A DNA stretch of 64,000 bases from assembly GCA_017643365.1 (NCBI GenBank), contig JAEPNO010000013.1, positions 62,001 through 126,000 on the forward strand, given 5' to 3'. The position numbers and the translations under genes were made by a program. Under the pieces are notes generated by a model. That model did not search any database. It had not been told where the DNA came from and saw only the letters and a program-made list of their open reading frames with translations. The stretch comes from Balneolaceae bacterium (GTDB lineage Bacteria > Bacteroidota > Rhodothermia > Balneolales > Balneolaceae). Each line of letters begins with the position of its first letter. The stretch's first letter is position 1. Below, one piece after another: positions 1 to 64,000 of the stretch.

Positions 1-567
1 TAGCACTAGACTAAATGGATTGTGGTTCATTAGTCGGCGAATTACACCCGACATCTTAGTATTGTACCCGATCACATGAAATTGATCTCGATCAATACCT
101 GCAATTCGTAGGTCCATCTCAACACAATTGTCTGCTGCCATTAATCCCAGAACCAGTTCTTTAGGTTGCTTTTCGGGCGATTGCACCACGTTTTCCATTG
201 CAATTACATTGATTTTATGCTCCTCAAGTAATTTTGCTCGCTCAGGAAAAGAATGAAAATGTGCCATGCAAAAGAGTGTACTTCCGGCTTTCATTTTTGG
301 GATGCTTTCCATCGCCGGACCTTTGAACTTTATGATAAGATCTTTGTTTCGGTACAACTCATCATGGGTAACGATAGAAGCACCAACTTGTAAATATTCT
401 TGGTTTGAGAAACCAACACCTTCTCCCGCGCCGTCTTCTACTTCCACTTTGCAGCCGGCAGAAATAAGTTGTTCAACGTCTGATGGAATAAGCGCCACAC
501 GTTTTTCAAGCGCACCCGGATTTTCAGGTGATTCTACTTCTTTAGCTAAACCGATTGATTTGTACAT
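1..567 (-). CDS. Alanine dehydrogenase/PNT N-terminal domain protein (3' end cut by window)
   Basis: Reading the minus strand from an ATG at 567 gives an open frame to the window edge, about 189 residues. It starts MYKSIGLAKE, continues with a KRVALIPSDVEQLISAGCKV-type stretch, then EDGAGEGVGFSNQEY and a DLIIKFKGP segment. This order (glycine-rich, RVALTP-like, GAG-x-GAGFSDxxY, LVLKVKxP) is that of the N-terminal domain of alanine dehydrogenase and of the NAD(P) transhydrogenase alpha subunit. Alanine dehydrogenase interconverts L-alanine and pyruvate with NAD in the cytoplasm. The NAD-binding domain would lie outside the window, so the two families cannot be separated here. The frame stays open a little upstream of this ATG but has no better start. 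Confidence 0.7.
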   Translation of the reverse strand, partial: MYKSIGLAKEVESPENPGALEKRVALIPSDVEQLISAGCKVEVEDGAGEGVGFSNQEYLQVGASIVTHDELYRNKDLIIKFKGPAMESIPKMKAGSTLFCMAHFHSFPERAKLLEEHKINVIAMENVVQSPEKQPKELVLGLMAADNCVEMDLRIAGIDRDQFHVIGYNTKMSGVIRRLMNHNPFSLVL

Positions 568-850
568 GGTGCTTGTTCTAGGGATTAATTCACTTCTATA
601 GCATGTACTGTGAATATACTAATGCAAAAGCATTTAAAGTATGTTAAGCGCTATTTGGAATTGGATGATATAAATGGGATATTAAAAACAACAAGTTAAA
701 GGTCAGGACTCGGTCTTTTAGTACAGTATTTGATTCCCTTCTCTAGTTTGTAAATTAAAATATCCGCACAGCCGATTTAGAATGTAATTCACGAGCTCAT
801 ATTTTGTGAACAACTGTACCTGTGCAAACAAGTAAATACACGATTTAATA

Positions 851-1060
851 ATGGAATACGGTAAAGTAAAATGGTTTAATGACGAAAAAGGATTCGGATT
901 TATAACCAGAAATGAAGGTGGCAACGATGTGTTTGTACACCGAAATAATGTAGAAAATTTAGCTCACCACGAATCGCTTAAAGATGGCGATGAAGTTGAG
1001 TTTTCAATTACTGAGACCCCTAAAGGGTTAAATGCATCTGAAGTTTACGTTCTCGAATGA
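851..1060 (+). CDS. Cold shock protein, CspA family
   Basis: This 69-residue protein has the normal length for a single cold shock domain. RNP1 is KGFGFI at residues 13-18 and RNP2 is DVFVH at 26-30, with the expected aromatic residues W8 and F9 before them. Such proteins bind single-stranded RNA or DNA and melt RNA secondary structure, acting as transcription antiterminators or translation aids. The gene stands alone, with about 280 bp of non-coding DNA upstream and a strong terminator 20 bp downstream. Whether it is cold-inducible or constitutive cannot be read from the sequence. Confidence 0.95.
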   Translation: MEYGKVKWFNDEKGFGFITRNEGGNDVFVHRNNVENLAHHESLKDGDEVEFSITETPKGLNASEVYVLE

Positions 1061-1080
1061 ACGTAAGATTTTACACATTA

Positions 1081-1112
1081 AAGCCGCTACTTAATGAGTA
1101 GCGGCTTTTTTT
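1081..1112 (+). terminator. Rho-independent terminator of the cold shock gene
   Basis: AAGCCGCTAC at 1081-1090 pairs perfectly with GTAGCGGCTT at 1098-1107 across a 7-nt loop, and the second arm runs into seven T residues. Confidence 0.95.
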
Positions 1113-1119
1113 ATGCTTG

Positions 1120-1482
1120 TTAATCTCGTGCTTTAAAACTTGGGTTTTGAATGATTCCGAACGTGTTGCCAAATGGGTCGATGACCGTAGCTACATAAAC
1201 CTCACCTCCGACATACGTCACTTCTTCGTCGGGAGTTGCGCCCATTTTTAAAAGCATTTCCCATGTCTCATTTATATCGGTAACCCCCCAGTACACCACA
1301 GCACCATCTTTACTGGGAGTGCGCTTTGGGATTAAGCCCAACTCGTATCCTCCTATATCAAAACCGACGTAATAGGGTTCATCAAAATAGGGTTCCTCTT
1401 CTAAAATCGAAGTATACCATTCTTTCGCTTTAGCCAATTCCGGAGCAGGATAAATGACGGTTCTTAGTCCTTTAAAGCTCAT
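1120..1482 (-). CDS. VOC (glyoxalase/bleomycin resistance) family protein
   Basis: A 120-residue protein with the vicinal oxygen chelate fold pattern: a first beta-alpha unit with AKEWYTSILE at about 17-26, and a last strand with VATVIDPFGNTFGIIQNP, the usual ending of the family. VOC proteins range from glyoxalases to drug-binding proteins, and the substrate here is unknown. Its ATG overlaps the TGA of the M14 gene in ATGA (1479-1482), so it is the downstream, probably translationally coupled gene of a two-gene unit. Confidence 0.85.
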   Translation of the reverse strand: MSFKGLRTVIYPAPELAKAKEWYTSILEEEPYFDEPYYVGFDIGGYELGLIPKRTPSKDGAVVYWGVTDINETWEMLLKMGATPDEEVTYVGGEVYVATVIDPFGNTFGIIQNPSFKARD

Positions 1483-3404
1483 TCTTCAGGTGTTCCTAGA
1501 GTGATTTCTTTTTCAATGTATCCGCCACGCGTTGATAGTACTTTTACTGTGCCTTTAGCACCATCGATACCATTTAGTTTTACAATAAAAACAGCGGTTT
1601 TCGATTCGCCCGGTTCAGTGTATCCTAAATAAACCGTTTTATCGTATAAATCCGGGGTAGTAATTTGGACAGCAGCATCTTCAAAACCTTTAGTGAGTTC
1701 TTCATCAAACTGAAGTTGAACACGGTCTTCCTTTACAATTTTTACTAACTGTGCCTGTTTTAAGGCAACCGGCAAATTTCCTGCGTTCGAAATTTCAACC
1801 TCAATTTGATATGTAGATCCATCGATTTTATTAATATCGATATTCTGTAGTGTGATTTGAGGCAGTTCAAGTGCCATGGCTAAATTAAACAGGGCTTGTT
1901 TTTCTGCCCAGTGTTCGAGCATCCAAGGAGGTCCGTTTTGACCAAAGAATTTTGGATGAAAACCTCCAATTTCTACCGCTCCAAGAGTTGGGTGATCAAA
2001 TGCTTCCCATTCTCTAAATCCATTCCCGTTATTTTCTTCGTCATCCCAGCGGAGCGCGTCGTAATTGTCGTAAACCCCGTCACCATCGTAATCTTTCATA
2101 GCACCGTTGTTCCAAAGCTCATCGCCATACCAAATCGAGCCGAAGTAAAAGTATCCGAAATCCGGTCCGTGCCCAAAAAGCGGGCTTGGTTTCGATGGAT
2201 CGCCCGTTACCCGGTTAGTTGGATATCTCGTCATATACGTTTCGTACACATCACCCGCCCAAGGGTATTCTGTAATTTCGAGCCCTATTTTATCTAACCG
2301 TTCGTAAATGGCTAAATCTTCGGGGTACATTCGGTCGGTACTTTTAGAGGTAGATGGCGGTCGCAAGTGCATGGGCACGCGAGTATCCATCGAGTTTACT
2401 ACCGAAATGTTTGGGTGAGAAAGCATCCACAAAACAACCGATCGGGATTCGGGTTCACTCAGTGGAGCTGCGCCGGCGCCGTATTGTGTGTATCCTCTGC
2501 CAGTTAAATCGCCACCAGGGCCCGGACGCCAGTTTTCTGCATAATTTCGATGAAGATCCAAGCCACCAACACCGTCTTCATTGTAATCACCATCTCCATC
2601 GTTATCGATTCCTTCGCTGTACACAAAATGCGTGCCTTTTCCGGCAAGCACTCTGGTCATTAGTCTTACCGAAGGGTCTCGGGGGTCGATGATGTAGTTT
2701 GCCTCTTCTAATTCATCTTCGGATGCCTTTTTTCTGATGGAGTAGATAATTCCATCACCGTCCAGATCTTCTTCATCATCTTCATCCAACAACCCATCGC
2801 GGTCATTGTCGTGTGGACGAACAGAACTGCGATTTCTTTGTGCGGTATGTAGATATAAATTGGAGCCATCAGGATTGTTTTGTGGGCGCAAATAAATGGC
2901 TTTAGTATCGATAAGTTCCGTTATAGCCTCATCCTTGCCATAATTTTCCAGCAAATGTTTGGAAAGCCAAAGGATAGATTCGCTACTTGTAATCTCACCA
3001 CTATGTCTGCCACCTTCAAAATAAGCGGCAGGTTTGTCGGTGTCTTTTCCAGTTTCTTTATTGGTGATAGTCATCTGTAAAATCGGGCGCCCTTCGAAAC
3101 TGCGTTCTATTTCGTATAAATCCACTATATCAGGATACTCTTCTGCCCATTTTTTATACCAATGGTACATTACGTCTACGGTGTGATAGGTGTCGAAAGT
3201 TAGTTCATCGCCCGCTACGTATTCAACTTCGGGGTGTTGGTATTGAGGAAAAAAGCTGATGCCATGCCGTTCGCCAGTAACCGTATAAGTTGAAGTGTCT
3301 GCATCTGACTCCGGCCAGGCATGTTCTTTAAAAGTTCGAACATCCTGAGCAATTGCTAGACTTGTTAATCCTAAAAATAGGCTAAAAAAAAGAATCCTTT
3401 TCAT
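1479..3404 (-). CDS. Exported M14 family carboxypeptidase-like protein
   Basis: From the ATG at 3404 the protein is 641 residues and begins with a clear signal peptide (MKRILFFSLFLGLTSLAIAQ); an upstream in-frame ATG would put 24 polar residues before it and is rejected. The zinc-site motif HSGE is at residues 134-137, followed by PQNNPDGSN and an acidic insertion rich in DxDxDG-like calcium loops, then LDLHRNY. A glutamate in AVEIGGF (E478) fits the catalytic base. At the place where the family normally has the third zinc ligand (HPNI followed by a YHT-type motif) this protein reads NSMDT, with D340 instead of His. The C-terminal 150 residues look like an Ig-like module. The product is periplasmic or secreted, and peptidase activity is uncertain. 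Confidence 0.85.
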   Translation of the reverse strand: MKRILFFSLFLGLTSLAIAQDVRTFKEHAWPESDADTSTYTVTGERHGISFFPQYQHPEVEYVAGDELTFDTYHTVDVMYHWYKKWAEEYPDIVDLYEIERSFEGRPILQMTITNKETGKDTDKPAAYFEGGRHSGEITSSESILWLSKHLLENYGKDEAITELIDTKAIYLRPQNNPDGSNLYLHTAQRNRSSVRPHDNDRDGLLDEDDEEDLDGDGIIYSIRKKASEDELEEANYIIDPRDPSVRLMTRVLAGKGTHFVYSEGIDNDGDGDYNEDGVGGLDLHRNYAENWRPGPGGDLTGRGYTQYGAGAAPLSEPESRSVVLWMLSHPNISVVNSMDTRVPMHLRPPSTSKSTDRMYPEDLAIYERLDKIGLEITEYPWAGDVYETYMTRYPTNRVTGDPSKPSPLFGHGPDFGYFYFGSIWYGDELWNNGAMKDYDGDGVYDNYDALRWDDEENNGNGFREWEAFDHPTLGAVEIGGFHPKFFGQNGPPWMLEHWAEKQALFNLAMALELPQITLQNIDINKIDGSTYQIEVEISNAGNLPVALKQAQLVKIVKEDRVQLQFDEELTKGFEDAAVQITTPDLYDKTVYLGYTEPGESKTAVFIVKLNGIDGAKGTVKVLSTRGGYIEKEITLGTPEE

Positions 3405-3454
3405 ATTCAAAGTTTTATTAATGAAAGTGAAAAGGAATGGAAGTTTAGGGAAAT

Positions 3455-3487
3455 AAAAAAGCCTCAATGGTTTCACCCAATTGAGGC
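3455..3487 (-). terminator. Rho-independent terminator
   Basis: On the minus strand GCCTCAAT (3487-3480) pairs with ATTGAGGC (3468-3461), followed by a run of T (the A run at 3455-3460 on the plus strand). It lies downstream of the small exported protein gene and before the M14 gene, separating the two transcripts. Confidence 0.9.
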
Positions 3488-3513
3488 ATAGGGTACAGAA
3501 TAAAATGGTGTGT

Positions 3514-3921
3514 TTAAAAATATGTAATAGTGGTAGTTAGTGTACCTTCGTATGTGCCGCGTAAGTTTGCTAATTCAGAACCGAAGTTTGCTCCCAGTTT
3601 GATCGAATGAACATCATCGGTAACACTAGAAGTGCTATCAGAATTAATAGTGATACTTTCGCCAAATTGGTTGGTAATTACTACCGATTCCTGATTTGAA
3701 ATGTCAGCATCTAAATGTTTTGGGGTTGTAATTTCGAATCCACCTTCGGTTACGGTGTTATTATCGAAGTTGATGTCTACCGAGTTTACCTCGCTAAGCG
3801 TTACCCCGCTAACAACAGTTACCGAAACATTCATCACTGCTGTCGCAGACTTCTGAGCTGAAATATTTGTGCTCACTAACAACAGTGTGATGAATGTCCA
3901 GTAAATGTTAATTGCTCTCAT
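3514..3921 (-). CDS. Small exported beta-rich protein, DUF4402-like
   Basis: From the ATG at 3921 the protein is 135 residues: a signal peptide (MRAINIYWTFITLLLVSTNISAQ) and then a wholly beta-type domain ending in RGTYEGTLTTTITYF. The ending (G-x-Y-x-G-x-x-x-x-T-I-T-Y) resembles the DUF4402 family of small exported, fimbria-like proteins, but the match is to the tail only. An in-frame ATG 26 codons upstream gives a charged leader with no signal-peptide character. The gene is divergent from the giant surface-protein operon and has its own terminator. Function is unknown. Confidence 0.6.
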   Translation of the reverse strand: MRAINIYWTFITLLLVSTNISAQKSATAVMNVSVTVVSGVTLSEVNSVDINFDNNTVTEGGFEITTPKHLDADISNQESVVITNQFGESITINSDSTSSVTDDVHSIKLGANFGSELANLRGTYEGTLTTTITYF

Positions 3922-3982
3922 GACCAGTATGTTTTGTTTCTCTTGACATTTTTTGTCTCTGACTCTCTCTGCGTCAAATATA

Positions 3983-4110
3983 TTAAGATTTTCTAACATT
4001 AAAAAATCCTAATTAATGTTTTTTTTCATCAATCTTCATCAAAAGGCTAATAAAACATTGAAATAACAGCACATGCGGGGGTAAAACTTTTTTTAAGATT
4101 TTCTAATGTT
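3983..4110. promoter_or_regulatory. Direct repeat in the divergent intergenic region
   Basis: The 14-mer TTAAGATTTTCTAA occurs at 3983-3996 and again at 4093-4106, 110 bp apart in the same orientation, between the divergent small exported protein and the giant surface-protein gene. The flanking bases also agree in part (ACATT/TGTTT). The region is very AT-rich. A shared regulator site is possible but unproven. Confidence 0.3.
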
Positions 4111-4223
4111 TACCGCATAATCATGTAGAAATGAGATTTGTGACCGATAAAAATGGCTAAAAGCTATCATTGCAATTATATAATCATTACAATTACAGCG
4201 AACATTTTAGAAGACATTATTTT

Positions 4224-7200
4224 ATGAAAGGGGTACTACTGAGAATTAGCTTAGCTATTCTAATCGCCGTTACTGCGAATACACTACAGGCACAAACTTT
4301 TATTCTTAAACCTGCGGAGATTCAAAACTCAGAAGGTGGGTTTGCAACTAAACTACTTATCAAAAGGGATAAAGTGTTTCGGCTTACTTGGTTGCAGCCT
4401 GATGAGTCTGCGCTAAACTTAAGTGGAGCAAATGCAAAGGTAATTATAGGTCGTACATCGAATAACTATAACCTACTCGCTGAAAATGTATCAGGTGTAA
4501 ATCAACAGTTTGTTGCCGATAATCTGGGTTTAACGCCAGGACGATACTATGCACGCGTTACAAACTCTACAAAGCGTACGACTACAGAAATTCAGGCGGA
4601 ATTTGAGGCCGACCCAAGTGGTGTTATTTATTCCAATGAAATCCAGTTAATAGTAGAAGCGAATGAAGCTCCTTCTATAACTGCGCCAAGAGGCTCAATC
4701 GATAATTCTTCACCTGTATTCCAATGGACTGCAGTATCAGGAGTACCATCTTATTGGTTAATCTTATCGAGCACACCTTTTGATATTGTAGAAAATAAAA
4801 GTGGGGAAGTAGCGATAGAGGGCGCAACCATCGTTTGGCAATACATCACAAAAAACACAACCGCGAATTACGGTGATATAAACTACCAGTCGCCATTTAC
4901 TGATGAAGCCCCACCTTTGAACTCAGGTCAGGAGTACAGCTATACTATATTGAATGTATATGAGGAGAATAACCCGGGTTATACAAGTCCGGTTTTCGGT
5001 GGAATTGTACCTTTTACTTTTGTTGATCCGGATGCGGTGCCGGTAACTACTTTACTAACTCCTACAGTAGATGATGAGTTTTTCTCTGAAGAAATCTTAA
5101 CGTTTACTTGGGATGAGGTTTCAGAAGCCACAAATTATACAGTTAATTTACTTCAGGTTGTAAAGCAGCAAGGTATCGACGTTACCATTCCAATTTGGAC
5201 TAGCACCACCACAAATACATTAATAGAATACCCTGCAATAGAAAATCTTAAAAATGGCAAGTACCAATGGAACGTTACCACTAATAATAATAGTGGTGGC
5301 GGATCGACAAGCCAAAGTAGATTTTTCACATATAATGTAGAAACAGGTGAGTTTGGAGCAAGTATCCGATCAAGTGAAGATAATTCAATTCTTTTAGGTG
5401 TTGAGCTTACTGCAAGGGCAATCTCAGGAGGGGTGACACCCTCTATACCTTACTTTGTTCAAGAAAGCACACACAGTGATAGTTTAGTTGCAGGAACCTA
5501 TGAGTTTACGGCATCTAAAGAAGGATTTGAGACTAGCAGTGGTGAATACACCATAAGAGATGACCAAAGAACAAATTTTACTCTAAATTTAACCCCACTT
5601 CCTTCAACAATTAATGGGGTTGTGCGTGATGACGCAGGGGAAGTTGTTGCTGATGCACAAGTAAGTATTTCGGCAATTTCAGGCGATTTCAAAGAAGATA
5701 TTGTAACGGATATTAATGGTACGTTTTCAATTTCATTAGATCAGGGTAGTTATTCTGCCAGTGTAAGTAAGACGGGATACATAAGTGCAGATGAACAAAG
5801 TGTGACAGTGGGACTAAATGAACAAAAAGCATTTTCTGATACCTTTGTACTGGTAAATGACGAGGCAACCGTTTCCGGCTATGTATTTAACGAGGATGGT
5901 GAGGCTATCCAACGCGCCAAAGTTAGAATTACGAATGGTGATTTTACCTATGAGGCCAACACAAATGGAGATGGTCTATATCAATTTACAGTAGCAAGTG
6001 GTAGTTGGACTATTTCAACCGAAAAAATAGGTTTTGTAAAACCATCAGATCAGGAAGTTACGCTGTCAACCGGTGATGTTTTACAAAATCAAGATTTTGT
6101 ATTGACAGGGAACGCAAATCAGGTTACCGGCTTTGTTAGAGAGCAAATCACAAATAGCGACGGGACGGTTGGTAGTAGTATTTTTGAAGGAGTAGAAGTA
6201 AAAGCTATCCCAAATGTTGGTGAGCCAATTAGTACTGTATCTGGAAGAAATGGACAGTACACATTATCACTTAAAAGTGGTTCCTACACCATCGAAGCCA
6301 TTGAAGATAATTACACCTCAAATGTAGATCGAGAGCTAGTAATAGGAATTGCGGTTGGTGAAACTATTTCTGGGATTGATTTCGAGCTTATCCCTAATCC
6401 GAGTTCCATTGCTGGAACAGTTACATTGCCGGATGGAAATGGCGTGGCGGATGCAATCGTTTCGATAAATGGTGTAGGTTCAGTAGAAACTTCAGGTAGT
6501 GGATTTTTTGAAATTAGCGTACCGGAAGGCGAGCACGAAATTTCAGTAATTAAAACGGGTTTGGTTTCTCCGGAACCACGAACTATATCAGTAGCAGTTG
6601 GGCAAGAGTTAACGGGTGTTGATTTTCAAATGACACCAAATGCCGGAACTGTATCCGGTAAAATTACAGCCGGTGGCGAGGCATTATCAAATGTTAGGCT
6701 AACAGCTGTAAATACAAACACAGGTAGTACTACTTCAATTACCAATAATTTAAATGGTACGTATTCATTTAACTTAAGCTCTGGTAGTTGGTACATAAAA
6801 GCTACTAAATCGGGTTTTATTGGCGACTCAACCAATGTACTTACTGTGGGTCCCGGGCAGCAGTTGGTAAATCAAAATTTAACGCTAATTGAGAACCTTA
6901 CTACGCTGCGTGGTACTATTACTGATGGTACTAACGCTTTAAGAAATGCTTCGGTTACCATCACAAGACCAAACGATGACACCTTTGAACAAAGCACAGT
7001 AACACAGGTAAACGGAACCTACGCATTTTCTTTGCCGGCTGGTGAAGTTTATACGATCAGATCAACAAAGAATGGTTACAAATCAAAATCGACATCTACT
7101 AATGAACTTGTACCTGGTGAAACGGTAGTTTACGATTTTACTTTAGCTGCTAATCCAAGTTCGGTGGCAGGAAAAGTTACCGTTGAAGGTTCTGATGTTC

Positions 7201-10200
7201 TATCGAAAGCTAAAGTGATTGCTTATTCTGCGAATGGGAATGCTGTTGATAGCACAGAATCCGCATCAGATGGAACGTATTTGTTAGGTCTTGATCCGGG
7301 AAATTATACGCTCAGAACTTCAAAAGCAGGTTATACACAAGCAGAAACAAGCACCTCGATTAGTATTGGGCAAAATCTGACAGGAATAAACTTAGATGTA
7401 GATGAAAATTTTGCATTCATAAGTGGAACAATTACTGATGGAAATGGAACCGGTTTAGATCAAACGTTTATTAGTTTACAAAAAGCAGGGGGCAAAGGAG
7501 CCTCAGCTTTAACCGATCAAGAAGGTAGTTTTAGCATAACGAGATTGACTGCCGGTACTTTTACAATCCAAATTAGTAAAACTGGTTTTATAACTAAGAG
7601 TGAGACTTTCACCTTAAACGATGGTGACTTTTTAAACCTGGATCGTCAACTAGATGCAAAAAATGGAAGTATTACAGGTTCAATATCCGATGAAAATGGT
7701 ATCTCCTTAAGCGACGCTACTGTTACCGCAACAAATACTAACGGGATCACTTACACTGCTATTACTGATGCAAACGGAGCTTTCACCATTAATTCCGTTG
7801 AGCCTTCAACCTATTCGGTGAATGCTGCAAAAACGGGCTACACAACTTCCGATCCAACAAGTGCTGTTGTCACGTTAGATGAATTAAATGTAACTGATGT
7901 TGATGTTTCAAATCTGATTCCAAACAATGGAGTGATTCAAGGAACCATTACAAATACGGTTTCCGGTGATCCGATTAAAGATGTTCAGGTTTCGGCGAAT
8001 GGTACTCGTGGATCAGGTTTTGCAATAACTTCTGCAAACGGTCAATTTGAAATTTCCAACCTTATCCCATCAGACTATACATTAATCAGTAGCCTAGATG
8101 GTTTTAAATCAGACACAGTTTCGATAACGATCGATCCCGGAAATCCAACCTTTGTAACTTCTAGTAGTCTTCTTCAAAATAATGGAACCATTGTAGGAAC
8201 GGTTACTGATACCGATAATGATATCCTTCCATTTAAAGTAACTGTAGTGGCATCTAGTGCCACGGAGTCGTTTACAACTCAAACCAACGAAAGTGGTGAG
8301 TTTGCCTTTGAAGGAGTAGAAACGGGAGTTAGTTATTCCATCGAAACAGACATCTACCGAGAGGGTTACGAAAATATTGTAACTGAAATAGAGGTGCCGC
8401 TTGGTGCTGATGAAGTATCGCTAGACGACAATTTAGAAGTGATTGTAAAACAAGGTGTAATTAGTGGTAATGCTGGCATCAATGCTGCAAGTGTTAAGCT
8501 TTTAAATGCGGATACCAAGCAGATTATCGATTTGGCAAATTCTAATTCTAGCGGTGGATTCAAATTCGAATTTCTTGAAGCAGGTCGATATCAAGTGGTA
8601 GCAAACCGACTTGGTTATATATTTTCACCGGATAGCTCAGATGTTTTTGAGTTAAATGGAGATGGAAGTAGAACACAGAATTTTAATGCTCAGGCTAATA
8701 TTGGTACCATTGCAGTGGTTGCAAATGGTAGCAATGGCAACAAGCAATCAAATGTAGATGTAACAATTGTATCGGCAGATACCACCGTAATTCTTTCAAA
8801 GAAAACGGGAAATAATGGAGTCACATTATTTAGTGATATTAAAGCCGGTACCGAGTACACAATCAGAGCATCGAAGAATAATTTCTCAACTGATCCTGAA
8901 GTTCGAAATGTGACACTCAATTCGGGCGATTCTACTTCTGTTAGCTTCACATTATTGGCTAACGCATCCGCCATAACAGGTACTGTTAAACAAAACAACG
9001 GGACTTCGACCTCTAACCTTCGAAGTGTAGATGTACTTGCGACGCTTTCTTCTACAGGCCAAAGTTTTAGTGCCACTTCAAATAGTTCAGGCGTCTATAC
9101 CTTAAGTAATCTGCCTGCAGGTAATTACGAAGTTACCGCCGAACGAGAAGGGTTTACAAAAGATACCGTTTCTGTAACTCTTACTGCCGGTACCGATGCA
9201 ACCGCTGACGATTTAGTATTAAATCAAGCTTCGGCAGATGTACGTGGTATAGTGCGCTATAAAGGTGATGGAGTTCAAGGCGTTACAGTAGAAGCACTTT
9301 CCGGCTCTTCAATAAAAACTACAACGAGTGCAAGTGGCCAATTTAGATTTAGCACACTACCTGTAAAAACCGGAGCTAACGATACAACTGTTTATCAAAT
9401 AAAAGTAAAATCGGGCTTATTTAGTAAAAGTTATACCATAAGATTAACCGTTGCTGATATCGGAAAACGTAAAAATTTACCAACTACTAATTTGCCGAGT
9501 GGCCAAATTAACTTACTAGTTACTGACGGGGTGAATCCATTGGAAGGTGCAACCTTAGAATTTGGAATTTCGGGTGGTGAATCCAATCAAATTGTAACAG
9601 GTTCGGATGGTAGTTTCGAGTCGGATGATAATCTGCGTAAAGCTACGTATGTAGTTGCCGTTTCGAAAAGTGGATATCTAATCCCTAAAAACACTATTCG
9701 AATCCCATTGCCAACCGATACCACAGTAATCGAAAATGAAGTTGCAATTCCATTCAGGCAATTAACCGTGCCCAATATTTTAGCTGACGCGCAAACTTCG
9801 GTTAAAGTAGTTAATACTACCGGGTACGATAATTCAGGTGTTTCTGGCGAGCTTTATTATAAAAAAGCTTCCCAAACATCGTTCCAATTAGTAACGATGA
9901 CTTTAACCGGAGATACGCTAACAGCAGCCATTCCGGCGGTAAATTCTACCGAACAAGTATCTTTCTATACTTCTATTACAGATACGGTTGCCGGTAATGT
10001 TTTTGTAAGTAATCAGCGTACAATTACACCGCTTGCAAGTGGAATACTAACCAATGTTCGTTTAACTCCATCTGTGAATGGGCAAACACTTAGAGTTGGT
10101 GAAACCTATAACCTACAAATGTTGGTGCGTGATGGAGTTAATAAATCACTAGCCGATAAGTTTGAAGGGGATGAAGCATTAGGAGAAGTTACAGTAGCTA

Positions 10201-11375
10201 ATCTTTCAGATTCAACAGGCTTAGAGTTAACAAATACATCCGGCACAACCATCAGGTTGAAAACTGTAAAAAGTGGAACCTACAAATTAAAAGCCTCTGC
10301 AAAATTAAACGGAAGTATTGTAAATGCGAATGTAAGCTTTACTGTAAAAGATATTCCGTTGGAGAGCATTTTGGTAAACAGTCCGGCTAAGCAGTTAGAT
10401 AATTCAGCCTCACACGTATTTTCTTATTCAGCCATCGATACGTCAGGAAGTACAGTGCTTCTGGGTGAAAGCTTGGAATGGAGCATCGATCCACCAAATT
10501 TTGGTAGTATCGATAATCGAGGTGTTTTTGTTCCTACTGCAAATACCTTTTTTGGATCCTTTGTAATTTCAGCAAGTGATTCCATTTCGGGTTTAACCGG
10601 CAGTACCGAAAGCGTAGACTTGGTTGCCAAAGTGAAACCGGGCGAGGCTTATACTTTCACCAACGGTGGAGGACTGGAGCTTCAATTACCGGCCGGTTCT
10701 GTTGAGTTCACCTCGCAGATATCGTTAACAGAAACCAATCCGCCACCCACAAAGAAATTTGTGTTTGCTCAAAGCTCGGATCAAAGTTACACCGTTGGAG
10801 ATCGAATTTATGTATTCTCATTCTCGGGTAGTGAACTCAAATCTACAGCTCAACTAACACTTCCTGTAGATACTACCATCTCGGAACTAAACACCGGCGA
10901 GCGTGAAATAGCACGATTCAATTTCAGTACGCTACAGTGGGAGGTATTCGATAACATCACGGCTAAAAACATCTCGAATTTAGCAGGAACTGTTAGTACC
11001 GAACGACTTGGGCAATTTGCAGTGCTAGCAGCTAACGAGCCACTTGGCATTCGAAATGCAGCCGTTTTACCGAGCCCATTCTCACCAGATATCGGTCCCG
11101 TAAAAATCGGGTATTGGCTCGATACAGCGTTCCCGCCGGCAAAAGTGACCATAAAAATATTCAATATTCGTGGAGAGTTAGTACGAACACTGCTCGAGAA
11201 CGACCTGCAACAACCCGGTAGGTATGGATCGCGATCAAGCGCTAAAGAAATCCTTTGGGATGGTCTTACAGATGCAGGTAACATGGCCAGAAACGGGCGA
11301 TATATTGTCCAAATCACAGCCAAAGATCAACAAGCAGAAGAAGTTCAACTACTACAAGTAATCCTAATCAAGTAA
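4224..11375 (+). CDS. Giant surface protein with about 17 CarboxypepD_reg-like repeats
   Basis: From the ATG at 4224 the protein is 2,383 residues with a signal peptide (MKGVLLRISLAILIAVTANTLQAQ). Residues up to about 370 look like fibronectin/Ig-type modules. From about 376 to 1850 there are roughly 17 units of 80-90 residues with the pattern [S/T]-x-x-G-x-[I/V]-x-D...[A/V]-x-V-x...G-x-[F/Y]-x-[F/I]...Y-x-[I/V]...K-x-G[F/Y], the carboxypeptidase-regulatory-like beta sandwich. Other beta modules follow. The last 100 residues (VTIKIFNIRGELVRTLLEN to the C-terminus) resemble a FlgD/T9SS type A tail. It is probably a cell-surface fibre or adhesin exported by type IX secretion. The next gene starts 5 bp after the stop and encodes a PorV/PorQ protein. 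The ATG at 4170 lacks signal-peptide character and is rejected. Confidence 0.85.
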   Translation: MKGVLLRISLAILIAVTANTLQAQTFILKPAEIQNSEGGFATKLLIKRDKVFRLTWLQPDESALNLSGANAKVIIGRTSNNYNLLAENVSGVNQQFVADNLGLTPGRYYARVTNSTKRTTTEIQAEFEADPSGVIYSNEIQLIVEANEAPSITAPRGSIDNSSPVFQWTAVSGVPSYWLILSSTPFDIVENKSGEVAIEGATIVWQYITKNTTANYGDINYQSPFTDEAPPLNSGQEYSYTILNVYEENNPGYTSPVFGGIVPFTFVDPDAVPVTTLLTPTVDDEFFSEEILTFTWDEVSEATNYTVNLLQVVKQQGIDVTIPIWTSTTTNTLIEYPAIENLKNGKYQWNVTTNNNSGGGSTSQSRFFTYNVETGEFGASIRSSEDNSILLGVELTARAISGGVTPSIPYFVQESTHSDSLVAGTYEFTASKEGFETSSGEYTIRDDQRTNFTLNLTPLPSTINGVVRDDAGEVVADAQVSISAISGDFKEDIVTDINGTFSISLDQGSYSASVSKTGYISADEQSVTVGLNEQKAFSDTFVLVNDEATVSGYVFNEDGEAIQRAKVRITNGDFTYEANTNGDGLYQFTVASGSWTISTEKIGFVKPSDQEVTLSTGDVLQNQDFVLTGNANQVTGFVREQITNSDGTVGSSIFEGVEVKAIPNVGEPISTVSGRNGQYTLSLKSGSYTIEAIEDNYTSNVDRELVIGIAVGETISGIDFELIPNPSSIAGTVTLPDGNGVADAIVSINGVGSVETSGSGFFEISVPEGEHEISVIKTGLVSPEPRTISVAVGQELTGVDFQMTPNAGTVSGKITAGGEALSNVRLTAVNTNTGSTTSITNNLNGTYSFNLSSGSWYIKATKSGFIGDSTNVLTVGPGQQLVNQNLTLIENLTTLRGTITDGTNALRNASVTITRPNDDTFEQSTVTQVNGTYAFSLPAGEVYTIRSTKNGYKSKSTSTNELVPGETVVYDFTLAANPSSVAGKVTVEGSDVLSKAKVIAYSANGNAVDSTESASDGTYLLGLDPGNYTLRTSKAGYTQAETSTSISIGQNLTGINLDVDENFAFISGTITDGNGTGLDQTFISLQKAGGKGASALTDQEGSFSITRLTAGTFTIQISKTGFITKSETFTLNDGDFLNLDRQLDAKNGSITGSISDENGISLSDATVTATNTNGITYTAITDANGAFTINSVEPSTYSVNAAKTGYTTSDPTSAVVTLDELNVTDVDVSNLIPNNGVIQGTITNTVSGDPIKDVQVSANGTRGSGFAITSANGQFEISNLIPSDYTLISSLDGFKSDTVSITIDPGNPTFVTSSSLLQNNGTIVGTVTDTDNDILPFKVTVVASSATESFTTQTNESGEFAFEGVETGVSYSIETDIYREGYENIVTEIEVPLGADEVSLDDNLEVIVKQGVISGNAGINAASVKLLNADTKQIIDLANSNSSGGFKFEFLEAGRYQVVANRLGYIFSPDSSDVFELNGDGSRTQNFNAQANIGTIAVVANGSNGNKQSNVDVTIVSADTTVILSKKTGNNGVTLFSDIKAGTEYTIRASKNNFSTDPEVRNVTLNSGDSTSVSFTLLANASAITGTVKQNNGTSTSNLRSVDVLATLSSTGQSFSATSNSSGVYTLSNLPAGNYEVTAEREGFTKDTVSVTLTAGTDATADDLVLNQASADVRGIVRYKGDGVQGVTVEALSGSSIKTTTSASGQFRFSTLPVKTGANDTTVYQIKVKSGLFSKSYTIRLTVADIGKRKNLPTTNLPSGQINLLVTDGVNPLEGATLEFGISGGESNQIVTGSDGSFESDDNLRKATYVVAVSKSGYLIPKNTIRIPLPTDTTVIENEVAIPFRQLTVPNILADAQTSVKVVNTTGYDNSGVSGELYYKKASQTSFQLVTMTLTGDTLTAAIPAVNSTEQVSFYTSITDTVAGNVFVSNQRTITPLASGILTNVRLTPSVNGQTLRVGETYNLQMLVRDGVNKSLADKFEGDEALGEVTVANLSDSTGLELTNTSGTTIRLKTVKSGTYKLKASAKLNGSIVNANVSFTVKDIPLESILVNSPAKQLDNSASHVFSYSAIDTSGSTVLLGESLEWSIDPPNFGSIDNRGVFVPTANTFFGSFVISASDSISGLTGSTESVDLVAKVKPGEAYTFTNGGGLELQLPAGSVEFTSQISLTETNPPPTKKFVFAQSSDQSYTVGDRIYVFSFSGSELKSTAQLTLPVDTTISELNTGEREIARFNFSTLQWEVFDNITAKNISNLAGTVSTERLGQFAVLAANEPLGIRNAAVLPSPFSPDIGPVKIGYWLDTAFPPAKVTIKIFNIRGELVRTLLENDLQQPGRYGSRSSAKEILWDGLTDAGNMARNGRYIVQITAKDQQAEEVQLLQVILIK

Positions 11376-11380
11376 GCACT

Positions 11381-12361
11381 ATGAAACGACTAATCCTCCT
11401 TTTATTTACGATCACGGTGCTTGCTACAGGCAATGCACAAGCGCAAGAATTATCAATGATACCCGGCTCTTTTGTTGATATCGGTTTTGGAACAAGACCG
11501 GTAGGTATGGGATTTGCCTTTGTTGGCCTCGCTGACGATGAAAACAGCCCGTACTGGAATCCGGCCGGTTTAACTCAAATCACAGATATTAAAGCGGGCT
11601 TTTCTCAAGCCGATCAACTCGGTTTGATAACCTATAATTATGCCTCTGCTACGATGCCCATTCCGGGACAAAATCATGCTGTGGGAATTTCAGTGATTTC
11701 TTCGGGTGATGACGCCATGGAAGAGCTTTCGATTCACGCAGCCTATGGAATTCGATTTAATATTGTAAGCCTTGGCGTAGCTGTTAAATACAGAAACGCA
11801 TCTTTCGGAAACAATTCGTTAAATCGAGACGATTATGTGGTATTCGACGATGCTGAAATCGACGCAGGTTTTGGACAACAAGTATTTGGAGATGCAAATG
11901 GAATCGGTCTCGATCTTGGATTAATGATTCATCCCAGCGATCAAGTTCAACTTGGAGTTGTTCTGCGCGACGCTTACGCACCGATGAGTTGGAACAGTGA
12001 AGCGAGAAGTGTTGAATATCAAGCACGGGGTGAATATGATGAGGATCTACCCTATGAATTAATCATTGGTTCAGCCCTCAAGTTATCCAAGAATTTTCTT
12101 GCTGTGGTAGACTTTCAGCCGGCAACCAGTAGCGAGCGAACAAATTGGGTGCGAGCAGGGGTTGAAGGTCGATTGGTTAACGTGTTAATGGTTCGAGCAG
12201 GAACAGAACAAGGCATTAATGAATTAGATGACGACCGATTTACTGTGGGAACCGGGCTCGATATCAAAATAAAAGACAAGCTTCGGTTACAATCGGATTT
12301 TGCATACGTGATTGATCCGATTCAAAATTCACAACGCATTAGCTTTACAGTCAGTTTTTAA
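11381..12361 (+). CDS. PorV/PorQ family outer-membrane protein
   Basis: A 326-residue protein with a signal peptide ending at AQAQ and the family signature: SFVDIGFGTRPVGMGFAFVGLADDENSPYWNPAGL at about residues 28-62, followed by amphipathic strands of a barrel and a terminal aromatic (SFTVSF). PorV is the T9SS outer-membrane shuttle that takes cargo from the translocon to the attachment complex; PorQ is a relative. It starts 5 bp after the giant surface-protein gene, which suggests it handles that protein. It could also be a transport barrel of the same superfamily with no secretion role. Confidence 0.8.
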   Translation: MKRLILLLFTITVLATGNAQAQELSMIPGSFVDIGFGTRPVGMGFAFVGLADDENSPYWNPAGLTQITDIKAGFSQADQLGLITYNYASATMPIPGQNHAVGISVISSGDDAMEELSIHAAYGIRFNIVSLGVAVKYRNASFGNNSLNRDDYVVFDDAEIDAGFGQQVFGDANGIGLDLGLMIHPSDQVQLGVVLRDAYAPMSWNSEARSVEYQARGEYDEDLPYELIIGSALKLSKNFLAVVDFQPATSSERTNWVRAGVEGRLVNVLMVRAGTEQGINELDDDRFTVGTGLDIKIKDKLRLQSDFAYVIDPIQNSQRISFTVSF

Positions 12362-12374
12362 AAGGGGTATGGAA

Positions 12375-14042
12375 ATGAAAAGTTTAAAGAAAATTACATT
12401 ATTGATTGTTTTGAGTGCGATCCCTCTAATGGGGTGGGCTCAAGAAGAAGAAAATGCGGATGCTAACGAATTACATGTATTTCGTGGTGGATACATGGAC
12501 GTTAATTTCGGAATAAATTTAAATACCGTTGGAAGTAGCCTAGGCTCAGGTGGGATGGGTGGAGTAATTTCGTCGCGAGTTTCCAATGGTGCACTTAGTG
12601 TGAACTTGAATCCGGCACACCTCACATCCTTAAGCAAAGGTTACTTGGCAATCGACACGCGTTTAGGCTTAGGCACTAATTACATTTCTAGTGTAAATAA
12701 GGAGTTGTTAAAGACATTAAACGACGAAATTACTACTGCAACCAATGAAGAGTTTGCCAAAGAAGCTTCGTGGACAACCTTCCCGGAAACCTACATCAAG
12801 CCTACTGAAATGAGAAATTTGGATGTGGGTTTTGATGATGAAATTGCATCGATTGCATTTGCAGCGCCTATAACCGATAAGTTTACACTCGCCGGAGCGT
12901 ATACATATCCGGCTTCTGTTAATCTTGATTTTGGAGTCACAGGATTATCCGCAAAGCTTGCCCAAGAGCAGGGTACAGATGAGGTAGCAATACGATTCGA
13001 TGTTCTGATGAATATTTCTCTGCTTACTCAAATGAACTTTCGGATGTCGTCGCTTTCTTTAGGTGGTGGAGCGAAAATCTTAGACACAAAACGCAAGAAA
13101 CTTAGTGTGGGTGCAACTTTTACCAGATACGAGCTAACGAATACCCGAAATCTTCAGGCAGATTTATCAGGAATGGTTGTAGTTGGTGGCGCGGATGAGA
13201 GATATTTCAACAACCCCAACGATCCAAACCTTAATTCAGAATTGGGTGAATCGAATGCCTTTTTTATGAATGCATATGGCGAATTTGAAGCTACTGAATA
13301 TGGAACTCGTCTCGGATTATTCTATAGTCTGGATGATGAATTCAACATTTCTATCGTATACAATCAAATGCCGAAATTCGAATTGGAAGGCACAAATAAA
13401 GTGGCAAGTGCTTTCTTACCGGTTTTCTTAGTAGGTACGGGCGATCAAGTACTTAGCGGTGATATGGAAGTGGCGTTAGATAGTTTACAGGCTAATAAAC
13501 CAAACCTTACTACAGAGCGAGATATCTCATCGTTGGTAAGTGATGGCGAGCTGCAATTGCCCTCGTCACTATTGCTTGGCTTTGATGTTGGGGTTGGTAA
13601 GCATACTATTGTTTTAAACTACTCCAGATATTTCGGCGACCTGACTTTCAAGCATGGAAGCACTACAATCGGTAAAGAAGCCACACATGGCATTGGGTTC
13701 GGTTTAGATTTCCGAATGCGAGATAGATGGGTGAGCCCGGCTCAAATAGTAACGCTACCTATTCGACTTCTTTTCCTGGATATTGATGGATTAATTTTCC
13801 AAAGTTTAGGACGTTTTACCGGTTATAAAAACTCACATTATCGCTTAGGTGGGAATGTAATTCTAGGGGAAGGAATTGCTACCAATAACAACGAGAGTTT
13901 GAGAAATAATTTAGGTAATCCCTTACCTCAGGCGTTCTCGATGGGACGTCAATACACCATTTTTGGGAATTTAGATGTTGGAGTTACCGTACTAGCCGTT
14001 CCGGATTTGATGCTTAAATATTCAGTTGGGATACGATTCTGA
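12375..14042 (+). CDS. Outer-membrane beta-barrel protein of unknown family
   Basis: From the ATG at 12375 the protein is 555 residues with a signal peptide (MKSLKKITLLIVLSAIPLMGWAQ). AAGGGG 8 bp upstream is a good ribosome binding site and favours this start over the ATG at 12369 and over an in-frame start at 12312 that would overlap the PorV gene. The mature chain opens with a conserved-looking GGMGGVISSRVSNGALSVNLNPAHLTSLSKGYLAIDTRLGLG segment reminiscent of FadL/OMPP1 N-termini, then alternating strands and a C-terminal YSVGIRF, an aromatic barrel end. It is the third gene of the operon, 14 bp after the PorV-like gene. Cargo or substrate is unknown. Confidence 0.75.
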   Translation: MKSLKKITLLIVLSAIPLMGWAQEEENADANELHVFRGGYMDVNFGINLNTVGSSLGSGGMGGVISSRVSNGALSVNLNPAHLTSLSKGYLAIDTRLGLGTNYISSVNKELLKTLNDEITTATNEEFAKEASWTTFPETYIKPTEMRNLDVGFDDEIASIAFAAPITDKFTLAGAYTYPASVNLDFGVTGLSAKLAQEQGTDEVAIRFDVLMNISLLTQMNFRMSSLSLGGGAKILDTKRKKLSVGATFTRYELTNTRNLQADLSGMVVVGGADERYFNNPNDPNLNSELGESNAFFMNAYGEFEATEYGTRLGLFYSLDDEFNISIVYNQMPKFELEGTNKVASAFLPVFLVGTGDQVLSGDMEVALDSLQANKPNLTTERDISSLVSDGELQLPSSLLLGFDVGVGKHTIVLNYSRYFGDLTFKHGSTTIGKEATHGIGFGLDFRMRDRWVSPAQIVTLPIRLLFLDIDGLIFQSLGRFTGYKNSHYRLGGNVILGEGIATNNNESLRNNLGNPLPQAFSMGRQYTIFGNLDVGVTVLAVPDLMLKYSVGIRF

Positions 14043-14114
14043 AATACATCTCAGAAAGATTATCACTAAATCCAATTGAGATTAGTAAGTACATCATCGT
14101 ATCTTTAAAGCAAT

Positions 14115-14188
14115 CGGGACGTGGCGTAGTCCGGTAGCGCACTCGGCTGGGGGCCGAGGGGTCGCAGGTTCAAATCCTGTCGTCCCGA
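14115..14188 (+). tRNA. tRNA-Pro (anticodon GGG)
   Basis: The acceptor arm CGGGACG (14115-14121) pairs with CGTCCCG (14181-14187), with A at the discriminator position. The anticodon stem CTCGG/CCGAG encloses the loop CTGGGGG, giving anticodon GGG. The T arm is GCAGG-TTCAAAT-CCTGT. The 3' CCA is not encoded. Confidence 0.95.
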
Positions 14189-14196
14189 CTAGTTTT

Positions 14197-14231
14197 ACCT
14201 CAATCAGATTTATTTGGTTGAGGTTTTTTTA
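14197..14231 (+). terminator. Terminator of the tRNA-Pro gene
   Basis: ACCTCAA (14197-14203) pairs with TTGAGGT (14218-14224) and is followed by a run of T. Copies of the same hairpin end each downstream tandem unit, near 14369-14400 and 14541-14573. The last has lost part of the stem (TTGGGGA). Confidence 0.85.
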
Positions 14232-14240
14232 TTTTGATTT

Positions 14241-14582
14241 ATGAAGAATGGAATAGTTTGCTTCATGTGTGAAATTTGGTCGGTTTAAACAATCAGTGTA
14301 AGGCCGAGGGATCGCTGGTTCTTCCGAAGGAATCCCTTTGGGGAAATCCTGTCGTCCCGACCAGTTTGACCTCAATCAGATTTATTTGGTTGAGGTTTTT
14401 TATTTCGATAGATGAAGAATGGAATAGTTTGCTTCATGTGTGAAATTTGGTCGGTTTAAACAATCAGTGTAAAGCCGAGGGATCGCAGGTTCTTCCGAAG
14501 GAATCCCTTTGGGGAAATCCTGTCGTCCCGACCAGTTTGACCTCAATCAGATTTATTTGGTTGGGGATTTTTTATTTCGATT
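14241..14582 (+). repeat. Two 171-bp tandem units carrying decayed tRNA-Pro 3' halves
   Basis: Units 14241-14411 and 14412-14582 are nearly identical and both begin ATGAAGAATGGAATAGTTTG. Each contains a remnant of the tRNA-Pro 3' half: GCCGAGGGATCGC(T/A)GGTT, then an unrelated insert of about 23 bp inside the T loop, then AAATCCTGTCGTCCCGAC, followed by the tRNA terminator. The insert itself holds two tiny hairpins, TTCC/GGAA and TCCC/GGGGA. The 5' half of the tRNA is absent in both, so neither can make a tRNA. This explains the roughly 690-bp gap between the barrel gene and the next gene. Confidence 0.85.
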
Positions 14583-14729
14583 TATGTTGGATTGAACAAT
14601 GTAGCTCAGGTGCGAAATTTGATATGGCTTATCTTACCTTAAGAATTTGTATTCTAAATGAGAAAAAAATTACCATCGTAAAGTTCAGACAAAAACAGAC
14701 TGACTTAATAAAAACAACTTTAGGATTCT

Positions 14730-15044
14730 ATGGAAACGTTAAATAAAAATTGGTTTGCCTTTACACTTTGCGCCATCGTATTTGGATTGATAGGGTATTT
14801 GTTGGGTTCACAAAACTCACATTCGTGCCCAATGCATCGCACTTCTGGCTTACATATGGGTGGTGGAGAGCATGAAATCATCATCAAAGATGGAAAACAG
14901 ATGGGCGAACATGAAATGAGATTCTACCGTGATGGTGATATGGATGACGATAATATTACAGTTGACGTTCAATCAGATACTACCGAAGACGGAGAAATTC
15001 GAGTAACCGTTAAAAAAATGAAGATTGAAGACGGCGATAATTAA
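14730..15044 (+). CDS. Small membrane-anchored hypothetical protein
   Basis: A 104-residue protein I do not recognise. Residues about 7-26 form one hydrophobic segment ending in GYLLGSQ. It is followed by a short Cys/His/Met-rich patch (HSCPMHRTSGLHMGGGEHE) and a very acidic C-terminal half (RDGDMDDDNITVDVQSDTTEDGE). The CPMH motif is seen in heavy-metal-binding proteins, so metal binding is possible, but this is an inference from composition. It stands alone. Confidence 0.6.
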   Translation: METLNKNWFAFTLCAIVFGLIGYLLGSQNSHSCPMHRTSGLHMGGGEHEIIIKDGKQMGEHEMRFYRDGDMDDDNITVDVQSDTTEDGEIRVTVKKMKIEDGDN

Positions 15045-15153
15045 TCGTTCTAAGCCCTTACATTCTTGATCTTAGGGTAGTTTTAAATTACATTCAGCCA
15101 TCAGAGGGATGCTTACCGAGCTTAATTAAAGTATTTAGCAATCCTGTAAGCCC

Positions 15154-15960
15154 GTGAAAAGATTTTCGCTTGTTTGTCTGCTTTGTCTTGCAAATCCGAC
15201 CGATGCAATTGCTAGAAGTTCGTCTGATTTTATGGGTTTTGCTGAACAGTTTCTAATTCAGCAACCATCTGACACCCTTTATGTATTGTTCGTGGGTAAC
15301 AGCTACACCTATTATTGGGGATTAGCTCAAATTATTGAAGGCTTATCAACTTCTGGCGATACCTTCATTTCAACTCGTACATCTACGGCGAGTGGTGCAT
15401 CACTTTCTGATCATTGGCACGGGCGCTATAATCTTTCAACTAAAGAAAAGATAATCAACGGGAAGTGGGATGTAGTAGTGCTACAAAATCAAAGTAGAAG
15501 TAGCATTGATTCCCTAGATCAATTTATGAGTTACGGGCTCAAATTTGCGGAATTGATAAAATCTGTTGGGGCAACGCCTTTGTTGTTCGAAACTTGGGCA
15601 AGAGAAGAAAACCCATTTATGCAGGACCTAATTACTCGTGCACATGACAAACTTGCTACTGAAGCAATGATGAAAAAAGTGCCAATAGGCTCATTATGGC
15701 AAAAGATTCGTGAATTAAGACCGGCATTTGACCTATTTGATCCGGATGGTAGTCACCCAAACTCTACAGGAACCTACTTCAACGCCTGTATTTTTTATTC
15801 CTTTCTAACCGGAGAACAAGCCACGTATTTACAAACCCGAGTGTACACCGTTGATCACCACGGGGAATCAATTCAGCTTACCATTCAGGATGATCAAGAG
15901 GCAACCTTCCTTCAAAGTATCATCGATACTTATCTAATATCCTCGTTAGCAAGTCAGTAA
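15154..15960 (+). CDS. Exported SGNH/GDSL-type hydrolase
   Basis: A 268-residue protein starting at a GTG and opening with a signal-like stretch. Block I of the SGNH fold is LFVGNSYTYYWG (the catalytic Ser is in GNSYT at about residue 50). Block III is probably VVLQNQSR. Block V is DGSHPNSTGTY, with the Asp-x-x-His catalytic pair. This set is typical of SGNH esterases whose GDS motif is replaced by GNS. The substrate is not predictable; acetyl esters of polysaccharides are common in the fold. Start choice is uncertain because the signal peptide is short and has a polar interruption. Confidence 0.75.
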   Translation: MKRFSLVCLLCLANPTDAIARSSSDFMGFAEQFLIQQPSDTLYVLFVGNSYTYYWGLAQIIEGLSTSGDTFISTRTSTASGASLSDHWHGRYNLSTKEKIINGKWDVVVLQNQSRSSIDSLDQFMSYGLKFAELIKSVGATPLLFETWAREENPFMQDLITRAHDKLATEAMMKKVPIGSLWQKIRELRPAFDLFDPDGSHPNSTGTYFNACIFYSFLTGEQATYLQTRVYTVDHHGESIQLTIQDDQEATFLQSIIDTYLISSLASQ

Positions 15961-15993
15961 GGAAGCGGCAGTTTAATTGGGATAATTTTTGAA

Positions 15994-16025
15994 ATAAAAA
16001 AACCCGACTAAAAAAAGTCAGGTTT
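15994..16025 (-). terminator. Terminator of the alkene reductase gene
   Basis: On the minus strand AAACCTGACT (16025-16016) pairs with AGTCGGGTTT with one mismatch and runs into seven T residues (the A run at 15994-16000). It lies just downstream of the Old Yellow Enzyme gene. Confidence 0.8.
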
Positions 16026-16049
16026 CGAAATTGAATTGAAGATTCTGTT

Positions 16050-17147
16050 TTAAGCGTGCTCAAGTACTTCTGCTTCCGGATAATCGGTATATCCTTCCGG
16101 ACCGGGAGTATAAAAAGTATCAGGGTTTGGATCAGCTAATTCAATGTCATTTTTTAATCGATAAGGTAGATCAGGATTTGAAATAAAGGGTCGGCCAAAA
16201 GCGATTAAATCACCCAGTCCGGATTCTAAATCTTCATTTGCTTGTTCCTCAGAAGTATAGCCACCTGAGAGAATGATAGCGCCATCTGAGAACGCATCTC
16301 GAATGATTTGCTTTATTTCTAATGGCACTTCGGGTGCACCCATGGCTGAATGATCAACAATATGGATATAAGAAAGTCCGAGTTCATTCAGAGATTTCGC
16401 TAATTGTTCATACTGTGCCTCTAGTTCTTGATGAGGCTTAATACCATTAAATACACCGTATGGCGATAGTCGAATCCCGGTTTTATTTTCGCCAATTGCA
16501 TTAGTTACTGCCTTAGCAACCTCTAGGGCAAATCTGTTTCTGTTTTCAATACTACCTCCATATTCATCTTCTCGAAGATTGGTATTTGGCGATAAGAATT
16601 GTTCGATTAAATATCCGTTAGCGCCGTGAAGTTCTACTCCGTCAAAGCCAGCCTCGATGGCTCGTTCTGCAGCATTTACGTATTCTTTAATTGTAGATTC
16701 AATTTGGTTTAAACTCATCACTTGAGGGGTTGGATAATCCTGCAGCCCCTCTTGGTCGGTATACATTTGCTCATCTTCGAGTTGTACAGCGCTTGGCGCT
16801 AAAACTTTTCCATTTTCCGGTAAGTTTAGTGGATGAGAAACACGTCCGGTATGCATCAGTTGCATGAATATCTTACCATCGTTTTCATGAACTTCCTCAG
16901 TCACTTTTTTCCAACCCTTGGTTTGTTCATCGTTATAAACGCCAGGAATTCTTGGGTAACCCACTCCATTGGGCGACGGTCCAACCCCCTCGGTAATGAT
17001 TAGCCCTGCACCTGAACGTTGCCTGTAATACGTAGCCATGATGTCAGTTGGGACATGTTCTTGGTTGGCTCGGCTTCGCGTCATTGGGGCCATAACCATT
17101 CTGTTTTTTAATGATAAATTATTGAGTGAAAATTCTGTAAATAACAT
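16050..17147 (-). CDS. Alkene reductase, Old Yellow Enzyme family
   Basis: A 365-residue FMN enzyme of normal family length. It has the N-terminal LKNRMVMAPMTRSRA motif, the substrate-binding His/Asn pair in GVELHGANGYLIEQFLSPNTN and the downstream DEYGGSIENRNRF. The phosphate-binding end is IILSGGYTS...LGDLIAFGRPFISNPDLPYR. Members reduce activated C=C bonds of enones, maleimides or nitro compounds with NAD(P)H in the cytoplasm. It is divergent from the GH31 gene, with 226 bp between the starts. It is closest in feel to the NemA/xenobiotic reductase branch; the physiological substrate is unknown. Confidence 0.93.
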   Translation of the reverse strand: MLFTEFSLNNLSLKNRMVMAPMTRSRANQEHVPTDIMATYYRQRSGAGLIITEGVGPSPNGVGYPRIPGVYNDEQTKGWKKVTEEVHENDGKIFMQLMHTGRVSHPLNLPENGKVLAPSAVQLEDEQMYTDQEGLQDYPTPQVMSLNQIESTIKEYVNAAERAIEAGFDGVELHGANGYLIEQFLSPNTNLREDEYGGSIENRNRFALEVAKAVTNAIGENKTGIRLSPYGVFNGIKPHQELEAQYEQLAKSLNELGLSYIHIVDHSAMGAPEVPLEIKQIIRDAFSDGAIILSGGYTSEEQANEDLESGLGDLIAFGRPFISNPDLPYRLKNDIELADPNPDTFYTPGPEGYTDYPEAEVLEHA

Positions 17148-17373
17148 ATGAGTGGGAATCTGTTTGATTAATACTTTCGATTGTCCTTAATCATTAAAGA
17201 GTTTGGCTTGGATTCAGTTCCGAATCCAACTTCGATTCTATCCACAATGCTGATAGAAAAAATTGATGATCCTTGGTAAATATCTATTTCGATCAACAAA
17301 TCTTTGCACATCTTATCGATCATAAATACAAATATTCGCCTATATTTAGGTGCACTCTCAATCGAATTTATCT

Positions 17374-19755
17374 ATGAAGCGAATACTCACCCTTTTCATT
17401 CTTGCTACTTTTTTTGTTGGCTGTTCAAGCTACTCGAACCGTAATTTTGTTGATTTCGAACAAACCGAAAATCAATTTTCTTTAAAAGTAGACGACGGTC
17501 AATATCTCTTTCAGTTTTACTCACCCGAAATTCTCGAAGTAAATTTCATCCCAAATGGAGAATCTCATATCAGAGAATCACATGCTGTGGTGATGGATAT
17601 CCCTCAAACCGCGATTGCAGAGGTGGAAGAAAACCAGAATAAAATTCTAATTTACACCAAAGATTTATCGGTAGAAATAATTAAAGATCCATTCCTGATA
17701 ACGTATTTACACGAAGGGAAAAAAGTGATTGCGGAAAAAGCAGGTTTCGAAAGAGATACGCTGGAAACCATTGAGTTTAGTATTACAAAAGACGAAGCCC
17801 TGTACGGAACCGGCTCACGCGCTTTGGGCATGAATCGACGTGGGCATCGGCTACCGCTGTACAACAAAGCACAATACGGCTACAGCAATTACAGTGAGCA
17901 GTTGAATTACGCTATTCCGGTGGTATTGTCATCGCAGCAATACCTTCTGCATTTTGATAATGCGCCGATTGGGTTCATCGATTTAGACAGCAATGGCGAT
18001 AATATCTTAAAGTATGAGACGATATCAGGCCGAAAAACCTATCAATTGGTTGTGGGCGATGATTGGCTCGATATCATGAACAACTACACCGAACTAACCG
18101 GAAAACAACCGATGTTGCCACAATGGGCATTGGGGAATTTTGCCAGCCGATTTGGCTATCATTCTCAGCAGGAAGTGCTTGAAACAATCGACCAGTTTAA
18201 GGAAGATGAGATTCCGGTAGATGCAGTGATCATCGATTTATTCTGGTTTGGAAAGGAGATTCAATACACCCTCGGCAACCTCGAATTTTATACCGATTCA
18301 TTCCCCGATCCCGATCGAATGATTCGTGAGTTACGCGAGCAAGATGTGGAAACCATCTTGATTACTGAACCCTTTGTGCTTAAAACATCTACTCGGTGGG
18401 AAGAAGCTTTGGAGCAAGAAATTCTAGCAGTAGATTCGACCGGAGAAGCAGCCGAGTTTGAATTCTATTTTGGGGAAGGTGGCATCATCGATATTTATAG
18501 CGAAAAGGGCTACGAGTGGTTTTCTGATATCAATTTGAAGCTATTTGAACGAGGCGTAACCGGAATGTGGGGCGACTTAGGCGAGCCGGAAGCACATCCA
18601 TCCTACGTGATTCACGAAACAGGAACCGCTGATGAAGTGCATAACATTTATGGGCATGATTGGGCGCGTTTAGTGTTCAATACATTCCGTGAGTATGATG
18701 ATGAAATCCGTCCTTTTGTGTTGATGCGAGCCGGTTACTCGGGTTCTCAACGCTATGGGTTAGTGCCTTGGTCGGGCGATGTGAGTCGATCCTGGGATGG
18801 CTTGAGCAGTCAGGTTGAAATAGCGCTTCAAATGAGTATGCAAGGGTTGGCTTACATGCATTCCGACCTGGGAGGATTCACTCCGGGCGATGTTGATAGC
18901 GAGTTGTATACACGGTGGATGCAATACGGTGTTTTCCAGCCGATTTATCGCCCACACGCTGATGAAGCCATTCCAAGTGAACCGGTTTTTTGGGATGATT
19001 CGACCAAAGCATTGGCTAAGCAAGCCATCGAATTGCGCTATCAGTTGTTGCCTTACAACTATACACTTTCGTGGGAGAATAGTGTTACAGGCGCCCCTTT
19101 AATGCGTCCGCTTTTCTTTGAAGAACCGCAAAACGAAATGCTCTTCGATTATGATACCGCGTATCTTTGGGGCGATGATTTCCTGATCGCGCCCATCATT
19201 AATCCTGGACAAGAAACCATTAAACTATACGCACCTGAAGCAATTGGTTGGTTCGATTTTTATACCGATGAATTCCTTGCAGGTGGAAGTTCACACACTG
19301 TATCTACGAAAAAGGAATCTATCCCAACTTACGTACGAGCAGGCGCAATCATCCCAACTGCTAAGGCCATGCAATCTACAAAGGAATACCAAGGTAATGA
19401 GTTGACCTTCCATTATTTCTATCATGCGGATGCCGGCACCACGACAGGAACCGTTTATAACGACGACGGACTTACTTTTGGAGCTTACGAGGCGGGCGAG
19501 TATGAATTATTAAAAGTTGAAGCACAGGCTGAAGCGGAAAAAATTACTATTACTACGAGTGCAGAAATTGGGGAGAATTACGATCCGCAAACAAAAAAAA
19601 TGAACTTTGTGATAAGAAATGTGGAGCGTGCGCCTATACAAGTACTTTATAACGGCGAGCGAGTTGTTGGTTCTTGGAATTGGGGCACTAAAAGGTTGAG
19701 TTTTTCTTTGGATTGGAGCCCGACCGAAATTTCTGAAATCGTTATAGAGTTATAA
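17374..19755 (+). CDS. Glycoside hydrolase family 31 lipoprotein (alpha-glucosidase-like)
   Basis: From the ATG at 17374 (an upstream GTG at 17350 adds eight polar residues) the product is 793 residues with a lipobox, FFVGC, so it is probably anchored in an outer membrane leaflet. GH31 catalytic motifs are intact: DAVIIDLFWFG, the nucleophile Asp in GMWGDLGEPE (D401) and the acid/base Asp in VPWSGDVSRSW (D469). The C-terminal part holds the usual beta-sandwich domains. GH31 enzymes act on alpha-glucosides or alpha-xylosides, and a surface lipoprotein would feed on dextrin-type or xyloglucan-type oligosaccharides. The gene ends 3 bp from the convergent DUF3095 stop. Confidence 0.92.
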   Translation: MKRILTLFILATFFVGCSSYSNRNFVDFEQTENQFSLKVDDGQYLFQFYSPEILEVNFIPNGESHIRESHAVVMDIPQTAIAEVEENQNKILIYTKDLSVEIIKDPFLITYLHEGKKVIAEKAGFERDTLETIEFSITKDEALYGTGSRALGMNRRGHRLPLYNKAQYGYSNYSEQLNYAIPVVLSSQQYLLHFDNAPIGFIDLDSNGDNILKYETISGRKTYQLVVGDDWLDIMNNYTELTGKQPMLPQWALGNFASRFGYHSQQEVLETIDQFKEDEIPVDAVIIDLFWFGKEIQYTLGNLEFYTDSFPDPDRMIRELREQDVETILITEPFVLKTSTRWEEALEQEILAVDSTGEAAEFEFYFGEGGIIDIYSEKGYEWFSDINLKLFERGVTGMWGDLGEPEAHPSYVIHETGTADEVHNIYGHDWARLVFNTFREYDDEIRPFVLMRAGYSGSQRYGLVPWSGDVSRSWDGLSSQVEIALQMSMQGLAYMHSDLGGFTPGDVDSELYTRWMQYGVFQPIYRPHADEAIPSEPVFWDDSTKALAKQAIELRYQLLPYNYTLSWENSVTGAPLMRPLFFEEPQNEMLFDYDTAYLWGDDFLIAPIINPGQETIKLYAPEAIGWFDFYTDEFLAGGSSHTVSTKKESIPTYVRAGAIIPTAKAMQSTKEYQGNELTFHYFYHADAGTTTGTVYNDDGLTFGAYEAGEYELLKVEAQAEAEKITITTSAEIGENYDPQTKKMNFVIRNVERAPIQVLYNGERVVGSWNWGTKRLSFSLDWSPTEISEIVIEL

Positions 19756-19758
19756 AAC

Positions 19759-20907
19759 TCAGACCGATTTCGAAGCCATATCGATGGCGGCCATGGCATA
19801 CCCGCCGTCGTCGCCATCAACAAAATGGAAATGCATGCCCGAGTATTCTTTAATCATACAGGTAACCAATGCAGCTTCTGAAATATGAATTCCATAACGG
19901 AATGATTGCTCGGTTTCCAGTTCATCGAGATAACCAACAAGGGCTTCTTTTTCTTCCTGAGTACAAGATAAAACCACGCGGAGCATATCGTCGAATTTCT
20001 TGTAATCTGAATTCATGATTAGCTCGTTTTTATAGTTACCCCATTCGAAGTCGTTGGTTTTAATGTTGAACGCCATCAAAATTTTGCCAATCACGATTCT
20101 ATAATACAAATCAATAATATAAAGCAGTCGATCGAAGGTACTTTTGGTGAAAGTTCGCGTTTTGATTTCATTTTTCAGCCATCGAGGGTTGAAGCTGAAC
20201 TTTAATGATTTTTCGGTGATGGGATGTTCTGAACTAACAATTTGCTCAATATTGTTAATAATTTTTCGATACTCTTTAACTGAGTTAAGTGCACTAGATG
20301 TACATTTGATTAACATCGAAATTACCAATTTACCATCTTGCGAAACTCGATCCCAGCGACATTCTAAACCAGTAAAATCAGCAGCTATCATCTGGTTTTC
20401 TGATTTGATTAAATATTTCGAGTTTTTCTCTTTTAATAATTTATCTGCCAAGGCAAGACCGCCACCAGTAAAAACAGCTTGTTGGTAAACTTCAGATAAT
20501 TTTACTTTAGCCACCAATAACTCTCCACCTTGGCTACGTATTGATTTAACTGGAATAGCCCCGATTCTTAAATCTAATGAAAAGGCTACTTTCGCCATAT
20601 TTTTGGTGCCCAAAAAAGCATTTTTTGCAGCGTCGAGAAATTCAGGCGGTATACATATGCTGGCGCCATCACCACCAAAAACATAGGGTACTTCTAGTGT
20701 GTCTAATACATTAATCGTAGCCACAATACAGGAAGCGCCAATGGTATTTACCTCTTTATATTTGCCTTCTTTAATTGCATTTCGGCTACCTATCACATCA
20801 GACAAAACCACATACCAGGAATCAGGTACAAGATGATATACCTCTGGATTGGTAATTTCATCGAAACTTAATAGACTGGGCAGTTCGGAGTAAAAGTTTG
20901 TGCTCAT
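19759..20907 (-). CDS. DUF3095 family protein (cyclase-fold-like)
   Basis: A 382-residue cytoplasmic protein with the two motifs that mark DUF3095: WYVVLSDVIGSRNAI near residue 33 and VPYVFGGDGASICIP near 75. The spacing resembles the two metal-binding motifs of class III nucleotidyl cyclases. The C-terminal part ends with FRYGIHISEAALVTCMI and a DGDDGGYAMAA segment. No catalytic activity is established for the family to my knowledge, so a nucleotide signal is a guess. It begins 6 bp after the CorA stop and is probably co-transcribed with it. Confidence 0.85.
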   Translation of the reverse strand: MSTNFYSELPSLLSFDEITNPEVYHLVPDSWYVVLSDVIGSRNAIKEGKYKEVNTIGASCIVATINVLDTLEVPYVFGGDGASICIPPEFLDAAKNAFLGTKNMAKVAFSLDLRIGAIPVKSIRSQGGELLVAKVKLSEVYQQAVFTGGGLALADKLLKEKNSKYLIKSENQMIAADFTGLECRWDRVSQDGKLVISMLIKCTSSALNSVKEYRKIINNIEQIVSSEHPITEKSLKFSFNPRWLKNEIKTRTFTKSTFDRLLYIIDLYYRIVIGKILMAFNIKTNDFEWGNYKNELIMNSDYKKFDDMLRVVLSCTQEEKEALVGYLDELETEQSFRYGIHISEAALVTCMIKEYSGMHFHFVDGDDGGYAMAAIDMASKSV

Positions 20908-20913
20908 ACGAGA

Positions 20914-21951
20914 TTACAACCACTTTTTGTGTTTAAAAAATGCGACTAATCCCAAAGTTGTAATCAACATTAATCCCAATAAAGTAGGGTATGCCCACGG
21001 GTATTGTAGTTCGGGCATGTGTTGGAAATTCATACCATAAATTCCGGCTAAAAATGTAAGTGGAATAAAGATCGCCGAGACAATAGTTAGCACTTTCATC
21101 ACCTGATTCATCTCGTTGCTAAGCAGCGAAATATGTAAATCGGTGAGAGTTTTAAGTGCATCGCGATGATCATTTAGCTGAGTAACAATTTGATTAAGGT
21201 GATTCTTTAAATCCTCAAAGAAATGAGAGATCTCATCAGAGATAAACTCTGATTCGTGTTTAGTGATATGTTGAATGGCAAGATCGAGTGGTACCATGTA
21301 TTTGCGAAGCTGAATGAGTTCTTTCTTCAGCTCGTTAATTTCGTTGAGGGTGTTTTTGTCGTTATCCTTAAAGATGCTTTGCTCCAACTGATCGATATTT
21401 CCAGTGAATTCATCCAGAACCAGAAAGTAATTATCTACAATGGCATCGAGTAGCGCATAAAGTAGGTAGTCGTGCCCACGACTTCTGAATTTTCCGTAAG
21501 CGATTCGCAGTCGGTTTCGCACTCCATCAAAAACATCGCCCGGCTTTTCCTGCAAACCAAGTAAGTAATGATCGCCAAGCACCAAGCTGATATGTTCAGT
21601 TTCAATCTTAGTCCCATTTGTTTTGATCATCTTAAGCGTGATAAACAGCTGATGCTCAAACTCTTCGGTTTTGGGAAGCTCGCTAGTATTTAGGGCATCT
21701 TCTAAAGCCAGATTATTTATCGAGAATTGGCTACCGATTTTTGCAATAATTTCTGTGTTGTGTAACCCCGTAACATTGAACCAGTTCACTTTATCGCCAC
21801 GAATGGCCGAATATACACCATCAGCATTGGTAATTTCTTCCTCGATAAAAGATTCCGGATTATACTGAATGGCATTTACAACAACGGGATTATCAGTATG
21901 CTCCCCCGTGTAAAGGAGGGTTCCCGGAGCTAAACCTGCTTTCTTATACAT
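20914..21951 (-). CDS. corA: CorA family magnesium/cobalt transporter
   Basis: A 345-residue protein with a long soluble N-terminal region, a helical stalk rich in charged residues (IDQLEQSIFKDNDKNTLNEINELKKEL) and two C-terminal membrane helices. The diagnostic YGMN follows the first helix (VSAIFIPLTFLAGIYGMNF), and the chain ends in the basic tail FFKHKKWL. CorA forms a pentameric inner-membrane channel for Mg2+. It is upstream of DUF3095 on the same strand. Confidence 0.95.
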   Translation of the reverse strand: MYKKAGLAPGTLLYTGEHTDNPVVVNAIQYNPESFIEEEITNADGVYSAIRGDKVNWFNVTGLHNTEIIAKIGSQFSINNLALEDALNTSELPKTEEFEHQLFITLKMIKTNGTKIETEHISLVLGDHYLLGLQEKPGDVFDGVRNRLRIAYGKFRSRGHDYLLYALLDAIVDNYFLVLDEFTGNIDQLEQSIFKDNDKNTLNEINELKKELIQLRKYMVPLDLAIQHITKHESEFISDEISHFFEDLKNHLNQIVTQLNDHRDALKTLTDLHISLLSNEMNQVMKVLTIVSAIFIPLTFLAGIYGMNFQHMPELQYPWAYPTLLGLMLITTLGLVAFFKHKKWL

Positions 21952-22004
21952 ATACTTTTTTTCTGAGTATAAGAAAGATGTACTGTTTTACATAGGTATA
22001 AAAT

Positions 22005-22031
22005 AGAAAAGGCACTCGAAGTGAATGCCTT
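22005..22031 (-). terminator. Terminator of the HAF/PKD lipoprotein gene
   Basis: On the minus strand AAGGCA (22031-22026) pairs with TGCCTT (22014-22009) and is followed by TTCTATTTTAT. It sits between the lipoprotein gene and corA. The U tract is interrupted. Confidence 0.65.
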
Positions 22032-22059
22032 CTCTATTAATTAAATAATGAGTTAGTGG

Positions 22060-25050
22060 TTATTTTTTCTTACCACCTTTTCCATTGCCTTGATTGCCCG
22101 CAACTGATACTTCAACTGTATCTCCAGATGAATTACCTGCAACATCGGATGTAGAGAATGAAATAGTATATACTCTTCCATTTCCATTACCCGAACGTTC
22201 TGCACGTACGTAAACGTCGTAGCTTCCATCCGGATTTGCAAGGATTTCGTAATCTTCGTCCGTATTACCATCACCATTGCCATTCGCATCTTCGTTGCTT
22301 GTAACTACGATTTCAACATCGGTAGCTTCATCAACAATGTCATACGCACTGATTCCACTTACAACAAGAACCATCTTATGATTTGGAGGCCATAATGAAT
22401 TGGTTTCGGTAGTGAAAGTCAGATCAGGAGCGGTAGTGTCGGTGATGGTTACTGTTACTTCATCATTGTCGGATCCGCCGTATCCATCATCAACAGTTAA
22501 TGTAAATACATAAGTACCGGGTGCAAGATCGAAGTTTGCATCACCAGAAGTGGCAACTTCGTTACCATCAAGACTCCAGCTAAATGTTAGTGCATCGCCG
22601 TTAGCATCTGTGCCGCTTCCTGAAAGTGAAACCGGTGAAGTTGGTCTTGTTGCTTCAAATGTTTGGTCGGATCCACCATCCGCAACAGGTGGGGTGTTAT
22701 ATACTTCAACAGTAACTTCATCAGAGTTAGTTGCGCCATATCCATCATCTACAGTTAATACAAAGGTATAGGTGTCTCTTTCCAAATCTAAGGATGGAGT
22801 TGCACCTGTAGCCACTTCAGAACCGTTTAGGCTCCAGCTGTAAGTTAATGGATCATTATTGGCGTCAGTAGAACCGGAGCCGTCTAATTGTACAGATGTA
22901 GTATGTCCCGTTGCTTCAATAGATTGATCGGAGCCGGCATCAGCAACAGGTGCGGTATTATATACTTCAATCGAAACTTCATCTGAATCGGTTTCTTCAC
23001 CATCTGATACAGTTAATGTGATAGTATAATTACCTCGTTCCAAATCAACAGAAGGAGTCGAGCCGGTCGCAATTTCATTACCGTCCATGGTCCAGCTGTA
23101 AGTTAGTGGGTCATCATCAGCATCAGAAGAACCGGTGCCATCTAAAGTTACTGATGTTGTTACTCCCGTAGCTTCTACCGATTGGTCAGTTCCGGCATCT
23201 GCAACAGGAGCTGTATTCAGATCGATTGGTGGAGGAGGAGTGCCACCAAAGTCTTCCGTAGTTTCCAATCTGAATTTACCACCAGCTAGTCCGCCACCAT
23301 CAAAAATTACGAAGGTTAGGGTGTGATCTCCATCTAAAGTAACTCCATACTCGCCGGGAGTACTTACAGCAGGTTGGTAACCAATTAATTGTGGATTGTC
23401 ACCATTTTCGTCAGCTAAATATACCCAAGAGCAATTATCTGCTAACAATTGAATTACGAAATCTCCATTACCGGAAACTTGAGTTTCATACTTCGACCAG
23501 TTATGTCCGCCGGGTCCATTTGAAGCAGATGAGTTCATACTATTGTAAGAGTTAATCCATTCGGCATCGAATGTTCCATTATCCCATGGGTGTGTTGAAC
23601 CGTTATCTTGAGTTACTACAAAAGCATTGTGAGGGTTAACCCAGTTTGCATTCAGGCCAAAGTCGTTACCTTGATAACAAACGGTATTTACCCAATTTGG
23701 ATCTTCGGTGCTTGGTAGTATCGCGTCCCAGGTCATAGTGCCGGAATCACTAATATAGGTGTTATTGGTTGTCCCCGAACCACCTGATCCATCACCATTC
23801 CAGATAACAGCAGTTAGGTACCCATTTTCATCATAGCTGTAACCAACAACTTCTGCATTGTCGTTAATGTCATATGCAACACTATAAGAGTAGTAATCAG
23901 GATTTAGCACACCTAAGTCAATCAGTCCGTTTTGTTCGTCCCATTGAGTTGCTGAGTACGTATAATTATTATTATAATCGTAATAATAACCAGCAACAAT
24001 GCCATCATTATTTAACCCTAGGGCATAATAATAAGTGTTTGAATCCCCATCATTATTTAAGCTGGTAAACCCGGAAACAGGATCAAAAAAGAAGGCTCCG
24101 TTTTCATGATCTACAAGATTATATGCATCTCCTACAATCTGGCCATTATTGTTAATATCTCGTGGTATAACATTCATATTATTGGTAGTAGCCTGCCCAA
24201 AACCTAAGTAGTCGGTAAATCCGTCAATTTCATTCCACGTAAAAGCCCCTCGGTACCACTGATTATTACTGTCATACGCATCGTAATAACCAACAATTGT
24301 GCCATTGTCATTAATTGCTTGTGGAACTACTCGATGTGCCTCGGAATTCGGAAGGCCAATATCTACCATTCCATTATTCTCATCCCAAAGAAAACCTCTT
24401 TGACCGTTTGAAGTATTCGAATATCCGGTAACTTGCCCACTATTGTTAATACCAGTAGCGTAGCTGTATGTGGCTCCAGAGAGAGTGCCTAAATCGGTTA
24501 CTGATCCATCACTTTCCCAGATTACTGCATGGTAATAGTTATTTGTAGTATAGCTGTAGCCAACCGATTGTCCTTGATCGTTAATATCGTCCGCGTAAGC
24601 TGTGTAATTATATTGATTGGGTAAATTTTCTAGTAACGTAATTTGATTGTTATACCAAATTGCTGATCTGTATTGCGACCCGGTATAAACTTGACCAAGG
24701 ATATAGCCCGAATTACTAATTGCAATGGCGTAACTATTTTGATAGCTTGATGTTGTATAGGGAGTTAATTCATTTATTTCAAACCCCGTGGTAGAAGTTT
24801 TAAGCTTTGACGAACTAGTAACCTTAAAATCTTCTGGATCATGATCCATAAATAATGGATTTGTCCCCATCGGATCCATGATTTCCTCCGGTGTCATTAC
24901 CTCGGTGGTTGCCTCAGCAGAAAGCTCAGGTTGCTCAATATCCATTTCCGGAGCTAGAGGAGATGAATTTTGTTTATTACATGATATTATTAGTATTGGA
25001 ATGAAAAGAACATATAATAATGCTCTAAACCAATTATTATTGGTAGCCAT
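22060..25050 (-). CDS. Large surface lipoprotein with HAF repeats and three PKD domains
   Basis: A 996-residue lipoprotein with lipobox IISC near residue 24. Residues about 85-420 contain HAF-type repeats (AxxINDxGQxVGY...AxxW...DLGTL), a Tyr/Asn-rich propeller-like region. Residues about 425-620 form a beta-rich module. Three PKD domains follow (APVADAG-x-DQS...LDG-x-x-S-x-D...YSW...G-x-Y...LTVDDG...DEV-x-V), then an Ig-like domain starting DTTAPDLTFTT and a Gly/Lys-rich tail. It is an extracellular structural or binding protein of unknown ligand. Ahead of it lies another surface lipoprotein on the same strand, separated by a terminator. Confidence 0.85.
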   Translation of the reverse strand: MATNNNWFRALLYVLFIPILIISCNKQNSSPLAPEMDIEQPELSAEATTEVMTPEEIMDPMGTNPLFMDHDPEDFKVTSSSKLKTSTTGFEINELTPYTTSSYQNSYAIAISNSGYILGQVYTGSQYRSAIWYNNQITLLENLPNQYNYTAYADDINDQGQSVGYSYTTNNYYHAVIWESDGSVTDLGTLSGATYSYATGINNSGQVTGYSNTSNGQRGFLWDENNGMVDIGLPNSEAHRVVPQAINDNGTIVGYYDAYDSNNQWYRGAFTWNEIDGFTDYLGFGQATTNNMNVIPRDINNNGQIVGDAYNLVDHENGAFFFDPVSGFTSLNNDGDSNTYYYALGLNNDGIVAGYYYDYNNNYTYSATQWDEQNGLIDLGVLNPDYYSYSVAYDINDNAEVVGYSYDENGYLTAVIWNGDGSGGSGTTNNTYISDSGTMTWDAILPSTEDPNWVNTVCYQGNDFGLNANWVNPHNAFVVTQDNGSTHPWDNGTFDAEWINSYNSMNSSASNGPGGHNWSKYETQVSGNGDFVIQLLADNCSWVYLADENGDNPQLIGYQPAVSTPGEYGVTLDGDHTLTFVIFDGGGLAGGKFRLETTEDFGGTPPPPIDLNTAPVADAGTDQSVEATGVTTSVTLDGTGSSDADDDPLTYSWTMDGNEIATGSTPSVDLERGNYTITLTVSDGEETDSDEVSIEVYNTAPVADAGSDQSIEATGHTTSVQLDGSGSTDANNDPLTYSWSLNGSEVATGATPSLDLERDTYTFVLTVDDGYGATNSDEVTVEVYNTPPVADGGSDQTFEATRPTSPVSLSGSGTDANGDALTFSWSLDGNEVATSGDANFDLAPGTYVFTLTVDDGYGGSDNDEVTVTITDTTAPDLTFTTETNSLWPPNHKMVLVVSGISAYDIVDEATDVEIVVTSNEDANGNGDGNTDEDYEILANPDGSYDVYVRAERSGNGNGRVYTISFSTSDVAGNSSGDTVEVSVAGNQGNGKGGKKK

Positions 25051-25133
25051 AGATGTACCCCACGTTTATTTTTTGATTGTTAGTGCGAAAAAACTCGTAT
25101 TAGATTATTTTAACATTTTAACGATTAAAACTG

Positions 25134-25167
25134 TTTAAAAAAAGCAGCCATTTCAGAGGCTGCTTTT
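25134..25167 (-). terminator. Terminator of the CARDB-like lipoprotein gene
   Basis: On the minus strand AAAAGCAGCC (25167-25158) pairs perfectly with GGCTGCTTTT (25149-25140) across 8 nt, followed by more T. It separates the two surface lipoprotein genes. Confidence 0.93.
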
Positions 25168-25222
25168 AGGTAGTGTAATACTAACTGAGATTAGTTAGTC
25201 AACAATATTATTAGGCCAATAA

Positions 25223-26737
25223 TTAATATTCTTCTTCTTCGTCATTTTCACCTTCTTCATCTTCAGATTCAGCTCCTACTTCCGGTTGGCCGGATCCCCA
25301 ACCGTTTATATTGGTGCTTCTATTTAAATAATAGTCATTTGGACCGTAATCTTGTCTGTATTCATAGGTATTGGAATTTACAATTACAGAGCCGGAGGCT
25401 GTCTGGTCCCCTATTTGGAATTCGAATGTGAGGTCATCACCCATATCAAAGTCGATACCACTCGAATATGAATTATAAAAATCCCCCTGATATTCATTAA
25501 ATCCGTAATAAACTTGTGAACTTGTATTAAAGTTTACATTAAAATAAATCGTATTAGATGAATAATTAATATTGCCATATAAGCGCAACTCTGAGTCCCA
25601 TGGAATTCGATAGCTAGTACCCCAATCAGGTTCAAGTGGAAACTCTTGATCAATTACAATCTGATCAGAGCTAGTAATTTTAATTCCCATTTTTGATGGC
25701 ATGCTAAAATTAGATACCCCTGATTTATTACCATAAAAATAAACCAGATAGTTTTTGTTTTCACGAACTTCGTAATTTCCATTAGCATAATATCGCTCGT
25801 AATAGTATTCACCAGACATAAATGTGCCACCGCTCCAATAAAACCCATTAGGGCCTGCAGTTTCTGGTTCAATAACTGTTACTGTCGTGTATGCACTATT
25901 ATTTGAAGAGTCATAATCTCCAGGAGTAACATCTTCAGCGCTAACAACAATGTTTTTTTCACCGGTTGCATCGAAACTAGTTGTAAACTGACAAGAAACA
26001 ACATCACCGGCATCAACCCATACATTACTGGCTCGATCAATCTCATTACCATCAATATAAAGTACACACGAAGTTGTAGCTCCTAAATCTGCATTGCCTT
26101 CTGCTATATTTGCAGTAATAATTACATCATCATCAACAAGAACCTCTTCAGCAGAAGGAGCAACTCCAATTAACTTTATATCCGGTCTGGCTTTAATAGT
26201 TTCGGTCATAAAAACTACTGCGGTTCCTTTTTTCTTGATGCCTTTCACATTGGCATGGACAAAGACTTCTTGTCCTCTTTCAAGTCCAGTATAACTGGTA
26301 GAGAAATATCCACCATCACGAAGCTTGTTATAGTTCTTAGTCCAGTCGGGATTGTCTTTATCCGGATTGTCAGTGTCTAGAGCTTTAACTTGTATTTTAG
26401 TAATAGTTCCAGGAGCTGTTTCGCCACTGTCTAATTCACCGGTAGTAACTTCTAAATCTACGTTGCCATTGTTATCTATAAGTGCTCTCGAAGTAACGGT
26501 AGCTTCACCATCACTTCCACTTGCCGACGGCATGCTACTGTCATTGTATTTTTGAGAATTAGAGATTAGACCGGCAGGTACCCCACCTTTTTTTGTTTTA
26601 AAATCTGAAACAACAGTTTCAGTAACAGTATTACCTTCTGGAGATAAATTCGTATCGCTACAGTTAGTGGTCACTAACCCGATTACCAAGAATAATGTTA
26701 CCATTAATCTTGTACTGATTTGAGCATTAGTAATCAT
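25223..26737 (-). CDS. Surface lipoprotein with a CARDB-like domain
   Basis: A 504-residue protein with a signal peptide and lipobox-like VTTNC near residue 26. Residues about 190-290 resemble a CARDB/Ig module (VDDDVIITANIAEGNADLGATTSCVLYIDGNEI...NNSAYTTVTV). The C-terminal 200 residues are very rich in Tyr, Asn and Ser and end in an acidic tail (EDEEGENDEEEEY). I do not recognise the whole architecture. It is divergent from the propeller/AraC regulator. A promoter-like pair lies upstream, with one copy of the five-copy motif directly against its -33 box, so it is the best candidate target of that regulator. Confidence 0.8.
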   Translation of the reverse strand: MITNAQISTRLMVTLFLVIGLVTTNCSDTNLSPEGNTVTETVVSDFKTKKGGVPAGLISNSQKYNDSSMPSASGSDGEATVTSRALIDNNGNVDLEVTTGELDSGETAPGTITKIQVKALDTDNPDKDNPDWTKNYNKLRDGGYFSTSYTGLERGQEVFVHANVKGIKKKGTAVVFMTETIKARPDIKLIGVAPSAEEVLVDDDVIITANIAEGNADLGATTSCVLYIDGNEIDRASNVWVDAGDVVSCQFTTSFDATGEKNIVVSAEDVTPGDYDSSNNSAYTTVTVIEPETAGPNGFYWSGGTFMSGEYYYERYYANGNYEVRENKNYLVYFYGNKSGVSNFSMPSKMGIKITSSDQIVIDQEFPLEPDWGTSYRIPWDSELRLYGNINYSSNTIYFNVNFNTSSQVYYGFNEYQGDFYNSYSSGIDFDMGDDLTFEFQIGDQTASGSVIVNSNTYEYRQDYGPNDYYLNRSTNINGWGSGQPEVGAESEDEEGENDEEEEY

Positions 26738-26797
26738 AATTTTTCAACGTATTTAATTAAACTTTAAATGGTCTCTCCCCCAAAAAGAGAACCGAGA

Positions 26798-26828
26798 AAA
26801 GAATAAGTACCAATTTGAAGACCTCAAA
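26798..26828 (-). promoter_or_regulatory. Possible Bacteroidota-type promoter for the lipoprotein gene
   Basis: On the minus strand TTTG (26828-26825), 19 bases, then TATTCTTT (26805-26798) is close to the TTTG-N19-TAnnTTTG form, with two mismatches in the -7 box. The first motif copy (26829-26844) begins at the very next base upstream. Confidence 0.4.
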
Positions 26829-27132
26829 TGTAACATCATTTCAAAATGATGTGGAATCGATTCAATATTGAAGTATTGACGAGTGTTTTCGTGTAATATC
26901 GTTTCAATTCGAAATAAATATAGATATTTAATAAATCGATAAATCCAATGAAGGATTGACTTACCGCAATTTTTCAGTGTGTAAAATCAGTTCAAAACCT
27001 TTAATTCAGTTAATTTAGAGCGTTTTTAAAGCGAATTTACGATTTTGAATGTATTCGACTTTTAAAACATCTCGGTAAAAACCAATTGATAATAATTGGG
27101 CCAGAATACAAGGATATGTAATATCGGTTCAA
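26829..27132 (+). promoter_or_regulatory. Five copies of a 16-bp motif, candidate regulator binding sites
   Basis: The motif TGTAAYATCRNTTCAA is present at 26829-26844, 26850-26865 (the weakest, TGTGGA...), 26892-26907, 26980-26995 and 27117-27132, all on the plus strand. The first three are 21 and 42 bp apart, whole numbers of helical turns; the others are at 88 and 137 bp. A perfect 8-bp palindrome (CATCATTT-CA-AAATGATG, 26834-26851) overlaps copies 1 and 2. The last copy ends 10 bp before the ATG of the AraC-type regulator. Non-palindromic direct repeats of this size suit an AraC-family protein. The 405-bp intergenic region holds no gene. Confidence 0.6.
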
Positions 27133-27142
27133 GGCATCGGCA

Positions 27143-29944
27143 ATGATTTACAGACGGCAAATAGCACCCACTTTTCTGATGTGTCTCCTTTCACATATGT
27201 TGTTCACAACATCTGTTTTAGCATATCAGGAAACCGAGCTTGTAGATACTTACATAGTTAATAAGTTTACTCGTAATAATGTATTGCCAACTAACACGGT
27301 AACTGATATACATTTATCAAAAAGAGGGATATTGTATGCAGCGAGTAGCGAAGGATTAATAATTCATGATGGGTTTAACTGGGATGTATTGAATACAGAA
27401 AACTCACCCATATTGTTATCAGAACGTATACTGAAAGTTATTGAAACTCCATACGGTCAAATATTTTTTCAGGATCAATCCAATCATTTGTATGCAATCA
27501 ATATCGATCAGGAGATACAGCTTATAACCGATCCTGAAACGAATCAGGCCATTAAGGTAAATGCAATTGATGTGCAAAAAAACTGGCTCATAGTAGTAAA
27601 TGATACCAAGTTGTTATCAGTTGATCAACAATTGAGTGTGCGCGGAAATAAGCACAATATCAGTGGCTCAATTTGGGGTGCTATAATGACAGATTCGACA
27701 TTATTTGTCATTTCTAGTGATGGGCTTTTTCGAATAGAACAATCAGAGGAAAAGAATTTTGTCGATGATTTTGGCATAGTGGATATAAACTATCACAGTA
27801 GTATTGAAAAGAGAGATAACGCACTTTTAATCATGGGAAATGGTGGCATAGATTGTGTCCCATTAAATGAGCAGAACAACTGTTCTAAGTACCACTTTAA
27901 AGCCAATCAAAACGAAAAAGTTTATCATATTACCCCAATGGGTGATACGAATTATGTGATATCAACTAATCAGCGATTGATCCAATACACAGGTTCAGAT
28001 TTGATCACTCTTCAAACGGATGAAGGGTTGATGTATGAAAGTTTAATGAATGTGTTAGATAATCAGGTAATTGTATCCACATCAGGAGTTTTGGTTAATG
28101 GAAATCAAATTTTTACTCCAACTGTAGAAATTGTTGACGCTGCAACAGATGGTAAAAGTTTATGGTTGACATCTGATCAGCACGGGATCATTCAGATAAC
28201 ACCGAATAAATTTTCTCATTATTCAACATTGGGCTTTTTAAATAGCTATTCGGTTGTTGAAAAAGGATCAGAGGTTTGGGCCGGAAGTTTTGAATTCGGT
28301 TTTTCGAACACCTTATCAGGCAGTGATCTTATAACCACAGAAAACACAGAACTACCAAATAATACAATTCGAATGATGGGTTCTTTTTCAAATGGTGATT
28401 TATTTTTATCAACATGGGGTGAAAGACCGGTTTATTTCAGGAACAATCAAATTTATGAGTTCCCACAATTACAAGACGTAGCCTGGTCGACAACAAATGT
28501 TGCAGAAGGATTTTATGAGTTTGATAACGGTGACGTGCTGATAGGTTCACTGGAAGAATTGTATGTTATGGATGAAGAATCTGTAAGGGCAATTAAAGGT
28601 CCGGGTGGAAGCGCGATTGAGGGCGTACAAAGAATTGTTGCGGATCCTTATTCGGAAAGAATCTTTCTTTGTACAAAACAAAACGGATTATATATCTATG
28701 AAGCTGGGGTTGTAAGTCCTCTTTTTGACGAAGATGATCCGCGACACATTCGGGATATTTATATCACCTCACCAAACTCATTTTGGGTTGCCAGCTACAG
28801 TTCCGGTTTAATACACTATACACTTGATGAGAACGGCAAAACACTTGAAAAAAAACAAGTGGATCATTCAAACGGACTCCCGGATACCGGATTCCACAGA
28901 ATACTTAAAGGTGAGGATGACAATTTATGGATTTCAAGTAACGACGGGTTAATCAGGGTAAGTTCAACAGAACTTGAAAATGCCATTAAAACAGGTGAGC
29001 CACTTAAATCACTTAAAGTTTTTACAGAAAAGGATGGGCTAAAAAATCGTGAGTTTAATGGAGGATCACAAAACACTGGTTTGGTTGACCGCGAAGGTAA
29101 TTTATGGTTCACGAATCAGTCCGGATTGGTGAAATTGAATCCGAAAGATTTTTCTTCTGAAAATGTGAATATCGAAAACTTCTATGTGCGAAATGCTTCA
29201 GAGGATAAAAACAGTGAGTGGTGGGTTGCAACAGATTCTGTGATTCTGGAAGGGTGGAATGATTTCTTTAGCCTGGAATATGCACATATCAATACTTCTC
29301 AAAATAATACGGCCGGCATTTGGTATTCGGTTAATGATAGAAATTGGAGATTCTCTGAAATTTCGGGTACTACCGACCCAATTAAGCTCTCACGGGGAGA
29401 ATCTGTAGTACAATTCGCTATATATCCACAAAAGGAACCTTTTTACTCGCTTACAATGATTCGCGATCCCATGTTAGTAAACAGAACCTGGTTTAGGTTA
29501 CTTATTGGGGTCTTAGTTTTGCTTTCGATGATTGGCTTTGTGTTTTTTGCTAAAAAAATAAAATCGAAAAAGGCAGTAGCTTTAGAAGCTGAAAGGTTAG
29601 TTGAAGAAAAGAAATCAGAAGTTGAAATGATTTCAGAAAGCATTCATCAACATTATCATAATCCCGGATTCAACCTCGACGATTTGGCTAGTAAAGTGAA
29701 AATGAGCCGATCAACTATGTACAGAGTTTGGGGAAAAGAAAGGGAGGAAACCCTTAATGAATACTTACTTTCGGTTCGCCTTAAAAATGCAATCGAGTTA
29801 TTAGTAGACGAAGATAAAACCATTACCGAAGCCGCTGAAAACTCCGGCTTCAGATCTCAATCATATTTTTCTAAAGTATTTAAAAAACACTATGGTTTAT
29901 CACCATCAAAATTTCTCGAACAAAGTAAGAAAGTAAATTCCTGA
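27143..29944 (+). CDS. Membrane-spanning beta-propeller regulator with AraC-type DNA-binding domain
   Basis: A 933-residue protein. A signal sequence at about 1-27 is followed by a long periplasmic beta-propeller with Reg_prop-like blades (TVTDIHLSKRGILYAASSEGLIIHDG; DNLWISSNDGLIRVSS; EGNLWFTNQSGLVKLNP) and a Y_Y_Y-like domain. There is one membrane helix at about 782-802, a charged linker, and a C-terminal AraC/XylS double helix-turn-helix at about 833-930 (FNLDDLASKVKMSRSTMYRVW...TITEAAENSGFRSQSYFSKVFKKHYGLSPSKF). The layout is that of hybrid two-component sensors without the histidine kinase and receiver, so it probably links a periplasmic ligand directly to transcription. The neighbouring motif copies are its likely sites. 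Confidence 0.9.
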   Translation: MIYRRQIAPTFLMCLLSHMLFTTSVLAYQETELVDTYIVNKFTRNNVLPTNTVTDIHLSKRGILYAASSEGLIIHDGFNWDVLNTENSPILLSERILKVIETPYGQIFFQDQSNHLYAINIDQEIQLITDPETNQAIKVNAIDVQKNWLIVVNDTKLLSVDQQLSVRGNKHNISGSIWGAIMTDSTLFVISSDGLFRIEQSEEKNFVDDFGIVDINYHSSIEKRDNALLIMGNGGIDCVPLNEQNNCSKYHFKANQNEKVYHITPMGDTNYVISTNQRLIQYTGSDLITLQTDEGLMYESLMNVLDNQVIVSTSGVLVNGNQIFTPTVEIVDAATDGKSLWLTSDQHGIIQITPNKFSHYSTLGFLNSYSVVEKGSEVWAGSFEFGFSNTLSGSDLITTENTELPNNTIRMMGSFSNGDLFLSTWGERPVYFRNNQIYEFPQLQDVAWSTTNVAEGFYEFDNGDVLIGSLEELYVMDEESVRAIKGPGGSAIEGVQRIVADPYSERIFLCTKQNGLYIYEAGVVSPLFDEDDPRHIRDIYITSPNSFWVASYSSGLIHYTLDENGKTLEKKQVDHSNGLPDTGFHRILKGEDDNLWISSNDGLIRVSSTELENAIKTGEPLKSLKVFTEKDGLKNREFNGGSQNTGLVDREGNLWFTNQSGLVKLNPKDFSSENVNIENFYVRNASEDKNSEWWVATDSVILEGWNDFFSLEYAHINTSQNNTAGIWYSVNDRNWRFSEISGTTDPIKLSRGESVVQFAIYPQKEPFYSLTMIRDPMLVNRTWFRLLIGVLVLLSMIGFVFFAKKIKSKKAVALEAERLVEEKKSEVEMISESIHQHYHNPGFNLDDLASKVKMSRSTMYRVWGKEREETLNEYLLSVRLKNAIELLVDEDKTITEAAENSGFRSQSYFSKVFKKHYGLSPSKFLEQSKKVNS

Positions 29945-29946
29945 GC

Positions 29947-30345
29947 TTATTTCTTCGTCTGGCACAACTCTACCAACACTCCGGCATTATCTTTTGGATG
30001 AACAAAAGCCACCAGTTTGTTATCGGCACCATCTTTGGGTTGCTCGTTAAGCACCGTAAAACCTTCGCCACGCAAACGGTCTAGTTCGGCGTAGATGTCG
30101 TCAACTTCAAAAGCAACATGATGCAAGCCTTGTCCTTTTTTTGCGATGTATTTTGCGATTACCGAATCCTCACTGGTAGCACCCAATAATTCTACTTTCG
30201 ACTCACCGGTTTGGAAAAAAGCAGTTTCTACTTTTTCGCTTTCTACAATTTCACGTTTGCTGCACGGTGAGTTTAAGATGGTTTCGTAGGTTTTTACGGC
30301 AGATTCTAAATCAGCAACGGCAATTCCAATATGATCGATATGCAT
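29947..30345 (-). CDS. mce: Methylmalonyl-CoA epimerase
   Basis: A 132-residue VOC-fold protein whose sequence follows the epimerase family closely: HIDHIGIAVADLESAVKTY at the start, VELLGATSEDS in the middle, GLHHVAFEVDDI and the final GVLVELCQ. The metal ligands are the His of IDHIG, Glu of VELLG, His of GLHH and Glu of VLVEL. It interconverts the R and S forms of methylmalonyl-CoA in propionate metabolism. It is convergent with the AraC-type regulator, with 2 bp between the stops. Confidence 0.93.
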   Translation of the reverse strand: MHIDHIGIAVADLESAVKTYETILNSPCSKREIVESEKVETAFFQTGESKVELLGATSEDSVIAKYIAKKGQGLHHVAFEVDDIYAELDRLRGEGFTVLNEQPKDGADNKLVAFVHPKDNAGVLVELCQTKK

Positions 30346-30423
30346 GTGAAAAGCGGATTAAAGTGTTTGGTTCTTTTTGTAATTTAAGCGCTTCAAATTT
30401 ACATAAAATTAAAAGAACCCCTG

Positions 30424-31293
30424 ATGAAAAAACTTTTATTGCTAGCTGTAACTGTATTCCTATTTGTTTCGTGCAGCAGCGAAGAAGATCCCGCACAAAA
30501 AGATGATATCGCAATAATTACTACAGAATTTGGCGATATGCATGTTCTTCTATACGATCAAACCCCCATTCATAAAGAGAATTTTCTAAAATTAGCGAAC
30601 GAAGGCTTCTACGACAGCACAAAATTCCATCGTGTAATTCAAGGATTCATGATTCAAGGTGGCGACCCAAACTCGAAAGATGATAATCCGGCTGACGACG
30701 GACAAGGCGGCCCCGGATACACACTGGAAGCTGAATTCGACAATCAACTTGTACACAAAAAAGGCGCGATTGCTGCGGCTCGGCTTGGTGATCAACAAAA
30801 CCCGCAACGCCGAAGCAGTGGCTCACAATTTTACATTGTGCATGGTCGCCAGGTGCAAAGTATGGAGCTCGATCAAATGTTGGCACAACGCAATGAGCTA
30901 GCCCGACAGGATATGATTCGCGAGTATGTTCAGGCTCCCGAGCAGGAAGAATTATTAAATCAATTGAGAACGTATATGCAATCGAATTTGGTTGATAGTG
31001 TGGAAGCAACTATTGCCAAAATTGAGCCCATTGCAACCGAAGGATATGTGCCAACTACTTATTCGCCCGCACAACGCGATATGTATAACGAACTTGGTGG
31101 AGTGCCGTTTTTAGATGGTAACTACACTGTTTTTGGCGAGGTTATTCTTGGTCTTAATATTGTGGACAGTATTGCTGTGCAAACAACCGGTCAGGCCGAT
31201 CGCCCACTAGAGGATATCCCGATGACCGTGCGTGTTGAAACCATGGACAAAGCAAAAATTGAGCAGACTTACGGATACTCTTACGATCAATAA
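30424..31293 (+). CDS. Cyclophilin-type peptidyl-prolyl isomerase lipoprotein
   Basis: A 289-residue lipoprotein (lipobox LFVSC near residue 16). The cyclophilin domain is recognisable: FGDMHVLLYDQTPIHKENFLKLANEGFYDSTKFHRVIQGFMIQGGDP at the start, GSQFYIVHG in the middle and GNYTVFGEVILGLNIVDSI at the end. The fold is interrupted after FYIVHG by about 75 mostly helical, Gln/Glu-rich residues. It would assist folding of exported proteins in the periplasm. The next lipoprotein gene overlaps its 3' end. Confidence 0.92.
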   Translation: MKKLLLLAVTVFLFVSCSSEEDPAQKDDIAIITTEFGDMHVLLYDQTPIHKENFLKLANEGFYDSTKFHRVIQGFMIQGGDPNSKDDNPADDGQGGPGYTLEAEFDNQLVHKKGAIAAARLGDQQNPQRRSSGSQFYIVHGRQVQSMELDQMLAQRNELARQDMIREYVQAPEQEELLNQLRTYMQSNLVDSVEATIAKIEPIATEGYVPTTYSPAQRDMYNELGGVPFLDGNYTVFGEVILGLNIVDSIAVQTTGQADRPLEDIPMTVRVETMDKAKIEQTYGYSYDQ

Positions 31294-32038
31294 ATCATTT
31301 ACATTCGGATTACTCATTGTTATGATTGGGTTGGTGAGCTGTGTTCATCAACCCAAACCAGATCATTACTTTCTTGATGGCTATCCGGATTTGATTTTTC
31401 GAACTCAAGATGGCGATCCAGTTCCCACACGGTTTTTTATCACCAATCGCTCAGACAATGGATCCAATACCTACGAGATTCTGGATCGATCACTTATACT
31501 CACTTATCGCAAAGATGGAAGTGCGTACAGCGGTTACATTCGTACGTTCCATTGGGGTATTTATAATCTGGAAGCAATATTTAAAGACGGTTATATCAAC
31601 CGATTACGGTACTGGCACCCAAATCGGCAGCTTGGGATGGATGCCAATTATTTAGAAGAATCCGGTATTGTTTGGAATTCTGATGGAGCCCGTTCGATTG
31701 CTTGGAATAAAGATCAACATGTGCACTATAATCCGTCCACTCAAAAACCGCGGGAAATTCAAGAGGACAGCTTGACCACCTATTTTCAAATCAGTGGAGA
31801 TATTGATTATTACACCATACGCACTGATACAATGAACTTTTCGTACTACCCGGATGGCTCGCCAAGATATTTTCGTCCGAGCGGTGTTAGAGGCAATGGT
31901 GCAGTAAAACGATGGTATACCAATGGACAATTACGAGCAGAAGGTCAGTTCCGAAATTGGCACGAAGCCGGCTTGTGGATTGAGTACGATTCGCTTGGCA
32001 CCGAAATAAATCGCGTTAATTACGACTTGCAACCGTAA
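31259..32038 (+). CDS. Lipoprotein with MORN-like repeats
   Basis: A lipoprotein of about 260 residues (lipobox GLVSC). Its C-terminal half has MORN/YwqK-like motifs: YYPDGSPRYFRPSG, VKRWYTNGQLRAEGQFRN and HEAGLWIEYDSLG. Such repeats are common in exported Bacteroidota proteins of unknown role. The start is uncertain: a TTG at 31259 gives a normal lipoprotein signal and a 35-bp overlap with the cyclophilin gene. A GTG at 31232 gives a 62-bp overlap, and the ATG at 31322 leaves almost no n-region. Confidence 0.75.
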   Translation: MSRLTDTLTINKSFTFGLLIVMIGLVSCVHQPKPDHYFLDGYPDLIFRTQDGDPVPTRFFITNRSDNGSNTYEILDRSLILTYRKDGSAYSGYIRTFHWGIYNLEAIFKDGYINRLRYWHPNRQLGMDANYLEESGIVWNSDGARSIAWNKDQHVHYNPSTQKPREIQEDSLTTYFQISGDIDYYTIRTDTMNFSYYPDGSPRYFRPSGVRGNGAVKRWYTNGQLRAEGQFRNWHEAGLWIEYDSLGTEINRVNYDLQP

Positions 32039-32096
32039 ATAGGTTGAATCGCATAGTTATTGTGCTAACTTAATGGCGTGCAACTAACTATTTGCT

Positions 32097-33965
32097 ATGA
32101 AAATCTCCTTGCCTTCCATCCAAAAAATAGCGGATGACGCCTACCTTACTTTAGCACGATTTCCCTTCGTAATGATGAGTGCAACGGTAGCCTCAATTGC
32201 CGCTGTATGGTACTCTTTCCAATCGTATGATGTCCAACAAGCGAACCCAGAAGTGTTTAAGCTAATGTTTGTGGGATTTCTAGGCATCTCGTGGATGTAC
32301 GCATGTAGAGTTTTTGCAGAGCAACAAAATTGGGCTAGGCCAACAAGATTAGCATTTAAAAGCACGGCATTTTTAATGCTGTTCATTTACTTCTTTGTTT
32401 TGCGGGATGACTTAACCGTTGGGCCTTATGATGTTTGGTACCGAATGGCCATGCTTTTTGTGATTACGCACTTGTTTGCCGCATTCAGCCCTTTTATTTC
32501 AACCGGTTCGGTAGATCAATTTTGGGAATACAACAAAACCATATTTCTACGATTTTTACTTTCGGGGATTTACTCCGGGGTTTTGTACATAGGATTATCG
32601 GTGGCACTTATGGCCCTGGACGTGTTACTCGGTTTTGATATCGATGATCGAAGCTATCTGGCATTGTTTTTTATTTTAGGTGGGGTTTTTAATACCTGGT
32701 TTTTTCTGGCTGGTGTTCCTGATAAAGAATCGATTCGCTCTAACTCTATCGAATATCCAAAAGGATTACGGGTATTTGTTCAGTTTGTACTCATCCCGCT
32801 AGTAACAGCGTATATATTGATACTCTATGCCTACCTCGCCAAGATCATCATCGAATGGAACTTGCCTAATGGTTGGGTAACCTATTTGGTATTAAGCTTC
32901 TCGATTGTTGGCATCTTATCGCTTTTGTTGCTGCATCCCGTTAAAGAAGATTCCGACAAGCAATGGATCAAGTGGTTTTCAACCGGATATTATCGTGCGC
33001 TCATTCCGCTCGTGGTTTTGTTACTCTTTTCGATATGGGTGCGCATCGACGATTATGGCGTTACCATCAACCGCTTTATTGTAGCAACGCTGGGTGTTTG
33101 GCTTACAATCATGGTTGTGTATTTCACACTCAGTAAATCAAAAAGTATCATGATCATACCCATTTCCTTATGTGTGATAACGCTTGGCACAGCATTTGGG
33201 CCGTTTAGCGCTTTTTCGGTTTCAGGAGGGAGTCAGCTAGATCGGTTTGAACAAATATTGAATGAGCATGAGTTGATAAATCAAAACGGATTTGCGGTGC
33301 CTGCTTCGGTCGAAATCCCCCTTGAAGCCAGAAAAGAACTAAGCTCCATCGTAGATTATGTTTCTGAACATCACGGAATAACTGCTTTTCAACCTATGTT
33401 CGAAGAGGATATTGAAATGATTGTAGATGATGAGCTTTATCAAAAACGAATGGGCTTTTATGATCCCGGGCTAAGTGATCCTACCGAATTATTGGCTTCA
33501 ATTAATATCGAATTTACCGACGAATGGGTAACGGCAGAATATCTAAACGAAAGTAGGTACTTCGAGTTTTCGGCGGAATCAGGAGTTCAGGAAAATGATG
33601 AAAAATACGATTACAGTATTCATAACATCGAGGTAAATGTGGTTGATGTAAACCAAGAATACGCATTCGCCGAACATCTACTACTTGTGCAATTCAATCC
33701 GGATGAATTCGAGATTGAAATCAGCTTGGATAACGAAGCCACATCCGCCCAAAAAATCTCACTATTCGATGAACTTGGTGCCTTTGATTATAAAATTACC
33801 CCATCAAATAATTATAAAGCTATACCACTAGCTGAAATGACCTTTGAAAGTAAAAACGAGTGGTTATCTTTACGCTTAGTGTTCAACTCGCTATCCGGAA
33901 TGTTAGGCGACGAACAACAGTTGAATCGCGCAAAGTTTAACCTATACGTAAAAATTATCGAATGA
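32097..33965 (+). CDS. DUF4153 family multi-pass membrane protein
   Basis: A 622-residue protein. About 10-12 hydrophobic helices occupy residues 1-380, and a soluble C-terminal region of about 240 residues follows. The opening DAYLTLARFPFVMMSATVASI and the paired-helix layout fit DUF4153. Function is unknown in the family. The gene overlaps the next one by 4 bp (ATGA at 33962-33965), so the two are translationally coupled. Confidence 0.8.
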   Translation: MKISLPSIQKIADDAYLTLARFPFVMMSATVASIAAVWYSFQSYDVQQANPEVFKLMFVGFLGISWMYACRVFAEQQNWARPTRLAFKSTAFLMLFIYFFVLRDDLTVGPYDVWYRMAMLFVITHLFAAFSPFISTGSVDQFWEYNKTIFLRFLLSGIYSGVLYIGLSVALMALDVLLGFDIDDRSYLALFFILGGVFNTWFFLAGVPDKESIRSNSIEYPKGLRVFVQFVLIPLVTAYILILYAYLAKIIIEWNLPNGWVTYLVLSFSIVGILSLLLLHPVKEDSDKQWIKWFSTGYYRALIPLVVLLLFSIWVRIDDYGVTINRFIVATLGVWLTIMVVYFTLSKSKSIMIIPISLCVITLGTAFGPFSAFSVSGGSQLDRFEQILNEHELINQNGFAVPASVEIPLEARKELSSIVDYVSEHHGITAFQPMFEEDIEMIVDDELYQKRMGFYDPGLSDPTELLASINIEFTDEWVTAEYLNESRYFEFSAESGVQENDEKYDYSIHNIEVNVVDVNQEYAFAEHLLLVQFNPDEFEIEISLDNEATSAQKISLFDELGAFDYKITPSNNYKAIPLAEMTFESKNEWLSLRLVFNSLSGMLGDEQQLNRAKFNLYVKIIE

Positions 33966-35050
33966 GGCATCATCCAGTAAAACAAAAAGCACAGCATCCA
34001 TTTTGGTTAAAAGCTTCGGTGATTCTAATCGGGCTGTCACTTCTTTTTGTAATTTTAAGCTATGGCAAATTCATCTTGATGCCGTTAGCGTTTGCAGCAT
34101 TTTTATCCATGCTGTTAAATCCGGTGGTAGAAAAACTGGAAAGCTGGAAAGTAGGACGTGCGTTCAGCATCATCATTACTATGTTGATGGTACTCATCGT
34201 TTTTGCGGGAATAATTACGCTAATCTCTGCTCAATTCGTCCAATTTGCCGAACGAGTGCCTGAAGTAACCGAACGCTTAAAAGAAGTAATGGCAGACGGC
34301 ATTCAGTTTCTTGAAGAAACCGTGGGCTTATCGGAGGAACAGCGCACCGATTATCTGGAACAGGGTTTAAGCAATTTAATTGATCGCAGTGGCAGTTATG
34401 TGAGTTCCATCCTCGGGGCTACCACCAGTACGTTCACGTTGATGTCGCTACTGCCGATATTCGTATTCTTTATGCTGTATTACAAAGAGATGTACCAAAC
34501 CTTTTTCAGGAAGTTGTTCGAGCGCAAAGACGGACCTTCTAAAATTGACGAAGTGCTCGACAATGTGCAGGATGTAACCCAAAACTATCTGGTGGGTTTA
34601 CTAACAGTAATTGGAATCTTAGCGGTACTCAATACCACAGGACTGATGATTGTTGGTTTGGAACATGCCATTTTCTTTGGGGTTTTTGCTTCGCTGATGG
34701 CGATAATACCCTATATCGGGATTATTATCGGTGCATTGCCACCATTATTATTTGCCTTGTTGTTGGGCGAAGATCTTCTCACTCCCGTGCTGGTGTTAGC
34801 CGTATTCGGAACCGTTCAGTTTTTAGAAGGCAATTTCATTTCGCCCCGAATTGTGGGCTCGAAAGTTGCCATCAATCCTTTTATGGCGATGCTTGCCTTA
34901 ATCATCGGAGGCGAAATCTGGGGGATTTCGGGAATGATTCTTTTTGTGCCGCTGATCGGAATCCTTCGAGTTATTTTTACCGAAATCGACGGACTAAAAC
35001 CGTATGGCTATTTATTGGGTAATCAGATAGAGTATGGGGATGAGGGGTAG
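33962..35050 (+). CDS. AI-2E family transporter (PerM/YdiK type)
   Basis: A 362-residue inner-membrane protein with the usual layout: two N-terminal helices (including FILMPLAFAAFLSMLLNPVVEKLE), a third helix, a cytoplasmic helical region (FAERVPEVTERLKEVMADGIQFLEE), then a helix-rich C-terminal half with the family motifs VGLLTVIGILAVLNTTGL, ASLMAIIPYIGIIIGALPP, LEGNFISPRIVGSKVAINPF and GMILFVPLIGILRV. Members export quorum signals or act as Na+/H+ antiporters; no substrate can be assigned. The stop is about 100 bp from the tracrRNA terminator. Confidence 0.92.
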   Translation: MRHHPVKQKAQHPFWLKASVILIGLSLLFVILSYGKFILMPLAFAAFLSMLLNPVVEKLESWKVGRAFSIIITMLMVLIVFAGIITLISAQFVQFAERVPEVTERLKEVMADGIQFLEETVGLSEEQRTDYLEQGLSNLIDRSGSYVSSILGATTSTFTLMSLLPIFVFFMLYYKEMYQTFFRKLFERKDGPSKIDEVLDNVQDVTQNYLVGLLTVIGILAVLNTTGLMIVGLEHAIFFGVFASLMAIIPYIGIIIGALPPLLFALLLGEDLLTPVLVLAVFGTVQFLEGNFISPRIVGSKVAINPFMAMLALIIGGEIWGISGMILFVPLIGILRVIFTEIDGLKPYGYLLGNQIEYGDEG

Positions 35051-35151
35051 TTAATACTCCAAATATAATGCGAGCTTTATAAAAATTAACACTTTGAGTG
35101 TATAATTTTACTTGACATTTTTCCCGTTTTCAATAGCTTATCTCTATAAAT

Positions 35152-35255
35152 AAAAAAACCCCACAGAAGCGGGGTATAAGGATACTCATTTGAGCAGAGC
35201 CGGCAGAGTCTCAATGACATCTTTGATGTGAAAAGACTCTTTTCGAGATGAATTA
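35152..35255 (-). ncRNA. tracrRNA of the type II-C CRISPR-Cas system
   Basis: On the minus strand the RNA would begin near 35255 with TAATTCATCTCGAAAAGAGT, a perfect 20-nt complement of the CRISPR repeat read on the minus strand. A second pairing block (TCACA) follows after a central bulge. Then come a small CATC-AAA-GATG hairpin (the nexus position), a GC-rich segment with GCCGGC, and a terminator ACCCC/GGGGT followed by seven T (35175-35152). Length is about 104 nt. The opposite strand has no terminator after the anti-repeat, so the orientation is clear. It is transcribed away from cas9. Confidence 0.92.
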
Positions 35256-35257
35256 CT

Positions 35258-35288
35258 CAAATTTATAGTATTTAAATCTAAAATCAAA
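35258..35288 (-). promoter_or_regulatory. tracrRNA promoter, Bacteroidota type
   Basis: On the minus strand TTTG (35288-35285), exactly 19 bases, then TAAATTTG (35265-35258) matches the TTTG-N19-TAnnTTTG consensus at every defined base. It places the start at or just before the anti-repeat. It lies inside the cas9 leader, with the -33 box 10 bp from the cas9 ATG. Confidence 0.75.
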
Positions 35289-35298
35289 TACGGGGAAG

Positions 35299-38200
35299 AT
35301 GACTAAAATTTTAGGTCTTGATTTAGGTGTAGCTTCGATTGGTTGGTCTTTAATTGAGCAACATGAAAACGGAGGAGAAATCCTAAAAAGCGGTGTTCGA
35401 ATTTTTCAGGCAAACAATGAAAGAGCCCTAGCGGCACCTGGCGAATCTGCAAAATCGGATCGTGGTACAAAGCGATCTATAAGAAGACAAAGAGACCGAA
35501 GATCCAGAAGAAAGCAGAAACTGTATAATCTTTTTTTTAAAAATGGATTAGCTCCTGAAAGAGGTGAATCTGAAGATTGGGTAAGTTTAAATCCCTATTT
35601 AATTCGAGCGAAAGCGCTTGATGAAAAAGTTACTCTTCAGGAATTGGGAAGAGCATTTTATCACTTAAATCAGCACAGAGGGTATAAAAGTAACCGAAAG
35701 GACGGAGAGGATAAAGATGGGGCAGTAAGCAAGGGCATCAAGAAAATTGAAACTCTGATGAATGAGTATGATGCAAGAACTTATGGTGAGTATTGTTTCA
35801 AAATAATCGAAAATCACAGATTGGAAAATAAGACCCCATCAGATGATGATTGGAGAATTAGAAACAACTATACCCATCGAAATATGTTCATTGATGAGTT
35901 TGATAAAATTTGGGAAGCTCAACAAAATCATCACCCGGAAATTTTAACAGAATCTTTAAGAGATGAAATTTATCAGACCATCTTTTATCAACGGAAGATG
36001 AAATCCCAAGCACATTTAATTGGCAAGTGCCCTTTGGAGAAGAATAAAAAGAGGATTCCAAAAGCTCACTTACTGTTTCAAGAGTTTAGAATTCGGAAAG
36101 AACTGAATAATCTAACAATGGCAGACGAAAATGGTATGCCAATTACTTTAACAGTAAAAGACAAAGAGTATTTATTTGATTATCTAAACACTCGTAAAGA
36201 GGCAAGTTTTAAAGCATTAAAAAGTGAATTAATTAAGAATGATGTCATCGCAAACTCAAATGTCAGTTTTAATTTAGAACGAGGTGACAGAAAAAATTTA
36301 AAAGGCAATACTACTAATTACCGACTTTCAAATAATAAAGCATTTGGTGACGATTGGTATAAACTGGACAGGGAACTTCAAGATTATATTGTCTACGTAT
36401 TAATTCATTTTGATGATCCTCAAAAGGTTTATGAGAAAGCGATGAAAGAATGGGGAAGAACCCATGAACAAGCTAAAACGTTAAGTCATTTAAGACTGGA
36501 AAGCGATTATGGAAGTTTTTCAGAAAAAGCGGTTAAAAAATTATTGCCGCACCTAAAAGAAGGAAAATTAGAAAGTACTGCAGTAGTTGAAGCGGGATAT
36601 GATCTGTTTGAGAAAAAACAAGGTCAGTTAACCAAACTTCCCATGCCACCAGAAATAAAAAATTCGGTGGTATATCATGCGTTGATAGAATTGCGAAAAG
36701 TGATCAATGGGATTATTCGAGTATACGGTATGCCTGATAAAATTCGTGTAGAATTGACACGGGATATTAAGGCGGGCTATGATCGTCGTCAAAAAATGAC
36801 GAAGAAAATGCGTGAGCTTGAAAAGAAAAACCAGAAAGCTAGAGAGGCTTTAAAAACAGCTCCATATAATCGGCAGGAGCCAACCTACAACGATATTCTT
36901 TGGTATAATTTAAGAGAAGAATGTAAAGGTGTCTGCCCATACACCGATAAATCTATTCCGGCTGAAGCATTTAATACCGGTGAATTTCAAATTGAACATA
37001 TTATTCCATTCAGCAGATCATTGGATGATTCATTTGCTAATAAAACATTATGCGACGCTGATTTCAATCGAAAAAAAGGAAATCGTACACCGTGGGAGTG
37101 TGTAGAGGCAGGCTTAATATCAGAAGACGATTTAGTGCAAAGAATTAGAAAATTGCCTTGGAATAAAAGAAAGAAATTTATTCAAAAATCGGTTGATCAG
37201 TCACAATTTATAAGCAGGCAATTAAATGATACCCGCTATATCAGTAAAGAAGCGAGTTCGTATTTAAAGCAATTAGCATGTGAAGATGTTGAAGTAGTAA
37301 AAGGGCAAACAACGTCATTATTGAGACATATTTGGGGATTAAACGGTGTCCTAAATCCTGAAAACGATGAGATGAAAAGTCGTGACGACCATCGCCATCA
37401 TGCTGTAGATGCCATTGTTGTTGCTCTTACCTCACGTTCATTGCTAAAACGATTGAGCGACGAAAATAAAAAGCTAGGGGAAGATGAATGGAAAACATTG
37501 GAAGAAACAGGTAGAGAACAATATTCTGAACTGAAAAAAAGAATGGATGGCCGTATTTGGTTAAGCCATCCTTGGCCAAGTTTTAGAAAAGATGTCGAAC
37601 GGTCTATTAATGATATTACCGTTTCTCATAGAGTAAAACGTAAAATTTCTGGTGCGTTGCACGAAGAAACATTTTACGGTGGAACCGATGAAAAAGCCCC
37701 AAAGAATAAAGTAAAAATGGTTGTTCGTAAACCTGTACACGCATTATCCAATAAAGAATTGAAGCTAATTAGAGATGCAGGAATACGTAGAATAGTTAAT
37801 GAAACCATTCAAAAAAGGGTGGAGGCAGGGATGACTCAAGTAAATGCTATTAAAAGCTTAGAAGCCGATCCTCCTTACATAATCTCAGATAAAGCTAAAG
37901 TGCCGATTAGAAAGGTTCGCTTACTCATGGAAAAAAATCCTGAGATAATGCACTCTTTTAGCAATGAAAAAGGTGAGTTGTTTAAACACGCTTTATACGG
38001 GAACAATCATCATATAGCTATTTATGAAACAACAGATAAAAAAGGAGAAACAAAACAAGTGGGTTTTGTAGTGCCAACGATGGAAGCAGCGAGAAGAGTA
38101 AAAGATGGAGATCCCATTATTGATAAATCTTACAGATCTCATGATCACACGTTTAAATATTCATTGGGTATAAATGACATGATAATCAATCATGATGATA

Positions 38201-38376
38201 GTGAGATCTATAGATTACAATATATCGAGAGTATTGGGAAAATGGGTTTTAGGAAAACTAATGTAGCTTTAAAAAAGCCGTCTGACCCAGGAATAATCAG
38301 GAAAATGCCAGGTACTTTAAAGGCAACCAAGATCAAGATTTCGCCAATTGGTGAAATCTTCCCAGCTAATGATTAA
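35299..38376 (+). CDS. cas9: CRISPR-associated endonuclease Cas9, type II-C
   Basis: A 1,025-residue Cas9, the compact size of subtype II-C. RuvC-I is ILGLDLGVASIGWSL with D8. The Arg-rich bridge helix is near residues 52-75. RuvC-II is KIRVELTRD with E485. The HNH domain has CPYTDK and FQIEHIIPFSRSLDDSFANKTL with H567. RuvC-III is DDHRHHAVDAIVVAL with H701 and D704. All catalytic residues are present, so both strands of a target should be cut. The ATG has GGGGAAG just upstream. cas1 overlaps its end by 8 bp, cas2 follows, and no csn2 or cas4 is present, which defines II-C. No clear promoter of its own was found. Confidence 0.98.
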   Translation: MTKILGLDLGVASIGWSLIEQHENGGEILKSGVRIFQANNERALAAPGESAKSDRGTKRSIRRQRDRRSRRKQKLYNLFFKNGLAPERGESEDWVSLNPYLIRAKALDEKVTLQELGRAFYHLNQHRGYKSNRKDGEDKDGAVSKGIKKIETLMNEYDARTYGEYCFKIIENHRLENKTPSDDDWRIRNNYTHRNMFIDEFDKIWEAQQNHHPEILTESLRDEIYQTIFYQRKMKSQAHLIGKCPLEKNKKRIPKAHLLFQEFRIRKELNNLTMADENGMPITLTVKDKEYLFDYLNTRKEASFKALKSELIKNDVIANSNVSFNLERGDRKNLKGNTTNYRLSNNKAFGDDWYKLDRELQDYIVYVLIHFDDPQKVYEKAMKEWGRTHEQAKTLSHLRLESDYGSFSEKAVKKLLPHLKEGKLESTAVVEAGYDLFEKKQGQLTKLPMPPEIKNSVVYHALIELRKVINGIIRVYGMPDKIRVELTRDIKAGYDRRQKMTKKMRELEKKNQKAREALKTAPYNRQEPTYNDILWYNLREECKGVCPYTDKSIPAEAFNTGEFQIEHIIPFSRSLDDSFANKTLCDADFNRKKGNRTPWECVEAGLISEDDLVQRIRKLPWNKRKKFIQKSVDQSQFISRQLNDTRYISKEASSYLKQLACEDVEVVKGQTTSLLRHIWGLNGVLNPENDEMKSRDDHRHHAVDAIVVALTSRSLLKRLSDENKKLGEDEWKTLEETGREQYSELKKRMDGRIWLSHPWPSFRKDVERSINDITVSHRVKRKISGALHEETFYGGTDEKAPKNKVKMVVRKPVHALSNKELKLIRDAGIRRIVNETIQKRVEAGMTQVNAIKSLEADPPYIISDKAKVPIRKVRLLMEKNPEIMHSFSNEKGELFKHALYGNNHHIAIYETTDKKGETKQVGFVVPTMEAARRVKDGDPIIDKSYRSHDHTFKYSLGINDMIINHDDSEIYRLQYIESIGKMGFRKTNVALKKPSDPGIIRKMPGTLKATKIKISPIGEIFPAND

Positions 38377-39265
38377 ACGGACAGTTGAAATATCAAGTGG
38401 CCCCATTCATTTATCAATCAAGCATAAACAAATGCTTTTAAAGAAGAATGGGGAAACTCATTCTATTCCGGTAGAAGACATGGGCTTGCTGGTACTTTCA
38501 AATCCTGCTATAAGCTATACCCATCAATTGATGTATGAATTGCTGGAAAACAATGTTGCCGTCCTGTTTTGTAATCGTCAACATATGCCTGAGGGTCTAT
38601 TATTGCCATTTGAGGATAATCAACTTCATCAAGCACGTCTACAGATACAAGCAGAAGTAAAAAAACCATTAAAGAAGCGACTTTGGCAACAAGTGGTTCG
38701 AGAAAAAATCAGTGCACAATCCAGTGTTTTAATTCAAAAACATGGTAAAGATGATGGGCTGAAATTATTAATGAAAAAAGTAAAATCCGGCGACCCAAGT
38801 AATGTCGAAGCGAGAGCTGCTAAAAAATATTGGAAAACGTTATTCAAGGATTCAGAATTTAAACGGAATTATAAGTTAAACGATATCAATGCGCTGCTAA
38901 ACTATGGCTATGCAATAATTAGAGCCGCAGTTGCACGTAGTATAACCGCCGCAGGTTTACATCCTTCCTTGGGGCTACATCATCATAATCAATACAACCC
39001 CTATTGTTTGGCAGACGATTTAATGGAACCATTTAGACCATTGGTAGACTCGGTAGTTTATGATCAATACCTATTAAATCAATCTTTAGAAATTGAAGTT
39101 TCGAAAGAAACTAAAAAGCCATTGTTAGAATTACTCACAACTAATATGATTGTTGATGATATGAAATATCCGTTACTGGAAAGCTTGCACATTATGGCAA
39201 GTTCATTGGTGGGGTGCTACACAAAAGAAAGACAACACATTGCTTTTCCAAAAAGGATGGAATAA
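38369..39265 (+). CDS. cas1: CRISPR-associated endonuclease Cas1
   Basis: A 298-residue Cas1 of the type II branch from the ATG at 38369 (MIKRTVEISSGPIHLSIKHKQM), which overlaps the cas9 stop by 8 bp. Earlier in-frame TTG/GTG starts inside cas9 are less likely. The N-terminal beta domain has VEDMGLLVLSNPAISYTHQLMYELLENNVAVLFC. The helical catalytic domain has SNVEARAAKKYW (Glu metal ligand), LHPSLGLHHHNQYNPYCLADDLMEPFRPLVD (His and Asp/Glu ligands). Cas1 and Cas2 integrate new spacers. Confidence 0.96.
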   Translation: MIKRTVEISSGPIHLSIKHKQMLLKKNGETHSIPVEDMGLLVLSNPAISYTHQLMYELLENNVAVLFCNRQHMPEGLLLPFEDNQLHQARLQIQAEVKKPLKKRLWQQVVREKISAQSSVLIQKHGKDDGLKLLMKKVKSGDPSNVEARAAKKYWKTLFKDSEFKRNYKLNDINALLNYGYAIIRAAVARSITAAGLHPSLGLHHHNQYNPYCLADDLMEPFRPLVDSVVYDQYLLNQSLEIEVSKETKKPLLELLTTNMIVDDMKYPLLESLHIMASSLVGCYTKERQHIAFPKRME

Positions 39266-39609
39266 TGGGTGCAAAGAGTTACATATTCGGGGGGATGAAT
39301 ACCATGTGGATGGTAGTAATGTTTGATTTACCGGTAGATACTAAAGCGGCAAGAAAGGAAGCGAATGATTTTAGAATACGCATTAAACAAGATGGTTTTA
39401 CCATGATGCAACTTTCTGTTTATATGCGGCATTGCCCAAGCAGAGAAAATGCAGATGTTCATGAGCGACGCGTAAAAAAAATATTACCACCCGATGGGGA
39501 AGTTCGTATAATTCGAATCACTGATAAGCAATTCGGAAACATGAAAATATTTCGTGGAAGGCGAAGAAAACCTACTGAAAATGCGCCCAAGCAATTACAA
39601 ATGTTTTAG
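39265..39609 (+). CDS. cas2: CRISPR-associated protein Cas2
   Basis: A 114-residue protein from the ATG at 39265, which shares an A with the cas1 stop (TAATG) and has AAAGGA about 8 bp upstream. A second ATG at 39295 would start MNTMWMVV, nearer the usual Cas2 N-terminus. Type II Cas2 features are clear: MWMVVMFDLPVDTKAARKEAN, then DGFTMMQLSVYMRHCPSRENADVHERRVKKILPPDGEVRIIRITDKQFGNMKIFRG. It is the structural partner of Cas1. The first CRISPR repeat begins 57 bp after the stop. Confidence 0.95.
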   Translation: MGAKSYIFGGMNTMWMVVMFDLPVDTKAARKEANDFRIRIKQDGFTMMQLSVYMRHCPSRENADVHERRVKKILPPDGEVRIIRITDKQFGNMKIFRGRRRKPTENAPKQLQMF

Positions 39610-39631
39610 TTTTTTTCGACTTGGAACTGAA

Positions 39632-39656
39632 CAAGTAATTGGGATGCAATTACTTG
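39632..39656. promoter_or_regulatory. Perfect 10-bp inverted repeat between cas2 and the first CRISPR repeat
   Basis: CAAGTAATTG (39632-39641) and CAATTACTTG (39647-39656) are perfect complements around GGATG. The element ends 10 bp before the first repeat. It lacks a T run on either strand, so it is not a classic terminator. It may be a protein-binding site or fold that marks the acquisition end of the array. Confidence 0.6.
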
Positions 39657-39666
39657 AACAGAACCT

Positions 39667-42600
39667 AATCTAATTCATCTCGAAAAGAGTTCAAATCACA
39701 GCGCCTGATTCGTTCGCAAATATTCGAGTTGTAATCTAATTCATCTCGAAAAGAGTTCAAATCACAGCATTTGCGCGAAGATGGACATGGTGGGGAGTAA
39801 TCTAATTCATCTCGAAAAGAGTTCAAATCACAGCTTGCCGATTAAACGCACGAACCTATCGAAAAATCTAATTCATCTCGAAAAGAGTTCAAATCACAGC
39901 TAGTAGCTCTTCTTTTTGAAATAGACCGCCAATCTAATTCATCTCGAAAAGAGTTCAAATCACAGCATTTCTTCAAGCACATCGCCATTTGTTCGAAATC
40001 TAATTCATCTCGAAAAGAGTTCAAATCACAGCACTTAAAGCAGTACCGTTCACATATTTGTAAATCTAATTCATCTCGAAAAGAGTTCAAATCACAGCTC
40101 AACAGCCGAGCCCATTTCAAAGACTTTCAATCTAATTCATCTCGAAAAGAGTTCAAATCACAGCCGTCCGGGCTTAGTTACTCTAGCTATTTCAATCTAA
40201 TTCATCTCGAAAAGAGTTCAAATCACAGCGCTTAAAGCAGTACCGTTCACATATTTGTAAATCTAATTCATCTCGAAAAGAGTTCAAATCACAGCAAATT
40301 ACTTCTGATATATGTGATTTTGCTAAATCTAATTCATCTCGAAAAGAGTTCAAATCACAGCGGAATATTCAACGGGTAAAAGCCTTTGGAAAATCTAATT
40401 CATCTCGAAAAGAGTTCAAATCACAGCTATTCTGAACCTTTCATTCGACTTAATGGTAATCTAATTCATCTCGAAAAGAGTTCAAATCACAGCCTCTTCC
40501 ACGCGATTGCATAGCGCCTCAACAATCTAATTCATCTCGAAAAGAGTTCAAATCACAGCTCGTTGGGATTGGTTCCTATGTCTATGCTTAATCTAATTCA
40601 TCTCGAAAAGAGTTCAAATCACAGCCTTTATTCGCGGCTATTTACAATGGTGTAAAATCTAATTCATCTCGAAAAGAGTTCAAATCACAGCATTTCTGAC
40701 CTAGACGAAACTAGTGGGTATAATCTAATTCATCTCGAAAAGAGTTCAAATCACAGCCTTTGATTCCCTGTCTTTCGTAAATATCAGAATCTAATTCATC
40801 TCGAAAAGAGTTCAAATCACAGCAATTTAATCTCTATCTGCCTACCCGTTTAGAATCTAATTCATCTCGAAAAGAGTTCAAATCACAGCTGACACCTTCA
40901 TGACCGTACAGGGAAAAGAAATCTAATTCATCTCGAAAAGAGTTCAAATCACAGCTAATGCAGACACTGATTTGCAAGAAGAAATAATCTAATTCATCTC
41001 GAAAAGAGTTCAAATCACAGCCAGGCTCAGTAGCACACCACGGATGTTCGTAATCTAATTCATCTCGAAAAGAGTTCAAATCACAGCTCGCTAAACACCT
41101 TTACTAATGAATGAAAGAATCTAATTCATCTCGAAAAGAGTTCAAATCACAGCTAACCTTTTTAAGCTCGCTTAGTTTATTTTAATCTAATTCATCTCGA
41201 AAAGAGTTCAAATCACAGCCACCTTCGTCGGGTTGGCAACCTATACGCTAATCTAATTCATCTCGAAAAGAGTTCAAATCACAGCCCAACCAATAGTGCC
41301 ATCAATATCGATGGTAATCTAATTCATCTCGAAAAGAGTTCAAATCACAGCGAAGCCTTATCTTCTAGTTAATAAATCTTCAATCTAATTCATCTCGAAA
41401 AGAGTTCAAATCACAGCAGATAATCAACCGCCATCCTTTTACCTATTGAATCTAATTCATCTCGAAAAGAGTTCAAATCACAGCAGTATACAGTCCCCAA
41501 TCATTAACAAGAGAAATCTAATTCATCTCGAAAAGAGTTCAAATCACAGCGTAATTCAGAAGAGGGAATTATGATAATCGAATCTAATTCATCTCGAAAA
41601 GAGTTCAAATCACAGCTTGTTTCAGGTAACGGAATAGGCTCAAATCAATCTAATTCATCTCGAAAAGAGTTCAAATCACAGCAGCCTCAGACTACGGCAC
41701 AACATACAGTAAAATCTAATTCATCTCGAAAAGAGTTCAAATCACAGCCCAATTCGCTTCTGTATAATGGTTTATGAAAATCTAATTCATCTCGAAAAGA
41801 GTTCAAATCACAGCGGGCTGATCTTGTATAAAGAATGAATCAAAATCTAATTCATCTCGAAAAGAGTTCAAATCACAGCAGATAGCCCCACTCAGAGACG
41901 TATTCAGCTAATCTAATTCATCTCGAAAAGAGTTCAAATCACAGCATAATCCGGCGGGCGTCAAAAAGAACGCTAATCTAATTCATCTCGAAAAGAGTTC
42001 AAATCACAGCACATCCGAGATCATAGCCACGTTCCTAATTAATCTAATTCATCTCGAAAAGAGTTCAAATCACAGCTTGATAGTTCCTTGTTCGTTAACG
42101 TCTGGAAATCTAATTCATCTCGAAAAGAGTTCAAATCACAGCGTTTCGCTCATTTCTGCGATTATCGCATTCAATCTAATTCATCTCGAAAAGAGTTCAA
42201 ATCACAGCTAGCGTGTCTTTGCTTGCCATGAATACGTTAATCTAATTCATCTCGAAAAGAGTTCAAATCACAGCTTTTAATATCCCTTATCAACCAGACT
42301 TATCAATCTAATTCATCTCGAAAAGAGTTCAAATCACAGCTTCAGCAGATGACTCTGCTGCGAAAGAATTAATCTAATTCATCTCGAAAAGAGTTCAAAT
42401 CACAGCCACCTACCATTTACCGACTTGCAAGTAATTAATCTAATTCATCTCGAAAAGAGTTCAAATCACAGCCATTTAGCGATGTAATGTTCATCGGTTG
42501 CAAATCTAATTCATCTCGAAAAGAGTTCAAATCACAGCGGTGCAGTAGTTATTTAACCGGGTGCGCAGAATCTAATTCATCTCGAAAAGAGTTCAAATCA

Positions 42601-42731
42601 CAGCATGCAGAAAACAATGTGGTAATGGTGCATCAATCTAATTCATCTCGAAAAGAGTTCAAATCACAGCATGTTATAAATAACCTTGTTACCGCCTTTA
42701 ATCTAATTCATCTCGAAAAGAGTTCACACAG
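39667..42731 (-). CRISPR. Type II-C CRISPR array, 47 repeats and 46 spacers
   Basis: The 36-bp repeat reads AATCTAATTCATCTCGAAAA then GAGTTCAAATCACAGC on the plus strand. The first copy is at 39667-39702, and copies recur every 65-67 bp; 46 full copies look identical. The last (42700-42731) lacks three bases (AAT) and diverges at its end. Spacers are 29-31 bp, mostly 30. The minus strand is the crRNA strand because the tracrRNA anti-repeat is on the minus strand; the repeat then starts GCTGTG, as in many type II repeats. On that strand each repeat contains TTTG, 19 bases and TAGATT at its 3' end, a Bacteroidota-type promoter. The degenerate copy lies at the cas-distal end. Confidence 0.98.
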
Positions 42732-42811
42732 GATTACCACAACAAAATTTTGTGCTTCAGTGCTTCAGTGGCATAAATAATCTTGCAATTCTTTAGAGAA
42801 TAAATCAAATT

Positions 42812-42837
42812 CCTTACTCAAGGTAAGAAAAGTAAGG
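42812..42837. promoter_or_regulatory. Inverted repeat before vapB, probable TA operator
   Basis: CTTAC-TCAAG-GTAAG (42813-42827) is a perfect 5-bp inverted repeat, and a third half-site GTAAGG follows at 42832-42837, ending 10 bp before the vapB ATG. Antitoxins of this type usually repress their own operon from such sites. GTAAGGAG also serves as ribosome binding site, so operator and RBS overlap. Confidence 0.5.
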
Positions 42838-42847
42838 AGAGTGCAAG

Positions 42848-43102
42848 ATGCCATCAGCAACCATCACATCGAAAGGACAAATAACGATCCCCAAAAAGAT
42901 TCGGGACGAGCTAAACCTGAAAGCGGGAGATGTGCTTGATTTTGATATTCAACATGGAAGAATTGTATCTATGTCACCAAATAAACGGAATATAGATGAA
43001 GCTTTTGGGATGCTGTATCGCGAAAATCAAGAGGCTTTAACCGTTGAAGAGATGGATGCCGGAGTAGCAGAGTATTTTCGTAAAAAATATAAAAAGCAAT
43101 GA
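42848..43102 (+). CDS. vapB: Antitoxin of the AbrB/MazE (VapB) family
   Basis: An 84-residue protein with the SpoVT/AbrB swapped-hairpin DNA-binding fold at residues 3-48 (ATITSKGQITIPKKIRDELNLKAGDVLDFDIQHGRIV). The charged C-terminal tail should wrap the toxin. A strong GTAAGGAG lies upstream. It overlaps the PIN-domain toxin by 4 bp (ATGA). The pair lies directly beyond the cas-distal end of the CRISPR array, 116 bp from the last repeat. Confidence 0.93.
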   Translation: MPSATITSKGQITIPKKIRDELNLKAGDVLDFDIQHGRIVSMSPNKRNIDEAFGMLYRENQEALTVEEMDAGVAEYFRKKYKKQ

Positions 43103-43482
43103 TTGCAGCAGACACAAATATATTGGTGCGTTTATTGGTAAATGATGTTCCGGAACAGGCAGAAGTAATTAGAAAAATGATTAAAAATGGAGAATGGCTT
43201 TATATTAATTCTGTGGTACTTTCTGAGCTATTCTGGGTGCTTACTAAAGTATATGGATACCCGAAAAACGATTTTATTGCTTCCATAGATGTCCTACTTG
43301 AATCTGAAGGCATACATTTTTTTAATGCAGAAATAGTAAAAAATGTGTTAAGCGATTTTGTTCAAACAAAGATTGGATTCGTTGATTGTTTAATAAACGA
43401 AATAAATTCTTCAAATGGTTTTAAAACACTCACCTTCGATAAGAAAGCGGCAAAACTCGATGGAATGGTATTGTTGAATTAA
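43099..43482 (+). CDS. vapC: PIN-domain toxin VapC
   Basis: A 127-residue PIN domain with the acidic active-site residues in order: D5 in AADTNILVRLL, Glu in VVLSELFWVL, Asp in IGFVDCLI and Asp in TLTFDKKAAKL. VapC toxins are Mg2+-dependent ribonucleases that often cut initiator tRNA or 23S rRNA; the target here is unknown. It is translationally coupled to VapB. It ends 15 bp from the last codon of the relict FKBP tail on the other strand. Confidence 0.94.
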   Translation: MIAADTNILVRLLVNDVPEQAEVIRKMIKNGEWLYINSVVLSELFWVLTKVYGYPKNDFIASIDVLLESEGIHFFNAEIVKNVLSDFVQTKIGFVDCLINEINSSNGFKTLTFDKKAAKLDGMVLLN

Positions 43483-43496
43483 TCGATCTTTACGGT

Positions 43497-43613
43497 TTAC
43501 TCAGCATTCCCTTTTGCCTCATTTAACCGAGTAAGTCTCGCCTGAAACCAGGTGTCTTCCGGAAATTCTTCTAAAAACCGATTTGTGGTAGCGATGGCTT
43601 CGTTGAATTTTTC
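43497..43613 (-). pseudogene. Relict C-terminal tail of the FKBP gene beyond an in-frame TAG
   Basis: Directly after the TAG at 43614-43616 the same frame continues without a stop for 38 codons to TAA at 43497-43499. It encodes EKFNEAIATTNRFLEEFPEDTWFQARLTRLNEAKGNAE. The sequence is TPR-like and extends the helical repeats that end the upstream frame (YYLVLALES). The simplest reading is that a single base change made the TAG and cut off the last helices. Readthrough or a sequencing error are alternatives. Confidence 0.7.
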
Positions 43614-44318
43614 CTAGCTTTCAAGAGCAAGCACCAAATAATAACCGGTTAAGGCTTTGGGGAAGTCTTCCTCTGCTTTTTCGTTAAAGTAGCGAGCCAT
43701 AATTTCTAAATCAGCATGTTGCTCATTCGCCCGTAATTCACTAAAAAAGGATTGCAACAGCTCCATCCCTCGGTGATAATCTTCAATTTCCTCGGAATTT
43801 GTGATGCTTTCGTGGGTTTCTTTCACAGCGTCAGTACCGGATTCGTTGTAAACAGCCAGCAGGGTATCAGCCATTACTTTCTTTGGCTCCGAAACGGAAA
43901 CCACTTCAAAACGATCGTACACCAATGTGGCATTCGGTGGGATGTCCTCACCGGCGCCTTCTTCTCCGTATGCGATTGAAGCCGGCAGGGTTGCAACTAC
44001 ATTATCGCCTTCGCGCATCATAAAAGCCATTTCATTGAAGCCGGAAATCAAGCTAGAAACACCGGCAATAAAGGTGAATAACGAGTCTTCTGCCTCATAA
44101 GACGTCCAAACCAAATTGTCATCCACCATCAAGCTTAGTTTGGTTGATACTTCCGATCCAACTTCTATTTCGCGTCCATCACCCTTTTTGAGGTAGTAGT
44201 ATTGCAATCCACTTTCCGTGGTTACGGTATGTTCAGGACCTAAGCCTTGTTCACTTTTTGTTTTGTTTGAGGTACACCCAATAATCAAAGCGAGGAAAAG
44301 CAGAAGAGATAATTTCAT
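43614..44318 (-). CDS. FKBP-type peptidyl-prolyl isomerase lipoprotein, apparently truncated
   Basis: A 234-residue lipoprotein (lipobox LIIGC near residue 15). The FKBP domain covers about residues 35-140: TESGLQYYYLKKGDG, a flap with VWTSYEAEDSLFTFIAG, LISGFNEMAFMMREGDNVVATLPASIAYGEEGAGEDIPPNATLVYDRFEVVSV. Key isomerase-site residues (Y, F, the GY/GEEG loop, I/P) are present. The C-terminal 90 residues are helical and TPR-like, and a single in-frame TAG appears to cut off the last 38 residues. The isomerase domain is complete, so activity may persist. Confidence 0.88.
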   Translation of the reverse strand: MKLSLLLFLALIIGCTSNKTKSEQGLGPEHTVTTESGLQYYYLKKGDGREIEVGSEVSTKLSLMVDDNLVWTSYEAEDSLFTFIAGVSSLISGFNEMAFMMREGDNVVATLPASIAYGEEGAGEDIPPNATLVYDRFEVVSVSEPKKVMADTLLAVYNESGTDAVKETHESITNSEEIEDYHRGMELLQSFFSELRANEQHADLEIMARYFNEKAEEDFPKALTGYYLVLALES

Positions 44319-44449
44319 AGTTAGCTAATTAATTTTTCGATGAATATAGAGATAATGAATCGAGTTGCAATGGTAATGAGTGATTCCCGGTACTTCATTT
44401 GTCGTTGGTCATTGGTCGGTGATCGGTCGTCAATAGTCTTCCGCCTTCA

Positions 44450-46207
44450 TCATCTGGCCTTAAAAAACTCCAAAACCTCATCGGCTGTTTTAGTATTTAA
44501 CACCCGCTCTTTTTCATATTTCCCTTTTCGGGCGATGCGAACGCCGTACTGAATATCATCGATGCCTTCGATACTGTGTGCATCGGGGTTGATGGAAGTC
44601 ATCAGTCCCACTTCTTTGGCTTTGTTTCCATAACTCCAATCTAAATCGAGTCGCCATGGTGAAGCATTTATCTCGATGGCTGTGTTGTGTTCGGCCGCTA
44701 AAGCAACCAGTTCATTCAGGTCGATGTCGCTTCCACCACGTTTTAGCAATAAGCGCCCGGTGGGGTGACCTACAATTCGTGTGTATGGATTTTTGATGGC
44801 ATTTCGAAAACGCTCCATCATTTTTTCGCGAGGCATATCTAAAGTTTGGTGAACGCTGGCTATCACAAAATCGAAACCTTCCAAAATATCGTCCGGATAA
44901 TCCAGACTTCCATCTGCCAGAATATCACTTTCGATGCCTTTTAAAATCACAAAATCTGTGCCTTGAGCTTTGAACTCTTCATTCAGCGCTTCGATTTCCT
45001 CCCATTGAGCCTTTACCTCATCTACCGATAGTCCACCGGCATAAGCCGCCGTTTTAGAGTGATCGGTGATTCCTAAATAGGTGTATCCGCGCTCGATGCA
45101 AGCTTCCGCCATTTCTTTAATCGAAAACTTCCCATCGCTCCATGTACTGTGGGCATGAATTACACCGCGAATGTCGCTTTCCTGAACTAGGGGCAACTCT
45201 TTCTGCTCTTCAAAAATGTCAAACTCCCCACGATCCTCACGCAATTCAGGCGGAACCCAGTTCAATCCAAGGTGATCGTAAATATCTTGCTCCGTTTCGA
45301 AAGGAATGGCTTCATCAAAATTGGTTTCGCCACTTTCTGTGAGTTTGTATAAACCGTATTCGTTTAAGCTCATTCCACGTTCCCGGGCACGCGAACGCAT
45401 CAGTACATTGTGTTCTTTACTTCCGGTGAAGTACATCAATGCCGCAGCAAAATGCTCCGGTTTTACGATACGTAAATCCACTTGTCGGCCTTCACGTGTT
45501 CTAACAGAACTTTTGGTTTCGCCTTTACCCAGAATTTCTGTTACCCGCTCGTGGGTGGTAAAAACTTCGAACAAATTCGGAATGTATTCTTCATTCGCAG
45601 CAATTAAAATGTCTATGTCGCCGATGGTTTCTTTAGCTCTGCGCAACGACCCCGCAATTTCGATTTGTTGAACGCCATCCAGATCCTTCAAACTCTCGTA
45701 AATGTCGTTGGCGATGGAAGTGGCTTCATTCAAGCGGCACCGTTCGTCGAATTGTTCCATCCATTCAATTGATTTCTTGATCTTCTCAGCAGATTTACCG
45801 CCCAGTCCCGACAGTTTTGCCAGCTCCCCGGACTCGATCAAACCTTTTAGTTCATCAATCTCGGTAATACCAAACTCTTTATGAATCTTGAGAATATTCT
45901 TTGGTCCCAATCCTGAAATATCCAGCCATTTGATCAAACCCAAAGGTACTTTTTCTTTAAATGCTTCCAGAACGGGCATTTCGCCGGTTTCGGCGTAAGC
46001 ATAAATATCTTCGGCTATCGACTTTCCAATATCTTTAATGTCGGTTAGGTTTCGGTTTTCGATGTATACGTTGATGTCGTCGCTGAGACCTTTTACCGTT
46101 TGCGAAGCTTTATCAAAAGCGATGGCTTTAAAGCGATTTTCGCCTGCAAGTTGCATCAATTGAAATACAAGATTCAGTTTTTCGGCTACATCAAGATTAC
46201 TGGGCAT
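44450..46207 (-). CDS. polX: DNA polymerase X / PHP-domain protein (PolX)
   Basis: A 585-residue protein of standard bacterial PolX length. Helix-hairpin-helix elements are at about 50-150 (DIKDIGKSIAEDI; LSGLGGKSAEKIKKS). The polymerase beta palm has IEIAGSLRRAKETIGDIDILIAA with the two catalytic Asp, and VDLRIVKPEHFAAALMYFTGSKEHN. The PHP domain follows with GVIHAHSTWSDGKFSIKEM, GITDHSKTA, ILKGIESDI, VIASVHQTL, IVGHPTGRLL and INPDAHS. Such proteins fill gaps in base-excision repair and have a metal-dependent 3'-5' exonuclease or AP endonuclease activity. Confidence 0.96.
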   Translation of the reverse strand: MPSNLDVAEKLNLVFQLMQLAGENRFKAIAFDKASQTVKGLSDDINVYIENRNLTDIKDIGKSIAEDIYAYAETGEMPVLEAFKEKVPLGLIKWLDISGLGPKNILKIHKEFGITEIDELKGLIESGELAKLSGLGGKSAEKIKKSIEWMEQFDERCRLNEATSIANDIYESLKDLDGVQQIEIAGSLRRAKETIGDIDILIAANEEYIPNLFEVFTTHERVTEILGKGETKSSVRTREGRQVDLRIVKPEHFAAALMYFTGSKEHNVLMRSRARERGMSLNEYGLYKLTESGETNFDEAIPFETEQDIYDHLGLNWVPPELREDRGEFDIFEEQKELPLVQESDIRGVIHAHSTWSDGKFSIKEMAEACIERGYTYLGITDHSKTAAYAGGLSVDEVKAQWEEIEALNEEFKAQGTDFVILKGIESDILADGSLDYPDDILEGFDFVIASVHQTLDMPREKMMERFRNAIKNPYTRIVGHPTGRLLLKRGGSDIDLNELVALAAEHNTAIEINASPWRLDLDWSYGNKAKEVGLMTSINPDAHSIEGIDDIQYGVRIARKGKYEKERVLNTKTADEVLEFFKAR

Positions 46208-46352
46208 GGAAATAATTTTAAAAGTTATGTTCAGATTGGTGGATTCACGTAAGAACTCTTACTATAACACAAAATTTAAAATGAATGATTCAAAGTTGTT
46301 GGATAAGTTCAATCGTAACAAAAAGAATCTTTAAATAATCAGATCAACCAAT

Positions 46353-48854
46353 ATGAGAAAGATAACTAGCTGGACATTCATCCTGTCCTTCATCCTCAGT
46401 GGCTTAGTTGCTGCACAAGTTCAATCGCCGGCCGCGTTTTTAGGCTACGAATTAGGCGATCAATGGACTCCACACCATAAAGTGCACGACTATTTTAATC
46501 ACGTTGCTGAAAATTCAGATTTAGTAGTAATTCAGGATTACGGTAAGACCTACGAAGGTCGTGAATTAACGCATGTGGTGGTTACATCTAGGGCAAACCA
46601 TGCCAATTTGGATGAAATCAGATCAAACAATTTAAAGTTGGTGGGATTGGAATCCGGCGAACTAACGGATAACACCAAAGCCATTGTGTGGATGAGTTAC
46701 AACGTACATGGTAACGAAACTTCATCAAGCGAAGCGGCTATGTACACCATTTACGAGCTGGTAACGGATAAAACCGAATGGTTGAATGATGTGGTTGTGA
46801 TCTTGGATCCGATGATTAATCCTGATGGACGCGACCGGTATGTAAACTGGAATCGTTCGGTAACGGGTGCTTTTCAAGATGCTGATCCTAATTCGCGGGA
46901 GCATATGGAGCCTTGGCCGGGTGGACGTACCAACCACTATTACTTTGATCTAAATCGCGACTGGGCGTGGCAAACTCAAGTTGAGTCGCAACAAAGAAAG
47001 GATATCTATTTCGAATGGATGCCTCACGTACATGTTGATTTTCACGAGCAGGGCTACAATTCACCATACTATTTTGCTCCAGCTGCAAAGCCTTATCACA
47101 AAGCGATTACCGACTGGCAGAAAGAATATCAAACGATGATTGGTAGAAATAACGCCAAGTATTTTGACGAAGAAGGCTGGATGTATTTTACCAAAGAGCG
47201 CTTCGATTTATTCTATCCTAGTTATGGCGATACATGGCCAACATTTAATGGCGCTATTGGTATGACCTACGAGCAAGCCGGGCACAGCCGTGCGGGTTTA
47301 GGTATCGAAACAGCAGAAGGCGACACGCTTACCTTGCGCGATCGATTGATTCACCACGGCACTTCAGGACTTTCGACCGTTGAAATCACGGCGATGAATG
47401 CAGATCGTGTAGTGGAGGAATTCGGGAAGTTTTTCTCTGATGTTCGAAATAATGGGAGCGGCGAGTATGAAACCTTTGTGGTGAAAAAGAGCTCCAATCC
47501 TGATAAAACAGCAATGATGATGCGCTATTTGATCGATCAGAACATTCAGGTTCAGGCGGCTGCTTCAAGCTCGCGTGCAAATGGTTACGATTATGCTACC
47601 GGCGAAACCGGTCGTGTAAATATCGAAGAAGGTGATTTTGTGATCTCAACCAAACAACCTATGGGTAATTTAGTTCGTGTGTTGTTCGAGCCATCTCCGG
47701 AATTGGAAGATTCTGTTACCTATGACATCACCGCTTGGGAAATGCACTACGCCTACGGTGTAGATGGCTTTGCTTTAACGACCGACATCGCCACAAAAGC
47801 CGTTGAAATGGAAAATATGCCGATGGATACCGACATGGTTGATCGGCCGTATGCGTATATCGCAAAGTGGAACTCGCTGGAAGATTTGAAATTCTTGGCT
47901 GCACTGCTGAAAGAAGGGGTGCGACCAAGATACACCATGGAGCCATTTTCGATTGACGGAAAAGATTACGCTGCTGGAAGCTTGGTGATTACACGGAATG
48001 GAAATCATACTATGGGTAACCGTTTCGATGACATTGTTAAAACGATGGCAGATGCTCATAATCGTGAAATTCATCCGGTTACAACCGGTTTTGTGGATTC
48101 AGGCAAAGATTTTGGTTCTTCATCAGTAACACTTATCGATCCGCCAAAAGTGGTATTGATCTCAGGTGATGGAACTAGTAGCCAAATGGTTGGCCATATC
48201 TGGCATTTCTTCGATCAGCAGATTTCCTATCCGATTTCATTGGTAAATATGGATGACTTATCGCGTTTAAATTGGAGCGATGTGGATGTGCTGATCATGC
48301 CATCCGGTTCGTATGGTAGAGCTTTTGGTGAAAGTGGAATGAATGACTTAAAAGACTGGATTCGTGGTGGCGGGCGCCTGATTGCCGTTGAAGGCGCAAA
48401 TGGATTCTTAGCCGGTCAAGATGGGTTTTCGCTCCAAAGAAAATCATCCGGTGGCGAGGAAGGCAGTGATGATCCCGATGACAAACTCAGAGTTTTCGGA
48501 AACTCAGAACGTGATTTTATCACCAATTTTAATGCCGGATCGGTTTATGAACTCGATCTCGACACAACTAATCCGTTAGTGTTTGGCTATGGCGATAAAT
48601 ACATGTCGCTGAAGTTGGGCTCTACCGCATACGAGTACCTCGATAATGGTTGGAATGCTGCCGTTGCAAAAAGCGGTACTCCTCGTAGTGGATTTGTTGG
48701 CGCAGCAGCTCAGAAAAATCTGGAGCAATCTCTCAGCCTTGGATTCCAAAATATGGGAAGTGGAGAAGTTGTTTACATGATCGACAACCTATTCTATCGC
48801 GGTTTCTGGCACAACGGAAAGTTGATGATCGGTAACGCGGTGTTTTTTAAATAA
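46353..48854 (+). CDS. Exported M14 family zinc carboxypeptidase with C-terminal GATase-like domain
   Basis: An 833-residue protein with a signal peptide (MRKITSWTFILSFILSGLVAAQ). The zinc ligands are all present: H119 and E122 in NVHGNETSS, and H231 in HVDFHEQGYNSPYYF. The substrate-binding NPDGRDRYVNWNR and DLNRDWAW motifs follow the first pair. The catalytic Glu fits E307 in MTYEQAGHSRAG. Residues from about 605 (PPKVVLISGDGTSS...DVLIMPSGSYGRAF...WIRGGGRLIAVEG) look like a class I glutamine amidotransferase-like fold, common in this subfamily. Unlike the M14 protein at 1.5-3.4 kb it keeps the full metal site, so it is probably an active periplasmic or secreted peptidase. Confidence 0.93.
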   Translation: MRKITSWTFILSFILSGLVAAQVQSPAAFLGYELGDQWTPHHKVHDYFNHVAENSDLVVIQDYGKTYEGRELTHVVVTSRANHANLDEIRSNNLKLVGLESGELTDNTKAIVWMSYNVHGNETSSSEAAMYTIYELVTDKTEWLNDVVVILDPMINPDGRDRYVNWNRSVTGAFQDADPNSREHMEPWPGGRTNHYYFDLNRDWAWQTQVESQQRKDIYFEWMPHVHVDFHEQGYNSPYYFAPAAKPYHKAITDWQKEYQTMIGRNNAKYFDEEGWMYFTKERFDLFYPSYGDTWPTFNGAIGMTYEQAGHSRAGLGIETAEGDTLTLRDRLIHHGTSGLSTVEITAMNADRVVEEFGKFFSDVRNNGSGEYETFVVKKSSNPDKTAMMMRYLIDQNIQVQAAASSSRANGYDYATGETGRVNIEEGDFVISTKQPMGNLVRVLFEPSPELEDSVTYDITAWEMHYAYGVDGFALTTDIATKAVEMENMPMDTDMVDRPYAYIAKWNSLEDLKFLAALLKEGVRPRYTMEPFSIDGKDYAAGSLVITRNGNHTMGNRFDDIVKTMADAHNREIHPVTTGFVDSGKDFGSSSVTLIDPPKVVLISGDGTSSQMVGHIWHFFDQQISYPISLVNMDDLSRLNWSDVDVLIMPSGSYGRAFGESGMNDLKDWIRGGGRLIAVEGANGFLAGQDGFSLQRKSSGGEEGSDDPDDKLRVFGNSERDFITNFNAGSVYELDLDTTNPLVFGYGDKYMSLKLGSTAYEYLDNGWNAAVAKSGTPRSGFVGAAAQKNLEQSLSLGFQNMGSGEVVYMIDNLFYRGFWHNGKLMIGNAVFFK

Positions 48855-48883
48855 GCACGATCGTAAGTTTCGAATTTAATTTT

Positions 48884-48912
48884 AAAGGCAGCCCAAACGG
48901 GTTGCCTTTTTT
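48884..48912 (+). terminator. Rho-independent terminator after the M14 peptidase
   Basis: AAAGGCAGCCC (48884-48894) pairs with GGGTTGCCTTT (48899-48909) across AAAC, followed by T. The same hairpin with the same loop recurs at 50658-50687. Confidence 0.93.
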
Positions 48913-48926
48913 AGTTTGATGGAGAA

Positions 48927-48980
48927 ACCACCCCGTCATTCTGCTATCGCTGAATGCCACCCCTCCACGGGAGGGGAATT
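48927..48980 (-). repeat. Palindromic element, copy 1 (inverted)
   Basis: Read on the minus strand it begins AATTCCCCTCC-CGT-GGAGGGGTG, contains an inner hairpin CATTC/GAATG, and ends GACGGGGTGGT. The two ends are the same as those of the element at 49083-49148, but the inner hairpin is different and the orientation is opposite. Confidence 0.75.
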
Positions 48981-49064
48981 GAAACTGGATTGGATTTGAG
49001 ATAGTTGCTTTTTCTTTTTCGGAATGAATCAGTTTCATTGAAGCTTTAGAATTGGTATCGATTT

Positions 49065-49520
49065 ATGAATAAGGTAAAAAAGAATTCCCCTCCGGCGGAG
49101 GGGTGTCCACCGGTTCCTGAGCTCGTCGAAGGAGGTGGACGGGGTGGTGAATTGCTCAACGAGGTAAATGAGCGTTCATCGAAAAACTACTTCGCTTTGC
49201 CGTATAATCCGGCATTAAAAGAACGTGCACGTGCTTTAAGAAAAGCTGGGAATTTGCCTGAAGTTCTGTTGTGGAAACAGCTGAAAAAACCACCGTTTGA
49301 TCACTTAGATTTTGATCGCCAGAAAATAATCGGCAACTATATTGTAGACTTCTACTGCACCAACTTGAATTTAGTGATTGAAGTTGATGGTGAAAGTCAT
49401 GATTCAAAAGTTGAGTATGATAAAAGGAGGGATGAATATTTAATGAGTTTGGGATTGAAAATTATACACATTCGTGCAAAAGAGGTGCTACAGAATATGG
49501 AAGGTGTAATAAGGTATTGA
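49065..49520 (+). CDS. DUF559 endonuclease-like protein with a palindromic element in its N-terminus
   Basis: A 151-residue protein. The DUF559 domain starts near residue 43: LPYNPALKERARALRKAGNLPEVLLWKQLKKPP, then DFDRQKIIGNYIVDFYCTNLNLVIEVDGESHD, with the Asp and Glu-x-Asp placing of a Vsr-like PD-(D/E)xK nuclease fold, and LGLKIIHIRAKEVLQN at the end. Nuclease activity is inferred from the fold. Residues 7-27 (SPPAEGCPPVPELVEGGGRGG) are the direct translation of the palindromic element at 49083-49148. A TTG after the element could be the real start. Confidence 0.8.
   Translation: MNKVKKNSPPAEGCPPVPELVEGGGRGGELLNEVNERSSKNYFALPYNPALKERARALRKAGNLPEVLLWKQLKKPPFDHLDFDRQKIIGNYIVDFYCTNLNLVIEVDGESHDSKVEYDKRRDEYLMSLGLKIIHIRAKEVLQNMEGVIRY
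49083..49148 (+). repeat. Palindromic element, copy 2, in frame inside the DUF559 gene
   Basis: Begins AATTCCCCTCC-GGC-GGAGGGGTG and ends GACGGGGTGGT, the same ends as the inverted copy at 48927-48980. Between them is a long cruciform with TCCACC (49106-49111) pairing with GGTGGA (49134-49139) and TCCT (49115-49118) with AGGA (49130-49133), around GAGCTCGTCGA. Its 66-bp length is a multiple of three, so it keeps the frame open. Confidence 0.8.
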
Positions 49521-49669
49521 TTAGTATCAGTAAAAAACGTTAATGATTCAGATTCTGAATTTATTTAACCATAAAAGATTTTTAATCAGATATATAAATC
49601 TAATTTGACTATTTAAATTATTTTTTTTTTTTGATTCGAAATGTCAATCGTTAATTAAATTTCAGAAAT

Positions 49670-49882
49670 ATGAAAAAAAGAATAAGTGTGATAGTTGTTA
49701 TACTAGTTGCAGGGCTTTCTTCTTCTCTATATTCAGACCCAGTTTGCATTTGGGAATCTCCAGAGGGTTGTATTTATCGATTCCATCAAGGTGGTGCTGA
49801 TGTAAATTGTGGAGAAGGGCCAATACCACTAGATTCCGGACAAATGGGTAGCTGTCCTGGAGTTGAAGTACATCATTATTAA
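49670..49882 (+). CDS. Small secreted Cys-containing protein
   Basis: A 70-residue protein with a clear signal peptide (MKKRISVIVVILVAGLSSSLYS) and a mature part of about 48 residues with four cysteines (VCIW, GCIY, NCGEG, SCPG), enough for two disulfides. I do not recognise a family. It ends 19 bp before the ATG of the next lipoprotein gene, and the two probably form an operon. A run of 13 T about 50 bp upstream marks an AT-rich promoter region. Confidence 0.6.
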   Translation: MKKRISVIVVILVAGLSSSLYSDPVCIWESPEGCIYRFHQGGADVNCGEGPIPLDSGQMGSCPGVEVHHY

Positions 49883-49901
49883 TAAATTAAAGGAGATAAA
49901 T

Positions 49902-50636
49902 ATGAAATGGTTAACAGTTGTTTTACTACTTACAGTAACAATATCGTGTGTTGAATCTGAGAGTGTGTCAGAAAAAGAAAGAGGTCCATTGCAAATATCG
50001 CAAAACTCTGATTTCTTAGAATTACCGTATGGTCAACCAGAGTCTTCTAATTTTAAAAGTTTAAAATGGGGGGAATTAACTGGTAGTGAAAAAGAAAAGG
50101 CCAAAAATGAATACATTGATTTTAGTATCCAAAGTGAAGCGATGGCTTCTAAAATTTTGGAAAATATAGAACCTACAAACATTAATAATCTGTATGAAGC
50201 AATTCCTGTAATGCAAAAAAGGATCGAAGAAATGAGACTAACACAGGATACTTTTCTGGCAGAACAATATGTAGCATTTAACATACAAAGATTATTATTT
50301 AACAATCAGTTATTTACCGTTGAAGATATTGATCAGAATAAAAATTTGTACTTCGATACGACCGAGTTAGCACTTCTTGAATTTAGTCTAGAACTAATGG
50401 TTGAAAATGGTAACCCTAACGCAGAGTTGATGGCATTAAATGCTTTTCACTTAAAAGACTATATTGGTAATGAAAAAATGAAGTTATTAGCAAGTAGCTC
50501 AATTTCAAATGCAGAACGATGGTTTAGCAATGAACAAAATTGTATTAATTGTGAATTCAAAGTAAAAGAAGAAGACCAAAATGCTTTTAAACTGAACTCT
50601 GTTAAAGAAGGAATAAAATATTTGAGTCAATTTTAA
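49902..50636 (+). CDS. Hypothetical lipoprotein
   Basis: From the ATG at 49902, which has a strong AAAGGAG 8 bp upstream, the product is 244 residues with lipobox VTISC near residue 14. An ATG at 49863 would overlap the preceding gene and is rejected. The mature chain is mostly helical and charged, with a single Cys pair near the C-terminus (EQNCINCEFKV, a CxxC). I do not recognise a family. It ends just before a strong terminator. Confidence 0.7.
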   Translation: MKWLTVVLLLTVTISCVESESVSEKERGPLQISQNSDFLELPYGQPESSNFKSLKWGELTGSEKEKAKNEYIDFSIQSEAMASKILENIEPTNINNLYEAIPVMQKRIEEMRLTQDTFLAEQYVAFNIQRLLFNNQLFTVEDIDQNKNLYFDTTELALLEFSLELMVENGNPNAELMALNAFHLKDYIGNEKMKLLASSSISNAERWFSNEQNCINCEFKVKEEDQNAFKLNSVKEGIKYLSQF

Positions 50637-50657
50637 ATTGATTAGAAGTATGTTTGT

Positions 50658-50687
50658 AAAGGCAGCCCAAACGGGTTGCCTTTTTTT
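50658..50687 (+). terminator. Rho-independent terminator, same sequence as at 48884
   Basis: AAAGGCAGCCC (50658-50668) pairs with GGGTTGCCTTT (50673-50683) across AAAC, followed by more T residues. Stem, loop and tail repeat the terminator of the M14 gene base for base over about 28 nt. Confidence 0.93.
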
Positions 50688-50735
50688 GTGGTTAAGTGTT
50701 TTATACAATAACTCACAGTCTCACGTTAGCATCGC

Positions 50736-51272
50736 ATGTCTTCTCGGATTCTACTTCTCTTATTTCTTTCGATGCTGTTGGCGTGCAGTAAAACACCATC
50801 TTCGTGCGAGCGTTGCGATCGTGAAATATCCATCACTCCTTGTATCGATAAACACCGTCAATTTAAACAGGGAGTTGTTTTTAATTTAGAATCCGATGCG
50901 GTCGAATTTATCCCAATCACTCAAATAGAACCATTTCACGAGGCGTTTTTAATTGAAGTAGATTTAATAGCAGTTTCAGAACGAGTGGTGTTGATTTCGT
51001 CGGAGCATGGAAATTATTTATTCGACATTTTCGGGTTTGTGATGCTTAGTTTAGACGAAGCTGAGGATCCTATTGTAGCTAAATACGGAGATCGAAGATT
51101 TTTTGGAGCTACAGAAAAAGTAGGGGATTTTAAACTTGATGATACCTTTTCGATCTCCAATGTGGTGCTTCAATCAAAAATGATTGAGTTTTCATTAACA
51201 GGTGGGGCTGCAGATTCTCTATTTGCTGTAAACTCATATTTAATTGCCGACGATACTCTGGCTACTTCTTGA
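50736..51272 (+). CDS. Lipoprotein, N-terminal part of a gene split by an in-frame TGA
   Basis: A 178-residue lipoprotein fragment (lipobox LLAC near residue 17) with a Cys-rich start (CSKTPSSCERCDREISITPC). The following beta-rich segment contains VVLISSEHGNYLFDIFGFVML. The frame stops at TGA (51270-51272) but continues open directly after it to 51977, so this is most likely the front half of a protein of about 413 residues. No family is recognised. The pattern of short beta strands would fit a propeller. Confidence 0.6.
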   Translation: MSSRILLLLFLSMLLACSKTPSSCERCDREISITPCIDKHRQFKQGVVFNLESDAVEFIPITQIEPFHEAFLIEVDLIAVSERVVLISSEHGNYLFDIFGFVMLSLDEAEDPIVAKYGDRRFFGATEKVGDFKLDDTFSISNVVLQSKMIEFSLTGGAADSLFAVNSYLIADDTLATS

Positions 51273-51977
51273 CTTTATTTTCCGCATCAATTCAATGAGG
51301 ATCAAATTCAGTACCTAAAGACGGAAGAAATCAGATCATTTTATACAAACGAAACAACCGGTAAAGTCCGCACCAACGATGAATATATGCGGTCTCAATG
51401 GGAGATTTTTGACCTAAACTCGCAGCAAGTTATCCATCAAACAGATTGGGAATACTCCAATCAAATCAGGAAACCGGAACGAGCCAGTTTCTCTGATGAT
51501 GGAAGTGTTAAAGCCGTTCAAATCAATAACAGCTCAACATCAGTAACACACTCAAATGGCTCAAAACTACTTCTTGATAATGCCCGAAGCCCACAATTAT
51601 CACCGGATGGAGATTATATGTCGAGTTCTGATTTTAATACAATAGAAGTAATTCAAACAGAAACGGGGACACGGTTTAGCATCACCAATAAAAGTGATTA
51701 TTCGGTCTACAACCCAACTGCGTTTTTACGTGATGAGCTTGGTGTACTTATCACTGAAACAAAAAGAGCCAGTGACGACCTTAGAGATATGGCGATCCGA
51801 AAAATTAGTTTTGATGAATTTGGTGTAACTGATTCATCTACCAAGTTCCGGCTCATACAATATACCAGTTTAGATAGCCTGGATTTTCTGTACAGTAGAG
51901 CAAGTCAACCCGTCGATCTCGGAAACAATAATGTGTTCTTTCTGCTTTTTCAACATAAACTAAGTTTGTGCGAATAG
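51273..51977 (+). pseudogene. C-terminal continuation of the split lipoprotein gene
   Basis: In the same frame as the lipoprotein, right after its TGA, 38 codons (LYFPHQFNEDQIQYLK... to NDEY) lead without a stop into the 196-codon frame that starts at an ATG at 51387. The C-terminal part has blade-like strands (ASFSDDGSVKAVQIN; SPQLSPDGDYMSSSDFNTIEVIQTETGTRFSI), as in a beta-propeller. The ATG at 51387 has no ribosome binding site and no signal peptide. A TGG to TGA change would explain the stop. Confidence 0.65.
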
Positions 51978-52036
51978 TTAAGCTGAATTACGAATTAGTG
52001 AATAAGGAATTACGAAATACGACTTTTTTATTCTCA

Positions 52037-52981
52037 CTAGTCAGTATTCGCCAACTCGACCTCGCTGGCTATAAATCCAAATGATGCCCAGTTGCCGGCA
52101 TCATATACATTTTGCCAGATTTGTTGCGCACGATCTTTGCGGCCATTAATGTGATGCCAAAACCCGAGCCCATAGCCAACGGTTGCGTTCGAAAGAGCAT
52201 CGGAATCGTTGTTAAGCAACATTTCGGGATCAAATTCTCCCTTAAAAACGAGTAGTAGTTTCAGGTAGCTATCATTTTCGATGATATTCATGTCCGCAGA
52301 AACTAACTCCAGGAGTTTCCCTGCTTCAACATCTTTTCCTTGTTTTCGCAACGCCATATACTGCCAATATAGAGCCGCTACTCGCATGTCATCATTGGTG
52401 CTCAAGTCATAGCAATTCTGATACGAATCGACCGCCATTTGGTATTCTCCTTTCAGATAATGAGCAAGCCCCATGTGATACCAGATGTTGGTTTGTAAGC
52501 TCGATAATGGGAGGTTTTGAGCATTGGGTAGCCCGTCTTCTTCACGTCGATCGCGCGATCCGGCTACCATATTTGCTGCAATTGAAAAATCAGTGATGGC
52601 ATAATTGAATTCACGAAGAGTAATATATCTGTGACCGCGATGACGAAGCACTCGTGCTTTTTCTTCATCTGTAAAATTGGGGCGCACCCGATCACTCAAC
52701 ATTTCAATAGTCGTTCGATAGTTTCCGTTATAGGCCTCTTTTCGGGCTTCCCAAATCAATGCAGAAGCTACATCGTTGGCTATAGTATTGGTTTCGATCA
52801 ACGAGTCGATGCGTGTTTCGAGGCGCTCCGGTAAGCCATTTGAAGATGATCTGAGTGTATCGCCCAACAACGAAATAGCTTGGGCATCATCCGGTAAACT
52901 TACAAAATGAGGTTGAGGGCTTGAGCAATTTAAGGTGATTAAGCCAATCAGCAGCAGAGGTAGAAAAAGTTTAATTCTCAT
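52037..52981 (-). CDS. TPR-repeat lipoprotein
   Basis: From the ATG at 52981 the protein is 314 residues with lipobox TLNCSS near residue 17. Helical TPR-like pairs run through the mature chain: RTTIEMLSDRVRPNFTDEEKARVLRHRGHRYITLREFNYAITDFSIAA, WYHMGLAHYLKGEYQMAVDSYQNCYDL and MRVAALYWQYMALRKQGKDVEAGKLLELV. Its start overlaps the end of the asparagine synthase-like gene by 11 bp, so the two are co-translated. Such proteins usually hold a complex at a membrane. Confidence 0.85.
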   Translation of the reverse strand: MRIKLFLPLLLIGLITLNCSSPQPHFVSLPDDAQAISLLGDTLRSSSNGLPERLETRIDSLIETNTIANDVASALIWEARKEAYNGNYRTTIEMLSDRVRPNFTDEEKARVLRHRGHRYITLREFNYAITDFSIAANMVAGSRDRREEDGLPNAQNLPLSSLQTNIWYHMGLAHYLKGEYQMAVDSYQNCYDLSTNDDMRVAALYWQYMALRKQGKDVEAGKLLELVSADMNIIENDSYLKLLLVFKGEFDPEMLLNNDSDALSNATVGYGLGFWHHINGRKDRAQQIWQNVYDAGNWASFGFIASEVELANTD

Positions 52982-54674
52982 CAAATAATGATTTTCTAAA
53001 AAGTTCAAAGGTCAACATCCAGTTTAATGGGCTTGCGAAAGTATAATCATTGAGTTCGTAAAAAGACGAAAGTATATGCTCAACTTTTTTGGGATTATAA
53101 ACCCCGGATTCTTTTACTGTTTTGGCCGCGAAGAGATCCCGAATTTCTGCCTCGTTTTTTTGTAAAATATTAGGCACCAGCGTATTAGTGTAACGAGATT
53201 TAAATTTAGCTTGAAGCTTATTCCAAATCGTCGCCGTCAGATCTTTCAACCAATACGGATATTGTTCGTCGCCTTTTACCAAAGGGATTTTAGTGAGTTC
53301 CGCTTTATGTTTTTTGATCATCCTTCGAAACAAACGGGCGTTGTTTCTTTCATCTACGGGTAATGATAAAATTCCCGAAAGAAAATCGGTTTGAACAAAA
53401 GGCATGATGTGAAAATGAGTGTCATCTACAACCTCTTGGCTTAATCCCGCAATATTTGAAAGTCGTGTTCTGATCGAAAAAAGATCTAGCCAGTTTGGGA
53501 GTCCGAGGGTATTTACATCAGGCATTTTTGCCAGTTCAAGTGTAAGATCTTGCCTAAATCCTGCGCGCATTTTTTGGTTGATTTCTTCCGTGAAAAAATC
53601 AGCCTTCGGTGCTAAGAAAAAAGGAAGTAACTTTTCAGTATCTTGTTTGGTCACTGCATTACCGGCACGAAGCTCAACGTTTTTTAGATAACGCCGTCGA
53701 CCAATTTCGCCAATTCCACCATCAATACTAGCGAGTGCTTGCTGCCCCAATTGTTGATATAATGCATTTGTAAGCACATCTGAAACCGAAGAATTTAACA
53801 TGGATCGAATGCTCAATTCCTTCAATTTTTCGAGAGAAAAAGTAGTTGAATCATAGCTGATAGGTTGGTGATCTGATTTCGACAATCGAATCAATTGTTG
53901 AACGATTTTCTCATCAGGATGATCAATCCCACCAAATGTATAGGTTGATATGGAGAGCTCACTTTCAGAAACCAAAGCAAAAAGAACTCTGGAATCTAAT
54001 CCACCAGATAAACCTAGACCAAGATGTTGTTTTTCGGAGTAAATCGACCTGATTAACTCCTTCAAAAAGCCTTCCACATCTATTTTCTGTTCCGATGGGA
54101 GCCAAGGTCTTTGTTTTATTTCGAACCGTTTCGTTTGGACATCATAACTTGCACATCCTCTCAAGCGAGTTATTCCTTCCACAAAACTTTCACCGGAAAA
54201 GGGATTCACAGATAACCAATGCGCCCCAAACTTATTCCAATCGATGGTTTTTGCAGAAAACGGAATCAGCCAATCAAAACGGGTGGAAATCAATATCGAA
54301 TCGCCAACTTTTGCGATAAAAAGACTCCGCATCCCAACGGAATCAGTGAAGAAGTCTACTTGGTTATGATTAAAGCTGGCAACGGCAAAATGACCGTTTA
54401 GTTTATGAAATTCAGGATTTCTAGAAGCTAGAAAGCGAGCCCAAACTACGGCCGACATCAAGCTCAAATTCGGATATGATTGAATGCCAATTCCGGAAGT
54501 TATCCAACCGCTTTGTTGATATGAATCTAGTCCATAAAAAAGCCGATCACTTAAAGGATCGGCTAAAATGGTAATGTCGGATGAAGCAGTTAACGCATTC
54601 CATAATCCGGTAATGTGTTCGGCCTTTTTGATGAGTTCATCGGTTCCGTTTATAATGGCAAGGAATGAACTCAT
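52971..54674 (-). CDS. Asparagine synthase-like protein with degenerate glutaminase domain
   Basis: A 567-residue protein. The C-terminal synthetase domain has the PP-loop LGLSGGLDSR (S223-S228), as in asparagine and lasso-peptide/beta-lactam synthetases. The N-terminal domain keeps the class II glutamine amidotransferase outline (NGHFAVASFN...FFTDSVGMRSLFIA) but begins MSSFLAI, without the catalytic Cys at position 2, so it should not hydrolyse glutamine. It probably makes an amide or macrolactam from ammonia or an internal amine rather than asparagine. It is coupled to a TPR lipoprotein and follows an M28 peptidase gene by 9 bp; no precursor peptide was found. Confidence 0.85.
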   Translation of the reverse strand: MSSFLAIINGTDELIKKAEHITGLWNALTASSDITILADPLSDRLFYGLDSYQQSGWITSGIGIQSYPNLSLMSAVVWARFLASRNPEFHKLNGHFAVASFNHNQVDFFTDSVGMRSLFIAKVGDSILISTRFDWLIPFSAKTIDWNKFGAHWLSVNPFSGESFVEGITRLRGCASYDVQTKRFEIKQRPWLPSEQKIDVEGFLKELIRSIYSEKQHLGLGLSGGLDSRVLFALVSESELSISTYTFGGIDHPDEKIVQQLIRLSKSDHQPISYDSTTFSLEKLKELSIRSMLNSSVSDVLTNALYQQLGQQALASIDGGIGEIGRRRYLKNVELRAGNAVTKQDTEKLLPFFLAPKADFFTEEINQKMRAGFRQDLTLELAKMPDVNTLGLPNWLDLFSIRTRLSNIAGLSQEVVDDTHFHIMPFVQTDFLSGILSLPVDERNNARLFRRMIKKHKAELTKIPLVKGDEQYPYWLKDLTATIWNKLQAKFKSRYTNTLVPNILQKNEAEIRDLFAAKTVKESGVYNPKKVEHILSSFYELNDYTFASPLNWMLTFELFRKSLFDEN

Positions 54675-54683
54675 AATGAACGA

Positions 54684-55949
54684 TTAAAGCTGTAAATCTA
54701 AGGTAATTTCCGCACCGTCACGTAAAATGGTAATGGTGGTAAGCTGACCTTTTTCAAGAGCGTTCAGCGCGCCCATGTATCCGTAAATGTCTTCGAGCTC
54801 AACACCTCCTAATCCGATGATAACATCACCACCTTGCAGGCCGGCATTTGCGGCAGCTTGACCGGGATTGGTCCCCGTTATTTTCATGCCTTTGCCATCG
54901 TAGCCATAATCAGGAAGTACACCTAAAGTAGGGCCTTCAAGTCGCATACTTTGGCGCTGTTCGCCCGGCGCTTCGATAAAGGCAAACTGCTCTTTGTCGA
55001 TGGTGTCAAGATGCCCAATCACACGCGAAAGATGAGAAATTGCCATCGCAATTCCTTCATTGTTGATGTATTCAACGTCGTCGGATGGGCGGTGGTAGTC
55101 AGAGTGCGTATCGGTGAAGTAGTGAAGAACCGGAATGTTTTTGTAATAAAAACTGGTGTGATCGCTGGCTCCTGTTCCATCTTCAACAAGGTCGAGATTT
55201 AGCGAATCGGTATTAGCTTCGGTTAAGATGGATTCCCAATCAGCAGAAGTGCCAATTCCGAAAATCATCAGCTTCATGTCGTCCATACGTCCGATCATAT
55301 CCATGTTGATCATAGCAATCGCGTTATCAAGCTCTACGGTGGGTTCATCCACATAATGCGCTGAACCAAGTAAGCCCATTTCTTCACCCGAAAATGCTAG
55401 AAATAGAACGTCGGTTTCCGGACGGTTTTTACTCAAATACTCAGCCAGTTCGATTAAGCCAGCAGTTCCGGAAGCATTGTCATCGGCACCGTTGTGAATG
55501 CGTGGAGTTTCTCCGCGATAGAGCGATCCAAATTCGCCGTAGCCAAGGTGATCGTAATGGGCGCCAACAATGATGAGTTCTTCAGAATCGCCGGTTCCTT
55601 GTAATAAACCAACCACATTTTTGGAGAGTCGTTTTTCGCCTGTAGTATCGGTTGAATGTGGGTTGTTTAATATGGAAGTGTTGATTGTGAACTCCTGAAA
55701 GAAGGTACGATCGTCGCCGGCAGGTTCTAGTCCGTAATCGCGAAATAAATCGGCGATGTAATTTGCTGCAACAGCTTCATCGGCTGTACCGGCTTCGCGA
55801 CCATTGAGTTCATCAGCGGCTAGAAATTCGACATGTACCGCAATGTCTTCGGCAGTAATATCAGCAGATGAATTGGTTGAATTTTGTGATTGAGAGCAAG
55901 CAAGTAATGTGAGAAACGAGAATAGAAATAAATACTTAGAGAAGGTCAT
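54684..55949 (-). CDS. M28 family aminopeptidase lipoprotein with PDZ domain
   Basis: A 421-residue lipoprotein (lipobox LLAC near residue 18). The M28 metal site is complete: His and Asp in VGAHYDHLG, Asp in HNGADDNASG, the Glu pair in FSGEEMGLLG, Asp in INMDMIGR and His in DTHSDYHRPSDD. A PDZ-like domain closes the chain from about residue 335 (MKITGTNPGQAAANAGLQGGDVIIGLGGVEL). It probably trims peptides in the periplasm. It lies upstream of the asparagine synthase-like gene on the same strand, 9 bp apart. Confidence 0.94.
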   Translation of the reverse strand: MTFSKYLFLFSFLTLLACSQSQNSTNSSADITAEDIAVHVEFLAADELNGREAGTADEAVAANYIADLFRDYGLEPAGDDRTFFQEFTINTSILNNPHSTDTTGEKRLSKNVVGLLQGTGDSEELIIVGAHYDHLGYGEFGSLYRGETPRIHNGADDNASGTAGLIELAEYLSKNRPETDVLFLAFSGEEMGLLGSAHYVDEPTVELDNAIAMINMDMIGRMDDMKLMIFGIGTSADWESILTEANTDSLNLDLVEDGTGASDHTSFYYKNIPVLHYFTDTHSDYHRPSDDVEYINNEGIAMAISHLSRVIGHLDTIDKEQFAFIEAPGEQRQSMRLEGPTLGVLPDYGYDGKGMKITGTNPGQAAANAGLQGGDVIIGLGGVELEDIYGYMGALNALEKGQLTTITILRDGAEITLDLQL

Positions 55950-56090
55950 TGATTCTTGATTTTAAATTTGAGGTGGAAGGTAAGGTTGTTTTATGAATTT
56001 TATTTGAAGATGGATGTTTTTTGTGATTCGGAGATGAAAAAGAAAGCGAGATATTCGTTGATAATGATTCAAGAACATTCATAACTTTAG

Positions 56091-56182
56091 GCATCGGTTG
56101 GGGGTGTCCCGCGCGAGCGAGACTGAGATCATACCCTGATTACCTGATCCGGATAATACCGGCGGAGGGAAACCTGATTGCC
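56091..56182 (+). ncRNA. TPP (THI-box) riboswitch
   Basis: The aptamer core is clear: GGGGTGTCCC, then CTGAGATCATACCC and ACCTGATCCGGATAATACC followed by GGCGGAGGGAAAC. These are the two conserved THI-box strands. The closing P1 stem forms between GGCATCGGTT (56091-56100) and AACCTGATTGCC (56171-56182). It lies 56 bp upstream of a TonB-dependent receptor gene and should shut it off when thiamine pyrophosphate is plentiful. A promoter-like TAACTTTA (56083-56090) with TTG 21 bases upstream precedes it. Confidence 0.95.
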
Positions 56183-56238
56183 ATTCTATACGCACTTGTT
56201 TGCCTCCTCCAAATCATTAATAAATAACTTGGAGGACC

Positions 56239-58638
56239 ATGAATCCTAATTTTAACCTTCGGCTAACAGCCGTTGTATTTTTACTTACACTATTCATCAG
56301 CCCGATGCTTTGGGCTCAAACCATTACCGGTTACGTGTACGAGGCTGAAACACGCGAGCCGCTTGCCGGTGCCACCATCATACAAACCGGTACCAATAAC
56401 GGTGCTACCACCAACAGCGAAGGATACTTCGAATTAAAACTTCTGTCTCGAGGTGAGCAAGAGATTACGGTTCGTTTTGTGGGTTTTGAAACCCAAACAA
56501 TTGATGTAACCGATGATAACTCAACCTTAGAAATCAATTTGATTGCAGGGAGTTCACAGTTAAGCGAGTCCGGCTTATTGGTTGAGGCAACCCGTGTTGA
56601 TGCAAGCACTCCGTTCACTTATACAAATGTGACGAACGACGAGCTGAGCGGCAAAAACCTTGGTCAGGATGTTCCATTTCTGCTTCGATCAACACCTTCG
56701 GTGGTAACCACTTCTGATGCCGGTGCCGGCGTGGGTTACACCGGGATAAGAATTCGAGGGGTTGATCCTGCCCGAATCAACGTAACTATAAACGGAATTC
56801 CCGTTAATGATGCCGAATCGCATGGCGTTTTTTGGGTTGATCTGCCGGATATCGTTTCATCGGTAGAGAACATTCAAATCCAACGTGGAGTGGGTACTTC
56901 AACTAATGGCGCGGCAGCGTTTGGGGCTTCTATCAACCTGCAAACAAGCACGAACAAAACCGAATCTTTTGCTGAGATAAATACGGGAATCGGTTCGTTT
57001 AACACTCGAAAAGCAAACCTGTTAATCGGCTCGGGGTTAATGGATAACGGCTGGATGTTCGAAGGTCGATTATCAAAAATCATGTCGGATGGTTACATCG
57101 ATAGAGCTTCAGCCGATTTGTATTCGTTTTATGTTTCCGGATCGAAAAGAGGAGATCGCAGTTTACTGAAAGCAGAGATTTTTTCGGGGAAAGAAATCAC
57201 CTACCAAGCCTGGTATGGCGTTGAGGAAAGCGTGCTGGAATCGGGGAATCGAACCTATAACGAAGCGGGAACCGAGCGAGACGGCGATCCTTACGAAAAC
57301 GAAGTAGATAACTATCGACAGGATTATTATCAGCTACATTATTCGTACGAATTGGCTGATAATTGGGTGTTTAATTCATCGCTGCACTACACAAAAGGCG
57401 AGGGATATTATGAGCAATACAAGGCCGGGGAAGATTTATCGGAGTATGGAATCTCTGATCCGAATGTCACAGAAACCGACTTAATTCGCCGACGTTGGTT
57501 GGATAATGACTTCTATGGTATCGTGTTTTCGACTTTGTATGAAAAAACGAACTGGGAACTCACCGTAGGTGGCGGCATCAATCAATACGATGGTGGGCAT
57601 TTTGGCGAAGTGATCTGGGCGCGTGATGCGGGCAACAGCGAAATCTACGATCGATATTACGACAACGATGGTAATAAACGAGATGCCAATCTGTACTCGA
57701 AGTTTAACTATCAGTTAACGGATAAAATTAATGCCTACGGAGATGTTCAAGTACGCTCGATCAATTACGAGTTTATTGGTTTAGGCGTGGTGAACGGTTC
57801 GCTAGAAAATATCGCACAAACAGACAACCTTACCTTCTTCAATCCAAAAGCTGGGTTGGTTTATCGAACGGGAAATAATCGAGCGTTTATTTCTTTCGGG
57901 AAAGCAAGCAAAGAACCTACCCGTGAGGAATATGTAAACTCGACCGAAGATAGTCGCCCGAACCACGAAACGTTGTTTAACATCGAAACGGGATATACTC
58001 GTGAGTTTGATCGCGGCTACGCCGGCGTAAGCGGCTATGGCATGTTTTACGATGATCAGTTGGTGCTAACCGGGCAGATCAACGATGTGGGAGCGTATAT
58101 TCGCGATAACGTAGAAAGTAGTTATAGAGTTGGTGTGGAGTTGGAAGGCGCGTACCAAATCAACGATCAATTCCAATGGGCATTAAACTCAACCATCAGC
58201 AAAAATAAAATTGCTGAGATTTCAGAATTCATAGACGATTACGACAACGGTGGCCAAATCGAACGACAATTCAAGGATACCGACATCGCTTTTTCTCCGA
58301 ATTTTATTGGAACTTCGGTTCTAAGTTTCGAAGACTTCGGCTTTGTAGCAGAGTTGACATCAAAGTATGTTTCGAAGCAATATTTGGATAACACGCAGGA
58401 TGATGCTCGATCTCTCGATCCGTATTTCGTAAACGATCTTCGCTTAAGTTATGCCTTCTATAATCTTGATTTCGCCAAGGGTATCACAGCCACTTTGATG
58501 ATAAATAACCTGCTGAACGAAGAATACGAAACCAATGGATACACGTATGGATATGTGTATGAAGGTGAGGAGCGAGTGAATTACTACTACCCGCAAGCCG
58601 GTACCAATTTCTTATTTCAAGTGAAATGGGAATTCTAA
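56239..58638 (+). CDS. TonB-dependent receptor, probable thiamine uptake
   Basis: A 799-residue outer-membrane receptor. It has a signal peptide ending LWAQ, then a CarboxypepD_reg-like domain (TITGYVYEAETREPLAGATIIQTGTNNGATTNSEGYFEL...RFVGFETQTIDV). The plug domain has PFLLRSTPSVVTTSDAGAGVGYTGIRIRGVDPARINVTINGIPVNDAESHGVFWVDLPDI. A barrel of about 22 strands follows, with a terminal aromatic (FLFQVKWEF). TonB energy drives uptake of a bound ligand. The TPP riboswitch directly upstream makes thiamine or a related compound the likely ligand; this rests on the regulation, not on the receptor sequence. TTGGAGG 8 bp before the ATG is the ribosome binding site. Confidence 0.93.
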   Translation: MNPNFNLRLTAVVFLLTLFISPMLWAQTITGYVYEAETREPLAGATIIQTGTNNGATTNSEGYFELKLLSRGEQEITVRFVGFETQTIDVTDDNSTLEINLIAGSSQLSESGLLVEATRVDASTPFTYTNVTNDELSGKNLGQDVPFLLRSTPSVVTTSDAGAGVGYTGIRIRGVDPARINVTINGIPVNDAESHGVFWVDLPDIVSSVENIQIQRGVGTSTNGAAAFGASINLQTSTNKTESFAEINTGIGSFNTRKANLLIGSGLMDNGWMFEGRLSKIMSDGYIDRASADLYSFYVSGSKRGDRSLLKAEIFSGKEITYQAWYGVEESVLESGNRTYNEAGTERDGDPYENEVDNYRQDYYQLHYSYELADNWVFNSSLHYTKGEGYYEQYKAGEDLSEYGISDPNVTETDLIRRRWLDNDFYGIVFSTLYEKTNWELTVGGGINQYDGGHFGEVIWARDAGNSEIYDRYYDNDGNKRDANLYSKFNYQLTDKINAYGDVQVRSINYEFIGLGVVNGSLENIAQTDNLTFFNPKAGLVYRTGNNRAFISFGKASKEPTREEYVNSTEDSRPNHETLFNIETGYTREFDRGYAGVSGYGMFYDDQLVLTGQINDVGAYIRDNVESSYRVGVELEGAYQINDQFQWALNSTISKNKIAEISEFIDDYDNGGQIERQFKDTDIAFSPNFIGTSVLSFEDFGFVAELTSKYVSKQYLDNTQDDARSLDPYFVNDLRLSYAFYNLDFAKGITATLMINNLLNEEYETNGYTYGYVYEGEERVNYYYPQAGTNFLFQVKWEF

Positions 58639-58648
58639 ATTTCAGTTT

Positions 58649-58677
58649 AAAGGCGCTCAATTCGGGCGCCTTTTTTT
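58649..58677 (+). terminator. Terminator of the TonB receptor gene
   Basis: AAAGGCGC (58649-58656) pairs with GCGCCTTT (58666-58673), followed by more T. It lies between the convergent TonB receptor and CotH genes. Confidence 0.93.
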
Positions 58678-58700
58678 ATGATAAGAAGATTCTTCTAAGC

Positions 58701-61019
58701 CTATTTAATTAAGCTCATCTTTCGGGACGTCGAAGCTCCCGTTTCCGTTTCCAATCGATAAAAATAGATGCCCGAAGCGAGATTTGAGGCGTCAAATTGC
58801 ATGGAGTGTGTGCCCGAACTAAAGAATCCATTTGCGATGGTCTGAACATAAGTTCCGGTGATGGAATATATTTTTAATGTGATATTCTGTGGCTGATTGA
58901 TCGAAAAAGAAAGCGTTGTAGTTGGGTTAAACGGGTTCGGGTAATTCTGCGACAACTGAATGGCGTCCGGTAAACTAACTTCCTCATCAATCGAAGTACT
59001 GCCGTTGTTTGAAGTGCCGGGTGTTGGTGATGAAAAGAAAATAAATCCTGCCTCTCCATCTTGTTCGCGACCGAATGATATATCGGTTTGTTGTGCACCG
59101 TAGGTAAATGCATCTATGGCAATCAGCTCAGATCCGTTATCGAAATACAGACCGAGGTCTTCTCCCGATTTACTCAGATTAAAGGACGCATGCATCGGGC
59201 CGTCTTCTTCATCGTCATCAACCCAAATAAGTAAAAACCCTTTCGATGGAATGGTTGTGTCAGGAAACGCCCATTTATCTTGATTAGCGAGGTCATCCGT
59301 TAAAAAATAACCCGACATCGAAATCTCTGCATCGGTAGGATTATAAAGCTCTACCCAATCCGGAAAAGAGCCAGTTTCGTCGGTAATAGTGGATGAATTC
59401 GAAGCCATAAACTCGTTTATAACCAAATCGGAAGTAGCGTTAGTGACGCTAATTTCCATAGTTTGATTTGGATTGAATGGGAAGCGCTCCGATTGATTTT
59501 CGGCATCTGTAGCTTCAATAAACATTTCGATAGGTGCCGCCACCGAAGCAAGTGAAATGGAGGTTGTAAAAATGCCATCGCCGGAAATTTCATCTCCATT
59601 TTCACCTGAATCATTCATCAAAAAATCGCCATCAACACCACCGGATAAATGAGTGGAAATAGTTGGGGAGTCATCATCCATAACTTGGGTGAAAACAACT
59701 AACACCGGTCCACTTTCTGAGTTTGTAATCTCCCAATCAAAATCTTGAAAAACAGGGTGGATGTTTTTTAATTGAAGCTGTTGTAGCGCAGAATTATGGC
59801 GATTGGTGATGTATTCCTTTAAGCCTGCTTTTACATGAGCGCCTAAAGCTTGGGTGTACGAATTATTGAAATCTTCTACCGAGTAGCCATAATCTAACGT
59901 GCGATAAGTGTCATCCTCTGCTGCAGTTTGAATCATTGCTTTGAGGCGATCAATTTCGGGAAACATCACCTGCTCGTTGAAGTGATTATCCAACAGATAT
60001 TTGATGTAATAATGCAGTCTGTTTTTGTATTTCGGAATTGCGAATAAACGGTCGGTTAGCGGTCGATTATCGTTGCTGCCCCAATCGTTGATATTGCGAG
60101 TGCTCCAATCAATATTAAACCAATCGATGCCAAAGGTGTTGTCATAGTCAAAGGGGATAAACTCGAAGGTGTTCGTTTCTGGGTTTTGGTAGAGATAGAA
60201 GTTGTTTTTGTTAAACATGTAATCGTCCCACATCCCCGTAAGCATGTCCACCGCCATCACACGAAGCACGCCATCCACATTAATGTAATCTCTGATTTTG
60301 TGTTCGAAATCCTGATCGGAAGCCTGAGCTAAAAACTTGATGAAATTCGCAATGTCGGTGTAGTCGTCGACATCTTCATTCGTTTTCAACTCATAAATTC
60401 GGCGGCCATGTTCTTCTCTTTTATAATCACCCGGATTTTCACCCAAATAAGTTAGATCCGACGGATATAAGGATTTATAGAGATTGCCGGCATCCGAGCC
60501 GAATCGGTCATCTACAAATTCATTATCAATATGCTCAACGTTGATGTACAAGCCGTAGTAATCGCCATTGATGTACAACTTTACGTGATTGGAACGAGGT
60601 GCGGGGACATCCAAAGCAGCGAAAACATCCCAACTTAATTTTGATCGGATGATGGATGGATCGTTGTGCTCGCCATTGATATTCATCTTATCTAGGCCGT
60701 AATATTCTCTTCCATCTTCGAAGGTATCGAACGAGACTTTAAACGACTTTTTTTGAGAAGCACGAGAGGTATTGCCACGTATTCTAAATCCGATATTTGA
60801 AACGGTATCCCGGGTTTCTTCTCGCATGAATACAAACTCAGCAGGATATTCTTTATCGCTGTAATTGTGCGTAAGTATCGAATCAAGATGTTCCGGATTG
60901 ATAGTAATGTAAATCTCGGGGAGGGTAGAATCGTCAAAAATCCAATCAGTAGTTGATTGGGCAAAAGCAGTTGACGATAAAATGAGGATGAGTGCGGGAA
61001 GTAGTGAGTGTCTAATCAT
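58701..61019 (-). CDS. CotH kinase-domain protein with lamin-tail domain and T9SS sorting tail
   Basis: A 772-residue secreted protein with a signal peptide ending AFAQ. The CotH-type kinase domain covers about residues 25-390: FRIRGNTSRASQKKSFKVSF, KLYINGDYYGLYINVEHIDNEF, and the active-site-like MAVDMLTGMWDDYMFNKNNFYLYQNPETNTFEFIPFDYDNTFG. A beta module follows, then a lamin-tail domain (LVINEFMASNSSTITDETGSFPDWVELYNPTDAEISMSGYFLTDD). The last 80 residues are a textbook T9SS type A sorting domain (LSQNYPNPFNPTTTLSFSI...LASGIYFYRLET). It is exported to the surface by type IX secretion; substrate unknown. Confidence 0.94.
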   Translation of the reverse strand: MIRHSLLPALILILSSTAFAQSTTDWIFDDSTLPEIYITINPEHLDSILTHNYSDKEYPAEFVFMREETRDTVSNIGFRIRGNTSRASQKKSFKVSFDTFEDGREYYGLDKMNINGEHNDPSIIRSKLSWDVFAALDVPAPRSNHVKLYINGDYYGLYINVEHIDNEFVDDRFGSDAGNLYKSLYPSDLTYLGENPGDYKREEHGRRIYELKTNEDVDDYTDIANFIKFLAQASDQDFEHKIRDYINVDGVLRVMAVDMLTGMWDDYMFNKNNFYLYQNPETNTFEFIPFDYDNTFGIDWFNIDWSTRNINDWGSNDNRPLTDRLFAIPKYKNRLHYYIKYLLDNHFNEQVMFPEIDRLKAMIQTAAEDDTYRTLDYGYSVEDFNNSYTQALGAHVKAGLKEYITNRHNSALQQLQLKNIHPVFQDFDWEITNSESGPVLVVFTQVMDDDSPTISTHLSGGVDGDFLMNDSGENGDEISGDGIFTTSISLASVAAPIEMFIEATDAENQSERFPFNPNQTMEISVTNATSDLVINEFMASNSSTITDETGSFPDWVELYNPTDAEISMSGYFLTDDLANQDKWAFPDTTIPSKGFLLIWVDDDEEDGPMHASFNLSKSGEDLGLYFDNGSELIAIDAFTYGAQQTDISFGREQDGEAGFIFFSSPTPGTSNNGSTSIDEEVSLPDAIQLSQNYPNPFNPTTTLSFSINQPQNITLKIYSITGTYVQTIANGFFSSGTHSMQFDASNLASGIYFYRLETETGASTSRKMSLIK

Positions 61020-61034
61020 CCTGCTAAAATAAAT

Positions 61035-61065
61035 AAAAAAGGACGGTTGAACCGCCCCTTTTTTT
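61035..61065 (-). terminator. Terminator of the DUF2911 gene
   Basis: On the minus strand a stem of about AAAAAGG..CGGTT with AACCG..CCTTTTT around a short loop, with one internal bulge, is followed by further T residues. It lies between the DUF2911 and CotH genes. Confidence 0.75.
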
Positions 61066-61077
61066 AAAATATCAAAA

Positions 61078-61617
61078 TCACTCGATCGTAATAGGAACAG
61101 CCGTTTTAGTGGTTCCCCAATGTAAATTTAGATGAGTTTTGTTGTCGGTGAGTTCATCAAAATAGATAGCAAAGCGCTCCATGAATGGTGCATCGTTAGT
61201 GGTCATTGCTGCCTCAATTCGAGCAACATCTTGGCTGGCGTCGTATTGTGTTCCCCAGCTTAACTTATTGTTAATGATGAAGGTCCAATTTTCACCCGGA
61301 ATGGTATATAGCGAGTAAGTTCCAGCTGCAATTTTTTCGCCGCCAACCATCACATCTGTGCTGAAAGTGATTGCAGTTGATTCGTTCGCTCCTGTTCTCC
61401 AAACTTTATTGCTTGGTGCTAGGGTAGACATATCACGGCCTTTTAATCCTGGACGGGCATAAGTAACCGTAATGGTGCTTTTGTTGCTGACGGTTTGGCT
61501 AACCATAGCGTTCGGGCTGGCACCGTTTCCCGGGCCACGTTCTTGTGCAATAGATGCATCTGCCGTAAATAAAACGGCAAAAGCCAAAATCGAAAAAAGT
61601 TGTAGTAGAGTTTTCAT
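61078..61617 (-). CDS. DUF2911 family exported protein
   Basis: A 179-residue protein with a signal peptide ending SIAQ. It matches DUF2911 along its length: VSNKSTITVTYARPGLKGRD, VWRTGANESTAITFSTDVMVGGEKIAAGTYSLYTIPGENWTFIINN and the C-terminal strands HLNLHWGTTKTAVPI. It is a single beta-rich periplasmic domain common in Bacteroidota; function is unknown. It follows the amidohydrolase gene on the same strand, 20 bp apart. Confidence 0.92.
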   Translation of the reverse strand: MKTLLQLFSILAFAVLFTADASIAQERGPGNGASPNAMVSQTVSNKSTITVTYARPGLKGRDMSTLAPSNKVWRTGANESTAITFSTDVMVGGEKIAAGTYSLYTIPGENWTFIINNKLSWGTQYDASQDVARIEAAMTTNDAPFMERFAIYFDELTDNKTHLNLHWGTTKTAVPITIE

Positions 61618-61637
61618 ATTGGTTTTTGATTGATTGG

Positions 61638-62753
61638 TTAATCGGTTGGAAATAAACTTGGATCTATATCCGGTATTATTCTGAGTGCGTTTTTGTAATA
61701 CACCTTTTTAAGCACTTCGTCAGGTAAATTAATTCCATACATCTTCCAAAATGCATGGCGCTTACGGAAATAATCGAAATATTCGTCGTCGCTTTCAAGC
61801 ACTCTGAAGTAGGTATGAAATTCGTGTGGTCGATAGGTGTCTTTTCCGAAGAGAATTCTATCCTGATATTTGATGAAAAATTCTTTGGCGAAGCGCGGTT
61901 GTCGTCCTAATTCGGCAATGATAGCAGCTGTTTCGGTATATACATTCGGGAATTCATCCAAATGTTGGCCAAGTCGTTCAAGGTCGTTCGCCATCCACCC
62001 AAAATGCGCATTAATAAAAGTGGTTTCGGGATGCTTGCGGAACACGTTCCATTGTTCGTTCATTACAATTTCCCAGCTTGGGAAACGAGTGGTATCGCCG
62101 CGGTGGCGATTTGGATACTGCTTCATCTCCAGCCAGCGTTCGTTCTTTTCGTCGATGGGATCCCAAAACACGGCCGGTTCGCCGGTATGGATTAGAACCG
62201 GAATACCAAGCTCGCCGCATTTTGCCCAAATAGGATCGATGCGAGGATCGTCGGTTTGAATTCTATTGCCCAATGAATCGGTTACGGTGAGACCAAGGTT
62301 TTTGAAAATCTTTAATCCTCTGGCACCATTTTGGTAATCTTCTTCAAGTTGAGCAACTGTACGCTCTGTCCATCCGGGCTCGTCTATTCCATCAAAATTG
62401 ATGTTGGCAAAAATGATAAAACGATTCGGAGCTTTTTCATTTACAGCATCAGCCATGGCTTTCAGTTGATCACCAGAGCGCCCACTTAGATTAACCAATA
62501 CTTGAAGATTCAGGCTATCCATTTCGCGAACGGTTTGCTCCAGATCCATGGTTGCCATGCGCCACAAATGGCTGTGAACATCGATATAGGGATATTTAGC
62601 TCGTACGACCTTTTCGCCTGGCACTACCAAAGTTGAGGTTGGTTCGTACTCCTCAAAACTCATGGTCATCTCGCCCTCAGTTTGTTGGGCGGATACATTG
62701 AGTGATAGAAAAATAATTGTGCTAAGAAATAATGTTAGTCTCAAATTAGTCAC
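61638..62753 (-). CDS. Exported amidohydrolase (amidohydrolase 2 family)
   Basis: A GTG at 62753 gives 371 residues with a good signal peptide (TNLRLTLFLSTIIFLSLNVSAQQ). It overlaps the stop of the upstream gene in GTGACTAA. An ATG at 62807 would put 18 extra residues inside that gene and is rejected. TIM-barrel metal motifs are present: YIDVHSHLWR, IPVLIHTGEP, FINAHFGWMAND and ILFGKDTYRP (the final Asp). This is the layout of the ACMSD-like amidohydrolase 2 family, which includes decarboxylases and lactonases. The substrate is unknown, and export is unusual for that group. Confidence 0.88.
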   Translation of the reverse strand: MTNLRLTLFLSTIIFLSLNVSAQQTEGEMTMSFEEYEPTSTLVVPGEKVVRAKYPYIDVHSHLWRMATMDLEQTVREMDSLNLQVLVNLSGRSGDQLKAMADAVNEKAPNRFIIFANINFDGIDEPGWTERTVAQLEEDYQNGARGLKIFKNLGLTVTDSLGNRIQTDDPRIDPIWAKCGELGIPVLIHTGEPAVFWDPIDEKNERWLEMKQYPNRHRGDTTRFPSWEIVMNEQWNVFRKHPETTFINAHFGWMANDLERLGQHLDEFPNVYTETAAIIAELGRQPRFAKEFFIKYQDRILFGKDTYRPHEFHTYFRVLESDDEYFDYFRKRHAFWKMYGINLPDEVLKKVYYKNALRIIPDIDPSLFPTD

Positions 62754-64000
62754 CAATTTTAAATCCAATTGTGAATACAGATAAATCAAAGAGTTGTTCT
62801 CCTTCAAGCATTAAACGTATAGAATATTGCATTTCTATTGTTATACCTCTCCATGGCTGATAAGTAGATTCAACAGTAAATCTATTATATCGGTGTAAGT
62901 CACCATCGAGAAAAATGCCGGGTCTTACTGGTCTTAAATCATCATCAAGTTTATAACTATCTAATATATCCCCGCCGGCATCTACAAATTCTCCATTTTG
63001 ATCAAAATAATTTAAACCATGTCTAACATAATCATAACGTAGGTGAATTCTGGTCCTATTTCGTAACCATTGATCAATACCAATTGACAATTCATCAGCA
63101 TTTGGACCAAGTTGACTTCCAAGGCTAAATCCTTTCTCAGAATATGTATTTAAAATATACTTATGTGAATAAAAACCTGGATCCAGCCGTTGATATTCAA
63201 CTGTAAGGCTCGTGCCAAAATAGCTTGCATATTTTAATCCTAAGTGGCGAGCTAATTTTGTAGTGGTGTAATCGCCATTCTTTTTTGTCCATCTAAACAA
63301 ATCAGAGTTTCTTGCTAAATCATCTACCTGAAGCTCGCCATATAATTCTAATCCTTTAATTGGGCGAAGAATACCTTCAAAACCAGCAAATCCATTTCCT
63401 TTATCATATTGCTCCCATTCCATTATAGACAATCTATTTATTGGATTAATGAAAGCTAAATCCATGCTTCGATTGCTAAATACGTTAGTTTCGTAAAACC
63501 CAAATTTTAACCAACTAAAGGGCTGAAACTGAATTCTTTGATGTACAACCCATCTTTGAGGAGATGTTCGTGTGTATTCCCCTTCATAACCTTCGAGGGG
63601 TGCATTTGTAATAGCAGGCTCCCAAGACAACGCCCCATAAGTTGTAGTAAAGTTTATATATCTGGAGTTCAAACTTAATTTTATAAAATCAAATGGAATA
63701 CTTTCTCTCGAAAAGACCAAGTTATTTCTTGATCCAACTCCACTTTTTAAAGTACCCCTACCAATATAAAAGTGAAGTAATTTATAGTTTAGTCCAATAT
63801 AATTTTCAAGATGTTGTTTAGTATCGGAGTTTAATCCCGGCCGTAAAAATTTTGCATTTCTACTGTAGAATGGTAGATAATCAAAAGTCTGTGGGTCTCC
63901 TTTACCAATAGAATACTGCTCGTAATGAAAACCAATCAAGTTGTAAATTGTGCCATAACTCCTAAACATTAATGGGTAATATCCTGGAGATTTATATTTC
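62746..64000 (-). CDS. Wzi-like capsule assembly outer-membrane protein (5' end cut by window)
   Basis: The frame is open to the window edge (418 codons seen), so the start and signal peptide lie outside; the ATG at 63969 is internal. The chain is a series of amphipathic beta strands typical of a barrel, with FYIGRGTLKSGVGSRNNLVFSRESIPFDFIKLSL, SLEWEP-like motifs and a terminal strand FDLSVFTIGFKIGD. The alternating pattern and IMEWEQYDKGNGFAGFEG segment fit the Wzi family, outer-membrane lectins that hold capsular polysaccharide, but the match is by overall character. It overlaps the amidohydrolase gene by 8 bp. Confidence 0.65.
   Translation of the reverse strand, partial: KYKSPGYYPLMFRSYGTIYNLIGFHYEQYSIGKGDPQTFDYLPFYSRNAKFLRPGLNSDTKQHLENYIGLNYKLLHFYIGRGTLKSGVGSRNNLVFSRESIPFDFIKLSLNSRYINFTTTYGALSWEPAITNAPLEGYEGEYTRTSPQRWVVHQRIQFQPFSWLKFGFYETNVFSNRSMDLAFINPINRLSIMEWEQYDKGNGFAGFEGILRPIKGLELYGELQVDDLARNSDLFRWTKKNGDYTTTKLARHLGLKYASYFGTSLTVEYQRLDPGFYSHKYILNTYSEKGFSLGSQLGPNADELSIGIDQWLRNRTRIHLRYDYVRHGLNYFDQNGEFVDAGGDILDSYKLDDDLRPVRPGIFLDGDLHRYNRFTVESTYQPWRGITIEMQYSIRLMLEGEQLFDLSVFTIGFKIGD

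Follow-up and report, generated by a model that had tools for sequence, protein, structure and literature searches.

Predicted host-type promoter boxes within the repeats of a type II-C CRISPR array from a Balneolaceae bacterium

The CRISPR-Cas locus and its repeats

The window, a stretch of 64,000 nucleotides from the genome of a Balneolaceae bacterium, contains the genes cas9 (35299-38376, plus strand), cas1 (38348-39265, plus strand) and cas2 (39214-39609, plus strand), followed by a CRISPR array, with no other cas gene located between cas9 and the array. The type II-C Cas9 protein has a length of 1025 amino acids and shows matches to RuvC_III and HNH_4, Cas1 was matched to the type II family TIGR03639 and Cas2 to TIGR01573 (the tested stretch of cas2 starts at 39295). 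The locus is of type II-C in that cas9, cas1 and cas2 are present without csn2 or cas4, and in that a tracrRNA with an anti-repeat is located near cas9. The order cas9-cas1-cas2, with the leader between cas2 and the array, is also that of the II-C locus in Riemerella anatipestifer (PMC5006608).

The array (39667-42735) consists of 46 identical repeats of 36 nt, one degenerate repeat and 46 spacers, most of which are 30 nt long. The intact repeat, GCTGTGATTTGAACTCTTTTCGAGATGAATTAGATT, is identical in 46 of the 47 copies, and no further copy was found outside the array in the whole 3.77 Mb genome. Two spacers (40259-40230 and 40062-40033) share 29 of their 30 bases and differ in the final base (C/T). 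No target was identified when the whole array was compared with phages or when two spacer cores were compared with viral contigs, and the core shared by the two near-identical spacers had no exact match in the latter.

The anti-repeat, which is a repeat copy located upstream of cas9, has a minus-strand orientation, and the tracrRNA (35151-35253, predicted start at 35253) is thus a minus-strand transcript, with a clear terminator at its end (stem at 35175-35158, then a T run). The anti-repeat and its pairing with the repeat place the crRNA strand of the array on the minus strand, directed toward the leader. In the predicted fold of the repeat with the tracrRNA, bases 1-30 of the repeat are paired, while TTT (8-10) and TAGATT (31-36) are unpaired; with a tracrRNA start set further upstream, bases 31-32 would also be paired.

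Read on the minus strand, every intact repeat (46 of 46) contains TTTG at positions 8-11, 19 bases at positions 12-30, and TAGATT at positions 31-36, such that a -10-like hexamer forms the 3' end of the repeat, exactly as described in the initial annotation. In the first intact repeat (42635-42670), these boxes are located at 42663-42660 and 42640-42635, respectively. The degenerate, leader-distal copy (42700-42735), which is the first repeat read on the minus strand, has retained TAGATT, but TTTG is changed to TGTG. A repeat lies upstream of all 46 spacers, with both boxes in 45 cases and without the -33 box in one. The last repeat (39702-39667) faces the leader and is not followed by a spacer; RNA predicted from its box pair would be antisense to cas2-cas1.

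The putative tracrRNA promoter (35288-35258, minus strand) has the form TTTG-N19-TAAATTTG, and the previously noted identity of its spacing to that of the repeat was confirmed. In the nearest relative (L058), the tracrRNA promoter follows this design as well, with TTTG-N19-TACCTTTG. Two near relatives (L059 and L060) carry TATACT at this position, which indicates that the promoter code of the family is not strict.

Polarity of the array and the leader hairpin

The array is read toward the leader and has its degenerate repeat at the crRNA 5' end, which is the polarity of the Neisseria type. Among arrays with differing ends, 40 of 42 from Bacteroidota and 12 of 13 from other phyla have the degenerate repeat on the crRNA 5' side, and the crRNAs and cas9 are encoded on opposite strands in 53 of 68 and 29 of 29 arrays, respectively. 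At many loci in both host groups, the leader-distal repeat has a scrambled 5' part and a nearly perfect 3' part, and the boundary between them is often sharp. The degenerate first repeats keep bases 18-36 as a whole, and conservation of the box specifically was discarded as an argument, being inseparable from conservation of the entire 3' half.

The leader end (39607-39666, minus strand) contains a hairpin of the form GG..CTG..CAAGTAATTG/CAATTACTTG..CAG..CC. The hairpin (39666-39623) begins one base past the last repeat, has symmetric TT/TT internal loops, and is conserved with compensatory stem changes in four relatives (L058-L061). Strong hairpins (z < -3) directly after the last repeat were identified in 23 of 37 arrays from other phyla and in 15 of 76 Bacteroidota arrays. 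On the crRNA strand, 12% of the Bacteroidota arrays and 16% of the others have a hairpin with a T run directly after the last repeat, as compared to 0.4% and 1.1% after shuffling; on the cas strand, the proportion is about 2.6% in both groups. Such an excess on the crRNA strand is expected if transcripts exit the array toward the leader. The hairpin in the window has no T run, and it may be either a terminator or an integration element.

The host promoter code and the predicted strength of the repeat promoters

The promoter code of the host was calibrated on tRNA genes, which were chosen after the bare consensus and an expectation-maximization (EM) search had failed to resolve promoters: TTTG-N17-21-TAnnTTTG was rejected as a genome-wide marker (104 sites, fewer than the 151 in the reversed control), and EM on 206 upstream regions returned no clean two-box motif. 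TAnnTT was found at most 35 nt upstream of 19 of the 30 tRNA genes, as compared to 26% of random intergenic windows. In 12 of 16 chosen tRNA boxes, TTG was located 20-21 bases upstream, with about 0.6 expected per gap; the boxes were picked with TAnnTT in mind, which leaves the gap count as the cleaner evidence. The host genome uses TAnnTTTG with an upstream TTG. The gap of 19 bases in the repeat is 1-2 bases shorter than in these tRNA promoters, and the corresponding gap in Bacteroidota tracrRNA promoters is 19-20.

Of the Bacteroidota -7 box, the repeat contains TAGATT alone, and the closing TG of TAnnTTTG would have to come from the spacer. The box is completed at only one of the 46 repeat-spacer junctions (42501-42508, minus strand; TAGATTTG, with a spacer that starts with TG), which is the predicted strongest crRNA start. 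No excess of TG at spacer starts, as a sign of selection, was observed. Scored with the tRNA matrix, the junctions fall below nearly all tRNA promoters, a few junctions excepted, and the median junction score is reached by chance about three times per kb per strand. For most junctions, the lower score results from the two final letters of the box, which are supplied by the spacer. Thus, the repeat promoters are probably weak and of uneven strength.

In Flavobacterium psychrophilum, the sigma-A box spans -12 to -5 (PMC9723704). With the box placed at these positions, the predicted start is base 7 of the spacer, and the predicted guides have a length of 24 nt for 41 of the 46 spacers, 23 nt for four and 25 nt for one. 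Transcription of each crRNA thus probably begins within its own spacer.

The array is read toward the leader, and hence no leader promoter is involved, as had been suggested. Consistently, neither the minus strand upstream of the array nor the plus strand of the leader contained a tRNA-grade site. The weakness of the repeat promoters by the tRNA standard also fits another account, according to which one long precursor starts at or beyond the leader-distal end (at least 42.74 kb), for example by read-through from the co-directional gene upstream (43614-44318, minus strand), and is cut by RNase III with the tracrRNA, the boxes being relics of ancestral II-C sigma-70 boxes. The first repeat, in which the -33 box has not been maintained, agrees with such a precursor. 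However, the flank from which it would start has no tRNA-grade promoter on the minus strand, and two weak terminator-like sites lie in its path.

Type II-C repeats in Bacteroidota and other phyla

We compared the repeats of II-C loci from Bacteroidota and other phyla, in total 131 repeats that were grouped into 52 Bacteroidota and 40 other clusters. The pattern TTG-N18-21-TAnnTT was found in 30 of the 52 Bacteroidota clusters (shuffled mean 5.3, maximum 12; none of 1000 shuffles reached 30), in 2 of 52 on the reverse strand, and in 14 of 23 under harsher clustering. The gaps from TTG to the box peaked at 19 (17 clusters) and 21 (7 clusters). Only 3 of the 40 clusters from other phyla contained this pattern (1.4 expected). 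Conversely, TTG-N18-21-TAnn[AC]T was identified in 23 of these 40 clusters (2.2 after shuffling) and in 5 of the 52 Bacteroidota clusters (4.2 after shuffling). Non-II-C repeats from Bacteroidota, used as a control, gave no matches, but these were just six, GC-rich, and too few to weigh.

In other phyla, TAnnnT occupies positions 31-36 in 39 of 40 clusters (0.9 expected), with hexamers such as TACACT, TACAAT and TATAAT, which correspond to the sigma-70 box known from II-C repeats (PMC4607530). The same ending was found in 10 of the 23 Bacteroidota clusters with repeats of 36 or 37 nt; a large group of Flavobacterium repeats ends with GATATT. Position 35 is T in 9 of the 10 Bacteroidota repeats ending with TAnnnT, as compared to 3 of 39 elsewhere (p = 1e-6). 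TTG at positions 9-11 is common in both groups (47 of 52 Bacteroidota and 23 of 40 other clusters) and is thus not diagnostic of Bacteroidota. As judged from these repeats, TTG and its spacing belong to II-C systems in general, and the phylum-specific part is a T, rather than A or C, at position 35. The earlier proposal that the repeat carries a promoter in the code of the host sigma factor is therefore supported by the tRNA promoters and by the enrichment of the box pair that emerged from the suggested alignment of related repeats, but not by TTG with the spacing of 19, which is shared by II-C systems of many phyla.

A similar contrast was observed for the predicted tracrRNA promoters. Of 61 Bacteroidota loci, 26 have TAnnTTTG immediately ahead of the anti-repeat (2.3 by shuffling), or 42 if the box is relaxed, with TTG gaps that peak at 19-20, as compared to 1 of 29 loci in other phyla.

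In a Cas9 tree inferred with FastTree, three Rhodothermia lineages (the clade of the window, L095, and L094/L143) are nested among relatives from other phyla with boxes of the sigma-70 type, and all three carry TAnnTT. The tree thus suggests that the box follows the host, with three independent host contrasts, which are too few for a sign test, and with a counter-example in a Lentisphaerota/Sabulitectum clade that has TATATT or TACATT. Taken over the approximately 130 arrays compared, the putative repeat-embedded promoter is a conserved, host-matched feature that changes with the host lineage.

These comparisons also bear on whether the boxes in a long precursor would be relics. TTG and the spacing are indeed ancestral, but relics would not be expected to track the host code at position 35, nor to reappear in longer repeats at the same TTG gap. 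Overall, we consider transcription as one long precursor unlikely. Still less probable is that the repeat 3' end owes its conservation to a different contact with DNA or protein, for instance in Cas1-Cas2 integration where leader and repeat meet or in the loading of Cas9, and resembles a promoter incidentally: integration does occur at the leader-proximal repeat end and the conserved stretch in the degenerate first repeats extends beyond the box, but the change from A or C to T matches the host rather than the Cas9 clade, which counts against a non-promoter role, and integration predicts neither a TTG 18-21 bases upstream nor its shift with the box.

The shift of the box was observed in the longer repeats. 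The sequences TATCTTTG, TATCTTCG, GATCTTTG or similar ones are present in many of the 45-47 nt repeats from Bacteroidota and in several 36-mers that have no box at the end. This internal box mostly starts at base 24 or 26, with TTG at positions 2-4 usually 18-21 bases upstream; alternatively, it starts at base 31-32, with TTG at positions 9-11 and a gap of 19-20. The pattern [TG]AnnTT[TC]G with a TTG gap of 18-21 was found in 13 of 29 long repeats, as compared to 0.6 expected. A competing explanation for TTTGA in the long repeats, its pairing with an upstream TCAAA, leaves TA unexplained. In three related 36-nt repeats (L077, L078 and L079), TAnnTTTG is kept at positions 21-28 while nn varies (TAGATTTG, TAGTTTTG and TAATTTTG); the TTG gap of 16 in these repeats is below the usual range. 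The candidate promoter box held internally by the repeats of 45-47 nt, with another TTG usually 18-21 bases upstream, is a new observation.

A host-adapted variant of the type II-C design

The reading that we prefer, with a probability of about 0.68, is that each repeat of the array serves as a weak promoter for the main sigma factor of the host. The sigma factor would read TTG (within TTTG) near -33 and TAnnTT at -12 to -7 in each repeat, and the start of transcription would be at approximately base 7 of the spacer. The resulting crRNA would consist of a 24-nt guide and the next repeat, the first 30 bases of which would pair with the tracrRNA, itself transcribed from a promoter of the same type but of full strength.

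Promoters in II-C repeats and the reversed direction of the arrays are established (PMC4607530, PMC6737040, PMC8616872), as are -10 boxes at the 3' end of the repeats (PMC4607530). A promoter in each repeat was reported for Neisseria meningitidis and Campylobacter jejuni (Zhang 2013, as cited in PMC6737040 and PMC8616872; Pearson 2015, PMC4607530). As in these species, the repeat in the window has 36 nt and a -10 box as its last six bases, the array is antisense to the cas genes and read toward the leader, a degenerate repeat is located at the crRNA 5' end, and the start is expected within the spacer. Unlike TACAAT and TAAAAT in Neisseria and Campylobacter, TAGATT would suit a sigma factor that reads TAnnTTTG, the full box extends two bases into the spacer, and TTTG is located 19 bases upstream.

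In Bacteroidetes, a repeat-encoded TTG at -33 was proposed as a promoter in Flavobacterium columnare with thin RNA support (Hoikkala et al., 2021; PMC8092290), and the proposal was repeated for F. psychrophilum (PMC10309648). The direction of the F. columnare array rested on eight reads, and its II-C system also has a predicted toxin-antitoxin pair, ParDE (PMC8092290). The array in the window resembles both in its TTG near -33 and in transcription toward the leader. No -10/-7 box was assigned in the Flavobacterium arrays, the repeats of which end with GATATT, whereas both boxes are present in the window and were compared across repeats. According to the initial annotation, the arrangement was not known to be described for the phylum; however, TTG at -33 had already been proposed in Flavobacterium, and -10 boxes in II-C repeats are well known. 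For the -7 box and its host-wise switch, we found no paper that assigns the former or demonstrates the latter, in a search that mostly did not cover subscription journals. The arrangement in the window is a host-adapted variant of a known II-C design.

The II-C repeat of R. anatipestifer differs from that of the window in its length of 47 nt and has been reported to lack internal promoters (PMC5006608), but the surveyed repeats of that length class often hold a box similar to TAnnTTTG. We tentatively propose, at slightly less than even odds, that the II-C repeats of Bacteroidota were recoded for the sigma factor of the phylum, with the box either at the end of the repeat (TAnnTT with TTG at 9-11) or, in repeats of 45-47 nt, internally (a box like TATCTTTG at about 23-28 with TTG at 2-4, or a box at 31-32 with TTG at 9-11). 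In the former, the first two bases of the spacer would finish the promoter and set the crRNA dose. In the latter, the predicted start near repeat base 36 would leave several repeat-derived bases at the crRNA 5' end, which would need to be trimmed.

If this is true, a horizontally moved II-C system would need its repeats rewritten for the polymerase of the new host, which would limit or shape the spread of II-C systems and would help to account for the variable length and ending of the repeats in Bacteroidota. The level of each guide RNA would depend on the two bases with which its spacer opens, and long-repeat systems described as being without internal promoters would have them after all.
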